From: Diplonema papillatum
Taxonomy: Eukaryota; Euglenozoa; Diplonemea; Diplonemida; Diplonemidae
Direction: 5' to 3'
Assembly: GCA_030068145.1 (NCBI GenBank)
Contig: JAPJBO010000003.1
Coordinates: 746,501-810,500 of the forward strand
DNA length: 64,000 nt
Shown in pieces: positions 1-64,000 of this stretch (position 1 is its first letter; the number at the start of each line of letters is the position of its first letter). The position numbers were made by a program, and so were the translations under genes. The notes beneath the pieces were generated by a model. It was not told where the DNA came from. It saw nothing but the letters and a program-made list of their open reading frames with translations, and did no database searches.

Positions 1-3000
1 ACCTTCGAGGCCGGGTTCCCGACGCATAAGGCGATTCGAGCTGTCTTCCACCTCACCGCTTTCCAGCAACTTAACGCGGTGTTCCGCTTCCCCCGCGCCA
101 TCCCTGGATCCGGTCTGACTGACCGAACCGACACCGCAGCCCTCAAAGCTGTAGTCGCGAAATACCGACTCGCCGACCCGTGCCCCCGCGGACTAGAAGG
201 CAGCCAGAGGGTGGATTTTCTCTGGCTGCGTATCTCGCGGGCGGCGGAGGATTATCTGCTCCAGAAGTCCAAGATTGAGGGTAACCTGGCGGCCTACCGC
301 GGGCGAGGAGAGCGGCGGAGGCTGAGCACCCAGCGCGTGTCCGCGAGGCCGTCCCCGGAAGGTGCGGGGGCCGACACCGCACCTCTGAAGAGAGCCAGGT
401 GTCTTCTCGGGCGCATGCGGGAGTACTCGGCCGCACGAGCCAAATGGGAAGATATGTCCAGCGCCCCGTGCCCGTTGTCGCTCCTGCTCAAAGGGCAGTG
501 GGACAAAATACGGTCGTTTCAAAGCTTCATCCTCCAGCGTACGGACGGGAAATGTGCTTTGCCACTGGTACCGCCATCGGCGAAGGCCGCGCGGGGCCTA
601 TCACACACTATCTCGGACGTGTGCCAGAGCCTGGCCCAGACTACGTTAAATTCGAGGTACCTGGAAATCGCAAGGTGTCAGCGCGAGCTCCGTAACCCTC
701 TGGGTAAAGAGTCGTTTGCTTGGGTGAAGAAGGAGGCGCCGCCGACATTCTATTTTACGAACGGTCGCGACGGGCGACTCACGGCGAACTTGGTGGAAGT
801 TGATGCGACGGTAAGGAGGAAGTGGGACCCCGTGCTACGCATGTATGCCGGGAAGAAGGAACCCGAGTTCGCCCCCTTCCTGCGAGAATATGGTGACTTT
901 ATTGCGCAACACCCGTGCCAACTGGGCCCGATCACGGCCGACCGCCTACGGTCGGTAGCGAGGAAGAAAGGTGTGCAATCGTCATGCGGCGTGGACGGCT
1001 GGCGCATGCGAGAAGTTGCGGCCCTGCCGGACACAATCCTAGAAGGGTTTGCTGCAGTACTGAACGAAGTCGAGGAGACGGGCCTATGGCCCGACGGGGT
1101 TCTTGACGCGCTAGTCACCCTGATTCCCAAGGGAGAGGGAGATGACCCCCTGAAGCTGCGGCCCATCACCGTCTCCAGCGTCGTTTATCGTCTTTGGGCT
1201 AGTGTGCGTCTGCAGGAGGTTCTTGTCTGGCAAGAGCAGTGGATACACGAGTCCCAACATGGCTTCCGGAAAGGCCACTCCTGCGACGACGTCATCATGG
1301 ACATCGCGCTGTCGATAGAGGAATCCCTTATCAACGGAACGCCGCTACATGGGATCGCGCTCGACTTTGCGAAATGTTTTGACCGCGTTCCGCAAGGTTT
1401 GGTACTCGACCTAGTTGAGGCTCTGGGGCTGCATGAGCGTGTGCTGGCGCCTCTGCGCCACGTCTATAAGTACCTCAGACGTCGTTTCAGGTACCCTCTG
1501 GGAGTGGGCGATGAATTCAAGGTCACGAACGGCATCCTCCAAGGCTGCCCTATCTCCGTGGTCCTGATCAACGCCCTTCTGTCCGTGCTCTCGAAAGCCC
1601 TGGTCAGCCGGGCACGAGTGAGTCCGAAGTCCTTTGCTGATGACTTGTACCTTCTCTCGCGACTCGCGAAGCTGCTCCAGGAAGGAATAGATGTCACCGC
1701 GATATTTGGGAATCTGACCGGCCTCGCTCTCAACGAAGGCAAGTGTGCCGCCTTCTCGACGTCGAAAAAAGGCCCCCGTCTCGAGGTTGGAGGCAAGGCG
1801 ATGAAATCGGTGAAGACCGTTAAGGTTCTGGGCGTTCCCCTGGGCACAGAAGGGCCTGTGGACAACGGTAGGTCTGACGCGACCGTGGAAGCCGCAGCCA
1901 GGCTAGAAGCGTCGCCACTGAAGCCGCGCACCAAGTTCCGCGTCATGCAGACGATCGCGGCATCCGCCCACTACGGCGCGGCCTACTGCGCCAACTCGGC
2001 CGGGGGCTTTGCGAACAACTCCGTTCTTCGCACGGCTCTCTCCGCCTGCTTGATTCCTCGCTCAAATCGGGCGAAGAGCCCCCTCGCGACACTTACCCTC
2101 GTTGCGAAGGCGCACTTGTGCGATCCGGCATGCGCCTCCGGGTACAGCTCACTCCGCACCGCCGCGAAGCAATACCAGAAGGAGAGATTTCGGCTGCGAA
2201 TGGATGCCCTCCTTGTATCCGGGGCTGACGCCTCCTTAAAGGGCCCCGTCGGGCTGATATCCAATCTCCTTCGGGAGATACGTTTCCTGCCGGCGAAGCG
2301 GCACAGTTTCGAGCTGCTATCGTTCGAAGGTGCGACCGTGCCCTTCTCCGGGAAGGAGGCACTGCACTTCGTCCGTGAGGGCCTGCGTCTTCGAGCGTGG
2401 CGCTACCTGACGACACAAAGGCAAGGCTATTCGGGTATCGAGAGGGGGGTGGATGTGCGCCTGTTGAACAGACTGTGGCAGAACCGCGCGACGGGGGACA
2501 GGCTCAGCTTTGCAATCCGCAAATGCATCGCAGGAGCGGTGTACTCTCGCGAGTGGTGCAACAGAAGATGGGGAACGGGTGACGGCGTATGCGAGTTCTG
2601 CGACGGTGGGACTCCGGGGACCCTGCTACACTATTTCTGGGAATGCCCGGGACCAGGGGGCAGGTGGGTCAATCTACACTGCCGACTCGACGTCGCAGGA
2701 GTGGCGGCACAGAATATGCCCCTATGCCTGAGCACACGGGGGATTCCCCCCATCGGAACCCCGCCGGTACTCGTGGAGAGGGTCCAGAAGCTGATCGGGA
2801 CCATCTCCATCGAGATGGCGCAAGCGCAGCACAATATCGCGACGACGCGCCCCTGGGAGCTTGCCTCCGCCGCGGCAGGGAGATATGACGTTGAGCTGGC
2901 AAGGGACAGCCGTGAGCTCCTCACGAAGCAGATTGGGACGCGCTTCGCGGCGTCGCTAGTCTACTGGCTAAGGAATCTACGTTGGGTCAACACCCCCCCT

Positions 3001-3570
3001 CTCCCCACGACCGGCGTGGAACTCGCTTTGGATTTTGAGGCCTACACGCGATCCAAGCTGCCTGGGGAAACGTTTGCCGAAAAAGGGTTGCAGATAGGAT
3101 ATCTAGCACGAGCCATCAACGACCTAAGCTTTGCTGACACGGGGGCCTCAGCCTTCCCCGGGAAGTGGAGACAGGGTGTATGCTCTTTACGCTGCCTGGG
3201 TGCGCCGGCAATGCCGGGATTCTCACACCGTCCACGTTTTGCAGCTGGACGGAGGACAGAGCTGATGTTAAACGGCATAGAAGCAGTATGCTCCAAAGAC
3301 AGGTGGAACGACGCCAAACCCGTGTACCCTCAGGACGTAGCTTTCGCTAATTGGAAGCTGAAGTTTCCCATCAAGGTGTTTGCCGCCGCCGTAGGCCGCG
3401 CAGTCGCGAGGAAGAAGAGGGCCCGCAGCGCTACAAGGCGGCGATCCCCCGCGAGACGAGCTCACCCGCCGGCCAGAGCGCCCGCTGCAGCACCAACTCC
3501 GGTGCTACCACTCACTGTAGCAGAGCCGCGACCTGCGGCGCGCCTCCGGAGCGACTTACGCCCGCCGTAG
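1..3570 (+). CDS. LINE-A reverse transcriptase polyprotein, 5' end outside window
   Basis: The frame is open from base 1 to the TAG at 3568-3570, so about 1189 residues are visible and the N terminus lies to the left. The first residues (FPTHK, bases 16-30) resemble the end of an APE-type endonuclease with its catalytic His. The reverse transcriptase follows: a fingers block (ITVSSVVYRLWA), motif A LDFAKCFD with Asp at 1363, motif B GILQGCPIS near 1531, and motif C FADD at 1633-1644. A knuckle C-x2-C-x9-H-x4-C starts at 2590, and the block ELALDFE lies near 3018-3040. The C terminus is Arg/Pro/Ala-rich. No RNase H is visible. The RT is uninterrupted, so the copy may be recent. It differs from LINE-B, C and D in lacking the C-terminal CC/HH module. 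The RT assignment is firm; the endonuclease remnant is inferred. Confidence 0.93.
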   Translation, partial: TFEAGFPTHKAIRAVFHLTAFQQLNAVFRFPRAIPGSGLTDRTDTAALKAVVAKYRLADPCPRGLEGSQRVDFLWLRISRAAEDYLLQKSKIEGNLAAYRGRGERRRLSTQRVSARPSPEGAGADTAPLKRARCLLGRMREYSAARAKWEDMSSAPCPLSLLLKGQWDKIRSFQSFILQRTDGKCALPLVPPSAKAARGLSHTISDVCQSLAQTTLNSRYLEIARCQRELRNPLGKESFAWVKKEAPPTFYFTNGRDGRLTANLVEVDATVRRKWDPVLRMYAGKKEPEFAPFLREYGDFIAQHPCQLGPITADRLRSVARKKGVQSSCGVDGWRMREVAALPDTILEGFAAVLNEVEETGLWPDGVLDALVTLIPKGEGDDPLKLRPITVSSVVYRLWASVRLQEVLVWQEQWIHESQHGFRKGHSCDDVIMDIALSIEESLINGTPLHGIALDFAKCFDRVPQGLVLDLVEALGLHERVLAPLRHVYKYLRRRFRYPLGVGDEFKVTNGILQGCPISVVLINALLSVLSKALVSRARVSPKSFADDLYLLSRLAKLLQEGIDVTAIFGNLTGLALNEGKCAAFSTSKKGPRLEVGGKAMKSVKTVKVLGVPLGTEGPVDNGRSDATVEAAARLEASPLKPRTKFRVMQTIAASAHYGAAYCANSAGGFANNSVLRTALSACLIPRSNRAKSPLATLTLVAKAHLCDPACASGYSSLRTAAKQYQKERFRLRMDALLVSGADASLKGPVGLISNLLREIRFLPAKRHSFELLSFEGATVPFSGKEALHFVREGLRLRAWRYLTTQRQGYSGIERGVDVRLLNRLWQNRATGDRLSFAIRKCIAGAVYSREWCNRRWGTGDGVCEFCDGGTPGTLLHYFWECPGPGGRWVNLHCRLDVAGVAAQNMPLCLSTRGIPPIGTPPVLVERVQKLIGTISIEMAQAQHNIATTRPWELASAAAGRYDVELARDSRELLTKQIGTRFAASLVYWLRNLRWVNTPPLPTTGVELALDFEAYTRSKLPGETFAEKGLQIGYLARAINDLSFADTGASAFPGKWRQGVCSLRCLGAPAMPGFSHRPRFAAGRRTELMLNGIEAVCSKDRWNDAKPVYPQDVAFANWKLKFPIKVFAAAVGRAVARKKRARSATRRRSPARRAHPPARAPAAAPTPVLPLTVAEPRPAARLRSDLRPP

Positions 3571-3657
3571 CAGTGCGAAGAGAAGTGAGGAGACCGGAAA
3601 CTCCCCGGAGAGATGGTCCCTGCACTCTAACTCGTCTCTCTCTCTCTCTCCCTTCTT
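3571..3657 (+). repeat. LINE-A 3' UTR ending in (TC)n
   Basis: A short 3' UTR runs from the stop to a (CT)n tract at about 3632-3653. The same UTR followed by a longer (TC)n tract recurs at 22515-22637, so the dinucleotide tract marks the LINE-A 3' terminus, as its tail or its target. Confidence 0.8.
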
Positions 3658-3659
3658 TG

Positions 3660-4019
3660 CTTCAGGTGCAAAAATGTGCTAGCGCACACGAAACAACAGG
3701 TAAGATGCGGGGTGTATGCTACTTTCAACAAGGACTGACCCGGTTTGTTTGTTCTGTAGCATCATTGATCATTGATGATGAGCACTCGTTTCATGTTATC
3801 ATGTACTTCATGACGAGGTTTACTTGGCGAGGTGCTACCGCATTCAGTCTCGCATCATGTGGAATCGGTCGTGGTCACGACTGGGTAGGTGACTGCACCC
3901 TTGCTTTCCGTTTGTAGCAAGTTTCAACAACTAATCCCTCCCCCCATAGAGAAAGAAGACCTACTCTACGGCACCAGAAAGTCCAAAACCCCCATGGTAA
4001 AGAAAGTAGAAGGAGAAAA
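3660..4019. other. Spacer without recognisable genes
   Basis: The short frames here are not convincing. The tract CTTTGCTTCAG at 3655-3665 looks like a 3' splice site, but no credible exon follows. Confidence 0.4.
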
Positions 4020-4150
4020 AAGAAGTTGTCGACAACGAAAGAAAGAAAAGAACAGAAAATAAGACTCTGCATTCCGCGAAGAAGACTTGATGCTAGCATC
4101 AAACACATGAGAAGCAAGTAGCGCCTGAACACGAAACTAAGATTTTCCCC
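4020..4150 (+). repeat. Dispersed repeat with GATGCTAGCATC core, copy 1
   Basis: A TGTCGACAACGAAAGAAA block leads into ACTCTGCATTC, then the palindrome GATGCTAGCATC, then CGAAACTAAGATT and a C run. Related copies lie at about 5764-5846, 6030-6152, 6545-6637, 6745-6870 and 21140-21200. No coding potential is seen. It is an abundant short repeat of unknown class. Confidence 0.65.
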
Positions 4151-4610
4151 CTTTTACCCCTGCAAACCCGTGAATAGGTTCTACGGGAGTATCTGGCAAC
4201 CGCTGCTTAGCAGTGTCTCATGTACTTAAAAGAACTCAATGCTTAACAAGCGGAAGAAGGCGAAGGCGACCACACCCGAGTCAGGGGTGCAACGAAGAAA
4301 GAGGAAGGCCCTCAAAGCAAGCAACTACCAGAAACGTCCGACGTCCCCAAGCACTCCAGTGCCCTCGAGAGTGAAAGACGTGCAAGCCTGTCCGCACCTG
4401 TGCCCCTCCACGCAATCGGCGGTGTCTTCGGACAGCACCTCGTGATGTTCGCATCACAAAACAAAGCAGACAGTGAAATGGTCGTTACCTGGTCGGGTTT
4501 CGCTCACGACCGTTTCCTGAACAATCCTTCACTAAATCCGCGGTTAGAGAACCTGGCCTCAGTGGTGCAAGCACCACGCGCTCTTCAAACCCAAGAAACA
4601 TTTTCCCCCC
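4151..4610 (+). mobile_element. Internally deleted LINE-D copy
   Basis: The first about 58 bases match the segment preceding the LINE-D ORF at 33088. An abrupt jump then leads to the LINE-D C-terminal coding region (4239-4445, matching the Lys/Arg/Pro-rich tail of the 33155-36877 protein) and to the LINE-D 3' UTR, which ends in AACATTTTCCCCCC. The RT, knuckle and Cys/His parts are all missing. It looks like a non-autonomous deletion derivative that keeps both termini. Confidence 0.8.
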
Positions 4611-4839
4611 AGGCCGCCTCAGCCGCCAGACGGCTCTTCCCGCTGACACTTGCTCGAAACAAGTTCGCCCTTTCCGCCGAGCTTCTGCGCTTCTTGAAGC
4701 TCCTGCGAAGTATGCCTCTCGACTCGTTGTTTGCTCAACTGAAACCAAGGTGGGTGGGGAAGACGGTGGCAAACGTAAATGACTTAATTACGAAAGCCAA
4801 CGCTGATCGAACCCGCAGCTGCAGAACATCTGAGGTACG

Positions 4840-7242
4840 ATGGCCTCCGCGTTCAAAAAACGTACGATGCCCGCCTTCACCTCCGTGATGCGGAAGGCGG
4901 AAGAGTTTCGCCGACTGATCCAGGGCCACAACCCGGACCTCAACCGCGAGGAGTGTTTCCTGCAGAATAACAACAAAGCGAAACCCCCGAAGGTCTTTGT
5001 GGCAAGAGGGCCTTCTTTTAGCGCCTGCCGGTTGCAAGTCCGTTCCCTTGCTTCCGTCACACGAAGATCGAAGGAGTAGTAGGTGGAAGCAGAAGGAAGC
5101 CCATTGGACCATCGCAGCGGGCTTGGCATCAGTCGACCCTGGGTATCAAAGAAAAATAAACGAAGGAAGTTACCAGGCGTCGAGAGGCATTAAGCAGGCG
5201 TGGACAAATATAGTGAACGGTCGACTGCCGTGCCTCAACACTCTGTCTGCATTCTCGCCTTATAGGCAATCGCACGGTGTCGTTCCCTTGTGCAGTGTCT
5301 ATATCCGGTTTTGCGAACGTACCCAATTACACTCACAGCCGAGCTTCTATTCGAGCAGGAAGACGGCGAGTCACCTGCGAATGGTACCGGCGACGAAGAG
5401 TCCGGCCTGGTCATCAACCAGCAGAGCAACGACGACCCGCTGATCGGCAGTGCGTATCTCCGGACCTCGGCCGTCGCCAAGGGTCGGAAGCTGCTGGCGG
5501 CCGGGGCCGTCCAGGACCTGCACCTGATGCTGTCCATTCTCGGCTTCTCTACCGCCTCTTTCATCTCGCACCACTGGGCGTCCATTCTCCCGACTCAGCC
5601 TGCGGCTCTAGCCAACATGGTATGCGCCCTCTTCTGCGTTGTCTCGACCCCTTTTCAAGACCCCGCAAAGCAGGCCGTATGCAGCCCACATCAAAACTGC
5701 AGAACTATCCCTTCCTCCTGCCTACCTCTTTCAATTTTGCATCCCCCTTTCCTAGACAACATCTTCCTCGAAGAAGACCTGATGCTAGCATCAACCATGC
5801 ATGAGAGGCAGTGCTCTGCCTAAACATTAAACAAGGATTTTCCCCCTGGCTCTTTTTCGGAAAGATCGGAGTGATGTAGACCGACGATGGTAACCTCTTG
5901 GTGTCGGTCGCAACATTTAAGACTAGCCGTAGTTAAAGTGTGTAGTCTCCCTCATATCACTCGCCTCCCAGCCTCAATGGTCAACCGGAGACCCTAAAAC
6001 ACAACACAAACCTCTAAACCACAATGAACGCTAGAAAAAGTGAAGAAAAGCCAGCCAAAGCTCTGCCTTCCCGTGAAGGGGACTCGATGCTAGCATCAAA
6101 CAGACGTGAGAGGCAAGATTCTGCGTGAAACGCGAAACTAAGATTCTCCCCCCCCCGAAACCGGATCCCAACGACAAACGACCCCACGCAGCTGGCGACA
6201 GTGTTCATGGAGATGCACAGCACGCTGCCATCCGACACCTTTTTGATAGACAAGCAAGCTTGTTACCATAAAATACTCGAGGAACTGCCTTGTGCTCATT
6301 TCGAAGGAGGCTAGAGGGGGGAGAAAACAATACAACTACAAAGTGGGTCTTTATTGTTGAACGCTTACGCCGGCCACTAAACCCAGATTTACCTGTGTTT
6401 CGTGTGGGCTACAGCACTTTTACCTCCTTTGATCTATCGCAACTGGCAGTCTCCTCGAGCATTTCCGACAAAGCAGGTGCTTATACAAAAAAACATGACT
6501 GGGCCGCTAAGTACGTCGTCTCTGGGCAAATGGGGGGAAACGGCACAATCGACGCACCCTTTCTCGAGGGAAGGAAACTTGATGCCAACATCAAACATAA
6601 GATTCTGCCTGAAACGCGAAACTAAGATTCTCCCCCGAAACCGGATCCCACCCCCCACACAGCTGACGACAGTGTTCATGGAGATGCACACGCAGTTCTC
6701 GCTGCCGTTTGCGACCTCCGGCCACGTGTTTCCTGCTGGAGCCGACGCTGGTCGTCGACAACGAAAGAAAAAAGTGAAAAAAAACGCGCCAACACTCTGC
6801 ATTCCCGCGAAGGAAACTTGATGCCAGCTCAAACACACGTGAGAGGCAAGATTCTGCCCCCCGAAACCGGATCCCACCCCCCACACAGCTGACGACAGTG
6901 TTCATGGAGATGCACACGCAGTTCTCGCTGCCGTTTGCAACCTCCGGCCACGTGTTTCCCGCTGGAGCCGACGCGTCCCCGCGCATCACGTCGGAGAAAA
7001 TCGCGGCGAAGCTAGCCGGGTACAGCAGGCTGCTGAGCCAGTGGAAGCAAAGCAGCGGCTTCACCCAGGAAGCCGAGGCCATATTGAGCAACCCTCTGCG
7101 CCTCGTGACGCCGACGCAGTCGCACCTGGTGCTGGTGCCGATCGTGCTGGCCCAGGTGCTTACCGCGGCCGCAAACTACCGTGAGGCCCGCGCCCCCGAG
7201 CTGGCCGTGCTGTCCGCGCTGCTGTTGCTCGACCTGAACCTG
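4840..7242 (+). CDS. Three-exon gene of unknown function (exons 4840-4992, 5359-5619, 6889-7242)
   Basis: The proposed start is ATG 4840 (MASAFKKRTMPAF). Exon 1 ends before GT at 4993. Exon 2 starts after the AG at 5357-5358 and ends before GTATGC at 5620. Exon 3 starts after CACACAG at 6888 and ends before GTTTGT at 7243. All junctions fall between codons, and the join is 256 codons without a stop. Exon 2 is acidic (EDGESPANGTGDEE) and then helical. Exon 3 is Ala/Leu-rich and helical. I recognise no family. The gene continues downstream; the exon at 13495 or 13516 would also join in phase, so this could be the 5' part of the uL1-domain gene. The start of exon 3 is duplicated upstream. A TIR-B element begins 28 bases after the last donor. 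The exons look coding; the linkage is inferred. Confidence 0.5.
5764..5846 (+). repeat. GATGCTAGCATC repeat, copy 2
   Basis: It carries the same core palindrome and flanks as the copy at 4020-4150 and lies in the proposed intron between exons 2 and 3 of the unknown gene. Confidence 0.6.
6030..6978 (+). repeat. Triplicated block: GATGC repeat plus 5' part of exon 3
   Basis: Three segments (about 6158-6245, 6635-6743, 6870-6978) carry the CACACAG-type acceptor followed by the start of exon 3 (TGTTCATGGAGATGCACA). The first is the most diverged; the other two are nearly identical for about 105 bases. Each is preceded by a GATGC-type repeat (6030-6152, 6545-6637, 6745-6870). Only the third runs on into the full exon. 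This is a local segmental duplication that left two decoy 3' splice sites upstream of the real one. Confidence 0.75.
6276..6495 (-). mobile_element. TIR-A element, full length, reverse orientation
   Basis: This is one of the most frequent short elements here. Read on its sense strand it begins with a T-rich leader and TGTATAAGCACCTGC, then AAATACTTGAGGAGGCTGCC, and ends GGCAGTCCCTCGAGTATTTT. The last block is an imperfect inverted repeat of the AAATACTTGAGG block. It is about 215 bases long with no ORF. It lies between exon-3 duplication units 1 and 2. Confidence 0.8.
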
Positions 7243-7270
7243 GTTTGTAACTGCTTTTTTCTCATTATTG

Positions 7271-8900
7271 TCTACATAATCGCCACCTTGGAGGGAGATG
7301 CTTGACAAAAGCTGCCAGACAAACAACCGAAGGGATCCCAAGTGCTGTAACTATCATACATGTAACCCCCGACAAATTTGTCGGGGGAAATCGGGGGAAA
7401 TCGGGGGCTAAACCCCCCCCCGATTTTTAAAATCGGGGGAAATCTGGGGGGTTTCACTGTAGTGCACCGGCTGGGAAAAGGGGTTTTCGGCCCATTGGCA
7501 TGACTACCAATTGAAAGGCTGAGAAAGAAAATAGAAATTTTGAGAAATGGCGAACGAACGGAAAAAAGAAATGTTAGCCGAGGCACGTCTTGTGCGACCC
7601 GGTCAGCTTTTGCGGCTGCTTTGCGAGTATTTCGCTCAACGCCCGCGCTTTCTTGACAACTGCCGGTTGGCATTCGGACTGCTTTTAGTTGCGCGGGCTT
7701 TCGGTTTGACGCTGCGCTGCTTCCTTGTCGTGTCTTCGATAGGCACCAGCTTCTTCTTTTTAGCACTCTTATTTCTGCGGGGCCGTCCTGCTGCCTTCCG
7801 AGGTGGTGAAGCAGCATGCGGAGTTTTGTTCAGCCAACGGCTTTCTGCTGAAGAACAAGGAAATCCGGGACGGGCTAAACAGGCGGCGGCTACGATGAAG
7901 ATGTTGTTATCTTCGACAGTTAGTGCACAGCTGTCCGATCGAAGTTCGACTTCGGCGCACTGGTCAAAGCATACCCAGAAGAACCCTGAAGAGGGCCTAT
8001 ACAGAGCACCCGAATTACGGCATCTTCATCAGTCTTCGGTTCCTTTACCCAGCAATGGTCCTCCTTGAGCGAACCAGACGGTGCCTCTATCGAGGCAATG
8101 TGTGCTCTGTTTGCCGCGAGCTTCGCCGGTCAGTGCTACACTGACAAGCACCCGCGGTACAGTCCACGACTATTGTGCATCCTACACCGGGGTGCATCCG
8201 GCACTGCAGTGCTTCGCTAAAATGTGTCTCAAGCTTTCACCGACTGACACACGTGGACGGCCTTCAGTACACTGAACATACTCGGAGAGAATAAAAGACG
8301 CCGCCGGTTGAAGCCGGTGATCATCGCAATGCGCGGCACTGATGCGATGTCGCAGGTGGGATTCGCGAAGATGGTTGAGTATCTTCAGAGGAGTCGGACT
8401 TGGTGAGTAGGTGTCATGGCCCGTGAGAAATAGCCGGAGAAAAATTATTCTGAGAGTATCCCAGTTTCGAAACACGTCGACATAGTTATTTAATGCGATG
8501 TATGCACTTGGTTTCCCATCTCTTTGCCTTGCAGACAGGTAGAGTCCAACTATAATATCCCCGATTTCCCCCGATTTCCCCCGATTTTCCACCCATTTCC
8601 CCCGATTTCCTTACCGAGTTTCCCCCGATTCCCCCGATTTCCCCCCGATTTCTGCTGAGCCATCAGACCCCCGATTTTCCCCGATTTCCCCCGACAAATT
8701 GGTCGGAGGTTACATGTATGAACTGCCAAACCACGTGTTGAACGGACGTGAGGTCATGAGCAGAGTCCTGAGTGAGAAAACAACCCACGGTGGTGTAAGC
8801 GAAGAACGTATTTGCCCCTCTACCTCTATATTTTCTCCCTTCCATTCGGAGTCAGCTAATGCAGGGAATAGTTGACTACACTTCTCTTGAGTCTGTGCCA
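7271..8900 (+). mobile_element. TIR-B element split by a nested transposon
   Basis: Left part 7271-7354 and right part 8721 to about 8900 together match the uninterrupted TIR-B copies at 62942-63236 and 51464-51728: TACATAAGCGCC leader, AAATGCTCGACGATGCTGCC, CCAAGTGCTGTAACTACC, CACGTGTTGAACGGACGTGA, TCTACCTCTATATTT. The nested element sits after GTAACTA of the TIR-B consensus. Confidence 0.8.
7355..8720. mobile_element. Nested TIR transposon, 1366 bp, with G-rich termini
   Basis: The ends are exact inverts (CATACATGTAAC and GTTACATGTATG), and the similarity continues inward for about 42 bases through CCGAC-AATTTGTCGG into repeated GGGGGAAATC units. Comparison with intact TIR-B gives a probable 6-bp target duplication derived from AACTAC (AACTAT left, AACTGC right). 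The interior (7540-8550) holds only broken frames, for example VVKQHAEFCSANGFLLKNKE near 7810, so it is a decayed or non-autonomous copy. The superfamily is not assigned. Confidence 0.75.
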
Positions 8901-9229
8901 CCCACGATAGCGGACGCAGCCTAAAGCATGGCCGGCTCCCCCCCCCTTCATGAGAAAAGGCGAAGAGTAAGAATACCTTTTTCCATCTGTTTTGTAAACA
9001 AAAAAAACACACTTTCGTGCAGATCCGGTCGTTGGTCGACGAGAAGCCCACGTTGCGGGAGGCACTCGACCACATCGTTACCCTGCCGAATTTTTCCGGC
9101 TACCGACCTATTTTGCGGTGGCTCGACGGCTCGTGACCGGACAAGGTCTCCCCTCCGAAGCGCCTCCGACGAGAAGGCCATGCCTGCAGATAACAAGCGG
9201 CGTCCGTGTCCATGGTGCAAGTGAGGGTG
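8901..9229. other. Spacer without recognisable features
   Basis: Overlapping short ORFs on both strands look like chance. I see no convincing gene or repeat. Confidence 0.3.
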
Positions 9230-10430
9230 GACTGACGCATTTCACACATTTTCGTGGGATGCGGTGAACCATCAACGCTGGTACACCTGCAATCGACGGC
9301 CAAGTATAACCGTAAGGTCAAAGCCAAGTATTGCCTGCGAGATGCAGCGAGTCAGCATCATCAGGACAGTGTGCATACGGACGACAAGCCGACGTCCAGG
9401 GTGTGCGTCCTGTGAAGATCCTACACCTTTTCAACGATACTGTGCCAAGTGTGGTTCAGACAACAAGCCGACGTCCACGGTGCTGTTCAGATGAATCGGC
9501 ACCTTTTGCGAAAGGCAGTGAGCCATCATCGATAAGACACCTGCTGCTAGGAGAAACAACTCGCCACCTGACTGGTTTCAAGTGGTTTGCGCGCGCTCGT
9601 GCCGCAGCTCCTCTGTGCACAAATGGGGGGTACTTGAGCCGGTCCATCCCCTCGTTATAGACCGTGATAGACCGAAGAATATAGCAGCTGCATCGAATTC
9701 GATGCAGCTCTAGGGACTAGGGATGGACCTGATAGACCGTGGTGGACCGTGATTCACTGTGATTAACAGCGGCATGCACTTCGATGCAGTTTCAAGAGAT
9801 AGGGACGGACCGGCTCAGTACTGCAATCATGCAGACACGCCGGCGTCCCCGGTGCACGCTGCTGTTTAAGATGAACCGATAGCTTTTGACGGATGCAAGG
9901 AGCCAGCATCGATAGGACACCTGCAGTCGACAACATTGCCAAGTCTGCCTACAGACAATGTCCGGCACCTTTTGCGGGATGCAGTGAGCCAGCATCGATA
10001 GGACACCTGCAGTCGACAACATTGCCAAGTCTGCCTACAGACAATGTCAAGATGAACCGGCACCTTTTGCGGGATGCAGTGAGCCAGCATCGACAGGACA
10101 CCTGCAGTTGACAGCATTGCCAAGTGTGCCTTCAGACAACAAGTCAACGTCCACGGCGCGCGTGCTGTTGAGAGATGTCAAGATGAACCAGCACCTCTTA
10201 CGGGATGCAGTAAACTATCATCAATCAAGGACACCTGCTGTCGACCGTAAAGCCAAGTGTGCCTGCAGACAATCCGCAGTGTAAGTGCTGTTAAGATGAA
10301 CCGGCACCTTTTGCGGGATGCATTGAGTTACTATCAATAAGACACCTGCACTCGACGATGCCTAGCATGCTTGCCTACAACAAGCCGATGCCCACTGCGC
10401 GCGTGCTGTTACAATGGGCGGCACCTTTTG
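9230..10430 (+). repeat. Degenerate minisatellite, about 90-120 bp units
   Basis: At least seven imperfect units carry GATGAACCGGCACCTTTTGC, then GGGATGCAGTGAGCCAGCAT, ACACCTGCAGTCGACA and GCCAAGTNTGCCTACAGACAA. The best units lie between 9870 and 10150. A TG element (9635-9817) is inserted in the array, so the array is older than that insertion. ORFs inside it are by-products. Confidence 0.8.
9635..9817. mobile_element. TG element (short TIR transposon), copy 1
   Basis: It begins TGAGCCGGTCCATCCC and ends GGGACGGACCGGCTCA, inverted repeats with one mismatch. It is flanked by the perfect 5-bp direct repeat GTACT (9630-9634 and 9818-9822). The interior carries GTGATAGACCGTGGTGGACC motifs like the decamer arrays of the 51745-59309 element. 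It is the reverse complement in layout of the 23725-23904 copy. Confidence 0.9.
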
Positions 10431-12030
10431 CAGAAACCTTCGGCGGGCCATGCTTGCGGGGTTCAGCTTTCAGCTGCCAACCCGTTTGCTCCGTCCCGGC
10501 CTGACAAACATGAAGGAGAAAGAACCGCAAATACGCTATTTGCGCTGAATCCTCACACAACCAAAGAATGTCCTCTGTCCAAGCGCAAGGAAAAAAAAAT
10601 CGTAGTTTTTCTCTCTTGCACTCCGAACACGTTTGCGTTGCCGCCAAAATACTTTGCCGTATAGTGGACGGCAAGCTGAGTCGGATTCTCGGAACCGGCC
10701 TTGATTTTCGTCTCAGGGTCTCGCCTGTTTACCCTGACTAACGGGAAACAACTCGAAGTGTTCTCTACGGGTGAGTGCGCACTATCATAATAGGATGAAG
10801 GCACGCGTATGCCGCCTGGCCCTGTGCTAGGCGTAGTTTAAGGTTGTACTTATTTCTAGACCGTTATACAACGACCCCCGGATAATCAACCCGTATTGAT
10901 GCTGAAACCTAGCTACGCTTGGTGGCTGGACGGAAAACACCTCTCCAGCACGCCGGCTCAGGCAGGTACCGGGGCCTACCGAAACGGGCGTAAAAAAGAG
11001 GAAGGCTTTTGCATCAGGTTCAATTGCTCAGGCACTCGGTTTGCAGTGTGTGCGAGGGGGGAGGGTAGCTGAGATCCACAGGCTGGAACATTCACACTTG
11101 AAGCTTGATCTACTGCGTGGTGACAATGACAGTAGTCTAGGGCTTCGACATGCGTGATGTTACTACCCCTCCCCTGACCTGACGGGGCCTGGATTAATGA
11201 TAGCAATACGATACACAAGAGAGCCAGGTGCAGCCTTGCTTCGCCTGGACTTTCGCGGAATTAGACTAGCTAGAGAAGCGGCTTTGCCTGCCTTGTGGGG
11301 CGAGACAACATTAGATGTAGTGCTACCACACTGGGCTGGCTGTCCTGTTCTCCAGCCTCGGAAGCTGGAGTTAGGGTGCGTCGCACTGAAATACGCATGC
11401 AAATGTGCTCTCGAAGAGCCTCACGTTTTTAACTACCAGCTTTTAGGCTGGACTCCACCATGCGCATGGCCCTTGAAGTACTCAATGGCGAAGCATGAAG
11501 TGAAAAAGGCACTGGAGAGAAGTCACATTCCACTCGCCACCGCTGTGATGAAGTGGAATGCCGTGGTTCAATCATCCGGTTGGACTCCTCTGGTGTTGGG
11601 CCGCTTCCACGTCTCCATGTTCGGCTCCGCACCCGTGCTCTAGTCCCTCCGGTTCCATCACGCGGTAATGGACAGAACGGATGCAAGTGCGTTACCCTGC
11701 CCGGTGGCTGCGCACCTACACTTCGCTTTGAGCTTGACACGGGATCACCCCCGGCACTGTGTGGGGTATCCACGGCCAGTTGCTGCAAAGCACTCTCAGT
11801 CGGGGTTCCGTCCCAGGATTCTGAGGGAGGTTGCTGCCCTTTTACACACGCGGCGGAGAGCAATACATCTCAGAGAAAAAGTCTATTTGGCCACCTCAAA
11901 AAAGTCATAAACCCCAGTTCTACCCCCCCGGAGAAGTCGTGACGCAATACAGAGACGACTGAGCAGTTGAGTGACCCGAATGAAAAGATACTGCAACGGG
12001 TCCTTGAATCAGAAATTGGCCTCAAAGGAA
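10431..12030. other. Spacer without supported genes
   Basis: No ORF here shows a recognisable motif. A small foldback element at about 11351-11454 is listed separately. Confidence 0.35.
11351..11454. repeat. Small foldback element, copy 1
   Basis: CCAGCCTCGGAAGCTGGAG is inverted about 80 bases later as ACCAGCTTTTAGGCTGGAC. A similar element lies at about 32023-32165. Confidence 0.55.
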
Positions 12031-12033
12031 ACG

Positions 12034-12193
12034 GGTTTTACGAAACCTCAGAGGGTAGATCTGGTTTTACGACATCTCAGAGGGTAGAACTCGTTTTACG
12101 ACATCTCAGAGGGTAGAACTGGTTTTACGACACTCTCAGAGGGTAGAACTCGTTTTACGACATCTCAGAGGGTAGAACTCGTTTTACGACATC
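12034..12193 (+). repeat. 29-bp tandem repeat, about 5.5 units
   Basis: The unit contains GTTTTACGACATCTCAGAGG followed by GTAGAACTC. The first copy is diverged and the others are nearly identical. Confidence 0.9.
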
Positions 12194-13191
12194 ATGAGGT
12201 GGCGAAATAGACATTTTCTTAAAATCTTACCAGTTAGTAGTTTGTTGATGCTGATCGTCCGTTGCTCCGTTTGTCAGTGCAAGCCTCAACTCCGGAAACG
12301 CTCCCAGGCAGGGGGCCGGGAAAAAAGTCCCGGGATAAAAAAGCCGCACACCCATCGGCTCGGACAAGCAAAAGTCAAGGGCACCGCAAAGAAAGCCATC
12401 TGCCGCCGGGGAGGTGCCCGGCGGCGGAGGAAGTCCGTCGTCCCTGTTTCGCTCTCTCTCTTTCTCTTTCTTCTCCGGCCGCGTACACTTTTCTGGCGAG
12501 CACAAATGTGCCGGGGGAAGCGAATAGTAAGGCTCTCCGGCGACAAACAGGTACTCTTGTTGTCGCTTTACTTATCCGATGATGGGAAGACGGCAGCTGC
12601 TCCCTTGCGGGGTTGCCTTAGGACGCAGGCGTCCTAAGGCAAGCTCAGCGGGAACAGAATTCTCGCGTAGAGCACAAGGGTAAAATCTTGCATCCCCGGG
12701 TTCAGTCGTCGCCGGTTTTACCCAAGAACGAAGCATCGAGGCGGCTGCCTTGGGGCTTGCCGCTTGTGCTGAACGTCAGCCCACAGAAACGGTCAGCCGC
12801 GGGGTTGTGCACTGATAGCTTCGGGAAGAGGAAGCTGTTTAAACTAAGCGTTGCAACCTACACGAGAAAGTCGAGTAAACTTCACCCACCCAGGCCACCC
12901 ACATATATTTGTGTGCGTATTGGTCTTTATCTATTCCCATCGTAAAGTGCAAGTGTCAAGGACAACTGCGACTCCCGTGAGCCCGGTGTGGCCGGGCCGG
13001 GGTTGTGTCTACGGTTACCCAAAGCGCTCTTTCCCCCTCAGAGAAACTGGAGGAACGTTGTTCTCTCAGGTCGGCGTTGGACGATTGCGCCAAGCGTCAC
13101 GAACTGGCACTTCCTGGGTCTGAATCTTCAGGGGGTGGTAACCCTGCATATAGCCACCTTTGGGTGTGCGACCCGCCCCTGGGCTGACTCG
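12194..13191. other. Spacer, no supported gene
   Basis: A 147-codon frame from 12194 and a short frame near 13005 are open but show no domain or clear splice context. They are not called. Confidence 0.3.
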
Positions 13192-13461
13192 TTAATCGTT
13201 CCCTCGCCCGTATGAGTCCAGTTCCAGTTCGAGGGTGACTGTCAGCATTTGCGCATTCCCCTCCTGTTGTTTGTTGCACCGCATGGACGTCACCTTCTTG
13301 TGCAGCTTGAGGGTGCCATACAGGTGTGGGGAGGACATTCGACGAGTGCAATCCTTCCCGTCCCAGGTAGGCCTTGTGCTTCGCAAAGACCTCTTCAGGC
13401 GTCTCTTCGCTCGGAGAGTAGTTCGCACTGTTGGCGCCAGACCTTTATTTACCAACCGCAA
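13192..13461 (-). pseudogene. Possible Penelope-like RT remnant
   Basis: The minus-strand frame contains PHLYGTLKLHKK followed by an Arg, resembling the LYGxxKxHK block of Penelope-like reverse transcriptases. Nothing else of such an element is recognisable. The match is short and weak. Confidence 0.25.
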
Positions 13462-13467
13462 AACAGC

Positions 13468-16400
13468 ATGTGGGGAGAAGATGGCACCGCCCAGAGGACA
13501 GCCGCCGCTGTCAAGGCCGTGCGGTCAACCGTGCGCGAGACGAAGACGCACCGGCTGATCCTCTGGCTGTTCGTGACAGCTGCGCGGCGGGCGAAGGGTT
13601 GCTACCAGCTGCCTGGGGACGTCGTCCACACGGTCCTCACTTTCGTGCACCGGCGCGTCGTGCCGGTCGAGATGCACCTGCGCGTGGCCTGCGGCGCCCG
13701 CCCCTGCGTCCGGTCCATCGTCCTGCCGAACGCGGTGAAGACGCGCGTCCGCGTGGCGCTGCTGTGCTTCGGAGACGACGACCGGACCCTGGCCCACGCC
13801 GCCGGGATCCAGGCTGTAGACGTCTACCAGTGGGCCGCCGAGCGCCGGGCCGGCTCGCGCCTGCGGCGGCAGCTGCGCGAGTCCGACGTGTTGGTGGTCG
13901 CCGACCGACAGGTGCGGAAGGTCCCGCGCCTCGTCGGGGCCCCGCTCTGCCGGGCGGGCCGGTTCCCCGCCGCCTTCGGCGGGCAGTCGGACGCGGAGCG
14001 GCTCGCGAGCCTCACCCTCCTCATCAAGAAGCTGCACCGCACCGTCCGGTACGCGCCGCGCACAGGAGAGAAGCTCACCGTCGCGTTCACCGTCGGCCAC
14101 ACAGGTAAAGGCTGGACTGGGGTTTCCTTTTAGACTTGCGAGTTTGCGCTAGTGCGCAGGAGCACAAAGAAAGCGCCGTACTAATATTTTTAGCCACAGG
14201 CAATGTGTGAGGAAACTGAACCGCCCAAGTAGGACCTTCTGATCATGATCATTTGCCGAATTTGCCACCTGAAACCACGTCCAGGATTTGGGCTCGGGGT
14301 AGTGCGGTCAACGAAATTATCCCTACCGTATGATATTAACCCGACCTCGCTTGCTTGCTTGAGCGCCTTCAGGCTCGCCAATTTGGAATCCTTACGTTTC
14401 TGAGCGAACTCCTCACGGCCACTCGCCAAAAGCGAGGTTGGAGGGGTGAAGCAAAGCCTGACAAACGCAGGCCCCACCGTTTGCCCCCTATTAGTACTCC
14501 CCCCTTCGTGGGCATCTCTCGTGCAGGAAGGCACCGAGTTATCAAAATGGGTTCGCACACACACACACACGCCCGCACCCAAACACACACTGCAGACATG
14601 CGAGAGGAGGAATTGGCGGAAAACGTGAACGCGGCAATCGACAAGTTCTCTACGATTGTCGGCGCATCGCCCAGCACTTGGGTCAAGCGCGCAGCGCTGA
14701 AGGCGGGGTTCCACCCGAGCGTTGCTCTGAAGGGCGCGGGCCTGCCCGTGCCGTGGGGCGCCGGGCAGCGCCGCTCGAAGCTCTCGGCCCGCAAAGCGGC
14801 GATCAACGCGTTCGCGGAAGGCCTCCTCTCGGCCGTCCTGGCGAGCGACGTGACGCGGCTCTGCCGGGACCACGACCTCGTCCCTTCAGAGCACCCCTGG
14901 ACCGGGCGCGCGCCCCGATACCAAGCTGCCAGGGAGCTGCTTCTCTCCCGGGCGCGGTACCGCAGGGAGCGGGTGCTGCAGCTCGTTCTGGCGAGCAAAT
15001 ACGTCGACCCGTACCGGCCCGACGCCGCACGGAAGACGCCGTTTCAGTTCGCCCTACGGTACTCCGACGCGCCGACGGTCCGCTGGCTGGTCTCGCGGTC
15101 GCTGTATGGGCGGGTCGATGGCTCGGGTACGCCGAACCCTTTTCTTTTTGTATAAGCACCTGCTTTTGTAGGAAATTTTGAGGAGACTGCCAGCTGCGAT
15201 AGATCAAAGGAGGTAAATGTGCTGTAGCCCACACGAAACACAGGTAAAATCTGGTTTCACTTGCGTCCTGAATCCAGCTTTACGTAAAAACCGATCAAGC
15301 ACTGCGTTCAACGAAAGCAACTCTCTTCCCATCATCATCATTAGTTTTGTATCAGCCGTGGTTGTGCGAGTGACGAGCTCTTATACATCTACCACGTGCA
15401 ATGCGTGAGGAAACTGAACCGTCCAAGTGGACCTTCTGATCATGTTCATTTGCAAATTTGCCACCTGAAACCACGTCCAGGATTTGGGCTCAGGGTAGTG
15501 CGGTCAACGAAATTATCCCTAGTCTCTGTTCTCCTACTCCTACTCTCGCGGTGTACGGTTTTTTGTACTAGCCGTCTTCTTCTTGCAGTATACACAGGGT
15601 AAATACAAGTGGGAAAACGATTAACAGGCACGCACAAACAGGGGACTTTAAAATACCGGTTTATCGGTTTGACAAACCGAATAAACCGGTTTGAGTTTTT
15701 GAGGGGAAAAAAAAAAATCTTATAGACCGATTTCAAAGTTTTACCACCTTCACTGTGTAGTAGTACTATAGTAGTAATGAACGTACCTGCCTGTAATAGC
15801 GTACAAATAAGCCCTCAAAAAACAGCTTAACCTAAAAAGGGGGAAAAACGGGGAGTGGGGGGGAGTGGGGGGCTCATCATGAAGCTGGTGTTTCTTTACG
15901 TCTCCGCCTTTTTGTCATTTCTTATTGCAACCTTTTGTTCTGAAAGAAAAATGTGCTTTTCTGACCAACACAGTGCTTCTTTTTGCTTCCTTCATGTGGA
16001 TCATGGAAACCGAGAGTGCCTAGAGTGCGGAAAACTCCACACAGAGTGCAGAAAGTAGCCCGCTCGTGATGCAGCACCGCATGCAAGTGTGATACACCGA
16101 CCTACATAACCAAACCGGTTTTTTGGCTCAAACCGGGTTTTTGGCTCGGACCCCAAACTTTTAAAGTCCCCTGCGCACAAACAAAAACAAAAAAAAAAAA
16201 CGAAGCGCCTGTCGTGTTTTTAGAAAGTGAACTGCGAAATAATTCACCCCCTCCATCCTTACAGTTCTTGCGGCCACCGTGCGAAGCAATCGCTCCCTGT
16301 CGGAAAAGGAGGACCTCTTGCGGTGCTTCCTCGCGAACGCCGGGACGGTCGAAAACGGAGTGTACGATACGATCTTCGCCATGCGCGCCGAATCGGGTGC

Positions 16401-16632
16401 AGGTGTGCACTCGTCTCTGCTGGCGCTGCTGGACGAGCATCGACGAAAAGGCGCCGCAGCCGACGTCGGCGACGACGAAGGGCTTGCCGTGGCTGCTTCC
16501 CCGCACGGGGCCGAGGGGGAGGGTGTCCCGATGCAAGGCGAAACCCAGTGCTCGCAGCCGGAATCTTCCCGGGAGGGAAGCGAACAGGGGCTGGCCGTTG
16601 TTGTTGCTGCTGCCGGGCAAGGCGCGGAATAA
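13468..16632 (+). CDS. Divergent ribosomal protein uL1 (RPL10a-like) domain fusion, three exons (13468-14104, 14596-15126, 16265-16632)
   Basis: Residues about 65-255 follow the eukaryotic uL1/RPL10a fold in order: VPVEMHLRV, then KTRVRVALLCFGD, AGIQAVDVYQW, SDVLVVADRQVRKVPRLVG, APLCRAGRFP, LTVAFTVGHT and, across the first intron, DMREEELAENVNAAIDKF. The alignment runs straight over that junction, which supports the splice (GTAAAG donor at 14105, TGCAG acceptor at 14595). The usual GPGLNKAGKFP loop is altered to GAPLCRAGRFP. Family members are about 217 residues; this product is about 511. A C-terminal extension has an ankyrin-like stretch (ARKTPFQFALRYSDAPTVRW), and exon 3 is phase-compatible (donor 15127, acceptor 16264). 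The stop at 16630-16632 lies in the first unit of a tandem repeat. The start at ATG 13468 is a guess; phase-0 acceptors at 13494 and 13515 could join upstream exons. It is unlikely to be the ribosomal protein itself, more likely a paralogue with another role or a decaying copy. Confidence 0.68.
14190..14335 (+). repeat. Dispersed repeat, copy 1 (second copy 15393-15520)
   Basis: About 130 bases including GAAACTGAACCG, CACCTGAAACCACGTCCAGG and GTGCGGTCAACGAAATTATC recur 1.2 kb downstream. Both copies lie in introns of the uL1-domain gene. Confidence 0.8.
14345..14580 (+). repeat. (AC)n-associated repeat, copy 1
   Basis: TTGCTTGAGCGCCTTC, CCTTACGTTTCTGAGCGAAC, ACTCGCCAAAAGCGAGGTTG and GACAAACGCAGGC recur at 45628-45790. 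The end (CTCTCGTGCAGGAAGGCACC, then GGGTTCGC and (AC)n) recurs at 46400-46463. It is a transposable element end joined to an (AC)n tract. Confidence 0.75.
15145..15256 (+). mobile_element. TIR-A element, truncated
   Basis: It has the leader TGTATAAGCACCTGC, the GAGGAGACTGCCAG block and CACACGAAACACAGGTAAA, but no right half. It starts about 20 bases after the predicted donor of uL1-gene exon 2. Confidence 0.8.
15257..15392 (+). repeat. Dispersed repeat (second copy 28113-28262)
   Basis: CACTTGCGTCC, AATCCAGCTTTACGTAAAAA, a short (CAT)n run, TTAGTTTTGTATCAGCCG and GAGTGACGAGCTCTTAT are shared with 28113-28262. Confidence 0.8.
15393..15520 (+). repeat. Dispersed repeat, copy 2 of the 14190 family
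   Basis: It is a near-identical direct repeat of 14190-14335. Confidence 0.8.
15639..16173. mobile_element. Non-autonomous hAT-like element, 535 bp
   Basis: The left end CAGGGGACTTTAAAA is the exact inverse of the right end TTTTAAAGTCCCCTG. A perfect 8-bp direct repeat CGCACAAA flanks it (15631-15638 and 16174-16181). Termini beginning CAGGG and 8-bp duplications are typical of hAT elements. AAACCGGTTT palindromes lie just inside both ends. There is no transposase frame. It sits in the last intron of the uL1-domain gene. Confidence 0.9.
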
Positions 16633-17285
16633 AGCAAAACCCGGGATTTGCGAGCGGAATCCAGCCGGGATAACGGTCAGGCGCGGCTCACCCTTGCTGC
16701 TTTCCCGCACGGGGCCGAGGGGGAGGGTGTCCCGATGCAAGGCGAAACCCAGTACTCGCAGCCGGAACCTTGCCCGGGGGGGAAGCGAACAGGGGCTGGC
16801 CGTTGTTGTTGCTGCTGCTGCCGGGCAAGGCGCGGAATAAAGCAAAACCCGGGATTTGCGAGCGGAATCCAGCTGGGACAACGGTCAGGCGCGGCTCACC
16901 CTTGCTGCTTTCCCGCACGGGGCCTGTCCCGATGCAAGGCGAAACCCAGTGCTCGCAGCCGGAACCTGCCCGGGGGGGAAGCGAACAGGGGCTGGCCGTT
17001 GTTGTTGCTGCTGCTGCCGGGCAAGGCGCGGAATAAAGCAAAACCCGGGATTTGCGAGCGGAATCCAGCTGGGACGACGGTCAGGCGCGGCTCACCCTTG
17101 CTGCTTTCCCGCACGGGGCCTGTCCCGATGCAAGGCGAAACCCAGTGCTCGCAGCCGGAATCTTCCCGGGGGGGGGGGCAGCGAACAGCTGCTGCCGTTG
17201 TTGCTGCTGCTGCCGGGCAAGGCGCGGAAAAAAGCGAAACCCGGGGCTTACGAGCGGAATCCACCCGGGACGATAGTCAGCGGCG
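16475..17285 (+). repeat. Tandem array of about 4 units of 196-205 bp
   Basis: GTCCCGATGCAAGGCGAAAC recurs at 16524, 16729, 16926 and 17122. Each unit includes GCTTTCCCGCACGGGGCC, GCTCGCAGCCGGAA, a (GTT/GCT)n run and GGCGCGGAATAAAGC. Unit length is not a multiple of 3, so the long frames over the array are artefacts. The first unit contains the predicted C terminus and stop of the uL1-domain gene, so the array looks like duplication of a terminal exon plus 3' UTR with a possible AATAAA signal. Confidence 0.9.
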
Positions 17286-17540
17286 CCCACCCTGGCCGCT
17301 TCAACAGCTTCATTACGAACCGCGGTCAACCCTTGGGTACATAGTATTCGAGAACGTACAGCGGCTGCGTAGGCAGACCGTGTGCCATACCACGATCCAG
17401 GGATAGTTGCGGCTCACACAGAAAGTGCGAGAAACCTGGACGTTCAGCATCAACAAACGAGGGAGAAGAAGAGTGAGATCAAGCAACACCGCGCCGGTAG
17501 AGAAGAATCTACCGAAGGAACGAATCCAACCACGTTCGAC
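17286..17540. other. Spacer with possible short exon
   Basis: A frame at about 17413-17530 (ESARNLDVQHQQTREKKSEI) ends before GTTTTC next to a TIR-A element, like other exons here. It is too short to call. Confidence 0.25.
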
Positions 17541-17542
17541 AA

Positions 17543-17885
17543 CGTTTTCTTTTGCTGTATAAGCACCTGTTTTGCAGGAAATACTTGAGGAGGCTGCCAG
17601 TTGCGAAGTCTCAAAGGAGAAGATGACTCCCCACTTTCACAACAGGAGTCAATCTCAAAGGAGGTAAACGTGTGCTGTAGCCCACACGAAACACAAAGAA
17701 CCGATTTGCAGCTGTATTGTTTTCTTGAAAGTATGCCATTCCTGCAGGGACCTCGGGGGGAGGCAAATCTGGGTTCAGTGGCGGGCGTAAGCGTTCAACA
17801 ATCTTTGTCAAGAGCTGCGACTCAACTATTTTTCCCCTCCTTGCGAAATAAGCACACGGCAGCCGTCGAGTATTTTTCATCTAAG
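17543..17885 (+). mobile_element. TIR-A element, expanded variant
   Basis: It has the leader TGTATAAGCACCTG and GAAATACTTGAGGAGGCTGC at the left and GGCAGCCGTCGAGTATTTTT at the right. Internal duplications (two CTCAAAGGAG blocks) and a foreign insert lengthen it to about 340 bases. Confidence 0.75.
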
Positions 17886-18109
17886 ATTTCTCTGTACTAT
17901 ACGTAGACCACCAAATCCTTAAGCATCCTCCTCTACCCCGTTGGCGCTGATACGGCAACCCCCATGTGCTGTGCGGGGTTTACGTTGCAGATAGGGACCG
18001 TAAAAAGAAGACGAGTCAGTGGTCTAGCGAGTCGCAGCCACAAGTAGGGCGGGCGCCCTGAGTTCTTTAGATGGTTGCTGAGACACGGTTGTAGGGGCTT
18101 TCTCCCCAT

Positions 18110-18240
18110 ACGGGTGTCCCTGTGCTCTAGCACGGGTGGTCCTGGCTGTGGCGAGCTACGATCAGCCACCTGACCAGCCAGACTCACACCGCTGTCCTGT
18201 CTGCAGACACTCAGGTTCCGCGCGAATGGTCCGCCTTAAG
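18110..18240 (+). repeat. Dispersed repeat (second copy 62150-62285)
   Basis: TAGCACGGGTGGTCCTGGCT, GCCAGACTCACACCGCTGT and ATGGTCCGCCTT are shared with 62150-62285. The class is unknown. Confidence 0.7.
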
Positions 18241-19704
18241 TGCCGGGACCACCGGGTATTGAGCCTACAACCATTATAAGCACAATTTTGCAATTCCCCC
18301 CACCTCTCCTCTCAAGCCCACAGTACGTCACAATGCTGGCCGAAGGTAACCAAGGCAAGCCCATGGAAACTGGCAGGCGTTGCGAGGGGAGAGGTCTCCA
18401 ATTGGGTCTAACGAGCCCGACTAGACTTAAGGAGCTTTGTTGCATGTGGCCGATTCCTACGGTCTTACGGATTTTGATTCCCTTCATTCGAAAGAGTGGG
18501 GTTGGATCGAACAACATGACTTGAATGAGTCTTGATGCTCATCCTTTGGGTGGAAAGACGGGTTGACCCTCCGTAACGACGAGAACATGCTTTGGGCTCG
18601 CACGGGATTTGGATAAATCTGGTGTGTCCTGAGTAACTCGCGTGCTCTAATCCATGCAGTGGCAGCATCACGGCCGCCTTGCTCTCATACCGAGGATCGA
18701 TACCGAAGATGGTGTATCGAGCAAATGCTTGCTCGATACGCGATCTTCAGTTTCCCGCTCGATTTGCCGCAAGGGCCTGCGATAATGTGTAATAGATGTG
18801 CCACCAGCCAAACTCCCCACCTCACTGTCCAAACGAGGATTAGCAAAACCCCGTTGGTCGCTGGAAATGGATACTGATCCGAACAATATAGTTAACGACT
18901 GAAAAAAACGTAGTTAACGCATTCCCGTCTAGCCGACACATCGGTCCACTGAACCGGTGATTAGTTTTGCACTCAGCTCGAGAAGCTTCTTCGTCCCGGC
19001 AGGACGCGTATACCACATCTCTCAGAAAAGACTCCCTTGTTTCACAACTGCGTGAGCTGAACTGAATGAGTTATTGACGGAAAGTGACCTGCGGGGACTC
19101 CGCCGAGGTATCAGGCGAAGACACCGTCGACAGCGGTACTAAAGTCCGCAAAACAGTAGTCGAAAGTCGCCGCAAAAATGCCCCCAGCGTGAAGGCGTCG
19201 CGTAACTGACCTTCAGATGCCAGCGGCTCCATAGGTGCCCCTGGTCTCCAGCCAATCCGTCCCTGCCCCCCGTACCCAACGTTCGCCCGGCGCAACAACA
19301 ATGCAAATGAATAAGAAAAGGGGATCCCTTCTCCGCGTTCGGCAGCGCTACTGCTGGTTCGCAAGGGTTCTTTCCTCTGCCCACCTCTCCTTTGAAACTG
19401 CCGCTGTCCCAGCACGCTTCCCTCTTCTTCTCACTTTTGTGGCTTTGAGTACCGCTGCTGAGGTACCTTATTTTGTAAAATTGTCAGTCTGCTCGCTGCA
19501 GCACAATGCCTGTTGCCGAAGGTTCGGGATACAATGAGGTCAAGCTGGTCATCTCCAAGAAGGTAGTTGGCCTGCAAGGTGTAACATGCTACAGCGTCAA
19601 TAATAGCGCAACGTAACGATATGACGAAAGTATCGTTGCACACCATGAACAAGCATGAAGGCCGGTTAGAAACCATTGGTGCCCTGAAGCAGTTCCAGGA
19701 ACAA
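18241..19704. other. Spacer without supported genes
   Basis: The short frames (for example 18240-18524) have no recognisable motif. The block GTGCCCTGAAGCAGTTCCAG at about 19680 resembles part of the coiled-coil exon at 20460, a possible small gene fragment. Confidence 0.3.
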
Positions 19705-19719
19705 GGTCAGGTCAGAAAG

Positions 19720-20010
19720 AAAAGGCCGCTCCTGGTCCAGGAACGCTCCTAGTCCAGGAACGCTCCTAGTCCAGGAACGTGACGGTCAACACAGTGCTAC
19801 AACCCCGTCCGCTCTGCTCTGCGGCTAACCATCTCGACGAGCTTGTGTTCAGCGCGAGCGCCAAGCCCCAAGGTGCGCCACGCCTTGATGCTTTAGTTTG
19901 GGAAATCGGTCACTTGACCCGTAGGCCCGTGGCTCTGCAGCACCGCCGAACACGTGAAGCTTGGCTCCCGTGTAGCAGGCTTTCCCTGGTACCTTCAGGT
20001 CAGGTCAAAA
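19720..20010 (-). repeat. SINE-like repeat, copy 1
   Basis: About 270 bases are shared with 25120-25400 and 27125-27460. Landmarks are GTCCAGGAACGTGACGGTCA, CATCTCGACGAGCTTGTGTT, CCTTGATGCTTTAGTTTGGG and GAAGCTTGGCTCCCGTGTAG. Read on the minus strand, the copies end in a T-rich tail, which suggests retroposition. No convincing polymerase III promoter was seen. Confidence 0.75.
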
Positions 20011-20378
20011 AAAGAAGATACCCCTCACCTTAGGGTGTCAAACCCACAAGCCGCACTGAAAGGGAGATGTGCCAATCCTTGAGGACGCTGCACAGCCCGA
20101 TCCTGATTTACTGGAAAGGGATTTGAGGTTAGGTACACTTGTTGGGACCCGAAAGATGGTGAACTATGCCTGGATAGGCCGAAGCCGGGGGAAACCCTGG
20201 TGGATGTCCGTTGCGGTGTTGATGTGCAAATCGCTCGTCGAAGCTGGGTATAGGGGCGAAAGACCCATCGAACCATCTAGTAGCTAGTTCACTCCGAAGT
20301 TTCCCTCAGGATAGCTAGAACCAAAACACAACAGTCATGGATACATAAGAGCAAGGGACCGGGGGTGACAAATCGGAG

Positions 20379-20831
20379 ATGAGTCCGTTACACCGAATAC
20401 CCTTCCATGAGCTGCTGAACTGCGGCAACCGAGTGCGGGTGGATCACTTCGAACATGTTTGTGCCCTGAAGCAGTCTCAGGAGCAAGATCGGGTCCAAAA
20501 GGGCGAAGAGAAGAGGCAAGCCACGGAGAAGAAGCTGGGCTGCCACCGACAGGCACTGGCAGAGCTCCGGACGCAGCGGCGGAAGATGAAGGAGAAGAAG
20601 CACGAAGAGATGAACCAAAGGATGCGCGCCGCGTGGCACGCTGAAATGCTCCTGCGTGACGAGATTGACGAAGTCATCGACAGGCGACAGCACGTTACCG
20701 CCTACAACAAGCTCAACAATATCACCGCAGTCTCCGACGTGGCCCGACACATCAACACCGCTAAGGCCACTGCGATGGCAAACTTGAAGGCGAACTGCAA
20801 GGTGCAGTCAGTCGCCGCCCAGCGCAACATG
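20379..20831 (+). CDS. Coiled-coil protein exon
   Basis: A 151-residue frame rich in Lys, Glu, Gln and Arg reads as a long helix (KGEEKRQATEKKL, LRTQRRKMKEKKHEEMNQRM, LLRDEIDEVIDRRQHV). It ends before a possible GTGTGC donor at 20832 that directly precedes an inverted TIR-A element. The start (ATG 20379 or an upstream acceptor) is uncertain. Structural coiled-coil proteins look like this, but no family can be named. The gene is incomplete because no matching exon was found. Confidence 0.45.
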
Positions 20832-20848
20832 GTGTGCTCAAAGATGAA

Positions 20849-21095
20849 AATACTCGAGGGGCTGCCTTGTACTTACTTCGAAGGAGGCTAGAGGGGGTAC
20901 AAAATGGTTCTTTTTTGTTGACTCGACCTGTCGAGTTGCTTCAGCATTTTTGTTGAACGCTTACGCCCGCCACTAAACCCAGATTCACCTGTGTTTCGTG
21001 TGGGCTACAACACATTTACCTCCTTTGATCTTTTGCAGCTGGCAGCCTCCTCAAGTATTTCCTACAAAGCAGGTGCTTATACAAAAAGAATATTC
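20849..21095 (-). mobile_element. TIR-A element, reverse orientation
   Basis: Plus-strand AAAATACTCGAGGGGCTGCC at the left and GGCAGCCTCCTCAAGTATTT then GCAGGTGCTTATACAAAAA at the right. There is a small internal insert near 20925. Confidence 0.85.
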
Positions 21096-21139
21096 TTAGT
21101 TGTCATTCGATACATTTCCCCGTTCTTGGCGAAAGGCCC

Positions 21140-21200
21140 CGGGCCCCATTCATGCTGGCATCTAATATGCATGAGAGGCAGCATTCTGTCTATTCGATAA
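21140..21200 (+). repeat. GATGC-type repeat, diverged fragment
   Basis: CATGCTGGCATCTAATATGC followed by ATGAGAGGCAGCATTCTGTC matches the 5764-5846 copy loosely. Confidence 0.45.
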
Positions 21201-22109
21201 GCCAACATATCCCCGCACCCAAGAAATGTTTTCCCTCCGAGTGGTCCCACCCTTACCCCGCAGCCTGCTCCTCTCACACATAGCCTGTGCAGTCGTTGTG
21301 TCTGGCAGTGTTCTTTCCCCGGTCCTTACAAGCGTGGGAGCTTCACGGCTGGTGCATGCGAAGTGTACTTCAGCCAAAAAGGATCACAGTCGAACGAGGC
21401 TATCTCTGGCTCGAAAATTGCGAAAGGCGTGCCAAATGGACCATGATCGAACGAGCCTTCTCTCTGACCGGTCAGAAGAACTATGATCAACGGGCCTGTC
21501 TCTGACTGGAAAATCACTAGCCAGAACCCATCTCTGGCTGGGCTAACGCGGCTGGGTGCATGCAGATGCGCACTTTAGTCAGTGGCCAAAGAGGGCCCTT
21601 CGATCGAACGGACGAATAGTCGGCAATAGGCAACAAAGACACACACACAAGCGCACGTACTGCCACTACCGCAGATACGCACACTAGTCTACGATACCAG
21701 GAACCTTTGCAACAACGGTCACCGAGATTCTAAACCCCCGGATCTCTAAGTGAACATACACTCTGAAAACCCCGCAGATTGACAAGGCGGGAGTTGTTGC
21801 ACCCGCCGGCTGCACTTCCCGTCCAATGCCCGGCTCGTGGGTCACAGCTCGTGCAAACCCTCGAAGCAACAGTCCGTCCGGAAGACTTCTCGTCGTATGC
21901 CACTTTTCTCTCCTGCGGCTGGCAACGCGGCTTTCTTGCACTGATAGTTCCTGCACACGCACACGCTCCCTCTCGGGAAAGGTCAACGCGGTAGCGATGA
22001 CCACGAGAACACATACGAGGGGTGGGGGGAGGCCCTGGGACTGCAAAGGCGAGACTCCCCCCGTCCCTGTAACCAACGGTGGAGGCCCCCACCTTTCGAC
22101 TTGTTTTGA

Positions 22110-22114
<5 letters not shown>
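21201..22114. other. Spacer without supported genes
   Basis: Short imperfect repeats (CTCTGGCTGG-like, GATCGAACG-like) lie between 21370 and 21610. No gene was recognised. Confidence 0.3.

Positions 22115-22149
<35 letters not shown>
22115..22149 (+). repeat. (TC)n microsatellite
   Basis: A pure dinucleotide run about 150 bases upstream of the LINE-A tail fragment. Confidence 0.95.
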
Positions 22150-22151
<2 letters not shown>

Positions 22152-22304
22152 TCGGAATTGCCATCAGTGCAAAAGTTGTGTGAATTGCAGGAAGACGGTC
22201 ACGGAAAGCTGGACGATAGTGCATGCTGTCAAAAGTTCCCCAAAGAAGCGGTAACTCCGCCAAGACCCCGCGCAATACTCCGGATTGAGAACGGGAAAAT
22301 CAAA

Positions 22305-22582
22305 AGCTGAAGTTTCCCATCAAGGTGTTAGCCGCCACCGTAGGCCGCGCAGTCGTGAGAAAGAAGAGGGCCCGCAGCGTTACAAGGCGGCGATCCCCTG
22401 CGAAACGAGCTCACCCGCCGGCCAGAGCGCCCGCTGCAGCACCAACTCCGGTGCCGCTACTCACTGCAGCAGAGCCGCAACCTGCAGCGCGCCTCCGGAG
22501 CGACTTACGACCGCCGTAGCAGCACGAAGAGAAGTGAGGAGACCGGAAATTCCCCGGAGAGATGGTCCCTGCACTCTAACTC

Positions 22583-22637
<55 letters not shown>
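22305..22637 (+). mobile_element. 5'-truncated LINE-A with (TC)n tail
   Basis: It matches bases 3357-3653 (C-terminal coding end from KLKFPIKV onward, 3' UTR and (TC)n) with scattered substitutions. It has no RT. The (TC)n run at 22583-22637 is longer than in the 1-3657 copy. The 5' truncation is typical of aborted target-primed reverse transcription. Confidence 0.9.
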
Positions 22638-22640
<3 letters not shown>

Positions 22641-23095
22641 ATTGTGGCCCCCAGCTTCAGCTTCTGATACCCCTTACCCCTCTCCTGATGCCAACACAAT
22701 CTGCAGGAAAATGAGTTCATCCTCCACCCGCTGCGCGCCCGCCCGCCTTCCGTGTCGTTCCCGCTTGCTTGCAGCCAGCGTTCTGGCTTCGACGGCTCGG
22801 GAGGAAATGTGGAACAAGGCGTCCTTCGGACTTTTGGAGACCAACGTCCGCCGCTGTCAACATCACCGGGCAAGCCGGGGCGCAAGGGACCCCTCCTTCG
22901 GGCCGCCGCAGCTGCTGATGAGTGGTTGAAGTGGAAAGAAGGCTCTGCTTCTGCCCACCGCATGACCCACTGAGTACCAAGCACGTGGTTCTCAGCACAT
23001 GGTCTAGGTGGCAGGAAGGATGTGTACACGACCCGTCTGGTTCGTCGGTCTATCTGCCAGCCGACGGGCTTTCCTGGAATCCCACAGGAAATCGT
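22638..23095. other. Spacer without supported genes
   Basis: Overlapping short frames only; no motif was recognised. Confidence 0.3.
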
Positions 23096-23640
23096 CTTCT
23101 TGTTGCGTTAGTGGTATGGTCCTTTGACAGAGTGAGCCGATGCCTCTCATCTCACCTTCAAAACACGGCTGAGTCACGCATGCTCTTGACAGACGCTAGC
23201 GTCCGACATTTTGCACGCGTCGCAGTCGTTGGGTGGTATTGACAAGGGGCTTCGGGTGTGCTTCGTTACTTCACCGCCTCAGGTTCCCCCCTGCCCTGGG
23301 AGGTCTGCTTGGCTGCCTTCGGGTTGCGTTCCGCGTTGGTGTTGTTGCTTCGCTTTTGGACTCCTTCTTCGACTTCGCACGGTCCCAACGTCCTGGTCTG
23401 CCCTTGGTGCACGTCTTGCGCTCCTTCTGCACAGTTCGTCTCTCCTGCTTGACTTCGTGCTTCCATCGAGCCTGCTTGCGCTCCCATCCCGACGGGTTCT
23501 TGTTGCTTTAGTGGTAAGGTCCTTTGACAGAGTGAGCCGATGCCTCTCATCTCACCTTTAAAACACGGCTGCGTCACGCATGCTCTTGACAGCCGCTAGC
23601 GTCCTCCATTTCGTTGGGTGGCATTGACAAGGGGGGTTCA
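23096..23640 (-). mobile_element. Tandem LINE tail fragments
   Basis: Two direct repeats of about 140 bases (23096-23250 and 23504-23640) share TTCTTGTTGC, GTCCTTTGACAGAGTGAGCC, GATGCCTCTCATCTCACCTT and CATGCTCTTGACAG. On the minus strand the first ends in CCACTAACGCAACAAG, the same terminus as LINE-C. The frame between them is Gln/Ala/Gly-rich like the C-terminal tails of these LINEs. They are probably 5'-truncated LINE tails. Confidence 0.5.
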
Positions 23641-23724
23641 TCATGGCTTGCAACCATTCGTGGGTCTTCTCCCTCCCGTCTGCTGCTGAACGTTCCGAGT
23701 ACCGCCGGCGGGCTGTAGCCACCC

Positions 23725-23904
23725 TGAGCCGGTCCGTCCCTATCTCTTGAAGCTGCGTCGAAGTGCCTGCCGCTGTGTATCACAGTGAATCACGGTCCAC
23801 CACGGTCTATCAGGTCCATCCCTAGTCCCTAGTGCTGCATCGAAATGCCCGGTGCTGTATTCTTCGGTCTATCACGGTCTATCAAGAGGGGATGGACCGG
23901 CTCA
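23725..23904. mobile_element. TG element, copy 2
   Basis: TGAGCCGGTCCGTCCC at the left and GGGATGGACCGGCTCA at the right. The flanks CACCC (23720-23724) and CACTC (23905-23909) are a 5-bp duplication with one change. The interior is the reverse complement of the 9635-9817 copy. Confidence 0.88.
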
Positions 23905-23994
23905 CACTCCGAGCTAGGCCGGACTTAGCACGGACGGTGAATGCACGGCCCAGTTCTGCCGGTGGCCCAAGTGATGGGATCCAAGCAACACGCT

Positions 23995-24300
23995 ACCGAT
24001 GCTGAGAGGGCCCCTAGCCCTTTTTAAGAGAGCTTTGGACGGGCTCCAGTGGCGCTGGGTGGCACCGACCAGCATTGCCTACACGAACAAAGTCGGAGAC
24101 GAGGTAGTGCACGATGCAGCGGCGCAGGGCTGCACCCGATTCTTACAACACGACTTGCGGCACGCGCTGAGGCTGCGTGAGATGGCACAGCTCGCAGCAC
24201 GGCAGGCAGCGGAGGGATTGCGCCTCTGCACGTGGTGGAATCGACGTCTCGCCTCTGGTGGGCCGCAATTCAGAAGACGCATTCAAAGAGTTGGGGGCTG
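23995..24300 (+). pseudogene. LINE fragment related to LINE-B ORF2
   Basis: The frame contains LQHDLRHALRLREMAQLAAR, matching MLHDLRHALRGQQLAIVCRR in the post-RT region of LINE-B, preceded by comparable Trp-rich sequence. It lacks RT, knuckle and 3' end. A different or diverged LINE-B-like family. Confidence 0.6.
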
Positions 24301-24557
24301 TCGCAGACTTTCCGTTTTCACACAACCAAAACTACGCATTTTTTTGCGCTGGCGATCTGCGTAGCGATGCCGTTGCTCGTACTTCTATCGCTGGCTCTTC
24401 TCGTCGGACAATCCGAGTTTCCCCCCCTGGTTCGCAACTAGGCACCTTCGCCGCTCACAGCTGGGACATTTTCATGTTCGTCAGCTGCTGCAGTTTCCCT
24501 CTCATAAAGACCGCGTGGTCCGATCATAGACACACCCCGAATAGGTTACGATGCTTT

Positions 24558-24775
24558 CTTTTACATAAGCGCCAGTTTGCAGGAAGGAAGTGCTCGATGA
24601 TGCTGCCAGACAAAGAACCGAAGGAATCCCAAGTGCTGCAACTACCGAACACGTGTTGTATGGGCGTACGCGGTAGATCATGCGGATCTTCCCCTTACAC
24701 GACAAGACAAGACACAGAAACACAGAATAGTCCTGTGTACAAACAACACACGGTGGTGTAAGCGAAGAACAAAGG
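24558..24775 (+). mobile_element. TIR-B element
   Basis: TTACATAAGCGCCAG leader, GTGCTCGATGATGCTGCCAG, CCCAAGTGCTGCAACTACCG, CACACGGTGGTGTAAGCGAA. The right terminus is missing or diverged. Confidence 0.8.
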
Positions 24776-25119
24776 CCATAGATTTATGCAGGGGGTTTGT
24801 TGCCCCCACTCAACCCTAGGAGCAGCCACGAATATCAGTGAGACGCAGAGCGGGCTCGCACACACTCAACAACAACAGTTTGGTGCAGCAAGAGCAGCAG
24901 CGGAGTCAATGAAACGCGTGCAGCAGAGTCTCTGCGCGCAGTTTGAAAATAAGCACAACCGGAGAACCCACTCAGAGAAGAAAGAAGAGAGAAGAAGAAG
25001 AAGAAAAAAAAAAGAAAGAAAAAAAAAACGAATATCGCCGGAAAACACACAAAAGAAAAGGCCGCTCCGGGTCCACAGCGCTACAACGTCCGCTCTCGAG
25101 AGAGAGAAGAGAGAGAAAG

Positions 25120-25400
25120 GCCGCATCTGGGCCAGGAACGTGACGGTCAACCACAGCTTGCAAAGCTTGAGTCGGAGGCAGCACGGCGCTACAACCCCTT
25201 CCGCTCTGTCCTGTGGCCAACCGTCTCGACGAGCTTGTATTCAGCGCGAGCGCCCCAAGGTGCGCCACGCCTTGATGCTTTAGTTTGGGAAATCGGTAGC
25301 CACTTGTCCCGTAGGCCCGTGGCTCTGCAGTACCGCCGAACATGTGAAGCTTGGCTCCCGTGTCAGGCTTTTAATGGTACCTGTTTCGACGAGAGAGAAA
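25120..25400 (-). repeat. SINE-like repeat, copy 2
   Basis: It matches 19720-20010 and 27125-27460 over about 270 bases. A purine-rich stretch (24970-25060) lies just upstream, equivalent to the T-rich tail on the minus strand. Confidence 0.8.
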
Positions 25401-25654
25401 AGAAGAAAAAAGAAAGAGAAAAAGTCCTTAGAGGACTAACACAATTCGTTTATTTCCTCAGAGGTACCAAAACAATTTGTTTATTTCCTTAGAGGTACCA
25501 AACAATTTTTCCACCTGCCCGCCGACTTTTCTACACTGCTTGTAGGCTACTTTTCTTCACTGTGGGCGGACTTTTCTTCACTGTAGACACTTTTGGTTTT
25601 CCGTCACAATTCCGACACAATTCCGGCACTTCCAACACGATCTCAGGGGTGAGG

Positions 25655-25855
25655 ATGCCAAAGACAAAGAAAGATGTTGCGAAACTCGCCGCCGAAGCTC
25701 GGGAAAACGAGTTGCTGGGCACGGCGAGCCAGGCAAAGTACGAACAGAGCTACACTGGCCTGATCTCGTGCACGAGAACCTTGCGCCGGATCTGGGCAAA
25801 GGACCCAAAGGTCCTGTGCCACAAGCCGTGCCCACGGTCGTGCACAACATTACAG
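25655..25855 (+). CDS. Small hypothetical ORF
   Basis: ATG 25655 opens MPKTKKDVAKLAAEARENEL and closes after 66 residues. The composition is coding-like up to SYTGLISC. A second frame overlapping from 25681 looks coding-like further on (VPQAVPTVVHNITVGSGAVL), so a frameshift or an intron may join them. No family recognised. Confidence 0.3.
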
Positions 25856-26094
25856 TAGGCAGCGGTGCCGTACTGAACTTCAGCACTCAAGACGCATCCA
25901 GGTGCAGCGTTCATTTAACACTGACTCGTGCTCTTCTTCGAGTAGATCAGTGTGCACTCCAAACCCTTGTTTCTTCTTTCATCACAGATCAGGCGTACGC
26001 AAATACGGCATCTGTCGCATCGTTCTTGTCCCTAAAAGTAGCCTCTCGCAGTGAGTCAAAGTCGTCTGGCAGGTGGAAAAGCCATCTTCTTGCC

Positions 26095-26205
26095 TCGAGA
26101 AGTTGTTTTCTTGCACTCGAGTTTTCCGGATTGCCACTCGGGCCCCCCCCACCCCGCCCTCGTGGCAATCCGGAAAACTCTCGTGCAAGAAAACAACTTT
26201 TCTCT
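26095..26205. repeat. Near-perfect hairpin, about 45-bp arms
   Basis: The left arm (GAAGTTGTTTTCTTGCAC ... TTTTCCGGATTGCCAC) pairs with the right arm (GTGGCAATCCGGAAAA ... GTGCAAGAAAACAACTT) around a C-rich loop. It is a likely foldback element. Confidence 0.9.
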
Positions 26206-26394
26206 CGGGCAAAAAATAGCTATTTTTATTTCCTTAAAGGTACCAAAATCGAAATTCTCTAAGTACATTTCTCAGCCAATTTGGCCTAAAAACAATTTTG
26301 GAAATTTCCTTAGAGGTACCAAAATTTGGCTTGAAATTGTTACCAGACTTTTTGGCTGGAAATGCACTACGTGTTTTTTTTTGGGTCAAAATTC

Positions 26395-26960
26395 ACATTT
26401 TCCAGATTTTGGCCGTTTTTGCCGATTTTTCCAGATTTTGGCCATTTTTGCCGATTTTTCCAGTTTTTGGCCATTTTGGGCCATTTTTGCCGATTTTTCA
26501 GTATATGGCCATTTTTGGGCCATTTTTGCCGATTTTTCCAGTTTTTGGCCATTTCGGGCCGTTTTTGCCGATTTTTCCAGTTATTGGCCATTTTGGGCCA
26601 TTTTTGCCGATTTTTCAGTATTTGGCCATTTTTGGGCCATTTTTGCCGATTTTTCCAGTTTTTGGCCATTTTGGGCCATTTTTGCCGATTTTCCAGATTT
26701 CGGCCAATTTGGGCCATTTGCAACTGGAAAAATCGGCAAAAATGGCCCAAAATGGCCAAAAATGGAAAATCGGCAAAAAATGGCCCAAATGGCCAAAATC
26801 TGGAAAAATCGGCAAAAATGGCCCAAAATGGCCAAATTGTGAAAAAATCGGCAAAAATGGCCAAAAACTGGAAAATCGGCAAAAATGGCCCAATATGGCC
26901 AACATCTGGAATATCGGCAAAAATGGCCCAAAATGGCCAAAAACTGCAAAAATTGAAAAT
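26395..26960. repeat. Large palindrome built from a minisatellite
   Basis: The left arm (to about 26720) is tandem units of roughly 35-40 bases containing GGCCATTTTTGCCGATTTTT. The right arm (from about 26727) is the same unit inverted (AAAAATCGGCAAAAATGGCC). Frames of over 200 codons on both strands are artefacts of the repeat. Confidence 0.95.
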
Positions 26961-27124
26961 TTTGAAAATTTTGCTAAAAAGTTGCTAAGTACATTTTCAG
27001 GGCAAAAAACAAATTTGTTAGGTTTGGTACCTCTAAGGGCATTTTTTGGTACCTCTAAGGAAATAAACGAATTGTTTGGTACCTCTAAGGAAGATCACCC
27101 AAAAAGAAAAAAAGAAAAAAAAAG

Positions 27125-27460
27125 AAAAAGGCAGCTCCTGGTCCAGGAACGTGACGGTCAACCACAGCTTGCAAAGCTTGAGTCGGAGGCAGCTCAGTGC
27201 CACAACCCCGTCCGCTCTGCCCTGCGGCTGACCGTCTCGACGAGCTTGTGTTCAGCGCGAGCGCCAAGCCCCAAGGTGCGCCAAGCCTTGATGCTTTAGT
27301 TTGGGAAATCGGTAGCCACTTGACCCGTAGGCCCGTGGCTCTACAGTACCGCCGAACACGTGAAGCTTGGCTCCTGTGTAGCAGGCTTTCCCTGGTACCC
27401 TGTTTCGACGAGAAGAAAAAGAAAAAGGTCGCTCCGGGTCCAGGAACGTGACGGTCAACC
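27125..27460 (-). repeat. SINE-like repeat, copy 3
   Basis: It is the third copy of the 19720 family. A second start of the unit (GTCCAGGAACGTGACGGTCA at about 27437) follows, so this copy is partly tandem. Confidence 0.8.
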
Positions 27461-27604
27461 CATCAATCTAGGCTTGACACGATACAATCTCTGGTATTGA
27501 ACCTCAGAAAAGTACAGTGTGGCTTTCATCAGCACGCTCTATTATCGGAACAGGAAGGGAGCGGGAAAAGCGCCGGGAAGCACGAGATAAAAGGAAAAGG
27601 AAAA

Positions 27605-30372
27605 ATGGTCGCCGATGGCCGGGACTCCGGTCAGTACGACCAGCTGCTGCTCCTGGGGCAAACCGACGACCACGGGCGCCGGCTGAGCCACCTGTCGCTG
27701 CTGCAGTCGATCGACAGGAGGCATAAGCACTACTTGTCGATGCTGTGCGCGGACCGGCCGCGCACGTTCGTCTTGCTGCTGAGCGCGGCCGCCCGCGGAG
27801 CGTCGCCGGCGCAGGCGGAGTGGCAGGACGACGCCTTCGCGGAAGAAGATGCGCCTCCACCCGCCGCATGTACGGACGCCGCGTCGGCGCTGCCCTTGCG
27901 GCCCTTCATATTCTTGCAAATGCTGGGGTATGTGAATTGAGTTTTTTGTGTTAACAATGCATTGTTGGTACTAAAAATTAGTAGTTGGCAGCGTACTAAA
28001 AGCAACTCACCAAATCAAGTGAAAAGCCGCTAGTGCGCACAAACAAACGGAAGCGTCATACTAATTTTCTTAACATGAAATGTTGGAGGAAATGAGAAGC
28101 TCGCAAACCGTGGCGTTTTCACTTGCGTCCCGAATCCAGCTTTACGTAAAAACGATCAGGCACTGCGATCAACGAAAACAACGCTCTCTTTCCATCATCA
28201 TCATCATCATCATCATTAGTTTTGTATCAGCCGCGGGTGTGCGAGTGACGAGCTCTTATTTCCTGAATTTGCTTTCTCTACCGCTTCCAGTCTGTTTTCT
28301 CTGTCCTTGTGTCCATCGTGCCGGGTTAACCTCCTCTGGCAATAAGTTTGGAGCCCATTCCAGGTGTGGTGGGTGTGGGCTGCGTTCAGGTCCGTCTGCT
28401 ATGCCTGCGCGGGATTGCATGTCTTCAATGATGACGCCTTAGGTTGCCGCTGACAACTGTGTTCGTCCCACGCACCCCCCCCAGCGCGGCGGCGCTGGCG
28501 CACTCAACTGCCAACGCCTCAACTCCGGGCCAGCACCCCCGCCCGGCGAACGCCGCCCACTGCAACGCAGCCCCCGGCTGCGTTCACCCGGCGCGCCAAC
28601 CGACGCAAACGCGAAGAAACGAGCGAGAGGTCATCCAACGATGGCTCCGGCCGGGAGGCCACAACGACACCCACTCGTAGGCCGCCCCCGCGGCGGCGCA
28701 GCAAACGCGTCCATCTGCTGTGACGTAGACACGGAGTGTGCATAGTGCGTTGCTCAGGGTAGTCGAAGGCCTGACAATCACACTAACGCAACAAATTTAC
28801 ACAACTGTGCACGCTGGGATACGTCGCCGCCGTCCCTCCCCCCAGGGATGTCAACGCGGTGGAGGAGTGGAGTACTTAGACCACATCCATGCCGTCCAGT
28901 TACGGGCAACAACCAGGACCACACTGGGGGTCGAATAATAACACCTCTGTTATTATTCGATTTGTCGAACAAGAATAGTTGAGTTGCAGCTCTTGACAAG
29001 GATAGATGGAAAAAAGAAGGTGTTTTTTATTCTTCGCTTTTTCTCACGAACGGAGGGGTCGGTCCTGCTTTTGGCTTTGTAGGTTCTCCCGACTCCCCAA
29101 TTCGTGGTTAGCACAAACTCAAGATGTCTAGTCAACTATTCCCTGCAGTATTGGCATACTTTCAATAAAAAATTTAAAAGGTTCCGAGAAGCCGAACAGT
29201 AGCAGGATCAAATAGTGGTGGTGTTTTTAGACAACCAGACGTGTGTCAAATAACGGTTATTATTCGACCCCCCAGGTGAGCAGCGACACATCCCGAAAGT
29301 GAGCCAAGGGCGAAGGACGTATCTGCGGCTGCTGCAGTTGCCCGGTGGCAACCCCACACGCAGAACGCGGGGAAGGGGAACGTGTTTTCCCAACTACATT
29401 GAAGCCCCTTCCCGACCGTAGCATCCAAGGAAGGTGCAAACATGGAGGGTGCTACGGTAGCCGTGCACGGGTCTTGGGCGCGTGCCTCGTGCAGGGCGGG
29501 TGCTTTGTGATCCGCCGCGAAGTTCTCTCCTGGTGCAGTCCGGAGAGACCGGCGTCGAGTTTCGGCTCACAGCCGGCTCCCTCGGGCGGCAACCTTAAAA
29601 GGGAGAGAGAGCGGCAGACACAATCCATCTTAAAAAGGAAGGCATGTATGCGTCTGTATGAAATAGTTAGCACTTAAAGACACGCAAAGTGACCTTCCTG
29701 CACCTTGTTTTCATGCCTACCCCCTCCTCATTCAGGTGCGCGCAGAAGCACACAGCGCTGTATCTCCTGCACGAGACTGTCAGCGTGGACCATTGCGAAA
29801 TGGCACTCACGTTCGAACGCCTGCGGCCCAACGTCCCGGCTGACTGGAAGACGACCTCGACAAACCTGGACAAGATCGAAGCAGGGCTGCACCTCGGCAG
29901 CGGGTTCATGCAGGGAGACCCGGCGTTGGCGCTCAGGAAGCGGGAGGAAGAGCTGACGAGGCTGGAGCAGCAGCTGAGGGAGCGCGAGGCCTCGTTGAAG
30001 GAGCGCGAAGGGAAGCTGGTCGTCCTGAACCAGGGCAGCGACGCCTACTCGTACCTGAGTAAGAAGGGCGCGACCACAATGGGCACCCGGTCTTTGCTGA
30101 ACGCGGTCTCCCCCCGCAAGCTGTGCTTCGAGGCCAGCGGCGTCGCGATCGACGACGAAGAACTGCGGGACCTGTTCTCGACGTACGACAGCAACGACGA
30201 CGGGAGCATATCCCGCTCCGAGTTCAAGCATGAGTACAGGAGGTTCGAAACCTTCGGCCTGCCCATCTCCGACCGCGAAGTCGACAGCACATTCTCGCAA
30301 TTCGGCGGCAGAGACGACCGCCTGTCGTACAACGAGTTCTGCGTGCTTATGCTCCAACGGGCGAAGATGTAG
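27605..30372 (+). CDS. EF-hand protein, two exons (27605-27927, 29736-30372)
   Basis: The start is ATG 27605. The donor is GTATGT at 27928 and the acceptor TTCAG ends at 29735. The split Gly codon joins in phase to give 319 residues, stopping at TAG 30370-30372. The N-terminal half is unassigned, with Leu-rich and Ala/Pro-rich stretches. A charged helix (KREEELTRLEQQLREREASL) precedes the EF-hand part. The loop DSNDDGSISRSEF (residues about 259-271) has the expected Ca-binding positions D, N, D, S, S and E. A second helix-loop-helix (GGRDDRLSYNEF) is degenerate. The likely role is calcium binding with a coiled-coil segment; its partner is unknown. The 1.8-kb intron holds a LINE tail and a TIR element. 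A broken partial copy follows at 30880. Further upstream exons are possible. Confidence 0.7.
28113..28262 (+). repeat. Dispersed repeat, second copy of the 15257 family
   Basis: It matches 15257-15392, with a longer (CAT)n run. Confidence 0.8.
28440..28800 (+). mobile_element. LINE tail fragment
   Basis: A Pro/Ala/His/Cys-rich frame (to 28680) leads into CCATCTGCTGTGACGTAGAC, comparable to GACCATCAGCTGTGACGTGA at 37360 and the LINE-B tail. The fragment ends near CACACTAACGCAACAA, the terminus seen at LINE-C. Its family is intermediate or uncertain. Confidence 0.45.
28923..29275. mobile_element. Small TIR element, about 350 bp
   Basis: CTGGGGGTCGAATAATAAC at the left is inverted as GTTATTATTCGACCCCCCAG at the right, with one base difference. 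The left end itself forms a second palindrome. No clear target duplication. It lies in the EF-hand gene intron. Confidence 0.65.
29276..29700. other. Intron sequence of the EF-hand gene
   Basis: No feature recognised; it runs up to the polypyrimidine tract before the acceptor. Confidence 0.35.
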
Positions 30373-30879
30373 CGCTTCGAGAACTGCTCTTTGTCCAACC
30401 GTCAACATATACAGCAACGAGCCGCGCAATCCTTCGACCGTGGCCACCAGGTATAGATGGACAATCTGCCCGAGGTGGAGTACCAATGTGTCGAAAGGTG
30501 TTTCTGTGTGCTGAGGCAAGGATATCCTCACGAGCCAAACGGACTGTGGCCTTCAGCAACCCTTTGCCTAAACTTTCGCTGGTCGTCCGCGACGTCGAGG
30601 GGGACGCGAATCGGTTCTGCGCGCTGCGCATCCTCTTCGGCCCGCAGCCGGGCGACCACGTACTGAGCAGTCGTGCGCAGCCAGTCGCTCTCGCGGTTCT
30701 TGCTGTTTTCGGGGGCGCGCGGGTTCGTCCGGGTGTGGAACGCCGATGGACAACTACAAGTTGGCTCGCATCAAAGTTGCCACAGTCTCTGTGGACTACA
30801 AAGCGGCTAGCAATTCTTGCTGTGTGGCGCTATCTTCCATGAGCAAAACCCACCTGCACGTGCCGCATTTCGTCCCAAC

Positions 30880-31115
30880 CCGTCCTGAACCGGGGCAGCG
30901 ACGCCTACCCGTACTTGAAGGGGCGACCACGACGGGCACGCGGTCTTTGCTGAACGCGGTCTCCCCCCGAAAGCTGTGCTTTTGAGGCCAGCGGCGTCGC
31001 GATCGACGACGAAGAGGTGCAGGACCTGTTCTCGACGTACGACGACCGTGACTATCGGGTATAGATGGCCAATCTGCCCGAGGTGGAGTTCCAATGTGTC
31101 AAAAGGCTGGTGAAC
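30880..31115 (+). pseudogene. Broken partial copy of the EF-hand exon
   Basis: It matches 30025-30190 and then, after an internal deletion, 30430-30505. The EF-hand loop is deleted (GTACGAC joins directly to the downstream flank). An extra base in GTGCTTTTGAGG shifts the frame to an early stop relative to GTGCTTCGAGG in the gene. A small deletion near 30920 also occurs. Confidence 0.88.
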
Positions 31116-32022
31116 CAGGTCGTCAGTCTATTGCGGGGCGCCCCTTCGCTCTCGGACCGACGGTTTGCTCTGTAGAAAGCATCCGTGGTGGTTCTCCGAA
31201 AGGCCTTCGGTCACTTCGCCAGCCCGCATGTGTGCAGCAAACGGCCTGAGTCGCTTTTTGCATGTGTTGCAAGAATGCTTGTTGCTCATGTCGTGTTTGC
31301 ACGTTGTGGGCACTGGCTTGGCGTCCATGCTGCCGACAGACACTGCGTTGGGTTGTCACGTGCGCGAAGCTAGTTAGGGTGTGTAAACGTGACGCCTGGT
31401 CTGGCACCGCGGCATATGCTCTCCAAGCTTCCCAACATCTTCATCCCAATTTCAGCTTGTTGTTCCAATCATGCGCGTGGGAGCAATTCAGTTCAGATGC
31501 TAGACAGGGATTGGAGGTGTCGGCTTTGCTGCGGCTTGTTGTCGAAATTTGAAGCAGCACCCAAGCAATAATCACGCCTCCAGGCAGGTCATGCACTGCG
31601 GAGAGCACACGGGCTACCCGCATCACGACGATACAGAGGGATACCGGGAGCTTGTTTTGTTGGTCGATCAGAATTCCTACCCCGAAGAAAAAGCAGGTTA
31701 AAACCCCCGGAGACTCTAAGGACCCGAACTTTTATGCGAACCGTCACTCTGGAAAAGCAGAAATTGCTGATTAGCCGGCGCGCACAAGCCAAAGTCCCTT
31801 CCACTCTCCTTTTTTCTCTCCCTGTGCCTGTCTCTTGTTACACTTTCCTTCGCATCTCTCTCCCTGTTTCTTGGTGTAATTCCCCAGTGCAATCCCAGGC
31901 AGACAATTTCTTGTCCCATCGGGAATGAAGGGAATGCAAATTGAAAGAGGTGGATGTGAGGGAAATATACCTTTCTTTTTTGTCTTGTTCCTCCTATACT
32001 ACAGTTATGATGCACGGCCAGG
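31116..32022. other. Spacer without supported genes
   Basis: Several 60-100 codon frames on both strands show no motif. Confidence 0.3.
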
Positions 32023-32165
32023 TCTAGCCTCAGAAGCTGGAGTTACAAAGCGGGTGTCAGCCTCCGCTTTTTTGGGTGCACGTTTGCGTGCGTATCGGGT
32101 GTAGCACACCCGCTTTTTCCGGATGTGCTGGGCACATCCTCGTTTACCAGCTTCTGGGGATGGAT
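32023..32165. repeat. Small foldback element, copy 2
   Basis: CTCAGAAGCTGGAGTTAC is inverted as GTTTACCAGCTTCTGGGG about 115 bases on. It is related to 11351-11454. Confidence 0.6.
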
Positions 32166-32282
32166 TCCGCCGTGGGGTCAACGATCGTAGCGTCGATTCC
32201 TCTCTCGGCGTGTGGGCAATCGGTGGCTTTTTCAAGCAAACCGTTGTCGCGCCGCTCACAGAAGCCCGCGAGCTCTGGCCTT

Positions 32283-32512
32283 CCTTCGTTCTTTTCCTTT
32301 GTATACGCACCTGCTTTGTAGGAAATACTTGAGGAGGCTGCCAGCTGCAAAGATCAAAGGAGGTAAATGTGCTGTAACCCGCACAGGTGAATTTGGGTTT
32401 AGTGGCGGGCGTAAGCGTTCAACAAAAAAGACCCACTTTGTAGTTGTATTGTTTTCTCCCCCCTCTAGCCTCCTTCGAAATGAGTGCATGGCAGTCCCTC
32501 GAGTATCTTGTT
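32283..32512 (+). mobile_element. TIR-A element, full length
   Basis: TTTGTATACGCACCTGC, GAAATACTTGAGGAGGCTGC, CGTTCAACAAAAAAGACCCA, and the end GGCAGTCCCTCGAGTATC. Confidence 0.9.
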
Positions 32513-33087
32513 TTGATTTCCTGTTCAAAGATTCGCATTGCAACCCCTTCCCGCCCCCTTCCAACCATTTCTTTTTGACACGCCTATTCATTATCTTTTG
32601 CACGCTTTTCTGTTTTAAAACAAAACTACGCATTTCTTTGGTCCAGCAACCTTTGCACTCCCTTGGTACCATCAAACAAGGGACTTGCAGGCTTCGGCGA
32701 GTATCCTTGATCCCCAACCCAATCTTCATCTTGTGACCTGTGTCGTGGCTGTAGTAAAACCACCACGTCTCGAGCGCTCAGTGTGCCGATGTCAAGGCAG
32801 ATTGTCGCTTTTGTATTGCGATACAGCAGGTAAAGTACCGTATTTCTAAAAATGTTGCCCCCCCCCCATACGGCCCAACCCCCGAACACCAAGAGAGGTA
32901 CAGTTTGGAAGGGACTGCATGTCAAAGCAGGAAAAGGCATATGGAAACGCTCAGAACCGATAAAGAACAAAAAAAGTCGTAATCCAACACAGGACGAGAA
33001 GGAAGGAGCAGCACCACCAGAACCGAGAAAGAACAAAAAAAGAAGAATACTACGCACCAAACCCACCACCCTCCCCAACCCGGGCTT
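32513..33087. other. Spacer, one weak minus-strand frame
   Basis: A minus-strand frame around 32640-32830 (KATICLDIGTLSARDVVVLL) looks coding-like but has no recognised family. Otherwise nothing is seen. Confidence 0.3.
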
Positions 33088-36000
33088 CCTTTTTACCCCT
33101 GCAAACCCGTGAATAGGTGCTACGGGAGTATCTGGCAACCGCTGCTTAACAGCATTGCGGGAAGAGACGAGTAGGCTCGGAAGGGAAGGATCGGCGGCCA
33201 GGTTTACGAAGTACCGAGACAAGCTGAACGAGAGGGCCGATGCGAGCAGACGATGTCTGACAACCATCTGCGCCGGACGCGCTGAGCCGTCGGGGGTGTT
33301 GCGAACGGGGGCGGGAGTGACTGCAAATGTTGACGAGATGGACGAGGCGCTGAACACTGCGTGGGACCCTATCCTGCGTAAGTACAAGGACGGGCCAGAG
33401 CCGGAGTACGAGCCGTTTCGGGATCGGTTCCAGGATCACATCGGCCCACACTTGATGGAAGCCGGAACAATCACGGGGGAGGAGCTGCGAATTCTGCTGA
33501 GGAAGAAGCCGAAGAAAAGCGCGTCAGGGGTGGATGGCTGGCGCATGGCTGAACTGCGGGAGTTGCCGCTCCCCCTGCTGAATGCACTTGCAGACGTCAT
33601 GAACCTGGTCGAAGCGACTGGGGACTGGCCGGCAAGCATGACAACTGCGCTGGTGTCGATGGTGCCGAAAGATGAGAGCCAAGACCCGCTGCACACGAGG
33701 CCGATAACCGTCACGTCCGCCGTGTACCGCTTGTGGGCCTGCCGCAGGCTTGCGGACATTGTCCTGTGGCAGGAGGGGTGGATCGAAGAAGGACAGAAAG
33801 GCTTTCGGCCGGGCCACCGGATCGAGGACGTCTTGATGGAGATAGGGCTCGAGGTGGAGGACGCCTTGCTGGACGGAGAGCCGCTCTACGGAGTGGCGCT
33901 GGACTTCCGGAAGTGTTTCGACATGGTCCCGCGAGAGGTAGTGCTACGCCTGGCTGAGGACTTAGGACTGCACGGTCGGGTTCTCAAGCCGCTGAGGGCG
34001 ATTTACAGTCTGCTCGCAAGACGCTTCAAGTTGCCGCTAGGGGTGGGCAGGGAGTTTAGTGTGACCAACGGTATCCTTCAAGGGTGCCCTGTGTCCGTCA
34101 TACTCATCAATGCCCTGCTGTCGGTAGTGATGAAAGCGGTCAAAAAAGAAGCTGAGGGTGTGAGTCCTAAGTCGTACGCGGATGATGCCACACTACTGTC
34201 CAGGCTGTCGGAGGCCGCACTGCAAAAGGGAGTCGACATTGTTGACGAGTTCTGCACACTCACCGGAATGCAGCTAAACCTCGAGAAGACCATCGCATTC
34301 TCGACGAGGCAGAGGCACCAGTCGACGCTCAGACTCCGAAGCGGAAATGCGCTGCTGCGATTTAGCAAGTCCGTCACGTGTCTGGGGGCCCTAGTCTCAA
34401 CGGCGAAGAACAGAAAGGAGAGGTCCGACTCTAAGAGGGTAGAGAGGGCGGCGGCCCTAGCGGAGGGCCTCCGCCACGCGCCATTCCGGTACGAAAAGCG
34501 GGTCCGTATTGTGCAGTCGAATGTGTTGCCGGCAGCGCTATCGGGCTGCTCCTTCGCGCCGGTGTCAAAGGTGGCGATGAAGCGGTTGACGACGTCGGTG
34601 ATGGGTCTGATCTGGGGTGGAGCAAACCCGAAGCGCGCGAGAGAAATGGTCCTGAACTTCCAGGAGAAGGGCCACCTGACGGACCCCGGTACGTGTTTAG
34701 CGTACCGGGTGACGACGGCGTTCTACGCGGCGTGCGAGAGGCTGCCGCGACTGCTACCTCTGATGGAGAGTATCCGGGGGCGGTACGCCGAGGGGGACCA
34801 ACCCCTCGGCCCAGTCGGGCTGGCGATGAGGAGCATGGAGGAGTGTGGACACATATGGGAGCCTGGGCCCCTATCTCGCACGCTACGACGGAATGGTGCA
34901 GTGTTCGACCCGCTGGCCTCGTCGCCCTCGAAGAGGGGGCACGAAGTGAGGGCGGACCTGAGAACGAGGACGTGGGCCCGACTGATGGCGAGAAGGCCAG
35001 GATATCAGGGGCTGGAAAGAGCCGACTTGGAGCGCACGAATGCGTTCTGGAAGACGAGGGAATGTTCCGCGCACACGGCGAAGCTAATTCGAGTTGCGAT
35101 TGCGGGGGGTGTGAACACGGCGGAGTTCACGTCGCGGATGAGGCAGGCTGGAGCTGAGCCGCAGGCGCCCAGCTGCAAGCACTGTGGGAGCGGCGTGACG
35201 GAGAACGAACAGCATATCTACTGGGACTGCGACGCATACTCACACATTCGCCGGCGGGAAGCACACGCCGGGCTGATGGCGGCCAACCGAACCGAGTGGC
35301 CCCGATGCACGCTGGAACATGGTGTGGTTGTACCGGGGAACGCCCACTTATCGAGGCGGCTCCAGGAGATGATGGCTGAAATCCTTGCGGAACGTGCAGG
35401 GCTCGAAGCACGTGGCTGGGTAGCCAGGAACCCCACGACCCCCTGGTCGAGAGCGGATGCGATGCCTGCCGAGAAATTTGACCACCCCTTTGCGCGGATT
35501 GCCCCGGCATGGACGTGGGAGCGAAACAAGACCTGGGGACTACCGACGTTTTATGCGTTGGTAGCGTGGCTGTCTGACATGCAGTGGACCGAGAGCGGGC
35601 AGGCGTCAATGCTAGAGCTTGCGATCGACTTTGAACTCTTCTCGGGCCTCAGCATGCCGCTGCACGGGAATGCGCCGAAGGGGGTGAGAGAACGGGGAAA
35701 CGTCCTGCGCTGCATGATGAGCGCGTTGGACAAGCTGGCGGCACAGCAAGGGCTGGGAAGCTGCATGAGAGGGGAGAGGGTGTGCCCGACGACGTCGCTG
35801 TCGTTCATGGGCATCTCGGGGATATCGGGTGTACGGCCCAGGCCACGCTTTCGCGAGGCACACACGGGGACGATACTTGAGGAACAAGTGAAAGGAAGCG
35901 ATGTAGGGACGCAGTGCCCGGCGTACCCTGACTGGACGATCGGGAGAGCGGCGAGGTGGGCCCTGCCTGCCCCACCACAACTGCACCCAGACCCCGTGCA

Positions 36001-37123
36001 TATGCCGGGTGTCGATATAGAGAAGGCACTCGTCACGTGCGCGACCCATCACAAAGGGAAGTGTGAGGCGTGCAGAGCACTCGTCCGAAGGGACGTGCCC
36101 ACGGTAGAGATGTGCTGCCGGCACCATCACCACGCGAACGATGGGCAGCCGATCGCGGTGTGCACAGAGCACAGCACGACGAAGTGCGGCGAGTGCAAGA
36201 CGGCGGCGGCGTGTTGCCGCAGCGGGCATCATGCCTGCCGCACGCATGGCAGAGGAACCTGCCAAGAGTGCAAGAGGCTCCCTACGCTGACGCAGAGGCG
36301 ACCGGCGGCATGTTGCCGCCGCGGCCACCACCAGTCCAACGAACCGAACGTCCCGTCAACCCCCGGACGCAACAAGAAGAAGAGGCCCTCCTCACCCACC
36401 CAGGTGGGCGTACAACGGGGAACGCCAGTTGGAAAGCGAGCGGCGCAAGCGCCGCCCGCGGCAACGAAAAAGGAGACGGCGACGACCGGACGGGCGACCA
36501 AAAGGCCGCCACCAACGCCAGGAACCAGCGAACGACCAGCGCTGAAGAAAAGGGTGCTAGGCACCCCGAAGGAAGGCCCGATCGCCGGCCGCAAGCGGAA
36601 GAAGACGAAGGCGACCACCCCCGACTCAGGGGTGCATCGAAGGAAGAAGAAGGTACCGAGGGCAAGCAGCTCTCAGAAACGACCGGGGACCACGGGCACA
36701 CCAACGCCCTCGAAAGTGAAAAACGGACACACGTGTCCGCCCTCGTACTCGCCGACTCAGTCTCTGGAATCGCAAGAAAGCCAAACCCCGCTAGCTCCAC
36801 AAATGCTCGACCTTGACGACGCAATGGCAGGTGACGACGTCATCCGAGAACCTGACTTTCAAGGCAGTGCATGCTAATCCATGTGGTTCGTGTACTTAAA
36901 AGAACTCAATGCTTAACAGCGCTCACGTGGGCGGTGTCTTCTGACAGCACCTCGTGATGTTCGCATCGCAAAACAAAGAAGACAGTGAAATGGTCGTTAC
37001 CTGGTCGGGTTTCGCTCGCGACCGTTTCCTGAACAATCCTTCACTAAATCCGCGGTTATATAACCTGGCCTCAGTGGTGCAAGCACCACGCGCTCTTCAA
37101 ACCCAAGAAACATTTTCCCCCCC
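33088..37123 (+). mobile_element. LINE-D retrotransposon
   Basis: The element runs from a 5' module (CTTTTTACCCCTGCAAACCC onward), shared with the deleted copy at 4151, to a 3' UTR ending AACATTTTCCCCCCC. The coding region is 33155-36877. It has no endonuclease domain, so it may itself be a 5'-deleted copy re-using the family 5' end. Confidence 0.85.
33155..36877 (+). CDS. LINE-D reverse transcriptase protein
   Basis: The frame is open from about 33113. The first usable codon is TTG at 33155, so no true start is visible and the N terminus is probably lost. The RT runs from a fingers block (ITVTSAVYRLWACR) through motif A (ALDFRKCFD, Asp at 33902), GILQGCPVS near 34063 and YADD at 34175-34186. 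The knuckle C-x2-C-x9-H-x4-C lies at about 35176-35230 and ELAIDFE near 35620. Three Cys/His modules of the form C-x2-H-x4-C-x2-C-x(n)-CC-x(n)-HH follow at 36038-36325, then a Lys/Arg/Pro-rich tail. No RNase H or endonuclease is visible. Motifs are intact over 1240 codons, so loss of the 5' part appears recent. Confidence 0.93.
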   Translation: MREETSRLGREGSAARFTKYRDKLNERADASRRCLTTICAGRAEPSGVLRTGAGVTANVDEMDEALNTAWDPILRKYKDGPEPEYEPFRDRFQDHIGPHLMEAGTITGEELRILLRKKPKKSASGVDGWRMAELRELPLPLLNALADVMNLVEATGDWPASMTTALVSMVPKDESQDPLHTRPITVTSAVYRLWACRRLADIVLWQEGWIEEGQKGFRPGHRIEDVLMEIGLEVEDALLDGEPLYGVALDFRKCFDMVPREVVLRLAEDLGLHGRVLKPLRAIYSLLARRFKLPLGVGREFSVTNGILQGCPVSVILINALLSVVMKAVKKEAEGVSPKSYADDATLLSRLSEAALQKGVDIVDEFCTLTGMQLNLEKTIAFSTRQRHQSTLRLRSGNALLRFSKSVTCLGALVSTAKNRKERSDSKRVERAAALAEGLRHAPFRYEKRVRIVQSNVLPAALSGCSFAPVSKVAMKRLTTSVMGLIWGGANPKRAREMVLNFQEKGHLTDPGTCLAYRVTTAFYAACERLPRLLPLMESIRGRYAEGDQPLGPVGLAMRSMEECGHIWEPGPLSRTLRRNGAVFDPLASSPSKRGHEVRADLRTRTWARLMARRPGYQGLERADLERTNAFWKTRECSAHTAKLIRVAIAGGVNTAEFTSRMRQAGAEPQAPSCKHCGSGVTENEQHIYWDCDAYSHIRRREAHAGLMAANRTEWPRCTLEHGVVVPGNAHLSRRLQEMMAEILAERAGLEARGWVARNPTTPWSRADAMPAEKFDHPFARIAPAWTWERNKTWGLPTFYALVAWLSDMQWTESGQASMLELAIDFELFSGLSMPLHGNAPKGVRERGNVLRCMMSALDKLAAQQGLGSCMRGERVCPTTSLSFMGISGISGVRPRPRFREAHTGTILEEQVKGSDVGTQCPAYPDWTIGRAARWALPAPPQLHPDPVHMPGVDIEKALVTCATHHKGKCEACRALVRRDVPTVEMCCRHHHHANDGQPIAVCTEHSTTKCGECKTAAACCRSGHHACRTHGRGTCQECKRLPTLTQRRPAACCRRGHHQSNEPNVPSTPGRNKKKRPSSPTQVGVQRGTPVGKRAAQAPPAATKKETATTGRATKRPPPTPGTSERPALKKRVLGTPKEGPIAGRKRKKTKATTPDSGVHRRKKKVPRASSSQKRPGTTGTPTPSKVKNGHTCPPSYSPTQSLESQESQTPLAPQMLDLDDAMAGDDVIREPDFQGSAC

Positions 37124-37164
37124 TCCCACTAAAAAGTTGGCGGGAAACCAACTTTTTTTTTTTT

Positions 37165-37305
37165 TTTTTTTTTGTATAAGCACCTGCTTTGTAGGAAATA
37201 CTTGAGGAGGCTGCCAGTTGCAAAGATCAAAGGAGGTAAATGTGCTGTAGCCCACACGAAACACAGGTGAATCTGGGTTTAGTGGCGGGCGTAAGCGTTC
37301 AAGCC
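37165..37305 (+). mobile_element. TIR-A element, 3'-truncated
   Basis: It begins after a T20 run with TGTATAAGCACCTGCTTTGT, then AATACTTGAGGAGGCTGCC, and stops at GGGCGTAAGCGTTCAA. It is joined to a LINE tail. Confidence 0.88.
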
Positions 37306-37309
37306 AGTG

Positions 37310-37460
37310 CTCCCGCTTACCTCCGAAATGCCGTAGGAGCGTGGCCACCACGAGCAGCCGGCAGGACCATCAGCTGTGACGTGAGGATGCTGACAACTTG
37401 GGCTACACTCCGCTTCAGGGGTTACCCGAAATCGAATTCCAACCCACACACAAAAGGACT
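37310..37460 (+). mobile_element. LINE-B-type 3' tail fragment
   Basis: GACCATCAGCTGTGACGTGA, CAACTTGGGCTACACTCCGC and TTCAGGGGTTACCC resemble the LINE-B end (CATCAGCAGTAACGT, CAACTGGGCTAGACTCCGCT, CAGGGGTTACCC at 45412-45470). It closes with a short ACACACA run. It is an older, extremely truncated copy. Confidence 0.8.
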
Positions 37461-37807
37461 AAACTAACAGGAAACCCCAATACAACAACAAAAAATATTA
37501 GAGAAAGCCACGCCCTTATAGAGCAAGCCAGGCGCCGCTTTCTCGGCCCTTGAGGGGGTCTGCGGGGAGCGGGGAAGCGGCGATGTCATACAATGGCGAG
37601 TGTGTCTTCTCCGACTCTCAAGTGCACACCTCCGCCAACGAGTCGGACAGCAACAGCGACATTGGGAATCGGCGGCGCCACAGCACGCACCTCAAGATGC
37701 GGAAGGTATGCCTGACTTGCAGCTTGTATCAGAAAAAGCCAGAAAAAACGCGAAAGGACGGTGCTACGGCATGTATCCGCAACAGGAGTTGCCCATACAT
37801 GAATTCT

Positions 37808-37971
<164 letters not shown>

Positions 37972-38023
37972 GGGAATTGAGAGGGAACACGAAAGCCAAA
38001 AATATACCGAAGACAACAATATA

Positions 38024-39511
38024 ATGGCAGGGTCCGGCGGCCTCCACGCGGCTCCCCCGGTCAATGGTGCGAGCACCAGCCAACAGCCGGACCCAACCCT
38101 CCCCACAATCACACTCGTGAGGAGAACGATGTCGCTGTACGACATCAAAGCGCTGCCGGAAGGAACCAGGAGGGAGGCAGCAACGTCCCTCCTGCAGCAG
38201 CTCCCTTGGGATGCCGAGGTCGTAGCACTGCCCCGGAATGGGCGTGTATTAGTGGTGCGAGCAGCCGGAGCTCCGCCGGCCACGGAGTTCAAGCTGCGCG
38301 AGGGTGGGACGTGCACCATCAGACCGTCACCACCACCCATCAGCCGAGTCCCAGACCCCACCGCGAGGAACAAGCGGGAGAAGTACACCAAGAAAGAGTT
38401 CTTGGACTTCTGCGGGCGAGAGGAAGGGGTACGCAGGTGGGAGAGAGGGCTGCAGTTGGAGCGCGAGTGGCGGGAACAGAAAGGAGAGAGAACAACGGCC
38501 GCACCCATCAGGGCGAATACAACGTGGGTAGACGGGAACCAGACGCCCGCGTCAGCTTCGGCGCCGGCGTCGGTCGCAGCGGCACGGGCAGCACCAGAAG
38601 CAACGTCAGCACCGGCACCAGCGACGGCAACGGTTCCAGTACCCGGACAGGCAGCTGCGTCGCCACCACGGGCGACACAGCTAGCTCACTTGAAGAAGGA
38701 ACTTGCCGAGATGGAGCGACGCCTGACCGAAAGAGTGGACCGCCGACTGGAAGAGGCGATCGTACACCACGCAGAAACACTGGGAACAACACAAACTGCG
38801 TTCCTTACTGATCTTCAAAAGCTAATCGGCCAGCAACACGAGCAGCAACAGAAGCAACAACAGGAGCAAACGACGCGCCAGCAACGGTGGATGGCCGAGC
38901 AGGAGCAGCGTCAGGAACGCCAGCAGCAGTTGCAACATGAGATGCTACAACAATTGGTGCACCTGCAGCGGGAAAGCCGAAGCGAACAGGAGCAGCAACG
39001 CGTCCGGGAGCAGGATCTGCAGGGACGACAGGAGCAGCTGGTCACGGCAGAGGAGCAGGAGCGAGGACGGGTGCAACAGGAGCAGCAGGAACAGTGGGAT
39101 AAGCACGAGCAGCAACACGTCCGGGAGCTGCAGAAACGACAGCAGCGTGACACGAACCAGCCGCGGCCTAAGGTCGCAACGAAGCGGGAGGCATCCCGAT
39201 CAGCAGAGGGAACGCCAGCCAAGGCAAAGCTGCGCCTGGCGCAGGACTCTGAGGACAGCAGCGAGAGCCCGAGCGTCGTGGATTGGGCAACTGACGGGAG
39301 CGACAGTGAGGGCGCACCGCCATCGACCCCATCCTCATGTAGGGGCGGCCGGTGGGAAGTGGGGGACATGGTGGAGGCGCAGCACACAGACGACAGGTGG
39401 TACGAAGCCGCCCTCAAGGGGCAGGCGGCAGACGGCACATGGACGGTGGCGTACTCGAACGGCGTCACGCAGGGGGGGCGACTACCGGAGCAAATGCGCC
39501 AAAAGATATGA
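38024..39511 (+). CDS. LINE-B ORF1 protein with coiled coil and Tudor-like C terminus
   Basis: The chosen start is ATG 38024 (MAGSGGLHAAPPVNG), the first Met after the microsatellite; the longer frame through the (AC)n repeat is rejected. The product is 495 residues. There is an Arg/Pro-rich N-terminal region, an Ala/Pro/Thr spacer, and a long Gln/Glu-rich coiled coil (LKKELAEMERRLTERVDRRL, then QQ-rich heptads). An acidic Ser stretch follows, then a C-terminal block WEVGDMVEAQHTDDRWYEAA with VAYSNGVTQGG, which has the spacing of Tudor/Agenet-type barrels. ORF1 proteins of LINEs bind the element RNA and often form coiled-coil trimers. A Tudor-like module could guide it to histones or methylated proteins; that is inference. 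No RRM or zinc knuckle is seen. Confidence 0.82.
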   Translation: MAGSGGLHAAPPVNGASTSQQPDPTLPTITLVRRTMSLYDIKALPEGTRREAATSLLQQLPWDAEVVALPRNGRVLVVRAAGAPPATEFKLREGGTCTIRPSPPPISRVPDPTARNKREKYTKKEFLDFCGREEGVRRWERGLQLEREWREQKGERTTAAPIRANTTWVDGNQTPASASAPASVAAARAAPEATSAPAPATATVPVPGQAAASPPRATQLAHLKKELAEMERRLTERVDRRLEEAIVHHAETLGTTQTAFLTDLQKLIGQQHEQQQKQQQEQTTRQQRWMAEQEQRQERQQQLQHEMLQQLVHLQRESRSEQEQQRVREQDLQGRQEQLVTAEEQERGRVQQEQQEQWDKHEQQHVRELQKRQQRDTNQPRPKVATKREASRSAEGTPAKAKLRLAQDSEDSSESPSVVDWATDGSDSEGAPPSTPSSCRGGRWEVGDMVEAQHTDDRWYEAALKGQAADGTWTVAYSNGVTQGGRLPEQMRQKI

Positions 39512-39784
39512 CTGCCGGTAACTTTTACAAAGCTAGCTTCCGGGACCGCCCCCGTAGTATCATCATCGCCCTCATCATCATCACGATCACCATCACCATC
39601 ACCACCTCCATCATCAACGTCGTCTTCAATTTTATCAGTTTCATCAATCAACATCAGCGGCGACAACAGCTCCAACACCTACGCTACCGGAGGGACGCGT
39701 GTTTATGTTTTTGTAAAAACATGGCAAGCTGCCAGGTATAGGCACCCAGCAGAGACCCGTGGTAGAAAGTGCAGTAGAGCATGG
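39512..39784 (+). other. LINE-B inter-ORF spacer
   Basis: 273 bases with a (CATCAT/CACCAT)n stretch at about 39560-39630. ORF2 translation would need re-initiation or another mechanism; no overlap or shift signal is visible. Confidence 0.7.
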
Positions 39785-42700
39785 ATGAGGGGAGGAGGGC
39801 CCGGACAGGACCCCCTCCAAGTAATCGAAGAAGCCAACACGTGGCTTCGAGACGCAGCGAGCCGGCTGGGGGCAGTGGTCCTACCGGTTGCACAGGATGG
39901 CGCGTGTATGTTCGCGTCGCTAGCGCGGTGCATGAAAGATCGGTCGGCAGCCACGCTGAGACAGCAAGTGGTGGGATGGCTGCGGAACAACGACGAGTAC
40001 CGTGGGATGTTTTGTCCCGAGGATGAGAGAGACCGTCAAACGTATGACGAATACCTGGACCACATGGAAGAACGGACAACGTACGGGGATCATTGGTGCC
40101 TGCAGGCAGCGGCAGAAATCCTCGATGCCGCAATATGGGTCTTGGACGCCGCAGGAAGCAGAAAGTCGATCGCAAGGTACGGCAGAGGAGCAGCTCCCTC
40201 CAAAGTCCTAACCGTAACGTACAGGAGGGAACACTACGATATCCTGCTAGTCACGAGCCGGATGCGGGAGAAGCTCCAGCGATCAACAGATGGGGTAGTC
40301 CCGATTCCGAGCCAAGAATCTCTAGCAGCACGAACACAACCTGCTCTACCTGCCGACCCCCCAGCGACACCCATGCGGCGAACAGTAAGTATGGTAGCCA
40401 CGGCGGACAGCGGTGCATTGGTCATTGTCACGATCAACGTCACGTCCCTAGACACCGAAAAGCTACTGGAAGTAGCCCGGCTCGTAGCGGACATCATCGT
40501 AGTTCAAGAAACGCGGGTAACGAAACATGAAAAAGCTTACATGTGTTCGCTACTGGCAGCATACGGGTGGGACGTGTACTGGGGAAACGATGTAGAAATG
40601 GTGGTAGGAAGGGATGGAAAGACGCAAAGAAAGCCTGGAGGAGTGGCGGTCCTGACAAGGCAGCACCTCACAGCGCAGCGAGTGACCCCAGTGGAAGAAT
40701 GTGAGAAGAAAATTGTCGCATCGACACGCGTTGTGCAAGTAGCCGTGGCCCTGGATTGTGGGAAGACAGCCATGCACATTTTCTCCGTGTATGGGCAGTC
40801 TGGTAGCAGCACGCAGGTGCAGCAAGAAAGGGAACAGCTCCTATCGGAGGTGTTAGGCGTTGCAGCGGGGCTGGGACAGGTGCCGGTATTGGTGCTCGGT
40901 GACCTCAATTGCACAACAGAGTCGAGTCCGGTGCTAGCGGCAGCATGTCGTTCCGGGAGGTGGGTGGACGTGGCAGCTGCGTACGCTGGAGGACGTGGTG
41001 AAATACCGCCGAACACATGCTGGGCACCGAACGCGTTAGAAGGAAGTCGGATTGACTTATGCCTCGCAAACTCATGTGCAGCACCGGCCGTTGACACGGT
41101 AATGACAGTTGCGAGAGAGAGCAGCAAGTTCCACACGCACTCGCCGCTGTACGTAAATCTCCGCCAGCAGGCATTCCGGGAACAGAGCAGCCGCGCCATA
41201 CTCCCGGCCGCTTTCCCGCGAGAAAGACCTAAGTTGAAGCAGAACGAGAGAGACGACCTCGAGGCACTGGCCAAGAGAGCAAAGGAAACGCGATGGGGGA
41301 CACACAGTCTAAAACAGCTATCGCAGTGTGCCGAACAATACTTAGTGAAGTTGCACGGCAAAGATCTAGTATTGCCTACGGGGATGTACACGGGACGAGG
41401 AGGACGAGTAGTCACTGACTCCCGGCTGGCTACAAAGTTCCAACCACAGTCGGTAAGAGGAGCGTCCACGAAGCAGACACGTGCACGAGACGAACTGCTG
41501 GGGCATCTCCGAACGCTAGTGCAGGTCGGGCACGAGCGCTTAAGGGCGGACGTGCCATACCCGCTCACAAGACGGGAAGAACACGCGAGAGACGCCGCGC
41601 GGAGGAGGGTTATCAGGGGCTACATCCCAAAATCCGTTGTAGAAGCTGTGACCTCCAGCGCATTTACCGAGTTACAGACGCTGCAGAGTACATTAGCCGA
41701 CCTCGAGGGGACTCAAAAGGCGGCGTTCGCCGCACTCAAACGGCACAGGAGATCGCAGTGGGCGCATAAGATGCAGGAGGCATGGATGCATGGTGGGGGG
41801 CTCGTATTCGCCCATGTTGCTGACCGCTACACCGCTCCATTGCTATTTATGAGACGAGAAGACAAAACCCTTACGGCGAATGCGAAGGAGATCGACGGAA
41901 TGCTGCGCAGCGATGGTGCGTGGGGAGGAATCTTCAATAAATACACGCGACAGGAGGAGCCATGTTGGGAGCGCTTTATGCGAACGTACGAGTCCATACT
42001 CCCGGACAGAGTGGAGATGCAGTGCGAGCCGATCACGGTGAAGGACGTGAGGGCAGTGTTGGCAAAGATGAAGAAGTCGGCCTCGGCAGGAATGCATGGG
42101 TGGAGGATCCACGAATTGCAACAACTGCCAAATGACATTCTGAATGGGTTTGTGCAGGTACTGAATGACGTGGAGGGGCAAGGCGAGTGGCCGGAGGATC
42201 TCATGCATGCACTAATCTCCCTCATTCCGAAACCTGACAGCACGGGTGACCCGCTGTCTCAGCGCCCGATCTCGGTTGCACCGGTGCTATACAGGGTTTG
42301 GGCAGCAGTAAGGGCCAAAGAAGCGCAAAAATGGATGGAAGAGCTAGCACCGGAAGGATTGCATGGTTGTCGGCCCGGACACAGCACAGAAGATCTATTC
42401 TGGCACCTGGCGGCGGAATTGGAGGAGGCGCGGATTACCGGACGCCCCCTTTTTGGAATAGCCTTCGACTTCAAGAAGTGCTTTGATACAGTGCCGATAG
42501 GTGTCACAATGCAGCTAGCAAAAAGGCTGGGCTTCAACGCGATGGTACTTCGAGCATTAGAAGCCGCGTATAAACAGATGCGCCGACATTTCAAGGTGAA
42601 TGGCACAGTGGGAGAGGGCTTCACCCCTACGAATGGCATCATGCAAGGATGCGCGATAAGTGTAATCCTTATCGGGCTACTCATCAGCGTATGGATGAGG

Positions 42701-45430
42701 CATGTGAAGCGAGAAGGGGAACCCCGGTCATACGTGGACGACATCACAGCCACCGCCAAAGAAGCCCGCCTTCTTCAGACGATTGCAAATAAGACAATCC
42801 GATTCACTGTCCTGACAGGGTTGTCGCTGTGCCCTAAGAAGTGTCACTCATTCGGGACATCAGATGGTTGGCTGATCGAAGTCATGGACTGGCAGGAACA
42901 CGCAGACGTATTCGAGTCGCAGGAACCCGCGCAGTTTTACAAAAGGGCGGACAGCTTCGATTGCCTTGGCGTGATGCTACACGCGAAGGGGCAGGGGCAC
43001 AAACTGTCGAGCAGGATCCAGGAGCGCAGGAGAAGCGCCGTACAAAATCTGCAACGCGTAAAGAGACTCCCGGTACCCGCAGCGGCACGAGAGAAGCTGG
43101 CATCCATGACGGCTGGTGCAAAGCTTTACTACGGAATTTCAGTGATGCCGTTGGACCGCAAAACAGCATACACCCTACGCCAATTGATCATGTCGGCACT
43201 GTGGACCGGCACCAACCGACGTGCGGTGGAAGTGGTCATGCAGGTGCTCCACCACGGACATCGGCTTGACCCGTACACTGCACCAGCGTATCTACGTGTA
43301 AAGGCATGGGTCAGGCAGATGCAGAAGTGGCAACACATCAGAACGAGCGCGCAAAGGGCGTGGACGCGCCGTGACGAATTGCCAAAAGGTTCGCCGCACA
43401 GCCTGATTCAGGAAGCCCTTAACCAAGCGGGTTGGACGTGGGACAGCCCGATAACCCTCTTGTACGTCAGCGAGAGCGCGCAGCAGACGAGCTTCCACGT
43501 GACGAGCGCGACTGAGGTGGAGACCAAAGTCATGCTGCACGACTTGCGCCATGCTCTGCGTGGCCAGCAACTTGCCATCGTGTGCAGAAGGAGGGAGGAC
43601 ATGCGGGGGTGTGCGCATGGAGTGGATGGAAGCGTCACCCGACACCTTCTGCAAACGCCGGATAGTGGCATCACTGGATACCAGCAAGGAATGTTGAGGT
43701 CCATTATCGCAGGGGCAGTATCCACGACAGGCCGCACAGGGCAGAGAAGGCCCTGCCCGTATTGTAACGACGAAGAGGGGGAAACGGTGGCGCACCTATG
43801 GTGGATGTGTGAGGCATGGAAGGATGTGCGGGAAGAGCACGGCATGGTCACCACAGACAGGACAACGTGGCCAACCTGCCTTAGCATGTGCGGAATAGCG
43901 CCTCTCTACAGGCATGGGGTCGATGCGGCTGCGCAGCCGATCCCCCTGGATCATGTACGAGCGTGTGCTTTCGTCGGAAACCTGCAGCGTTTCTTCCTTG
44001 CAGTACTGCGTGCTCGTCAAATACGCGACGACAGAGCACAAGAGACGTCACGCCACCACCGCTTAGCCCAATATCCATGGGGATGGACGACACCGTGCCC
44101 GAGAAGGATATCCATGCCGACAATCGAAGTGGGGACGGTTTCGCAGCAATGGAAGCAGACTGAGGCGCTCTGGAAGGCGCTACACTGGTGGATCGGCAAG
44201 TTGTGCTGGGCACATATCGGATCCGAACACACGGTGACGTTCTTAGAGCTAGCCGTCGACTTTGAGCTCACGACGGGAGAACGGCTGCCGGACGTGTCGG
44301 ATCGGCGAATCCAGCCACCCACAATGCGGAAGACCAAAACAACGACAGCCCGGGAGATCCTCCCACCAAGCGAAGCGCAGTCGGGCTTGTGTCTGTACTT
44401 CGATGGCGGGTCGAGGCAAAACGGCACCGCGTTGGCTGTGGCAGGTGCTGGCGCGGTTGTATACGAAGATGGGAAGAAGATCGCGGAGGTCATCGTCCCC
44501 CTAGGCCGAACGACCAACAACGTGGCAGAGTTTAGCGCTCTGGTCGGGGGCTTGCACTTGCTCGGGGAGCAGCCCCCGAGCGTGCAAGGACCCGTAACGG
44601 TCCGAGGTGATTCGAAGGTAGTGATCAGCACGATGAAGAAGACAGCGCAGTGCAAGCCGATCCTGCGGCCGTACCTCCTGCAGGCGACGGCGTCCATGGG
44701 AGCCCTCGCGCCACGGTTCAATTTCAACCTGGAGCATGTCGCGCGTGACCGCAACACCGACGCCGACGCGCTGAGCAACGCGGCGATGGACCAGGTGCAA
44801 GCGCAGACATCTGGAGAGGTGAGCACCGTCATGGCGCAGTACGAAGCGTACAGACGGAGTGCGCTGGCAAAGGCCCGAACCCTGCACAGGCTAGCAAACA
44901 CGGCCGCGCGGATTTACGGCACAGCCTGGCACCCTGGACGCGTTGCGAACGTGACGAGCGCTACGGCCTTGGGCGGTGGGGTAATGCAGGGCGTATCGTG
45001 CCGAGCCGTGCTCTCACCGCAGACGGAGGCAGTGCTACGATCGATGAGCCGGGGCGCATCCGACACGGAAGGAACAACCCCGAATCCGTTTGTCAAGGCC
45101 CACGAAAGGTGGGCAGCCAGTATCCAACCCGAGCGATACTACGAGGCGACCTGGAAGGAAACAGCAGAGTGGAAGGGGAGAGGACGAGAAGACCCTCCCA
45201 GTCAACGATCTCACCCGCCAACGAGACGGAATGTCAATGCGGCCTTAAGATGTACTAAGCATGACGCCCCGCGCTGCACCACATGTACGAGAAGGCGAAT
45301 ACCCCCGGACACCTGCTGTAGACAGCAACATGCAAATCACGAAGAAGGAAACCAATGCCAGTCGAGGCTGCATTTCCGTGTACGTCGCAACCACCGCCAG
45401 CGGCCGGCTGGTGCATCAGCAGTAACGTAG
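39785..45430 (+). CDS. LINE-B ORF2: OTU protease, APE endonuclease, RT, RNase H, Cys/His tail
   Basis: 1881 residues from ATG 39785. An OTU-like cysteine protease occupies residues about 25-155: DGACMF with Asp38 and Cys41, and REHYDIL with His150. An EEP/APE endonuclease follows at about 210-460: Asn218, QET with Glu242, GDLN at 372-375, RID at 422-424, and the HSP box with His452. The RT has motif A FDFKKCFD (Asp895), GIMQGCAIS and YVDD (983-986). The knuckle C-x2-C-x9-H-x4-C begins at residue 1324 and ELAVDFE is near 1490. RNase H1-type residues are Asp1540, Glu1582, Asp1609 and Asp1659. One C-x2-H-x4-C-x2-C-x9-CC-x3-H module lies near 1825. All catalytic residues are present, so the element is potentially active. 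The OTU role (deubiquitination or self-processing) is unknown. Confidence 0.93.
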   Translation: MRGGGPGQDPLQVIEEANTWLRDAASRLGAVVLPVAQDGACMFASLARCMKDRSAATLRQQVVGWLRNNDEYRGMFCPEDERDRQTYDEYLDHMEERTTYGDHWCLQAAAEILDAAIWVLDAAGSRKSIARYGRGAAPSKVLTVTYRREHYDILLVTSRMREKLQRSTDGVVPIPSQESLAARTQPALPADPPATPMRRTVSMVATADSGALVIVTINVTSLDTEKLLEVARLVADIIVVQETRVTKHEKAYMCSLLAAYGWDVYWGNDVEMVVGRDGKTQRKPGGVAVLTRQHLTAQRVTPVEECEKKIVASTRVVQVAVALDCGKTAMHIFSVYGQSGSSTQVQQEREQLLSEVLGVAAGLGQVPVLVLGDLNCTTESSPVLAAACRSGRWVDVAAAYAGGRGEIPPNTCWAPNALEGSRIDLCLANSCAAPAVDTVMTVARESSKFHTHSPLYVNLRQQAFREQSSRAILPAAFPRERPKLKQNERDDLEALAKRAKETRWGTHSLKQLSQCAEQYLVKLHGKDLVLPTGMYTGRGGRVVTDSRLATKFQPQSVRGASTKQTRARDELLGHLRTLVQVGHERLRADVPYPLTRREEHARDAARRRVIRGYIPKSVVEAVTSSAFTELQTLQSTLADLEGTQKAAFAALKRHRRSQWAHKMQEAWMHGGGLVFAHVADRYTAPLLFMRREDKTLTANAKEIDGMLRSDGAWGGIFNKYTRQEEPCWERFMRTYESILPDRVEMQCEPITVKDVRAVLAKMKKSASAGMHGWRIHELQQLPNDILNGFVQVLNDVEGQGEWPEDLMHALISLIPKPDSTGDPLSQRPISVAPVLYRVWAAVRAKEAQKWMEELAPEGLHGCRPGHSTEDLFWHLAAELEEARITGRPLFGIAFDFKKCFDTVPIGVTMQLAKRLGFNAMVLRALEAAYKQMRRHFKVNGTVGEGFTPTNGIMQGCAISVILIGLLISVWMRHVKREGEPRSYVDDITATAKEARLLQTIANKTIRFTVLTGLSLCPKKCHSFGTSDGWLIEVMDWQEHADVFESQEPAQFYKRADSFDCLGVMLHAKGQGHKLSSRIQERRRSAVQNLQRVKRLPVPAAAREKLASMTAGAKLYYGISVMPLDRKTAYTLRQLIMSALWTGTNRRAVEVVMQVLHHGHRLDPYTAPAYLRVKAWVRQMQKWQHIRTSAQRAWTRRDELPKGSPHSLIQEALNQAGWTWDSPITLLYVSESAQQTSFHVTSATEVETKVMLHDLRHALRGQQLAIVCRRREDMRGCAHGVDGSVTRHLLQTPDSGITGYQQGMLRSIIAGAVSTTGRTGQRRPCPYCNDEEGETVAHLWWMCEAWKDVREEHGMVTTDRTTWPTCLSMCGIAPLYRHGVDAAAQPIPLDHVRACAFVGNLQRFFLAVLRARQIRDDRAQETSRHHRLAQYPWGWTTPCPRRISMPTIEVGTVSQQWKQTEALWKALHWWIGKLCWAHIGSEHTVTFLELAVDFELTTGERLPDVSDRRIQPPTMRKTKTTTAREILPPSEAQSGLCLYFDGGSRQNGTALAVAGAGAVVYEDGKKIAEVIVPLGRTTNNVAEFSALVGGLHLLGEQPPSVQGPVTVRGDSKVVISTMKKTAQCKPILRPYLLQATASMGALAPRFNFNLEHVARDRNTDADALSNAAMDQVQAQTSGEVSTVMAQYEAYRRSALAKARTLHRLANTAARIYGTAWHPGRVANVTSATALGGGVMQGVSCRAVLSPQTEAVLRSMSRGASDTEGTTPNPFVKAHERWAASIQPERYYEATWKETAEWKGRGREDPPSQRSHPPTRRNVNAALRCTKHDAPRCTTCTRRRIPPDTCCRQQHANHEEGNQCQSRLHFRVRRNHRQRPAGASAVT

Positions 45431-45482
45431 GTGCATTGCGCAACTGGGCTAGACTCCGCTCAGGGGTTACCCATTACTGAGA

Positions 45483-45790
<308 letters not shown>

Positions 45791-46099
45791 CCTTCGTTCC
45801 GTCTCTGACGGCCCTCTTTTTACCTGTATGTTCTTCCCCATTCATCTGTTCCCACCTTTTTTGCGACAACCAATTTCTGCTTCCCTGGAGACAGTATTTG
45901 TTACAGCTAAAAAGAACGTTGGCAGCGGTTTAACCAAATCACATACAGGTTAAATCGCACAAACAAAAATTTCTTCGACGGATGCCTCTCCTTTTGCTCT
46001 GCTGCAAAAACAGCTCGGAGCAATAGCGGAACAGCCAAGAACGGAGCCACATGCGTTCTATCGACTTCCTAGGAATAGCGAAGAAACAGAAGGGATTCC

Positions 46100-46286
<187 letters not shown>

Positions 46287-46518
46287 AGCGGCCTGGAGAT
46301 CGGGCATTGCTGCCAAAGGCATCACCCACAGAAAAACACAGACCCCCACGCACAGCCTGGGGGAGCATCAGCGGTAACGTGAAACCTGAAGAAGCGTGGA
46401 CGTCTCTCGTACAGGAAGGCACCACGTTAAAACGGGTCCGCAACACACACACACACACACACAGCGACCGTCGCTTCGCACGTCGGCGATCCCCATACGA
46501 AGGAGGGATAGTGGCAAT

Positions 46519-49500
46519 ATGAGCCCGCGCGCCAGCCGATCGCGAATAGTGGTGTCAAGCCCTCGGAACGCACACGCCATGCGAAGCCCGCGAAGCACCC
46601 ACAGCGAGAAGGTCGACACGTTCCTGAACCCCGCCTTCGGCACGTTCGACGCCACGTGCTCCGGATCCGACAACGAAAGCGGGACGTCGGAGTTCGATAC
46701 GTCCGTGAACCGCAGCGTATCGAAGAGGATCGGCTCCTACTCCGGGTCCGTCCAACAGTTGGCGAGCATGGGACACATGCGACCCCCTGTGGCCGGTGCG
46801 CAATCAGACGGGTCGAGCCGGGACATGCCCACAGCCACACGGAATGCAAGTGGCTGCGCGAACTACACGGAGATGCTCTTGAAGGACGCCGCCGACGTCC
46901 GGAATCGGAAGAGGAACGACCGGCTGCTGATCCTGACCATCCAAAAGGGGTTCAACGGCTTGGTGGGACTCGAGGTGAACGGCAGCCTCGTCGTCTCGGT
47001 GTCACCTGACGGCCCGGCCCACGCAGCGGGCGTGGTCCCCGGCTACCGGTTGATGACCATCAATTTCGAGCGGATCCCGGAGAGCTGCAAAGAGGACACA
47101 GAATACATAAAAAGCGCCCTCCGCAACGCCCCGGAGCACTTCATGATCAAGGTCGACAAGGCGACCACCGGCGGGGAGTCTGTCAAAGGCCTGGTGCCGA
47201 TGACCCGGCGGGTGCAGCAGGAGCTGGTGGCGCGCCTGGTGCTCACCGCGTTCTACTTCGAAAAATCGCCGAAGTGCTACGCGAACCTAAACGCGCTCGT
47301 CGCGTTCATCTCCAAGGGCACGCACAGCCTCAGCGAGCTGATCCAAGCGGTCTGCACGAAGTACAAGGTCGACGCCACCGAAGCCAACGACTGGCAGCAA
47401 GGCAACAACTCCATCAACGTCGCCTGCTTCGTCATCAAGAGGTCTTTCGCCTTTTCTTCCTGTGCATAAGCACGCTTTGTAGATACTCGAGGAGGTCGCC
47501 AGTGAATCTTGGTTTGGTGCAGGACGTCAGCGTTCAACGAAGAGAATTAGTCTTCTTTCAATTCCATCCTGAGGGTTATCCAGGCTTTACGTTCAGCATG
47601 CTGAACGTACTGATTTCAGCACGTTAATTTTCTTAGTTTCACAACAAAACTACGCATTTCTTTTTGTACACATGCTGCATCAGTACGTGTACTCGTGCTG
47701 AAGTCAGTACGTTATCAGCACGTACTATCGTTTTTGCCTGACCCTATGTACTGATTTCAGTAGGTATTTAGCTCTAAGACTAAGGAGCTGCGTAAGCCCC
47801 TGGGGTTATCGTTGAATGTCGAAAAAACGCTGAAAACTAACGCAGATTCGCACGTTCGGCGGGAATCGAAGTCGACGCTGCCGGGCAGCTGGAAATGCAC
47901 ATGGAGAACGGCCGAGTGCTCGAAGCGCGCACGAAGGCGCTTCACGTCCTGTGCAAGCAGCACGACGTCCCCTACCGCAAGTGGTCCGACGACGTGCCGC
48001 AAGCCCTGCACCCGCTGCTGCAGCCCAGCCGCGGCCTGGTGCCCGCGGTCGCCGCCGCGCTGGCCATCGCTGCGCGGGCGACCTGGCAGCCGAAGCCGGC
48101 CGCCTGCCGGCCAGCGTCCCCGGCGCCCGAGCCGCTGCCGTTCGCAGGCGCGATGTCGTCGTCGCTGCGCGCAAGCATCGGCGGCGGCGGCGGTCACGGC
48201 CCCGACCTGGTCGAAAACGACAGCGGACTGCTCATCCAGCAGAGCTGCTTCAGCGGGCGGTCCCGGCAGGGGCTGTCCGCGTCCCTCGAGCGCAGCGGCC
48301 GCAGCAGCCTCGACTGCAACTTCCCCTCCGCCGCTCGAAGCCCAGTCGCTTGCGACGGTTCGGCGCCGGTGATGAGCCCCCGGGGGAAGAAAACAGGCGA
48401 GGCCAGCATAGACCCGCTGGCGGCGCGGTTCGAGTATTCGACCGAGAGCGGCAAGACGACGCCCGCGTCGCGGGACGAGGCGCGGGCCGAAGAGCCGGCG
48501 TCGGCGGTCCGAAAAGACTCGGGCACCGTCGGCTTCTTCCGCCGCACCTCGCTCTTCGCCCTCCCCCGCCTCGACCTCACCAAGGCTCGCTTCGGCCGCG
48601 GCCGCGAGAAGCTCGCCTGCCCATCCGAAGGCAGCTGCGGGCTTTCCCCGCGGAACGGCAGATCCTCCGAACCAGCATCCAAGGAACTCCCACCGACGTC
48701 CCCTCCCCACGCCGGGCGGCACTCAGGGGTTGCGTTGCGAGGGAGCAGCTTCGCGCGTGGGTGCTCGAGTGAAGGCGGAGGCGGGCTCATGGCGCTGCAC
48801 GAATCGGCGAGCGAGTGCAGTGAAGGGGCTGGGGACATGCCGCCTGCGGACCTGCTCGACAACTCTGGAAAGAGCGCCGAGCTGATGGCGCACCGCCGGA
48901 GGTCGGCGGACCGGCGCGGGTTCAGGATGAACCGGCAGCTGGCCCCGCCGGCGGTGGAGGTCAGCCTGCTGTCTTCGCGGTCGTCGACTGCGTCCGAGTT
49001 GTCTCCGAGGTCGCGGACGGGGGGCGCCCTACGCTCTACGCCATCCGGGCAGACGGCGTCGTTCGTCGGGTCCCCCGGGCCTGGCGGAGGCCCCGTGGTG
49101 CCGGGCTTCGCGGAGCAGCAGCTGCAGCTGCAGCTGCAGCAGCAGCCGGTCGCGGCTCCGGCGGCGGCGCGCAAGAAGACGCGGCGCGACCGGCACAGCG
49201 CGCGCTCGCAGGCGGTCGACCGGAGCGACAACGACAGCACAGGCCCCGACGAGGTGCACGGCACCGGCCGCAGGCTGCGCCGCCGCGCGCCCACCGTTTT
49301 CACAGGTACGCCGTAAAAATACTGTGGGGTTTTCCTGGTGACCATTTGAACAATTACGAAGCAAACGCGTTTGTCATTATTAAAAGCCATGGTTGGCACG
49401 TATCGTATACTTATCCTACGTACGTACCGTATTCGCGCAAAGATTGGGCGATGCTAACTTCTGGTGACGCAAAGTGCGGGTGAAGCGAAGCTCGGGCGAT

Positions 49501-50968
49501 GCTACGTTTTGGTTGAAGTAACGTTCGGGCGTTGCTAAATTCTGGTAAACCAAAGTGACACTCAGTACGGGCATTGCTATGTGTTCGTATGTTTCGAGCT
49601 TCGGCAAAAAACACAAATTTCGGACACATTAGACCCGAAGAGAATTAAACCGGCGAAAACTAGTTTTGACCAAAAACAAAGGTCCTCGGCAGGGTTCGAA
49701 CCCGGGCCTCCAGGACTGGCCGGTCACCGGTCTCTGCCCTCACGGTGCCTATTTGGCCCAAAATGAAAAACAACGATCGCTCAGTCAAATTTTAGACTTG
49801 TTTCTGTTTTTTACCTTGACGATCGACCCTGACGCTTAACTACACCCCGGACTTCAGCAGCCACTACTAAGTCAGTGCGGGAGTTAAAAAGTGCGGGAGT
49901 GGCCACTCCCGCATTGAGGGAGTGAGGCCGACCGCACAAACGACCGCAAAACCGCTCCCGCAATCCGGAGTGGGAGTCCGGGGCGTACGAAAAAAAGTGC
50001 TGCCGGGCTCCGCCCCCGGACCCCGTAAAAGCGGGGCTGGCTCGTTAGAGCTATTAGCATACCTCTACCGGGCGGAAAAGACAGGCGCTTCGTTTTGTTT
50101 GTGCGTGCCGGTTGATTCGTTTTTACCCCTGTCAGGAGTTCTGATTAACCACCAAAACACGCACACGACATTGAAGGGCGACCCGCAAGATTGTTGGTAC
50201 CAAAAACGCTGCAAAAACGCAGGCGATTCGATCGAAGACAAGGTAGTGTGGCTCGAGGAGAGGTTGCAGGAGAGCCAAGGGGACGTGACGTTTATGGTCA
50301 CCGCGCTGGAGAAGGCGGAGCGAACGAAGGAGCAGGCTGTGCTCGAAGCCGAGACCTTGCGGAAGATGGTCAAGAAGCTGCAGAGCGGGCGCCGCAACTC
50401 GGCGAACGAGCTGAAGAAGATCCGGGGCAAGCTGCGGTGCAGCGAGGAGGACCTCATCCGCACCGTCGAGCAGAACGCGAAGAACCTCAACGCGATGTCG
50501 GAGGAGTGCTCCCCGCTGACCAGCGCGCACGACTCCGAATTTGCGAGGGGCTGCTCCGCGTCGGTGTGCGGCAGCGCCTTCTCTCCCGGCTCCGGCGACT
50601 TTTGCTTGCAGCAGAAAATGCGGGACCTCGAGAACCTCGTCCGCGACAACGAGGCGAGGCACACCGACGAGCTCAGCAAGGCAGTCGTCGAGTCCGACAG
50701 GCTTCGCGCGATGATAAAGGCGATGCAGCAGCAGAAGCGGAGGGGCGGGAGCATGGGGCTCGCCGCTGACGAAAAGACCGATGCGGACGACGAGCTCGCC
50801 CAGCGCATGCGCGAGGACCAAGAAGCAAGCCTGGTGCAGCAGCAGCGTGAGCGCGAGAACCTCATTGAGCTGAAGATGCGGTACGCGTGGGCTGTGCACA
50901 TTCTGGACCGCCTCGGTCTCGGGTCTTACATCTCCGAAGACTACAGCAGGCTCGACGACATCCCGGAC
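46519..50968 (+). CDS. PDZ and coiled-coil protein, three visible exons (46519-47441, 47846-49305, 50223-50968), incomplete 3'
   Basis: Exon 1 ends at AAGAG before GTCTTT. Exon 2 starts after AACGCAG at 47845 and ends at CACAG before GTACGC at 49306. Exon 3 starts after AACGCAG at 50222 and ends before GTATGT at 50969. All phases agree, giving 1043 codons without a stop. Exon 1 has a Ser-rich N terminus and then a PDZ domain at residues about 138-220 (NGLVGLEVNGSLVVSV, GPAHAAGVVPGYRLMTIN). Exon 2 is long, Ser/Pro/Arg-rich and probably disordered. Exon 3 is coiled coil (DKVVWLEERLQESQGD and following heptads). It may be a scaffold or cytoskeletal adaptor, but no ortholog is recognised. ATG 46519 is assumed; an acceptor at 46464 after (AC)n could instead extend it upstream. 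The next exon is not visible, possibly beyond the 51745-59309 transposon. Confidence 0.65.
47452..47550 (+). mobile_element. TIR-A element, internally deleted
   Basis: GCATAAGCACGCTTTGTAGA, ACTCGAGGAGGTCGCCAGTG, AATCTTGGTTTGGTGCAGGA and CGTTCAACGAAGAG. It begins about 12 bases after the exon 1 donor of the PDZ gene. Confidence 0.7.
47551..47845. other. Intron of the PDZ gene
   Basis: Several copies of the GTACTGATTTCAGCACGT motif in both orientations make local hairpins. No gene. Confidence 0.5.
49306..50222. other. Intron 2 of the PDZ gene
   Basis: Imperfect CGATGCTA and TTCTGGT motifs repeat between 49445 and 49580. A tRNA-like segment lies at 49677-49757. GTGCGGGAGTGGCCACTCCCGC near 49888 is a hairpin (quoted here in outline only). 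No other feature. Confidence 0.4.
49677..49757 (-). other. tRNA-like segment (SINE head or tRNA relic)
   Basis: On the minus strand GGCACCGTGAGGGCAGAG resembles a box A and CCCGGGTTCGAACCCTG is a good box B/T arm about 35 bases downstream. Acceptor stem pairing is not convincing, so this is not called as a functional tRNA. Confidence 0.35.
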
Positions 50969-51463
50969 GTATGTTTTCATCCCTCTCCAACTCTGGAAGA
51001 TTGACACTTTACTTGTCGGAGAACAAAAGCGCAGACTATGGTAGATGGTTACACGGTGAAGAAGATAGACCGTCACTTACTTCGGCACCACGCCTCCGTA
51101 TGTATGGTATGCGAGTAGCGCCGAAACCACCAACGAGCAACAACAAAGCGTAGCTTCGTTGTTGCCCACTGGTGGTTTCGATCTCCATCAGGAAGCTCAG
51201 GCTTGTGATAAGCAGTGGGCCTTTGGGAGGAAAGGCAGCATTTGCCTCTCTATTGTGAAGTCAGAGTTCCTTTACGTGAATAGCGGCGTTGTATTAATGA
51301 AATGCAAGGGAGTGCAGGACTTCCTGAGTGGGGTATGCAACCTAGAGGGACTGGCCTCCCTGTAGTCTTTCTGGTTTCGGGTTTCGCTGGGAATGTACCT
51401 TGATGCTTTGCATCAATCTTGTACTAAAGGCAGTGTGCCGTCTAGACAGTTGACCTAATATCT
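50969..51463. other. Spacer or intron, no supported gene
   Basis: A short inverted repeat (GTTGTTGCCCACTGGTGG near 51155 with CCACCAACGAGCAACAAC near 51128) is the only structure seen. Confidence 0.35.
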
Positions 51464-51728
51464 TACGTAAGCGCCAGCTTGAAAGGAAATGCAAACAGGA
51501 AAAGGGATCCCAAGTGCTGTAACTACCGAACCATGTGTTGAACGGACGTGAGGACATGCGGGTTTACCCCTACACGACAAATCACACAAACAACAGGTCA
51601 AAGTCCTGAGTGAGAGAACAACACTGAGCGAAGAACAAATCAGATTGTGTTTGTATTGTATTTGCCCCTCTACCTCTATATTTCCTCCCTTCGATTCGGA
51701 GTCGAAGCTGCTATGTCGAGTATTTTCT
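51464..51728 (+). mobile_element. TIR-B element, nearly full length
   Basis: TTACGTAAGCGCCAGCTTGA, CCCAAGTGCTGTAACTACCG, GTTGAACGGACGTGAGGAC, TACCTCTATATTTCCTCCC, and the right end GCTATGTCGAGTATTTTC. It abuts the TG element at 51745. The CTCGACGATGC terminal block is deleted here. Confidence 0.88.
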
Positions 51729-51784
51729 CCCCGGGCCTTGAAAGTGAGCCGGTCCACCCCTCCCCCATCGAAGTGCATTCTTCT

Positions 51785-51947
51785 GTCTATCACAGTCTAC
51801 CACAGTCTACCACAGTCTATCACAGTCTATCACAGTCTATCACAGTCTATCACAGTCTATCACAGTCTATCACAGTCTATCACAGTCGCAGTCTATCACA
51901 GTCTATCACAGTCTATCACAGTCAATCACAGTCTATCACAGTCTATC
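51785..51947 (+). repeat. Left subterminal decamer array
   Basis: About 16 near-perfect copies of AGTCTATCAC with a few AGTCTACCAC and one AGTCAATCAC. The array is interrupted on its right by LINE-C; one further unit (54475-54484) lies on the other side of that insertion. Confidence 0.95.
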
Positions 51948-54472
51948 GTCGTCTTGTTGCGTTAGTGGGGAGTCATTTGCATGCAAATGAGTACCACACT
52001 ATGCCAGCTTTTCGCTACGTGACTCCAGAAGGGTCACTTTTTCCGCGCTTTCGGCGCGGCGCAACTCTAGTCGGTTGCAACTGTTCTTGGAAATTACTGA
52101 CGATTTCATGATCCGAAAAGGAATCGGAATCTTCGCTTTCTCGTTTGCGCCGACAGGCACGCCGCGATGCGGAGGACGCGAGTAGCCGGGAAGAGCCGGC
52201 GGGAGGGCGCGATCGTTGTGTGACCCGTGGAGGGTCGGAACCAGAATCAGTAAAAGGGCCCGAGTCAGGGCCTGCCATCGAAGAGGGCCGGGCGGGGCCG
52301 GGTGGGCGCGGTGTGTTCGGGCCGGCGAGGCCAGTGCCGTCGTCGCCGAGATCGGCGCGTCGTCGTCGTGCGCGCAGCGCGGCTGCGGGAGAGGTCGTGG
52401 GGGTGCAAGGCGCGGGTCGCTTCCTGCCTGCTGGCGGGGGGGCGCGCTTCGGGGGCGATTTCGTCGTCCGCCTTCTCCGGCCACGGCTGGTAGGTGTCCC
52501 CGGTGGGGACGGCGCGCGCCGCTTCCGGCCTGTGAGGCCGTCGCTCTCGCCGCGACCGCCACCGCCGCCGCCGCCGCGACCGCCACCGCGTGCGCCGCCG
52601 CGTGCGCGGCCGCGACCAGTGCCGCGGCCGCCGCCTCCGTCTCCGCCACTGTTGTCTCCGCCGCCCCGGCCGCCGCGGCCGCGGCCACGGCCGCGGCCGC
52701 CATGACCACCGCCACCCCCGTCGCCACTGCTGCTGTCGCGGCCAGCACCACCCCTGTGATGCCCCCGTCCGCAGCACGCGTCGGCGTTCGGGCAGGTCCC
52801 GCATCGCGTCAGCCGATGCGCCCGGCAGCATTGAATGCGCAGGCCGTCGTCCGGGCGGTGGTGCACCTGGCAGCACTGGTCAACTACAAGGCTGTAGTTT
52901 CTTCGCATGCCAGTGCACACCGCGCACTTCTGCTTTGCGCAGGCATCGCAGACCGACTGCGTGCGGAGCAGAGGGTCCGCCTGCGCAGCCGGTACAAGCA
53001 CGGGAAGGCGCGGGCGTTGCGGCAGAGGGGTGGGCACGTCCCAGCGCAGCGAACGCTGTGCCCGCCGCGCCGCGTCGTACTGCGGGAACACGTCCCCGCC
53101 CCAGTTCTTCCCGTCCCCGGCAGCTGCCCGCGGAAAGCTCGCCTCCAGCACCCCGTGCGTCTCCTCGCCCCCGGCGAAGCGTGGGCGAGGTGTCAATCCC
53201 CCCCACAGCATCGGCGCCCCCAGGGTCCTCATCGAGCCCACCCGGACCTTCCGCTCGGCAGGCAACGGCGACGGCAGCTGCAGGTCTCGGCACAGGCGGC
53301 ACAATGTCGACAGCATCGTCCAGAGGGTCTTCCCCCTCTGGTTGGCGGCGAGCCTTCGTATTCCCGGGGGGGCAGGGACGTCGACCCCGGTGTGGACCTC
53401 GAAGTCCACTGCCAGCTCGACGCACGACACCTCGCCCGCGTCGGTCCACCTCAGTGCCGACAGCCAGCCCTTGAGCGCCCGCATCGCACGGCCGCCGTAC
53501 GGCCATCTCGGCGGCTCATCCGGAAGGCGGTCGAAGTTGAACAGGTGTTGCACCGCCGGCAGCGGCGCAGCTGCGTGCCAGGGGTGCATCGGTTGCACCG
53601 CGGAGAGGCGGCGTCGCTCCGCCTCCACGCGTGCAGTGTACACCGCCGCCATGAGGCGGTGAAGGGCCGCGACCTCCACCCGCATTCCTTCGACAATTAC
53701 CCCATGCACACGCGTGCAAGACGGCCACCTCGCCCGGTCCGCCCGCAGGAGTTCGGCGAAGCAAGGACGGCCGCGGATCTCGTCGTAGGCGGGGCACTCC
53801 CACCACAGGTGATCCGCTGTGTCCTGGACGCCTCGGTCGCAGTCCCTGCAGCCGCGGTCCAGCGGCGGACGCTGAGGTTCCGAAGAGGAGGATTCGGAGG
53901 CGTGCTCGTCAAAGCTGCCTGTCGTATCAGAGGCGGTCGACGACACGGACGCCGAGGAGCTCGGCGACCCGTCCGACCCGGCCGCCCCTCCGTTCGCACG
54001 CGCATTCCGTCCCCACCGCGCTGCGAGAAACACACCCCCGGACAGGATCACCGCCAGTGCACGTTTCTCGCCAGCGTCAGCCGTCGCCAGGCGCAGCTCG
54101 TTCGTACGCCTGCAGTCCACCCCTGCCTGCACACCGTTGTAAGACGGTCGTTGCCTCGCAAGCTGCGTCCAGGTAGTCTGCCGTAACCGCGCCCGGATGG
54201 CGTGGTGCCTCTCGCCCCTCTCCATGTCGAGAAGCCGGCGGCCCTCGAGCGCCGCGGTCGCAAAATCGCGACCTTCGTAACCGATGCCCGCGACCGTGAA
54301 ACCGTCAGAGATGGCGATCCCGACAGGACCTAGGCGCGCCTCCGGCAACAACACACCGTGCCGGCTGTAAAGCCGGGCGATGTTCAGCATGCGGGCATAC
54401 ACGCGGGGGAGCCTCTCGCACGCGTCGAAAAACGAGCATAGAATCCTGTACGGCCGAGCAATCATCGGATCA
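51948..54472 (-). mobile_element. LINE-C, 5'-truncated, inserted in the decamer array
   Basis: Its 3' end (minus strand: CCACTAACGCAACAAGACGA) abuts the decamer array at 51947, and its truncated 5' end abuts AGTCTATCAC at 54475. Only the post-RT coding part and 3' UTR are present. The shared CACTAACGCAACAA terminus also occurs at 28780 and 23100. Confidence 0.85.
52015..54465 (-). CDS. LINE-C polyprotein, C-terminal half only
   Basis: 816 codons on the minus strand starting right after the truncation. The apparent Met is internal, because the sequence aligns from VDPMIARPYRILC with TDPGTCLAYRV of LINE-D. It has the stretch ERLPRVYARMLNIARLY and the knuckle C-x2-C-x9-H-x4-C (RDCDRGVQDTADHLWWEC). 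ELAVDFE follows, then two Cys/His modules (the first with Cys in place of the first His, the second CRAHRLTRCGTC ... CCGRGHH). The tail is Arg/Gly-rich, ending in a Pro/Arg/Ser-rich region. RT and endonuclease are absent, so it cannot transpose by itself. Long plus-strand frames here are shadows. Confidence 0.9.
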   Translation of the reverse strand: MIARPYRILCSFFDACERLPRVYARMLNIARLYSRHGVLLPEARLGPVGIAISDGFTVAGIGYEGRDFATAALEGRRLLDMERGERHHAIRARLRQTTWTQLARQRPSYNGVQAGVDCRRTNELRLATADAGEKRALAVILSGGVFLAARWGRNARANGGAAGSDGSPSSSASVSSTASDTTGSFDEHASESSSSEPQRPPLDRGCRDCDRGVQDTADHLWWECPAYDEIRGRPCFAELLRADRARWPSCTRVHGVIVEGMRVEVAALHRLMAAVYTARVEAERRRLSAVQPMHPWHAAAPLPAVQHLFNFDRLPDEPPRWPYGGRAMRALKGWLSALRWTDAGEVSCVELAVDFEVHTGVDVPAPPGIRRLAANQRGKTLWTMLSTLCRLCRDLQLPSPLPAERKVRVGSMRTLGAPMLWGGLTPRPRFAGGEETHGVLEASFPRAAAGDGKNWGGDVFPQYDAARRAQRSLRWDVPTPLPQRPRLPVLVPAAQADPLLRTQSVCDACAKQKCAVCTGMRRNYSLVVDQCCQVHHRPDDGLRIQCCRAHRLTRCGTCPNADACCGRGHHRGGAGRDSSSGDGGGGGHGGRGRGRGRGGRGGGDNSGGDGGGGRGTGRGRARGGARGGGRGGGGGGGRGESDGLTGRKRRAPSPPGTPTSRGRRRRTTKSPPKRAPPPAGRKRPAPCTPTTSPAAALRARRRRADLGDDGTGLAGPNTPRPPGPARPSSMAGPDSGPFTDSGSDPPRVTQRSRPPAGSSRLLASSASRRACRRKRESEDSDSFSDHEIVSNFQEQLQPTRVAPRRKRGKSDPSGVT

Positions 54473-54742
54473 ACAGTCTATCACAGGGCTTGTGGACTGG
54501 GGCGGCCAAGCGCGCCTGAACGCGACGATCAAGGCGAGCTGAAAAAGCGAACGCACGATAGTTCACGTTCGAAGAGGTAACCGTTGCGTCGGCGATGCAG
54601 ATTCTCGCCTTCGATTCTCTGTTTTTTAGCTCAAACTAATTCAGCCCACCACATGAGCTTACGATCACCCGGGTTCGGTTTGTGTATTGGAAGCTCTGCC
54701 CCTTCGTAGGGTTTCTCCTCCACGCATAATAAAATAATCCAA

Positions 54743-57001
54743 ATGTCGGGAAGCACTGGTTCAGGTGCAGAAGAGGAGGTTTCCACTTCACTACGTGAGC
54801 TCGTCCTTGCGTTCGTCGTAGCTCGGGTTCCGCTGTCAAGGATCCCGACCCTCATCAAGGAAACCACGCACATCATCTTGCGCCCGTTTCCAAATCTGGA
54901 CTTGAGGAATGACGTAAGTCGACGCGCCGTACGACGTGCTCTTGGACTGAGCATGATCTTGCAGGACATGGAGTTTCTGCTGCGTCTCAATACTGGAGAC
55001 ATCTGTCTGTCTGGGGACGCGGGCGACTTGCCTGGCCGCAACAAGGACGTGCTCACGCTATCCTTTACTTACTTCGACTCAGTCGAAGCAGTATGGAGGA
55101 GGCATGCCGCCTTAGCTGCGCTTGTCATCGTGAAGACGAACGACGCGGTGGTACGCCATATCGAGCGCACCTCGAAGTACTTCACGGAGCTAAATGATAA
55201 GTTGCTTGAACTTGGCTTCCAAGTCTGCGACGAGGCTTTTATGCCACGATTGAAGAAGGTAGTGACCGACCGAGCGATGTTCGGTGTGTGCACCGACCTC
55301 TACAGTGCACAGTTCGTTGATGAGGTCATCATGGAGCCTGTCCACAGACAGCATCTCGCCGACAGCAGCATGCTAGACCAGCTGTCCTCCGACCAGCTCC
55401 CGCTGAAAGTGCTGATTCCGCTGGCATACCAGTTTATAGCTGGCAATGATCCCTTCGCGCACTGGTTTACCCAAACCACCGGACTTTCGCCGGCTGGCAT
55501 GTTCTGGGTTCCCGTGAAGTCCGGCCGCTTTTGTTCGTTGACAGCCGGTGCGAACAGCCAAGATCGTGGCCGGTTGGTTGCAACTGTATTTGGAACAGCG
55601 CGATAATGTGCTCTACTCGAGTGCTCCCGGTGCGAAGACTAAAGTGCCGAACAAGTGGCACAAGCTATTCATCGCCCTTGGCAACCCCAGCTTCTGCGAC
55701 AAGCTCCGCATGCTGCGCAGGGTGTTCACAGCATTGACCTATCCTCTCAGCCAGCTTCTCTGGCAATTATCTGAGCTGGGGTCGGTCAAGGAGGCTTGGA
55801 TCGGAATCATCGCGTGTCTATGTCACAACCTGACCAACCCGCCTCTCCGTGCTCTTGCCTTCGAAGGGAGAAAAGATTTGTTCGGCTGCAGCGTGCCCGA
55901 TAACCTGAAGCTGGTTGAAGGCAGTTCCCCGCCCACAACACTCAAGTTTGGGCATCTTGCCGCCGATGGTAACAAGCTTGGTCGAGATCGCGAATGCGGG
56001 CCGACCTCGTATGCCGATCAACTGAAGGCCGCCGTCAAGTCCCTCTCCAGCAACCCGTTGCCGAACGAGCTCGAACTGGAAGATCCAGGGACGGAGGAGG
56101 GAGTGCGTTTCGACGAGGTAATCGTAAAGCACATCCGCTCGTTCAAGTGCTTGGAGGTGGAAAAGTACGTCAACGCAGTCAGCGACGCCCACGCCCCTCC
56201 AGGCTGCAATGCCAACATGACCGAGAAACCTGTCGGCATTGCCAAAGCAGTGATCGAGGATTGTCGTGGCGTCGGGGTAACTGACGATGTACTCCGCGCA
56301 GTTGCCATGTTCCGTTCAGGGAACCTTCCAGCAGTGTCATCCGAACTGCTCGGAAATGAGAAAGTCCTTGCCTATTGCAAGGAAACTTACCTGAACTGGG
56401 AGACCACTGTCTCAAGGTCGCATCGGCTCGCTGACGAGTACGAAGAGAACACGCTTCGTAAGCAGGCAGCAGGAGAAGCACTCGTCAAGAAACGAAACAA
56501 AAAAGTGCTCGCAGAGAACGAAGCTCGTGCTGCCATCAAAGAGCTGTCCCCATCCAATATCGTCGACAACAACTCACGAGCATGTCTCGAGGACCAATGC
56601 CGGAAGCGGGGCCTCGGTAGAACGGGGAAGATGAGAGAGCTTCTCGAAAGCATTATTGCATTCGACAAAGCGGATTTCGCGATACCTGCTGACTATCCCC
56701 GCAGGGGTAAAGCAGCCCAGGCGTGTGCCGAACCCTCGGAGCCAAATCAACAACAGAAGCCTTCTGTCCGATCGACGAAGAAGAGAAAGAAACAGGTCGA
56801 GGCGTCCTCATCTTCATCTTCAACGTCTTCAACGTCTTCATCTTGAACATCGTCTTCATCGTCACCTCCCAGACTGCAAACGAAAAACAAGAAGCGAGCT
56901 CTCCTGCCGCCTCATTGCCTGTCAAAACCGCGAAGGGAAAACTGAGCTCCTCTTTCTCTACTTTGCCATCGAAGCGACAAAAATCTAGCAAGGATGTCTA
57001 G
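54743..57001 (+). CDS. TG transposon protein 1, SAP domain, candidate transposase (exons 54743-55507, 55545-56795, 56873-57001)
   Basis: ATG 54743 follows AATCCAA. The first frame would end at 55606, but a 37-base GT-AG segment (55508-55544, T-rich before ACAG) restores the frame. A second, 77-base intron (56796-56872) extends the C terminus to TAG 57001. The join is 714 residues. The N-terminal region is helical (LRELVLAFVVARVPLSRIPT). The middle has well-spaced acidic residues (GDICLSGDAGDLPG; GVCTDLYSAQFVDEVIMEPV) but no catalytic triad I can assign. A SAP-type DNA-binding motif lies near residue 600-630 (ACLEDQCRKRGLGRTGKMRE), followed by basic stretches resembling nuclear localisation signals. 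Its position inside a TIR element suggests a transposase or an accessory DNA-binding protein. Without the mini-intron reading it would be two ORFs with a frameshift. Confidence 0.62.
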
Positions 57002-57253
57002 ATGAGAGTTAATCATGGGTCTTGCTACTAAATCCTTGTCCACATCACATCCTTTAGCCATTTCTTTTGACCGCAGCTTACCCTTCTGATTCCGTTTGTT
57101 TGCATTCTGGGCTTTGACCTGGCCTGTGGGCAGTTGTGAGACAACTTCATACTCCCTGTCTGTTAGACTCTTGAGGTGTGCGTCGTATTCGGCCAGGCCG
57201 CTTCCGACCACTTTCGCAATCGATAGCTGCCCATCACAATGACAGGTTTCCAT
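56912..57253 (-). CDS. Possible minus-strand ORF in the TG transposon
   Basis: METCHCDGQLSIAKVVGSGL opens at 57253 and stays coding-like (SLTDREYEVVSQLPTGQVKA) to about 57000. Beyond that it overlaps the last exon of the plus-strand SAP gene, so only one can be fully right there. It may be an exon of a minus-strand gene that begins near 59126. Confidence 0.3.
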   Translation of the reverse strand: METCHCDGQLSIAKVVGSGLAEYDAHLKSLTDREYEVVSQLPTGQVKAQNANKRNQKGKLRSKEMAKGCDVDKDLVARPMINSHLDILARFLSLRWQSRERGAQFSLRGFDRQ

Positions 57254-57282
57254 CCCGAACTACCAGCACCCGTCTTTCTACC

Positions 57283-58177
57283 AATGTCTTTTGCGGCGTT
57301 TTCCTTCACAGTGTGCGTCTGCTGGGGAGAGAGGGCGCGCGCCCTATGGAAAGCTCAGAAGAAAGAAGAAGGAGCCAATCGGTTCCATTTTGTCCTGCAA
57401 GCAGACGGGCTGGGTGCCATAAAGGCAGCGGCGCTACAGAAAGCAGAAGCGGAGGTGCGCGAGCGCCTGGGTACCCCGCGAAAGTTGCCGCTGTCGAAGC
57501 TTGTAAACCTCCAGTACAAGGTGGCGAAGGAGACGGAAGTCGACGGCGACGACGATCGCCTACGAAGCATCACCACGCCTCAAGACATTGAGGCCATGCG
57601 TGGGCTGGGGTGCAAACTGATTGTTTGCACAGTGGATGCACCGGAGCCACCGAAGGTCAAGACCGGTGACATGGCGGCTACCCTGAAGGCGAGGCTGGCC
57701 ACGATAGGCTGCGAAGAGGCGTTTACGACGTCGCGGGTCGCCGAGAAAGCGGTGGTAAAGTGTGCTGGGTGCTCCAGTACAGTTTTTACGCTGCTGCCGA
57801 CGGACCGCCAGCGTTTTCGTCTGGCGCCGTACGAAAAGCACGTCGTCGAGTGCACGGACGCCCAACAACACGTCAAGGAAGACGTGCTCAACGGCATGCG
57901 GGAGAAACGAGTCAGGCACCTGCGCAAGGCTCAAAAAAACATGCAGGAAACGCGCTCCGATGCGAAGGCCCAGGAGGTGAGTACGCAGGGACAGAGAACG
58001 ATCGCTGAACTGTGGGAGCCGATGCGGGCTATCGCTTCCACAGTTCAGTTTGCAACTCCCGATGCTGTGGGAGCCGATGCGGCCTCTGATTCTTCAAGTA
58101 CTGTCCCCGCCCCTGTTCCTGCGACCCCTGAGCCCTCGCTTCCGCCCGCGAAGAAAACGAAGTACTCTTTGCTGTGA
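57283..58177 (+). CDS. TG transposon protein 2, zinc-finger-like
   Basis: The start is uncertain: ATG 57283 (MSFAAFSF) is used because an earlier Met would overlap the opposite-strand ORF, and an acceptor at 57312 is also possible. The product is about 297 residues. The central motif KCAGCSS followed about 26 residues later by HVVEC (C-x2-C, then H-x3-C) is a BED-like or other single zinc finger. Around it are charged helices, then TIAELWEPMRAIAS, then a Ser/Pro/Ala-rich tail ending KKTKYSLL. It is likely a DNA-binding partner of protein 1, perhaps recognising the decamers; that is inference. Confidence 0.6.
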
Positions 58178-58179
58178 TG

Positions 58180-59126
58180 TTCTTGATCCGTCTCTCGGTT
58201 TGCCATCTGGGTCCGCCTCCCACCGTACCTTTTTCCGATACCAAACCGATGCTCCATTCTTCCTCCTGATTTCATGCACAGAGTTTGTGTCCACGACCAC
58301 ACGATAGGGGAGTTCCGATTCACTGTCGGGTAGGATATCTACCGGTCCGGATCTTTTCTTTCGTTCAGGAGTTGTCGAATCAGCGACTTCTCCCAGCTCT
58401 GCGTTGCCACGCACTGCACGTTGCTGCAAAGTATGTTCTCGCATCTGCCACGTGATGTATACGCAGTTCTTTCCGGCTTTCGGACAGAGATCTTCACGTG
58501 CTACTTCCAGCCGTCTCTGCACCCTGTCCGCTGCGTTGACTTCTGTTCTCTGGCTTCTCCTCTTAACCTGGTCACGATGACGCATGATGCGTAGTATGGC
58601 TGGTCATATGTAAATTGGCCTAAAACCACTGACGAAAACATGTCACTCGGTCGGCGCGTCCGAAGAGACATCATGCAGCCGAGATTCCCTGCATTCTCCG
58701 AGAATATGTGGGCCAAGCACAGGACAGCAAACGTCTGCGGTATAGACAATTATCAGGGCTGCGATCTTCCGGAATTGGGCAGCTAGCTTCCTCTGGCATT
58801 GCACTCGTTCGTGAGTTCTTCTTGATCTAGGGTCGCCGTAGGTCTCTCCCATGGGTTGCCTTGCCCCATTTCGCACCAGCCTCTTCACAAGAAACAACCG
58901 GTGAACAACAGACAGGATATTCACAAATGAAGGGGGAGAACACCGATGAGTACCGTGAGTCATCTACTGCCAAAAAACTTATGGTGTGCCGGACAGACTC
59001 GTTCGCTGGCCGGAACTTGCAGTCAACGTGAAGCCTGGCCAACACAAACTCTCTCGTCGCTTCGGGTGAGACCTCTTCCTGCACCAGTCTCATGGCTGCG
59101 CACAAAACAAACAACAATACCCACAA
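58180..59126 (-). other. Minus-strand coding potential in the TG transposon
   Basis: Successive minus-strand frames look coding-like: 59126-58960 (VQEEVSPEATREFVLARLHV), 58963-58740 (FVNILSVVHRLFLVKRLVRN; KLAAQFRKIAALIIVY), 58749-58600 (QTFAVLCLAHIFSENAGNLG) and 58450-58250 (ELPYRVVVDTNSVHEIRRKN). They probably form a spliced or frameshifted gene convergent with protein 2. Exon limits could not be fixed and no family was recognised. Confidence 0.4.
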
Positions 59127-59161
59127 ATATAGTACATTATGTCATCGAATATCACCCAGTG

Positions 59162-59282
59162 GTCTATCACAGTCTATCACAGTCTACCACAGTCTATCAC
59201 AGTCTATCACAGTCTATCACAGTCTATCACAGTCTATCACAGTCTATCACAGTCTATCACAGTCTATCACAGTCTATTACAG
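59162..59282 (+). repeat. Right subterminal decamer array
   Basis: About 12 copies of AGTCTATCAC, the last two degenerate. It has the same orientation as the left array, so the arrays are direct although the element ends are inverted. Confidence 0.95.
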
Positions 59283-59314
59283 GCCATCAGGATGGGGTGG
59301 ACCGGCTCAGAAAG

Positions 59315-60622
59315 ATCCCCGTAGCGAGTCTTCACTCTAAGATCCGTAGCGAGTCTTCACTCTAAGATCCCCGTAGCGAGTCTTCACTCTAAGATCCGTA
59401 TTGAGTCTTCACTCTAAGATCCATATTGAGTCTTCACTCTAAGATCCCCGTTGCGAGTCTTCACTCTAACATCCCCGTAGCGAGTCTTCACTCTAAGATC
59501 CGTAGCGAGTCTTCACTCTAAGATCCGTATTGAGTCTTCACTCTAAGATCCCCGTTGCGAGTCTTCACTCTAACATCCCCGTAGCGAGTCTTCACTCTAA
59601 GATCCGTAGCGAGTCTTCACTCTAAGATCCGTATTGAGTCTTCACTCTAAGATCCCCGTTGCGAGTCTTCACTCTAACATCCCCGTAGCGAGTCTTCACT
59701 CTAAGATCCGTAGCGAGTCTTCACTCTAACATCCCCGTAGCGAGTCTTCACTCTAAGATCCGTATTGAGTCTTCACTCTAAGATCCCCGTAGCGAGTCTT
59801 CACTCTAACATCCCCGTAGCGAGTCTTCACTCTAACATCCCCGTAGCGAGTCTTCACTCTAACATCCCCGTAGCGAGTCTTCACTCTAAGATCCGTAGCG
59901 AGTCTTCACTCTAAGATCCCCGTAGCGAGTCTTCACTCTAAGATCCGTAGCGAGTCTTCACTCTAACATCCCCGTAGCGAGTCTTCACTCTAAGATCCCT
60001 GTAGCGAGTCTTCACTCTAAGATCCGTAGCGAGTCTTCACTCTAAGATCCGTAGCGAGTCTTCACTCTAACATCCCCGTAGCGAGTCTTCACTCTAAGAT
60101 CCGTAGCGAGTCTTCACTCTAAGATCCGTAGCGAGTCTTCACTCTAACATCCCCGTAGCGAGTCTTCACTCTAAGATCCGTAGCGAGTCTTCACTCTAAC
60201 ATCCCCGTAGCGAGTCTTCACTCTAAGATCCCCGTAGCGAGTCTTCACTCTAAGATCCGTAGCGAGTCTTCACTCTAACATCCCCGTAGCGAGTCTTCAC
60301 TCTAAGATCCGTAGCGAGTCTTCACTCTAACATCCCCGTAGCGAGTCTTCACTCTAAGATCCCCGTAGCGAGTCTTCACTCTAAGATCCGTAGCGAGTCT
60401 TCACTCTAACATCCCCGTAGCGAGTCTTCACTCTAAGATCCGTAGCGAGTCTTCACTCTAACATCCCCGTAGCGAGTCTTCACTCTAAGATCCCCGTAGC
60501 GAGTCTTCACTCTAAGATCCGTAGCGAGTCTTCACTCTAACATCCCCGTAGCGAGTCTTCACTCTAAGATCCCCGTAGCGAGTCTTCACTCTAAGATCCG
60601 TAGCGAGTCTTCACTCTAAGAT
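59315..60622 (+). repeat. 25/27-bp satellite array, about 50 units
   Basis: All units share GCGAGTCTTCACTCTAA. They begin GATCCCCGTA (27 bases), CATCCCCGTA (27) or GATCCGTA (25), with GTATTGAG variants near the left end. The three types alternate in recurring order, giving a higher-order period of about 77-79 bases in places. No spacers, so not a CRISPR. It abuts the TG transposon's GAAAG duplication. Confidence 0.97.
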
Positions 60623-61260
60623 CCCACGCAGACGCTTGTTGGTTCTGCACGACGGGCCATGGCGGCTCTTGCCGCGCAGCCTGGGCTCAAGGAGTCGACG
60701 CTTCCGTTCGATCTGCGATAGCGTGCTCCACGCCCCGGCCACGATCCGTGGCCGACCGAAGCGCTTTGAAATGCCCAAAGGCCACTGCTGACGAAGTGTG
60801 CGCCGCTCGCCGTGCAGGTGCCCGGTGCATGCTAATCCATAAGGTTCATGCTGCACTCAAGGGTTCCCAGTGCTTGCCTGCCTTCATGGCACTCCATGCT
60901 TGCCGTTCAGCTCGTGGGAAATTACCGATGCGCGGGCTGCTGCTGCCGCAACGAGGGCAGTTTGTGCAGGTTGAGGGTACGGTATTCGTCGCTCAGCTCG
61001 TCGGTATCTTGCGTCCACCGCCGCTTCTTCTTCGCCTTCTTCTGCGTGCGCGGGGTGGTTGCCAGTTCGGGCTCGACGGTGGCCCGAGGTGGAGAGGAGC
61101 TCCAGGTCTGTTGTCGCTGCGCAGCTCTTTCCGGCCCATTTTGATCTTCCCGACGCCGCGGGTCCGCCAGCGGCGTAGCCCGTGAACAGTGCTCGCTTGC
61201 CTTGATGGCACTTGCACTTTAAAGAACTCAATGTTCAACCAGCGGGGCGCGCGGTATCGT
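60623..61260. other. Unassigned segment with LINE-D-like 3' motifs
   Basis: GTGCATGCTAATCCATAAGG (60827) resembles GTGCATGCTAATCCATGTGG at 36868, and TTTAAAGAACTCAATG (61216) resembles TTAAAAGAACTCAATG at 36896, so parts of a LINE-D-like 3' region are rearranged here. A minus-strand frame (KKRRWTQDTDELSDEYRTLN) near 61020 looks coding-like but is unassigned. Confidence 0.4.
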
Positions 61261-62084
61261 GCAACCCGGCCTCAGATGCCCGCAACCGCAGTCTGGGCAG
61301 TTCGACCGTCGATCCGTTGCGAGAAAAGGAGACGCCATAAAGTTCCACTACGCAGGCCCAGGACCCGTACCCTCAGAATCCCGCGGGGCTTGTTGTCCAT
61401 TCCGAACGAAAACACTGGGCTGCATGAGTTCCTGCCGCCCGAAAAACCCCCGCCGCACAAGAGGAACAGAACAAAAACAGAGGCAGTCAACAGAAAAGCA
61501 AGAACGACCCTCAACTGACGGAAAACATTGTATACTATAGCTTTGCGAGCCCCCAATGTGCCCACACTCTGCCCGAACTGGAACAAAGAACCCCTCCCCC
61601 GTTTCACAGCAGTTAATTGGAGACTTAAATGCACACTGGCTTCTCAAAGCAGAAACAGTCTAAAGCTAGGTCAACCACCCCTCCTGATTGTTGTTTGACC
61701 CCGAAGAACCAAAAACCCAGCAGAACCTGAAGCTTTCATTTTTTTCGGCAAGCACTGAAGCTGCATGACACCTGTATGAAGAACAAAGGGGAGATAATGC
61801 CTCGAAAAACGTGGCCGTCGACGCACACACGAACATTGACAAGCAGAAAAGAGCACCCAAACCCGGTGGACGTACACAGTGGAAGGCCCGCCTTAGAAGC
61901 AAAAATTAAAGAGGGGGTTTGCCCAAGAAGCGGGGGTGCTGCAACCACGTCGAAAAGCAGTCGAACGGCGGGGTGACATCCGCTTTTTGGAGCTCCAGAT
62001 TGAAGCCAGCTTCTGCATCGTGTATCCAAGAGTCGGAGTTTAGTGTCGAACCTCTTCGGCTTCCCACGCCGAAGTAGAACGACC
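61261..62084. other. Spacer without supported genes
   Basis: Frames up to 200 codons on the minus strand (61736-62344) cross known repeats and show no domain. Confidence 0.3.
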
Positions 62085-62095
62085 ACCCCCCCCCT

Positions 62096-62122
62096 TTTCA
62101 AACCCAAGAAACATTTTCCCCC
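62096..62122 (+). mobile_element. LINE-D 3' terminus, extremely truncated
   Basis: TTCAAACCCAAGAAACATTT followed by TCCCCCC is identical to the last bases of both LINE-D copies. Confidence 0.6.
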
Positions 62123-62149
62123 CACCCAATCCCTCCCCCGTGACGAATT

Positions 62150-62285
62150 CGTCTGTGCTCTGGTAGCACGGGTGGTGGTCCTGGCTGCGGCGAGCAACGA
62201 ACAGCCGCCTGACAAACCAGACTCACACCGCTGTTCTGTCAACAGACAATCAGATTCCGCACTGTTGATGGTCCGCCTTCTGTGT
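62150..62285 (+). repeat. Dispersed repeat, second copy of the 18110 family
   Basis: It matches 18110-18240 with small insertions. Confidence 0.7.
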
Positions 62286-62469
62286 CGTGGCTTAAACGAC
62301 CGAAACACGGCGGAGACGGGTCCAGTGCGGCGTTGAGCACGCATCCCTCAAAACCAGCACCATCAACAACGACCCCACCCAATCCCAAGCACCCCCTCCC
62401 ACGTCCCCTATCGCGCGTGGCGACGATGAGCAACGACCGACCTTTCCCCTTCCCCAGAGTTGGGACAAG

Positions 62470-62532
62470 GTTTTTGTTCTTGTATAAGCACCTGCATTGA
62501 AGGAAATACCCGAGGCGGCCGCCAGTTGCAAG
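62470..62532 (+). mobile_element. TIR-A element, left end only
   Basis: TTCTTGTATAAGCACCTGCA, GGAAATACCCGAGGCGGCCG, CCAGTTGCAAG; the rest is missing. Confidence 0.65.
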
Positions 62533-62941
62533 TGCGTAAGCCGGTCACCTGCTTTTTGTGGACCGCGATAGAACCGTGAAAACAGTTCTCTGCATAGGGG
62601 AGATAGGGATGTACCGATAGACCACGACGTGATCTGTGGCGATTGTCTGCATGAGACGCGATAGAGATTGGCGGGCAATTCGGCCTTCGTGTCTTTTACG
62701 CTGTGGCGGAATGCTTGACTTTCAGGTTGGCTTCAAGTCAAGAGGGCCGTATTAGGGGTTTGCGGGCCAACCGTCAGTGCATTCGTAATTTGTGTTTCGG
62801 TCTCACAGACAGGCACGGAAGGCCAGCACGACCAATCCCGGAGTTTCCGAGCAGAGACCTATGATAGAAAGTAAGATCCAACCAAATAAACGCACGCGCC
62901 TACAACAACAACCTTCCTCCCCCATTGGGCGAGTCTGTTTT

Positions 62942-63236
62942 TTTTACATAAGCGCCAGCTTGAAAGGAAATGCTCGACGATGCTGCCCGACAAAGAACAG
63001 AAGTGGTCCCAAGTGCTGTAACTACCGAACCACGTGTTGAACGGACGTGAGGTGATGCGGGTCTACCCCTACACGACAAATCACACAAACACAACAGGTC
63101 AAAAGTCCTGAGTGAGAAAACAACACACGGTGGTGTAAGCGAAGAACAAAACAGATTGTGTTTGTATTGTATCCGCACCTCTACCTCTATATTTCCCCCC
63201 TTCCATTCGGAGTCGAAGCAGCTACGTCGAGTTTTC
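62942..63236 (+). mobile_element. TIR-B element, full length
   Basis: This is the best reference copy: TTTACATAAGCGCCAGCTTG leader, AAATGCTCGACGATGCTGCC, and the right end GTCGAAGCAGCTACGTCGAG. Left and right terminal blocks are imperfect inverted repeats. A TIR-A element follows with no gap. Confidence 0.9.
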
Positions 63237-63462
63237 TTTATCTTTCTTTTGTATAAGCACCTGCTTTGTAGGAAATGCTTGAGAAGACTGCCAGTTGCGA
63301 TAGATCAAAGGAGGTAAATGTGCTGTAGCCCACACGAAACACAGGTAAATCTGGGTTTAGAGGCGGGCGTAAGCGTTCAACAAAAAAGACCCACTTTGTA
63401 GTTGTATTGTTTCTCCCCCCTCCTTCGAAATGAGCACAAGGCAGTCCCTCGAGTATTTTTTG
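63237..63462 (+). mobile_element. TIR-A element, full length
   Basis: TTTTGTATAAGCACCTGCTT, AAATGCTTGAGAAGACTGCC, CGTTCAACAAAAAAGACCCA, and the end GGCAGTCCCTCGAGTATTTT. Confidence 0.92.
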
Positions 63463-64000
63463 ATTGAATCGTCGAATGCGAGCAAACCGCTTTTTTTTGC
63501 CATCAGTAAAGAAAGAGCAACTCAAAAAGGCAAGCTTCTGCTACAGAAATAATTGAAAGGCGTCTCGACAAGTAAAGTCCACCGTTTTTCGGGGGGGTTT
63601 ATGTTTTAAAAAACGAAGAATGGCGATTGGCTTTGCTTGCGTTCTATGATTGATGCTCGGCGTTGTCACATTTTCTGGTGGTCCCGAAAGCTCCGTTTCC
63701 TGTGTCGCTGCAAAAGAAAAGGCCTGTTCACCAAGAAGGTACAGGCCCGGCGAGTGGCGCGAAATCGCTTCTTTCAGCGGCTTCTGGCGTTGGGGTTCTG
63801 AGGTTTGTTGAGGTCTCTGGTGACCTTGGTTAAATGGGTGCTCGGATGTGGATTCTCGCACTCACGGTTAAGAAGACGTACGAAACGTGGACACAAATAT
63901 AGCGTCTGCAGAACATAACTCATGCAAGCCTCTTGGCAAAAAAAAGCTCGCTTTCACATTTCTTTGGTGCACACTTTCATTAGTGGGGAAAAGTGCCTCA
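63463..64000. other. Terminal spacer with a weak minus-strand ORF
   Basis: A 106-codon minus-strand frame (63541-63861) is Gln/Pro/Thr-rich and unassigned. Nothing else is seen. Confidence 0.3.

Follow-up and report, generated by a model that had tools for sequence, protein, structure and literature searches.

The 64,000-nucleotide stretch of Diplonema papillatum DNA analysed here (the window) contains an interrupted copy of a transposon with two genes of its own and, elsewhere in the window, two short non-autonomous copies in opposite orientations (Table 1). As the original prediction had it, the long copy is bounded by a perfect inverted terminus and a GAAAG/GAAAG duplication, and a decamer is arrayed inside both ends; when up to two mismatches are allowed, 29 of the 30 decamer matches within the element fall on one strand. 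Both short copies do carry the same termini, and the duplication claimed for them is exact in one and has a mismatch in the other. The window holds 20 TGAGCC and 17 GGCTCA terminus sites, with equal 5-mer flanks in three pairs lying 60 to 9000 bp apart. Two of these pairs are described elements, and the third (9519/10960) encloses unrelated sequence and looks like a chance pairing.

Table 1. Features of the transposon copies in the window (positions are those of the window; residue numbers follow the protein of copy L040).
Feature	Position	Strand	Remark
Interrupted transposon copy	51745-59309		Host Diplonema papillatum
Target duplication, left copy	51740..51744	none	GAAAG
Left terminal inverted repeat	51745..51760	+	TGAGCCGGTCCACCCC, 16 bp, perfect
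Left 10-bp repeat array	51785..51947	+	Unit GTCTATCACA
Nested multicopy repeat	51949..54468	-	Ends approximate, about 2.5 kb; foreign to the transposon proper
Long ORF inside nested repeat	52015-54465	-	
ORF1, presumed transposase	54743..56846	+	Frame broken; coding constraint between families
20-bp deletion in ORF1	about 55558/55559		Window copy
Conserved D92 codon (GDAGDLPG)	55016..55018	+	Proposed catalytic residue 1
Conserved D176 codon (VVTDR)	55268..55270	+	Proposed catalytic residue 2
E198-P-V-H201	55334..55345	+	At the place of the [C/D](2)H motif, E replacing C/D (motif as given in a passage of PMC8230255)
Conserved E357 codon (SVKEAW)	55791..55793	+	Proposed catalytic residue 3
Weak SAP-like stretch	56586..56654	+	12.4 bits, cut-off 23.9
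ORF2, 312 codons	57239..58177	+	CxxC...HxxxC common to both families
Right 10-bp repeat array	59162..59282	+	Orientation same as left array
Right terminal inverted repeat	59294..59309	-	16 bp
Target duplication, right copy	59310..59314	none	GAAAG
Short non-autonomous copy	9635..9817	+	Flanks GTACT/GTACT
Short non-autonomous copy, opposite orientation	23725..23904	-	Flanks CACCC/CACTC, one mismatch

The whole interval had been taken for one element, and while its termini stand, part of the interior belongs to a different repeat that sits within the left array. This repeat is absent from copy L040 and has at least 46 matches elsewhere among the matches listed (40 of 1227 candidates scored), so the long ORF within it, considered as transposon cargo, was rejected as belonging to an independent, multicopy repeat. 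The proposal of a spliced gene had to be abandoned: in L040, which is 99% identical to the window copy, ORF1 reads through 707 codons without a stop, and the two frames in the window are one ORF cut by the 20-bp deletion. Because this deletion breaks ORF1, we regard the window copy as dead. The SAP domain assigned to the gene comes down to a match below the cut-off on the second ORF1 piece of the window, and SAP is absent from the Pfam-A scan of the whole ORF1 of either family up to E 10; the zinc-finger-like gene, on the other hand, is present as ORF2.

A genome-wide search for the terminus, as the original prediction had recommended, gave 1507+1496 matches in the Diplonema papillatum genome as compared to 112+89 for a reversed control. 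Flanks were then read in 62 copies. Among the long regions, 14 of 20 were used, i.e., those with both ends (L050, L051, L054, L055, L057, and L058 were dropped with one or both ends missing), and L033, L036, L001, L004, and L008 were added; the 40 short copies comprise 39 of the 40 short-copy matches (window's own excluded) and one pair from the terminus matches. Other loci were left out as being the same places again, the window's element again, or short of one end. An exact abutting duplication of at least 5 bp was found in 39 of the 62 copies, where mispaired flanks give 0.26%. Its length is 5 bp in 30 copies, 6 bp in six, and 7, 8, and 10 bp in one each, so that the predicted 5-bp duplication describes most of the exact cases but not a fixed length. 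Twenty-three of the 62 copies are without an exact abutting 5-bp duplication: an abutting 5-mer with one mismatch is seen in six copies (among them L093, which also has a 5-mer with 3 filler bases), a 5- to 7-mer duplication appears in 11 if 1 to 6 filler bases by the terminus are allowed, a few of which may be chance given the many offsets tried, and no readable duplication was found in six (L036, L078, L081, L084, L090, and L098).

Empty sites were sought for 13 insertions outside the window, and the scored matches all stem from one of them. For this insertion, 319 junction matches carry a single ACTAT 5-mer (control, 0), and the joined flanks are spanned at 41 places; for the window's three copies, none of 67 matches (40 of 3917 candidates scored) runs across the joint. 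The exact duplications together with these single-copy empty-site matches establish the mobility of the family that had been predicted, and perfect terminal inverted repeats, a genome-wide excess of the terminus, short duplications, and an empty site are what a class II element presents. The element is a real transposon. Nine copies share an identical ORF1 deletion at different sites, six of them with exact 5- or 6-bp duplications; the family has been amplified recently, and copies with a broken ORF1 have been amplified as well.

That the transposon has its own genes, as originally predicted, is supported by a second family, which has a different terminus (TGAGCCAATTCACC; 1147+1115 ends in the genome, control 17+9) and carries both genes in an identical order. 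The termini of the two families begin TGAGCCGGTCC... and TGAGCCAATTC..., and the lineage probably has further families. Between the two, ORF1 is 46% identical, with agreement by codon position of 0.56/0.65/0.34, and ORF2 is 29% identical, the zinc-binding residues being shared. Residues 1-450 of a family-2 ORF1 fragment are covered at 100% identity by 41 of the 93 genome matches listed, and at least 38 places have open frames of at least 727 codons (38 of the 41 full-identity matches listed). Family-2 ORF1 lies inside five places of 4,207-4,249 bp bounded by terminal inverted repeats, and these 4.2-kb elements retain both genes. Other such places, of 5,022, 5,028, 5,545, and 5,893 bp, lie at C7:680470-685491, C4:642591-647618, C5:376699-382243, and C6:378516-384408, respectively, and are without an ORF1 match among the matches listed; these, along with the amplified copies whose ORF1 is dead, would suit an arrangement in which ORF1 and ORF2 serve as accessories or passengers and the transposase comes from another element with the same ends. 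We consider this distinctly unlikely, as both genes are kept in the 4.2-kb elements, ORF1 is conserved under coding constraint across families whose termini differ, and neither gene matches a known transposase.

The original prediction could place the element in no superfamily, and the searches agree. ORF1 and ORF2 of both families were scanned against 24736 Pfam-A models up to E 10, and neither matched hAT, P, MULE, CMC, Merlin, or other Pfam transposase models. Besides Pfam-A, the searches covered NCBIfam, the PDB sequences, and 5.8 billion proteins, and they gave no match to a named family; ORF1 found no relative outside Diplonema. With two short peptide patterns, 0 of 25 pattern matches in viral contigs and 0 of 39 in prokaryote genomes were confirmed as relatives. 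Since the presumed transposase resembles no protein family searched, the lineage looks undescribed, as judged against open-access literature and protein and profile databases. Within the open-access texts retrieved, the termini and three gene tags led, judging by the listings, to no transposon paper (only the 11-mer TGAGCCGGTCC matched), and no diplonemid paper was among the matches listed, so the earlier claim of an undescribed family holds as far as that literature goes. According to a passage in PMC4455052, Repbase groups non-autonomous elements with a listed family when they share its duplication length and, with one mismatch allowed, its terminal 11 bp.

The suggested structure prediction for an RNase H-like core gave a compatible residue order and two low-confidence models. 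ORF1 conserves D, D, E(2)H, E between families (D92, D176, E198-P-V-H201, and E357), but a D-D-E order is easily found because 36 D or E residues are identical in the two. The models have pLDDT values of 36 and 43; the first predicts a helix for the VVTD segment and the second for the stretch of strands 2 and 3, so neither alone has the whole pattern. A Foldseek search of the first model against PDB returned 10 matches, none meaningful (best E 3.5). It is unlikely that ORF1 belongs to a known DDE/D superfamily (e.g., Transib, hAT, P, MULE, or CMC) and has diverged strongly, beyond the reach of sequence searches: the order of acidic residues, a possible insertion, the 5-bp duplications that Transib likewise makes, and a shallow alignment of two diverged sequences are consistent with it, but the protein searches above found nothing and the termini of Transib are different. 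A transposase of a non-DDE/D catalytic fold is very unlikely. ORF1 has neither a sequence relative nor a confident fold, and duplications of 5 to 10 bp with filler bases in some copies would be in keeping with such an enzyme; against this, DDE/D enzymes are typically associated with terminal inverted repeats and with duplications that are short and mostly constant, and the conserved residues stand in an order compatible with such an enzyme.

The termini, the mostly 5-bp duplication, the empty sites of one insertion, and the two-gene structure in two families are observed directly, and the window element is probably a dead, repeat-interrupted copy of a cut-and-paste DNA transposon from a two-gene TGAGCC... 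lineage that is distinct at the superfamily level, with ORF1 as its transposase. ORF1 would have a DDE/D RNase H-like core (D92, D176, and E357) with a helical insertion ahead of the final acidic residue; it would cut at the terminal repeats, now and then with a few flanking bases, and join the ends to the target across a 5-bp stagger. ORF2 would be a zinc-finger accessory protein binding DNA, perhaps at the decamer arrays, and the broken-ORF1 and 180-bp copies would move in trans. The chances are about even for a bolder reading, namely a superfamily known so far only from a diplonemid, with a sequence-orphan transposase that is possibly a non-DDE enzyme, a zinc-finger partner reading the direct decamer arrays, and imprecise end cuts leaving a few flanking bases and duplications of 5-10 bp.

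In passages of PMC12278014, trypanosomatids are reported to be without DNA transposons and the transposon diversity of Diplonema to be low, and a passage in PMC10161547 puts repeats at 52% of the Diplonema assembly. An origin from MITE-like elements is proposed in part of PMC12621601 for the noncanonical introns of other diplonemids, and the introns of Diplonema papillatum are reported there to be mostly canonical. A transposon family that is abundant, was amplified recently, and has an orphan transposase would, in the free-living sister group of trypanosomatids, extend the catalogued eukaryotic transposases by one lineage and explain part of Diplonema's repeat share. It may also bear on the MITE-like origin of noncanonical diplonemid introns, and it would be a possible genetic tool for a transformable protist.

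Transib makes 5-bp target duplications and has CACWATG-type termini. The Diplonema element is like Transib (and RAG1) in its mostly 5-bp duplication but has TGAGCC... termini, and neither Pfam-A, scanned up to E 10, nor the PDB sequences gave a RAG1-core-like transposase match for ORF1. En/Spm (CMC) elements have subterminal short repeats at both ends and a transposase with a DNA-binding partner, CACTA-type termini, and 2-4-bp duplications; the repeats and the two proteins are shared, whereas the termini and the duplication length differ and ORF1 is without a sequence match. Duplications measure 8 bp in P elements, 8 bp or so in hAT, P, and MULE elements generally, and a length other than 5 bp in Merlin and MULE, while only one of the 39 exact duplications here is 8 bp. 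Passages in PMC12278014 report Merlin DNA transposons in Bodo and Perkinsela, and others in PMC10161547 report Diplonema ORFs that resemble TATE, MULE, and Helitron, TATE being grouped with DNA transposons in the latter and with retrotransposons in the former. These elements, too, are mobile and come from this protist group, but ORF1 matches none of their families in Pfam-A. In the transposase of P element and THAP9, the residues D, D, and [C/D](2)H are followed by an insertion and then by E, as given in part of PMC8230255; ORF1 differs in having E for C/D, no sequence match, and only low-confidence fold models, and it matches that order with D92, D176, E198-P-V-H201, and E357.

The element in the window is bounded by a perfect 16-bp terminal inverted repeat with GAAAG on each side, and decamer arrays lie just inside its left and right ends, all as originally predicted; the arrays are direct. 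The two short copies likewise have its termini, and both are a single 180-bp element in opposite orientations. The element's left flank is a piece of another abundant repeat which, among the matches listed, ends 12-20 bp short of the insertion.

Locations of the element, its genes and related features (L, genome locus; C, genome contig)
Feature	Location	Remarks
Family-1 element	window 51745-59309	
Left terminus	window 51745-51760	
ORF1 (presumed transposase gene)	window 54743-56846	
ORF2 (CxxC...HxxxC gene)	window 57239-58177	
Short copies	window 9635-9817; 23725-23904	
Tandem array	window 59312-60493	units of 52 and 131 bp; starts directly at the element's right end
Inserts inside decamer arrays	window 51949-54468; L056 ~2110-3440 (element positions); L099 from ~5225	
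Tandem ORF1-like pieces (L058)	C22:161500-168500	several; identity 80-83% (genome search), 85-90% (local comparison); TGAGCC termini absent around them within this stretch
Places bounded by family-2 termini	C4:642591-647618; C7:680470-685491; C5:376699-382243; C6:378516-384408	5.0-5.9 kb; without listed ORF1 match

With at most one mismatch, the 14-bp family-1 terminus occurs 1507+1496 times in the 271-Mb genome, whose contig C3 contains the window, versus 112+89 for the pattern read backwards. Among 62 two-ended copies whose flanks were tabulated (3 from the window, 19 longer or other, 40 short), 39 carry an exact abutting duplication of at least 5 bp (5 bp in 30, 6 bp in six, and 7, 8 and 10 bp in one each); 5-bp agreement was seen in 0.26% of 3782 mispaired flank pairs used as a control. 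The other 23 comprise six with a one-mismatch 5-mer, 11 that need 1-6 filler bases next to the terminus and six in which no duplication is seen. For L047, inserted inside a minisatellite, unit comparison revealed an extra AC at the terminus that is foreign to the target sequence. The joined flanks of the L056 insertion matched across the joint at 41 genome places, and the 23-base junction with a single ACTAT occurs 153+166 times with up to 3 mismatches (control 0), the 100 listed matches being exact. The 41 joined-flank matches exceed the query length by 5 bases, an excess that should lie away from the joint, since the junction itself is intact. Terminus excess, duplications and the empty sites of one insertion together bear out the predicted mobile family, with duplications mostly of 5 bp. 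Because 30 of the 180-bp copies average 99.3% identity to the majority sequence (biased high, as best matches were chosen), their sequences point to recent amplification.

A 99%-identical copy, L040 (C318), is 5108 bp long, lacks the window copy's 2.5-kb insertion, and has an ORF1 of 707 codons and an ORF2 of 312 codons. Splicing of ORF1, part of the original prediction, was rejected: the two frames in the window are one ORF, namely L040's frame interrupted by a 20-bp deletion. A single 1-bp ORF1 deletion is common to nine of the 14 longer copies (L039, L041-L048); the base is still present in L040 and L049, and the probe sequence for this deletion was not found in L052, L053 or L056. The ORF2 region is missing from L039, L041 and L042, and no ORF of its size was seen in L045 or L048. 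The nine copies occupy different sites, with exact 5- or 6-bp duplications in six and a 5-bp duplication plus filler in three, so copies with a broken ORF1 are probably mobilised in trans.

The same two genes were also found in a second family with other termini. Its element in L099 (C2) begins TGAGCCAATTCACC, which occurs 1147+1115 times in the genome versus 17+9 for the control, and has its own 10-bp repeats close to its ends. ORF1 of L099 and ORF1 of L040 share 46% identity; L099 ORF2 is 29% identical to family-1 ORF2, with CxxC...HxxxC kept. Since aligned codons agree more at positions 1 and 2 than at position 3 (0.56, 0.65 and 0.34 for ORF1; 0.42, 0.49 and 0.34 for ORF2), both genes are under coding constraint between the families. 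A genome search with L099's annotated ORF1 fragment, in which 92 of 654 candidates were scored, listed 93 matches. Outside L099's own locus, 41 of them span residues 1-450 at 100% identity; 38 of these sit in frames open for 727 or 736 codons, with room for the 724-codon family-2 ORF1, and the other three frames are shorter. Of 28 end pairs formed from the 83 terminus places whose sequence was listed, five delimit TIR-bounded stretches of 4,207-4,249 bp that contain this ORF1. A looser terminus pattern, TGAGCCNNNYCACCCC, occurs 505+480 times versus 12+6 for the control, and 35 of its 58 places listed on contigs C1-C15 appear in neither family's exact list. Some of the 35 belong to the two families, differing by one mismatch, but further families likely exist.

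Three elements of the two families hold an insert inside a decamer array, and the ORFs of these inserts end in the same cysteine/histidine-rich region (the L099 piece from translation). The window and L056 ORFs are 38% identical over 245 aa, and the insert ORF gave no Pfam match. The insert, which may be LINE-like, looks like a repeat with a target preference for decamer arrays.

Relatives of the ORF1 protein found among 5.8 billion sequences were only Diplonema papillatum hypothetical proteins, and searching 5.8 billion proteins with a profile yielded nothing except a Diplonema protein. No match naming a transposase was obtained in Pfam-A, NCBIfam or PDB sequences. The SAP domain formerly assigned to this product was not upheld, as the match scores under the cut-off and vanishes when the whole of ORF1 is scanned; an NCBIfam Ku70 model also touches this stretch, with a score of 14.1 bits that lies far below its own cut-off. 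DDE/D transposases carry one D on strand 1 and another on strand 4 or just behind it; [C/D](2)H follows strand 5, and then, often after an insertion, comes the E (PMC8230255). In ORF1, the D of GDAG(E/D)LPG, the D of KKVVTDR, the E of EPVH and the E of KEAW are identical between the families (D92, D176, E198 and E357 in L040, with spacings of 84, 22 and 159 residues). The two ORF1 proteins have 36 identical acidic residues in common, so finding a D-D-E order by itself proves little. The conserved acidic order is compatible with the RNase H-like core that the original prediction proposed to look for; two structure models, both of low confidence, each give part of the strand order and disagree on the rest, and Foldseek found nothing with the first ORF1 model. 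Given such models, the empty Foldseek search and an order so easily found, we go no further than to regard ORF1 as probably a DDE transposase.

The Diplonema genome paper reports TATE-, MULE- and Helitron-like ORFs and defers rigorous transposable-element identification (PMC10161547). Noncanonical introns whose inverted ends are rich in G and C occur in other diplonemids, and a 2025 paper suggests that they derive from MITE-like transposons (PMC12621601); the termini of the family might be related to such ends. No description of this family was found in the open-access literature searched. Inverted-repeat elements of class II are already familiar, and among them the Diplonema lineage is probably new at the superfamily level. 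No relative of ORF2 outside Diplonema was returned by the search made. En/Spm, a CMC-type DNA transposon, is a two-protein system with short subterminal repeats, and the zinc-binding pattern of ORF2 together with the subterminal arrays is reminiscent of it; by analogy, our guess is that ORF2 might play an En/Spm-like role.
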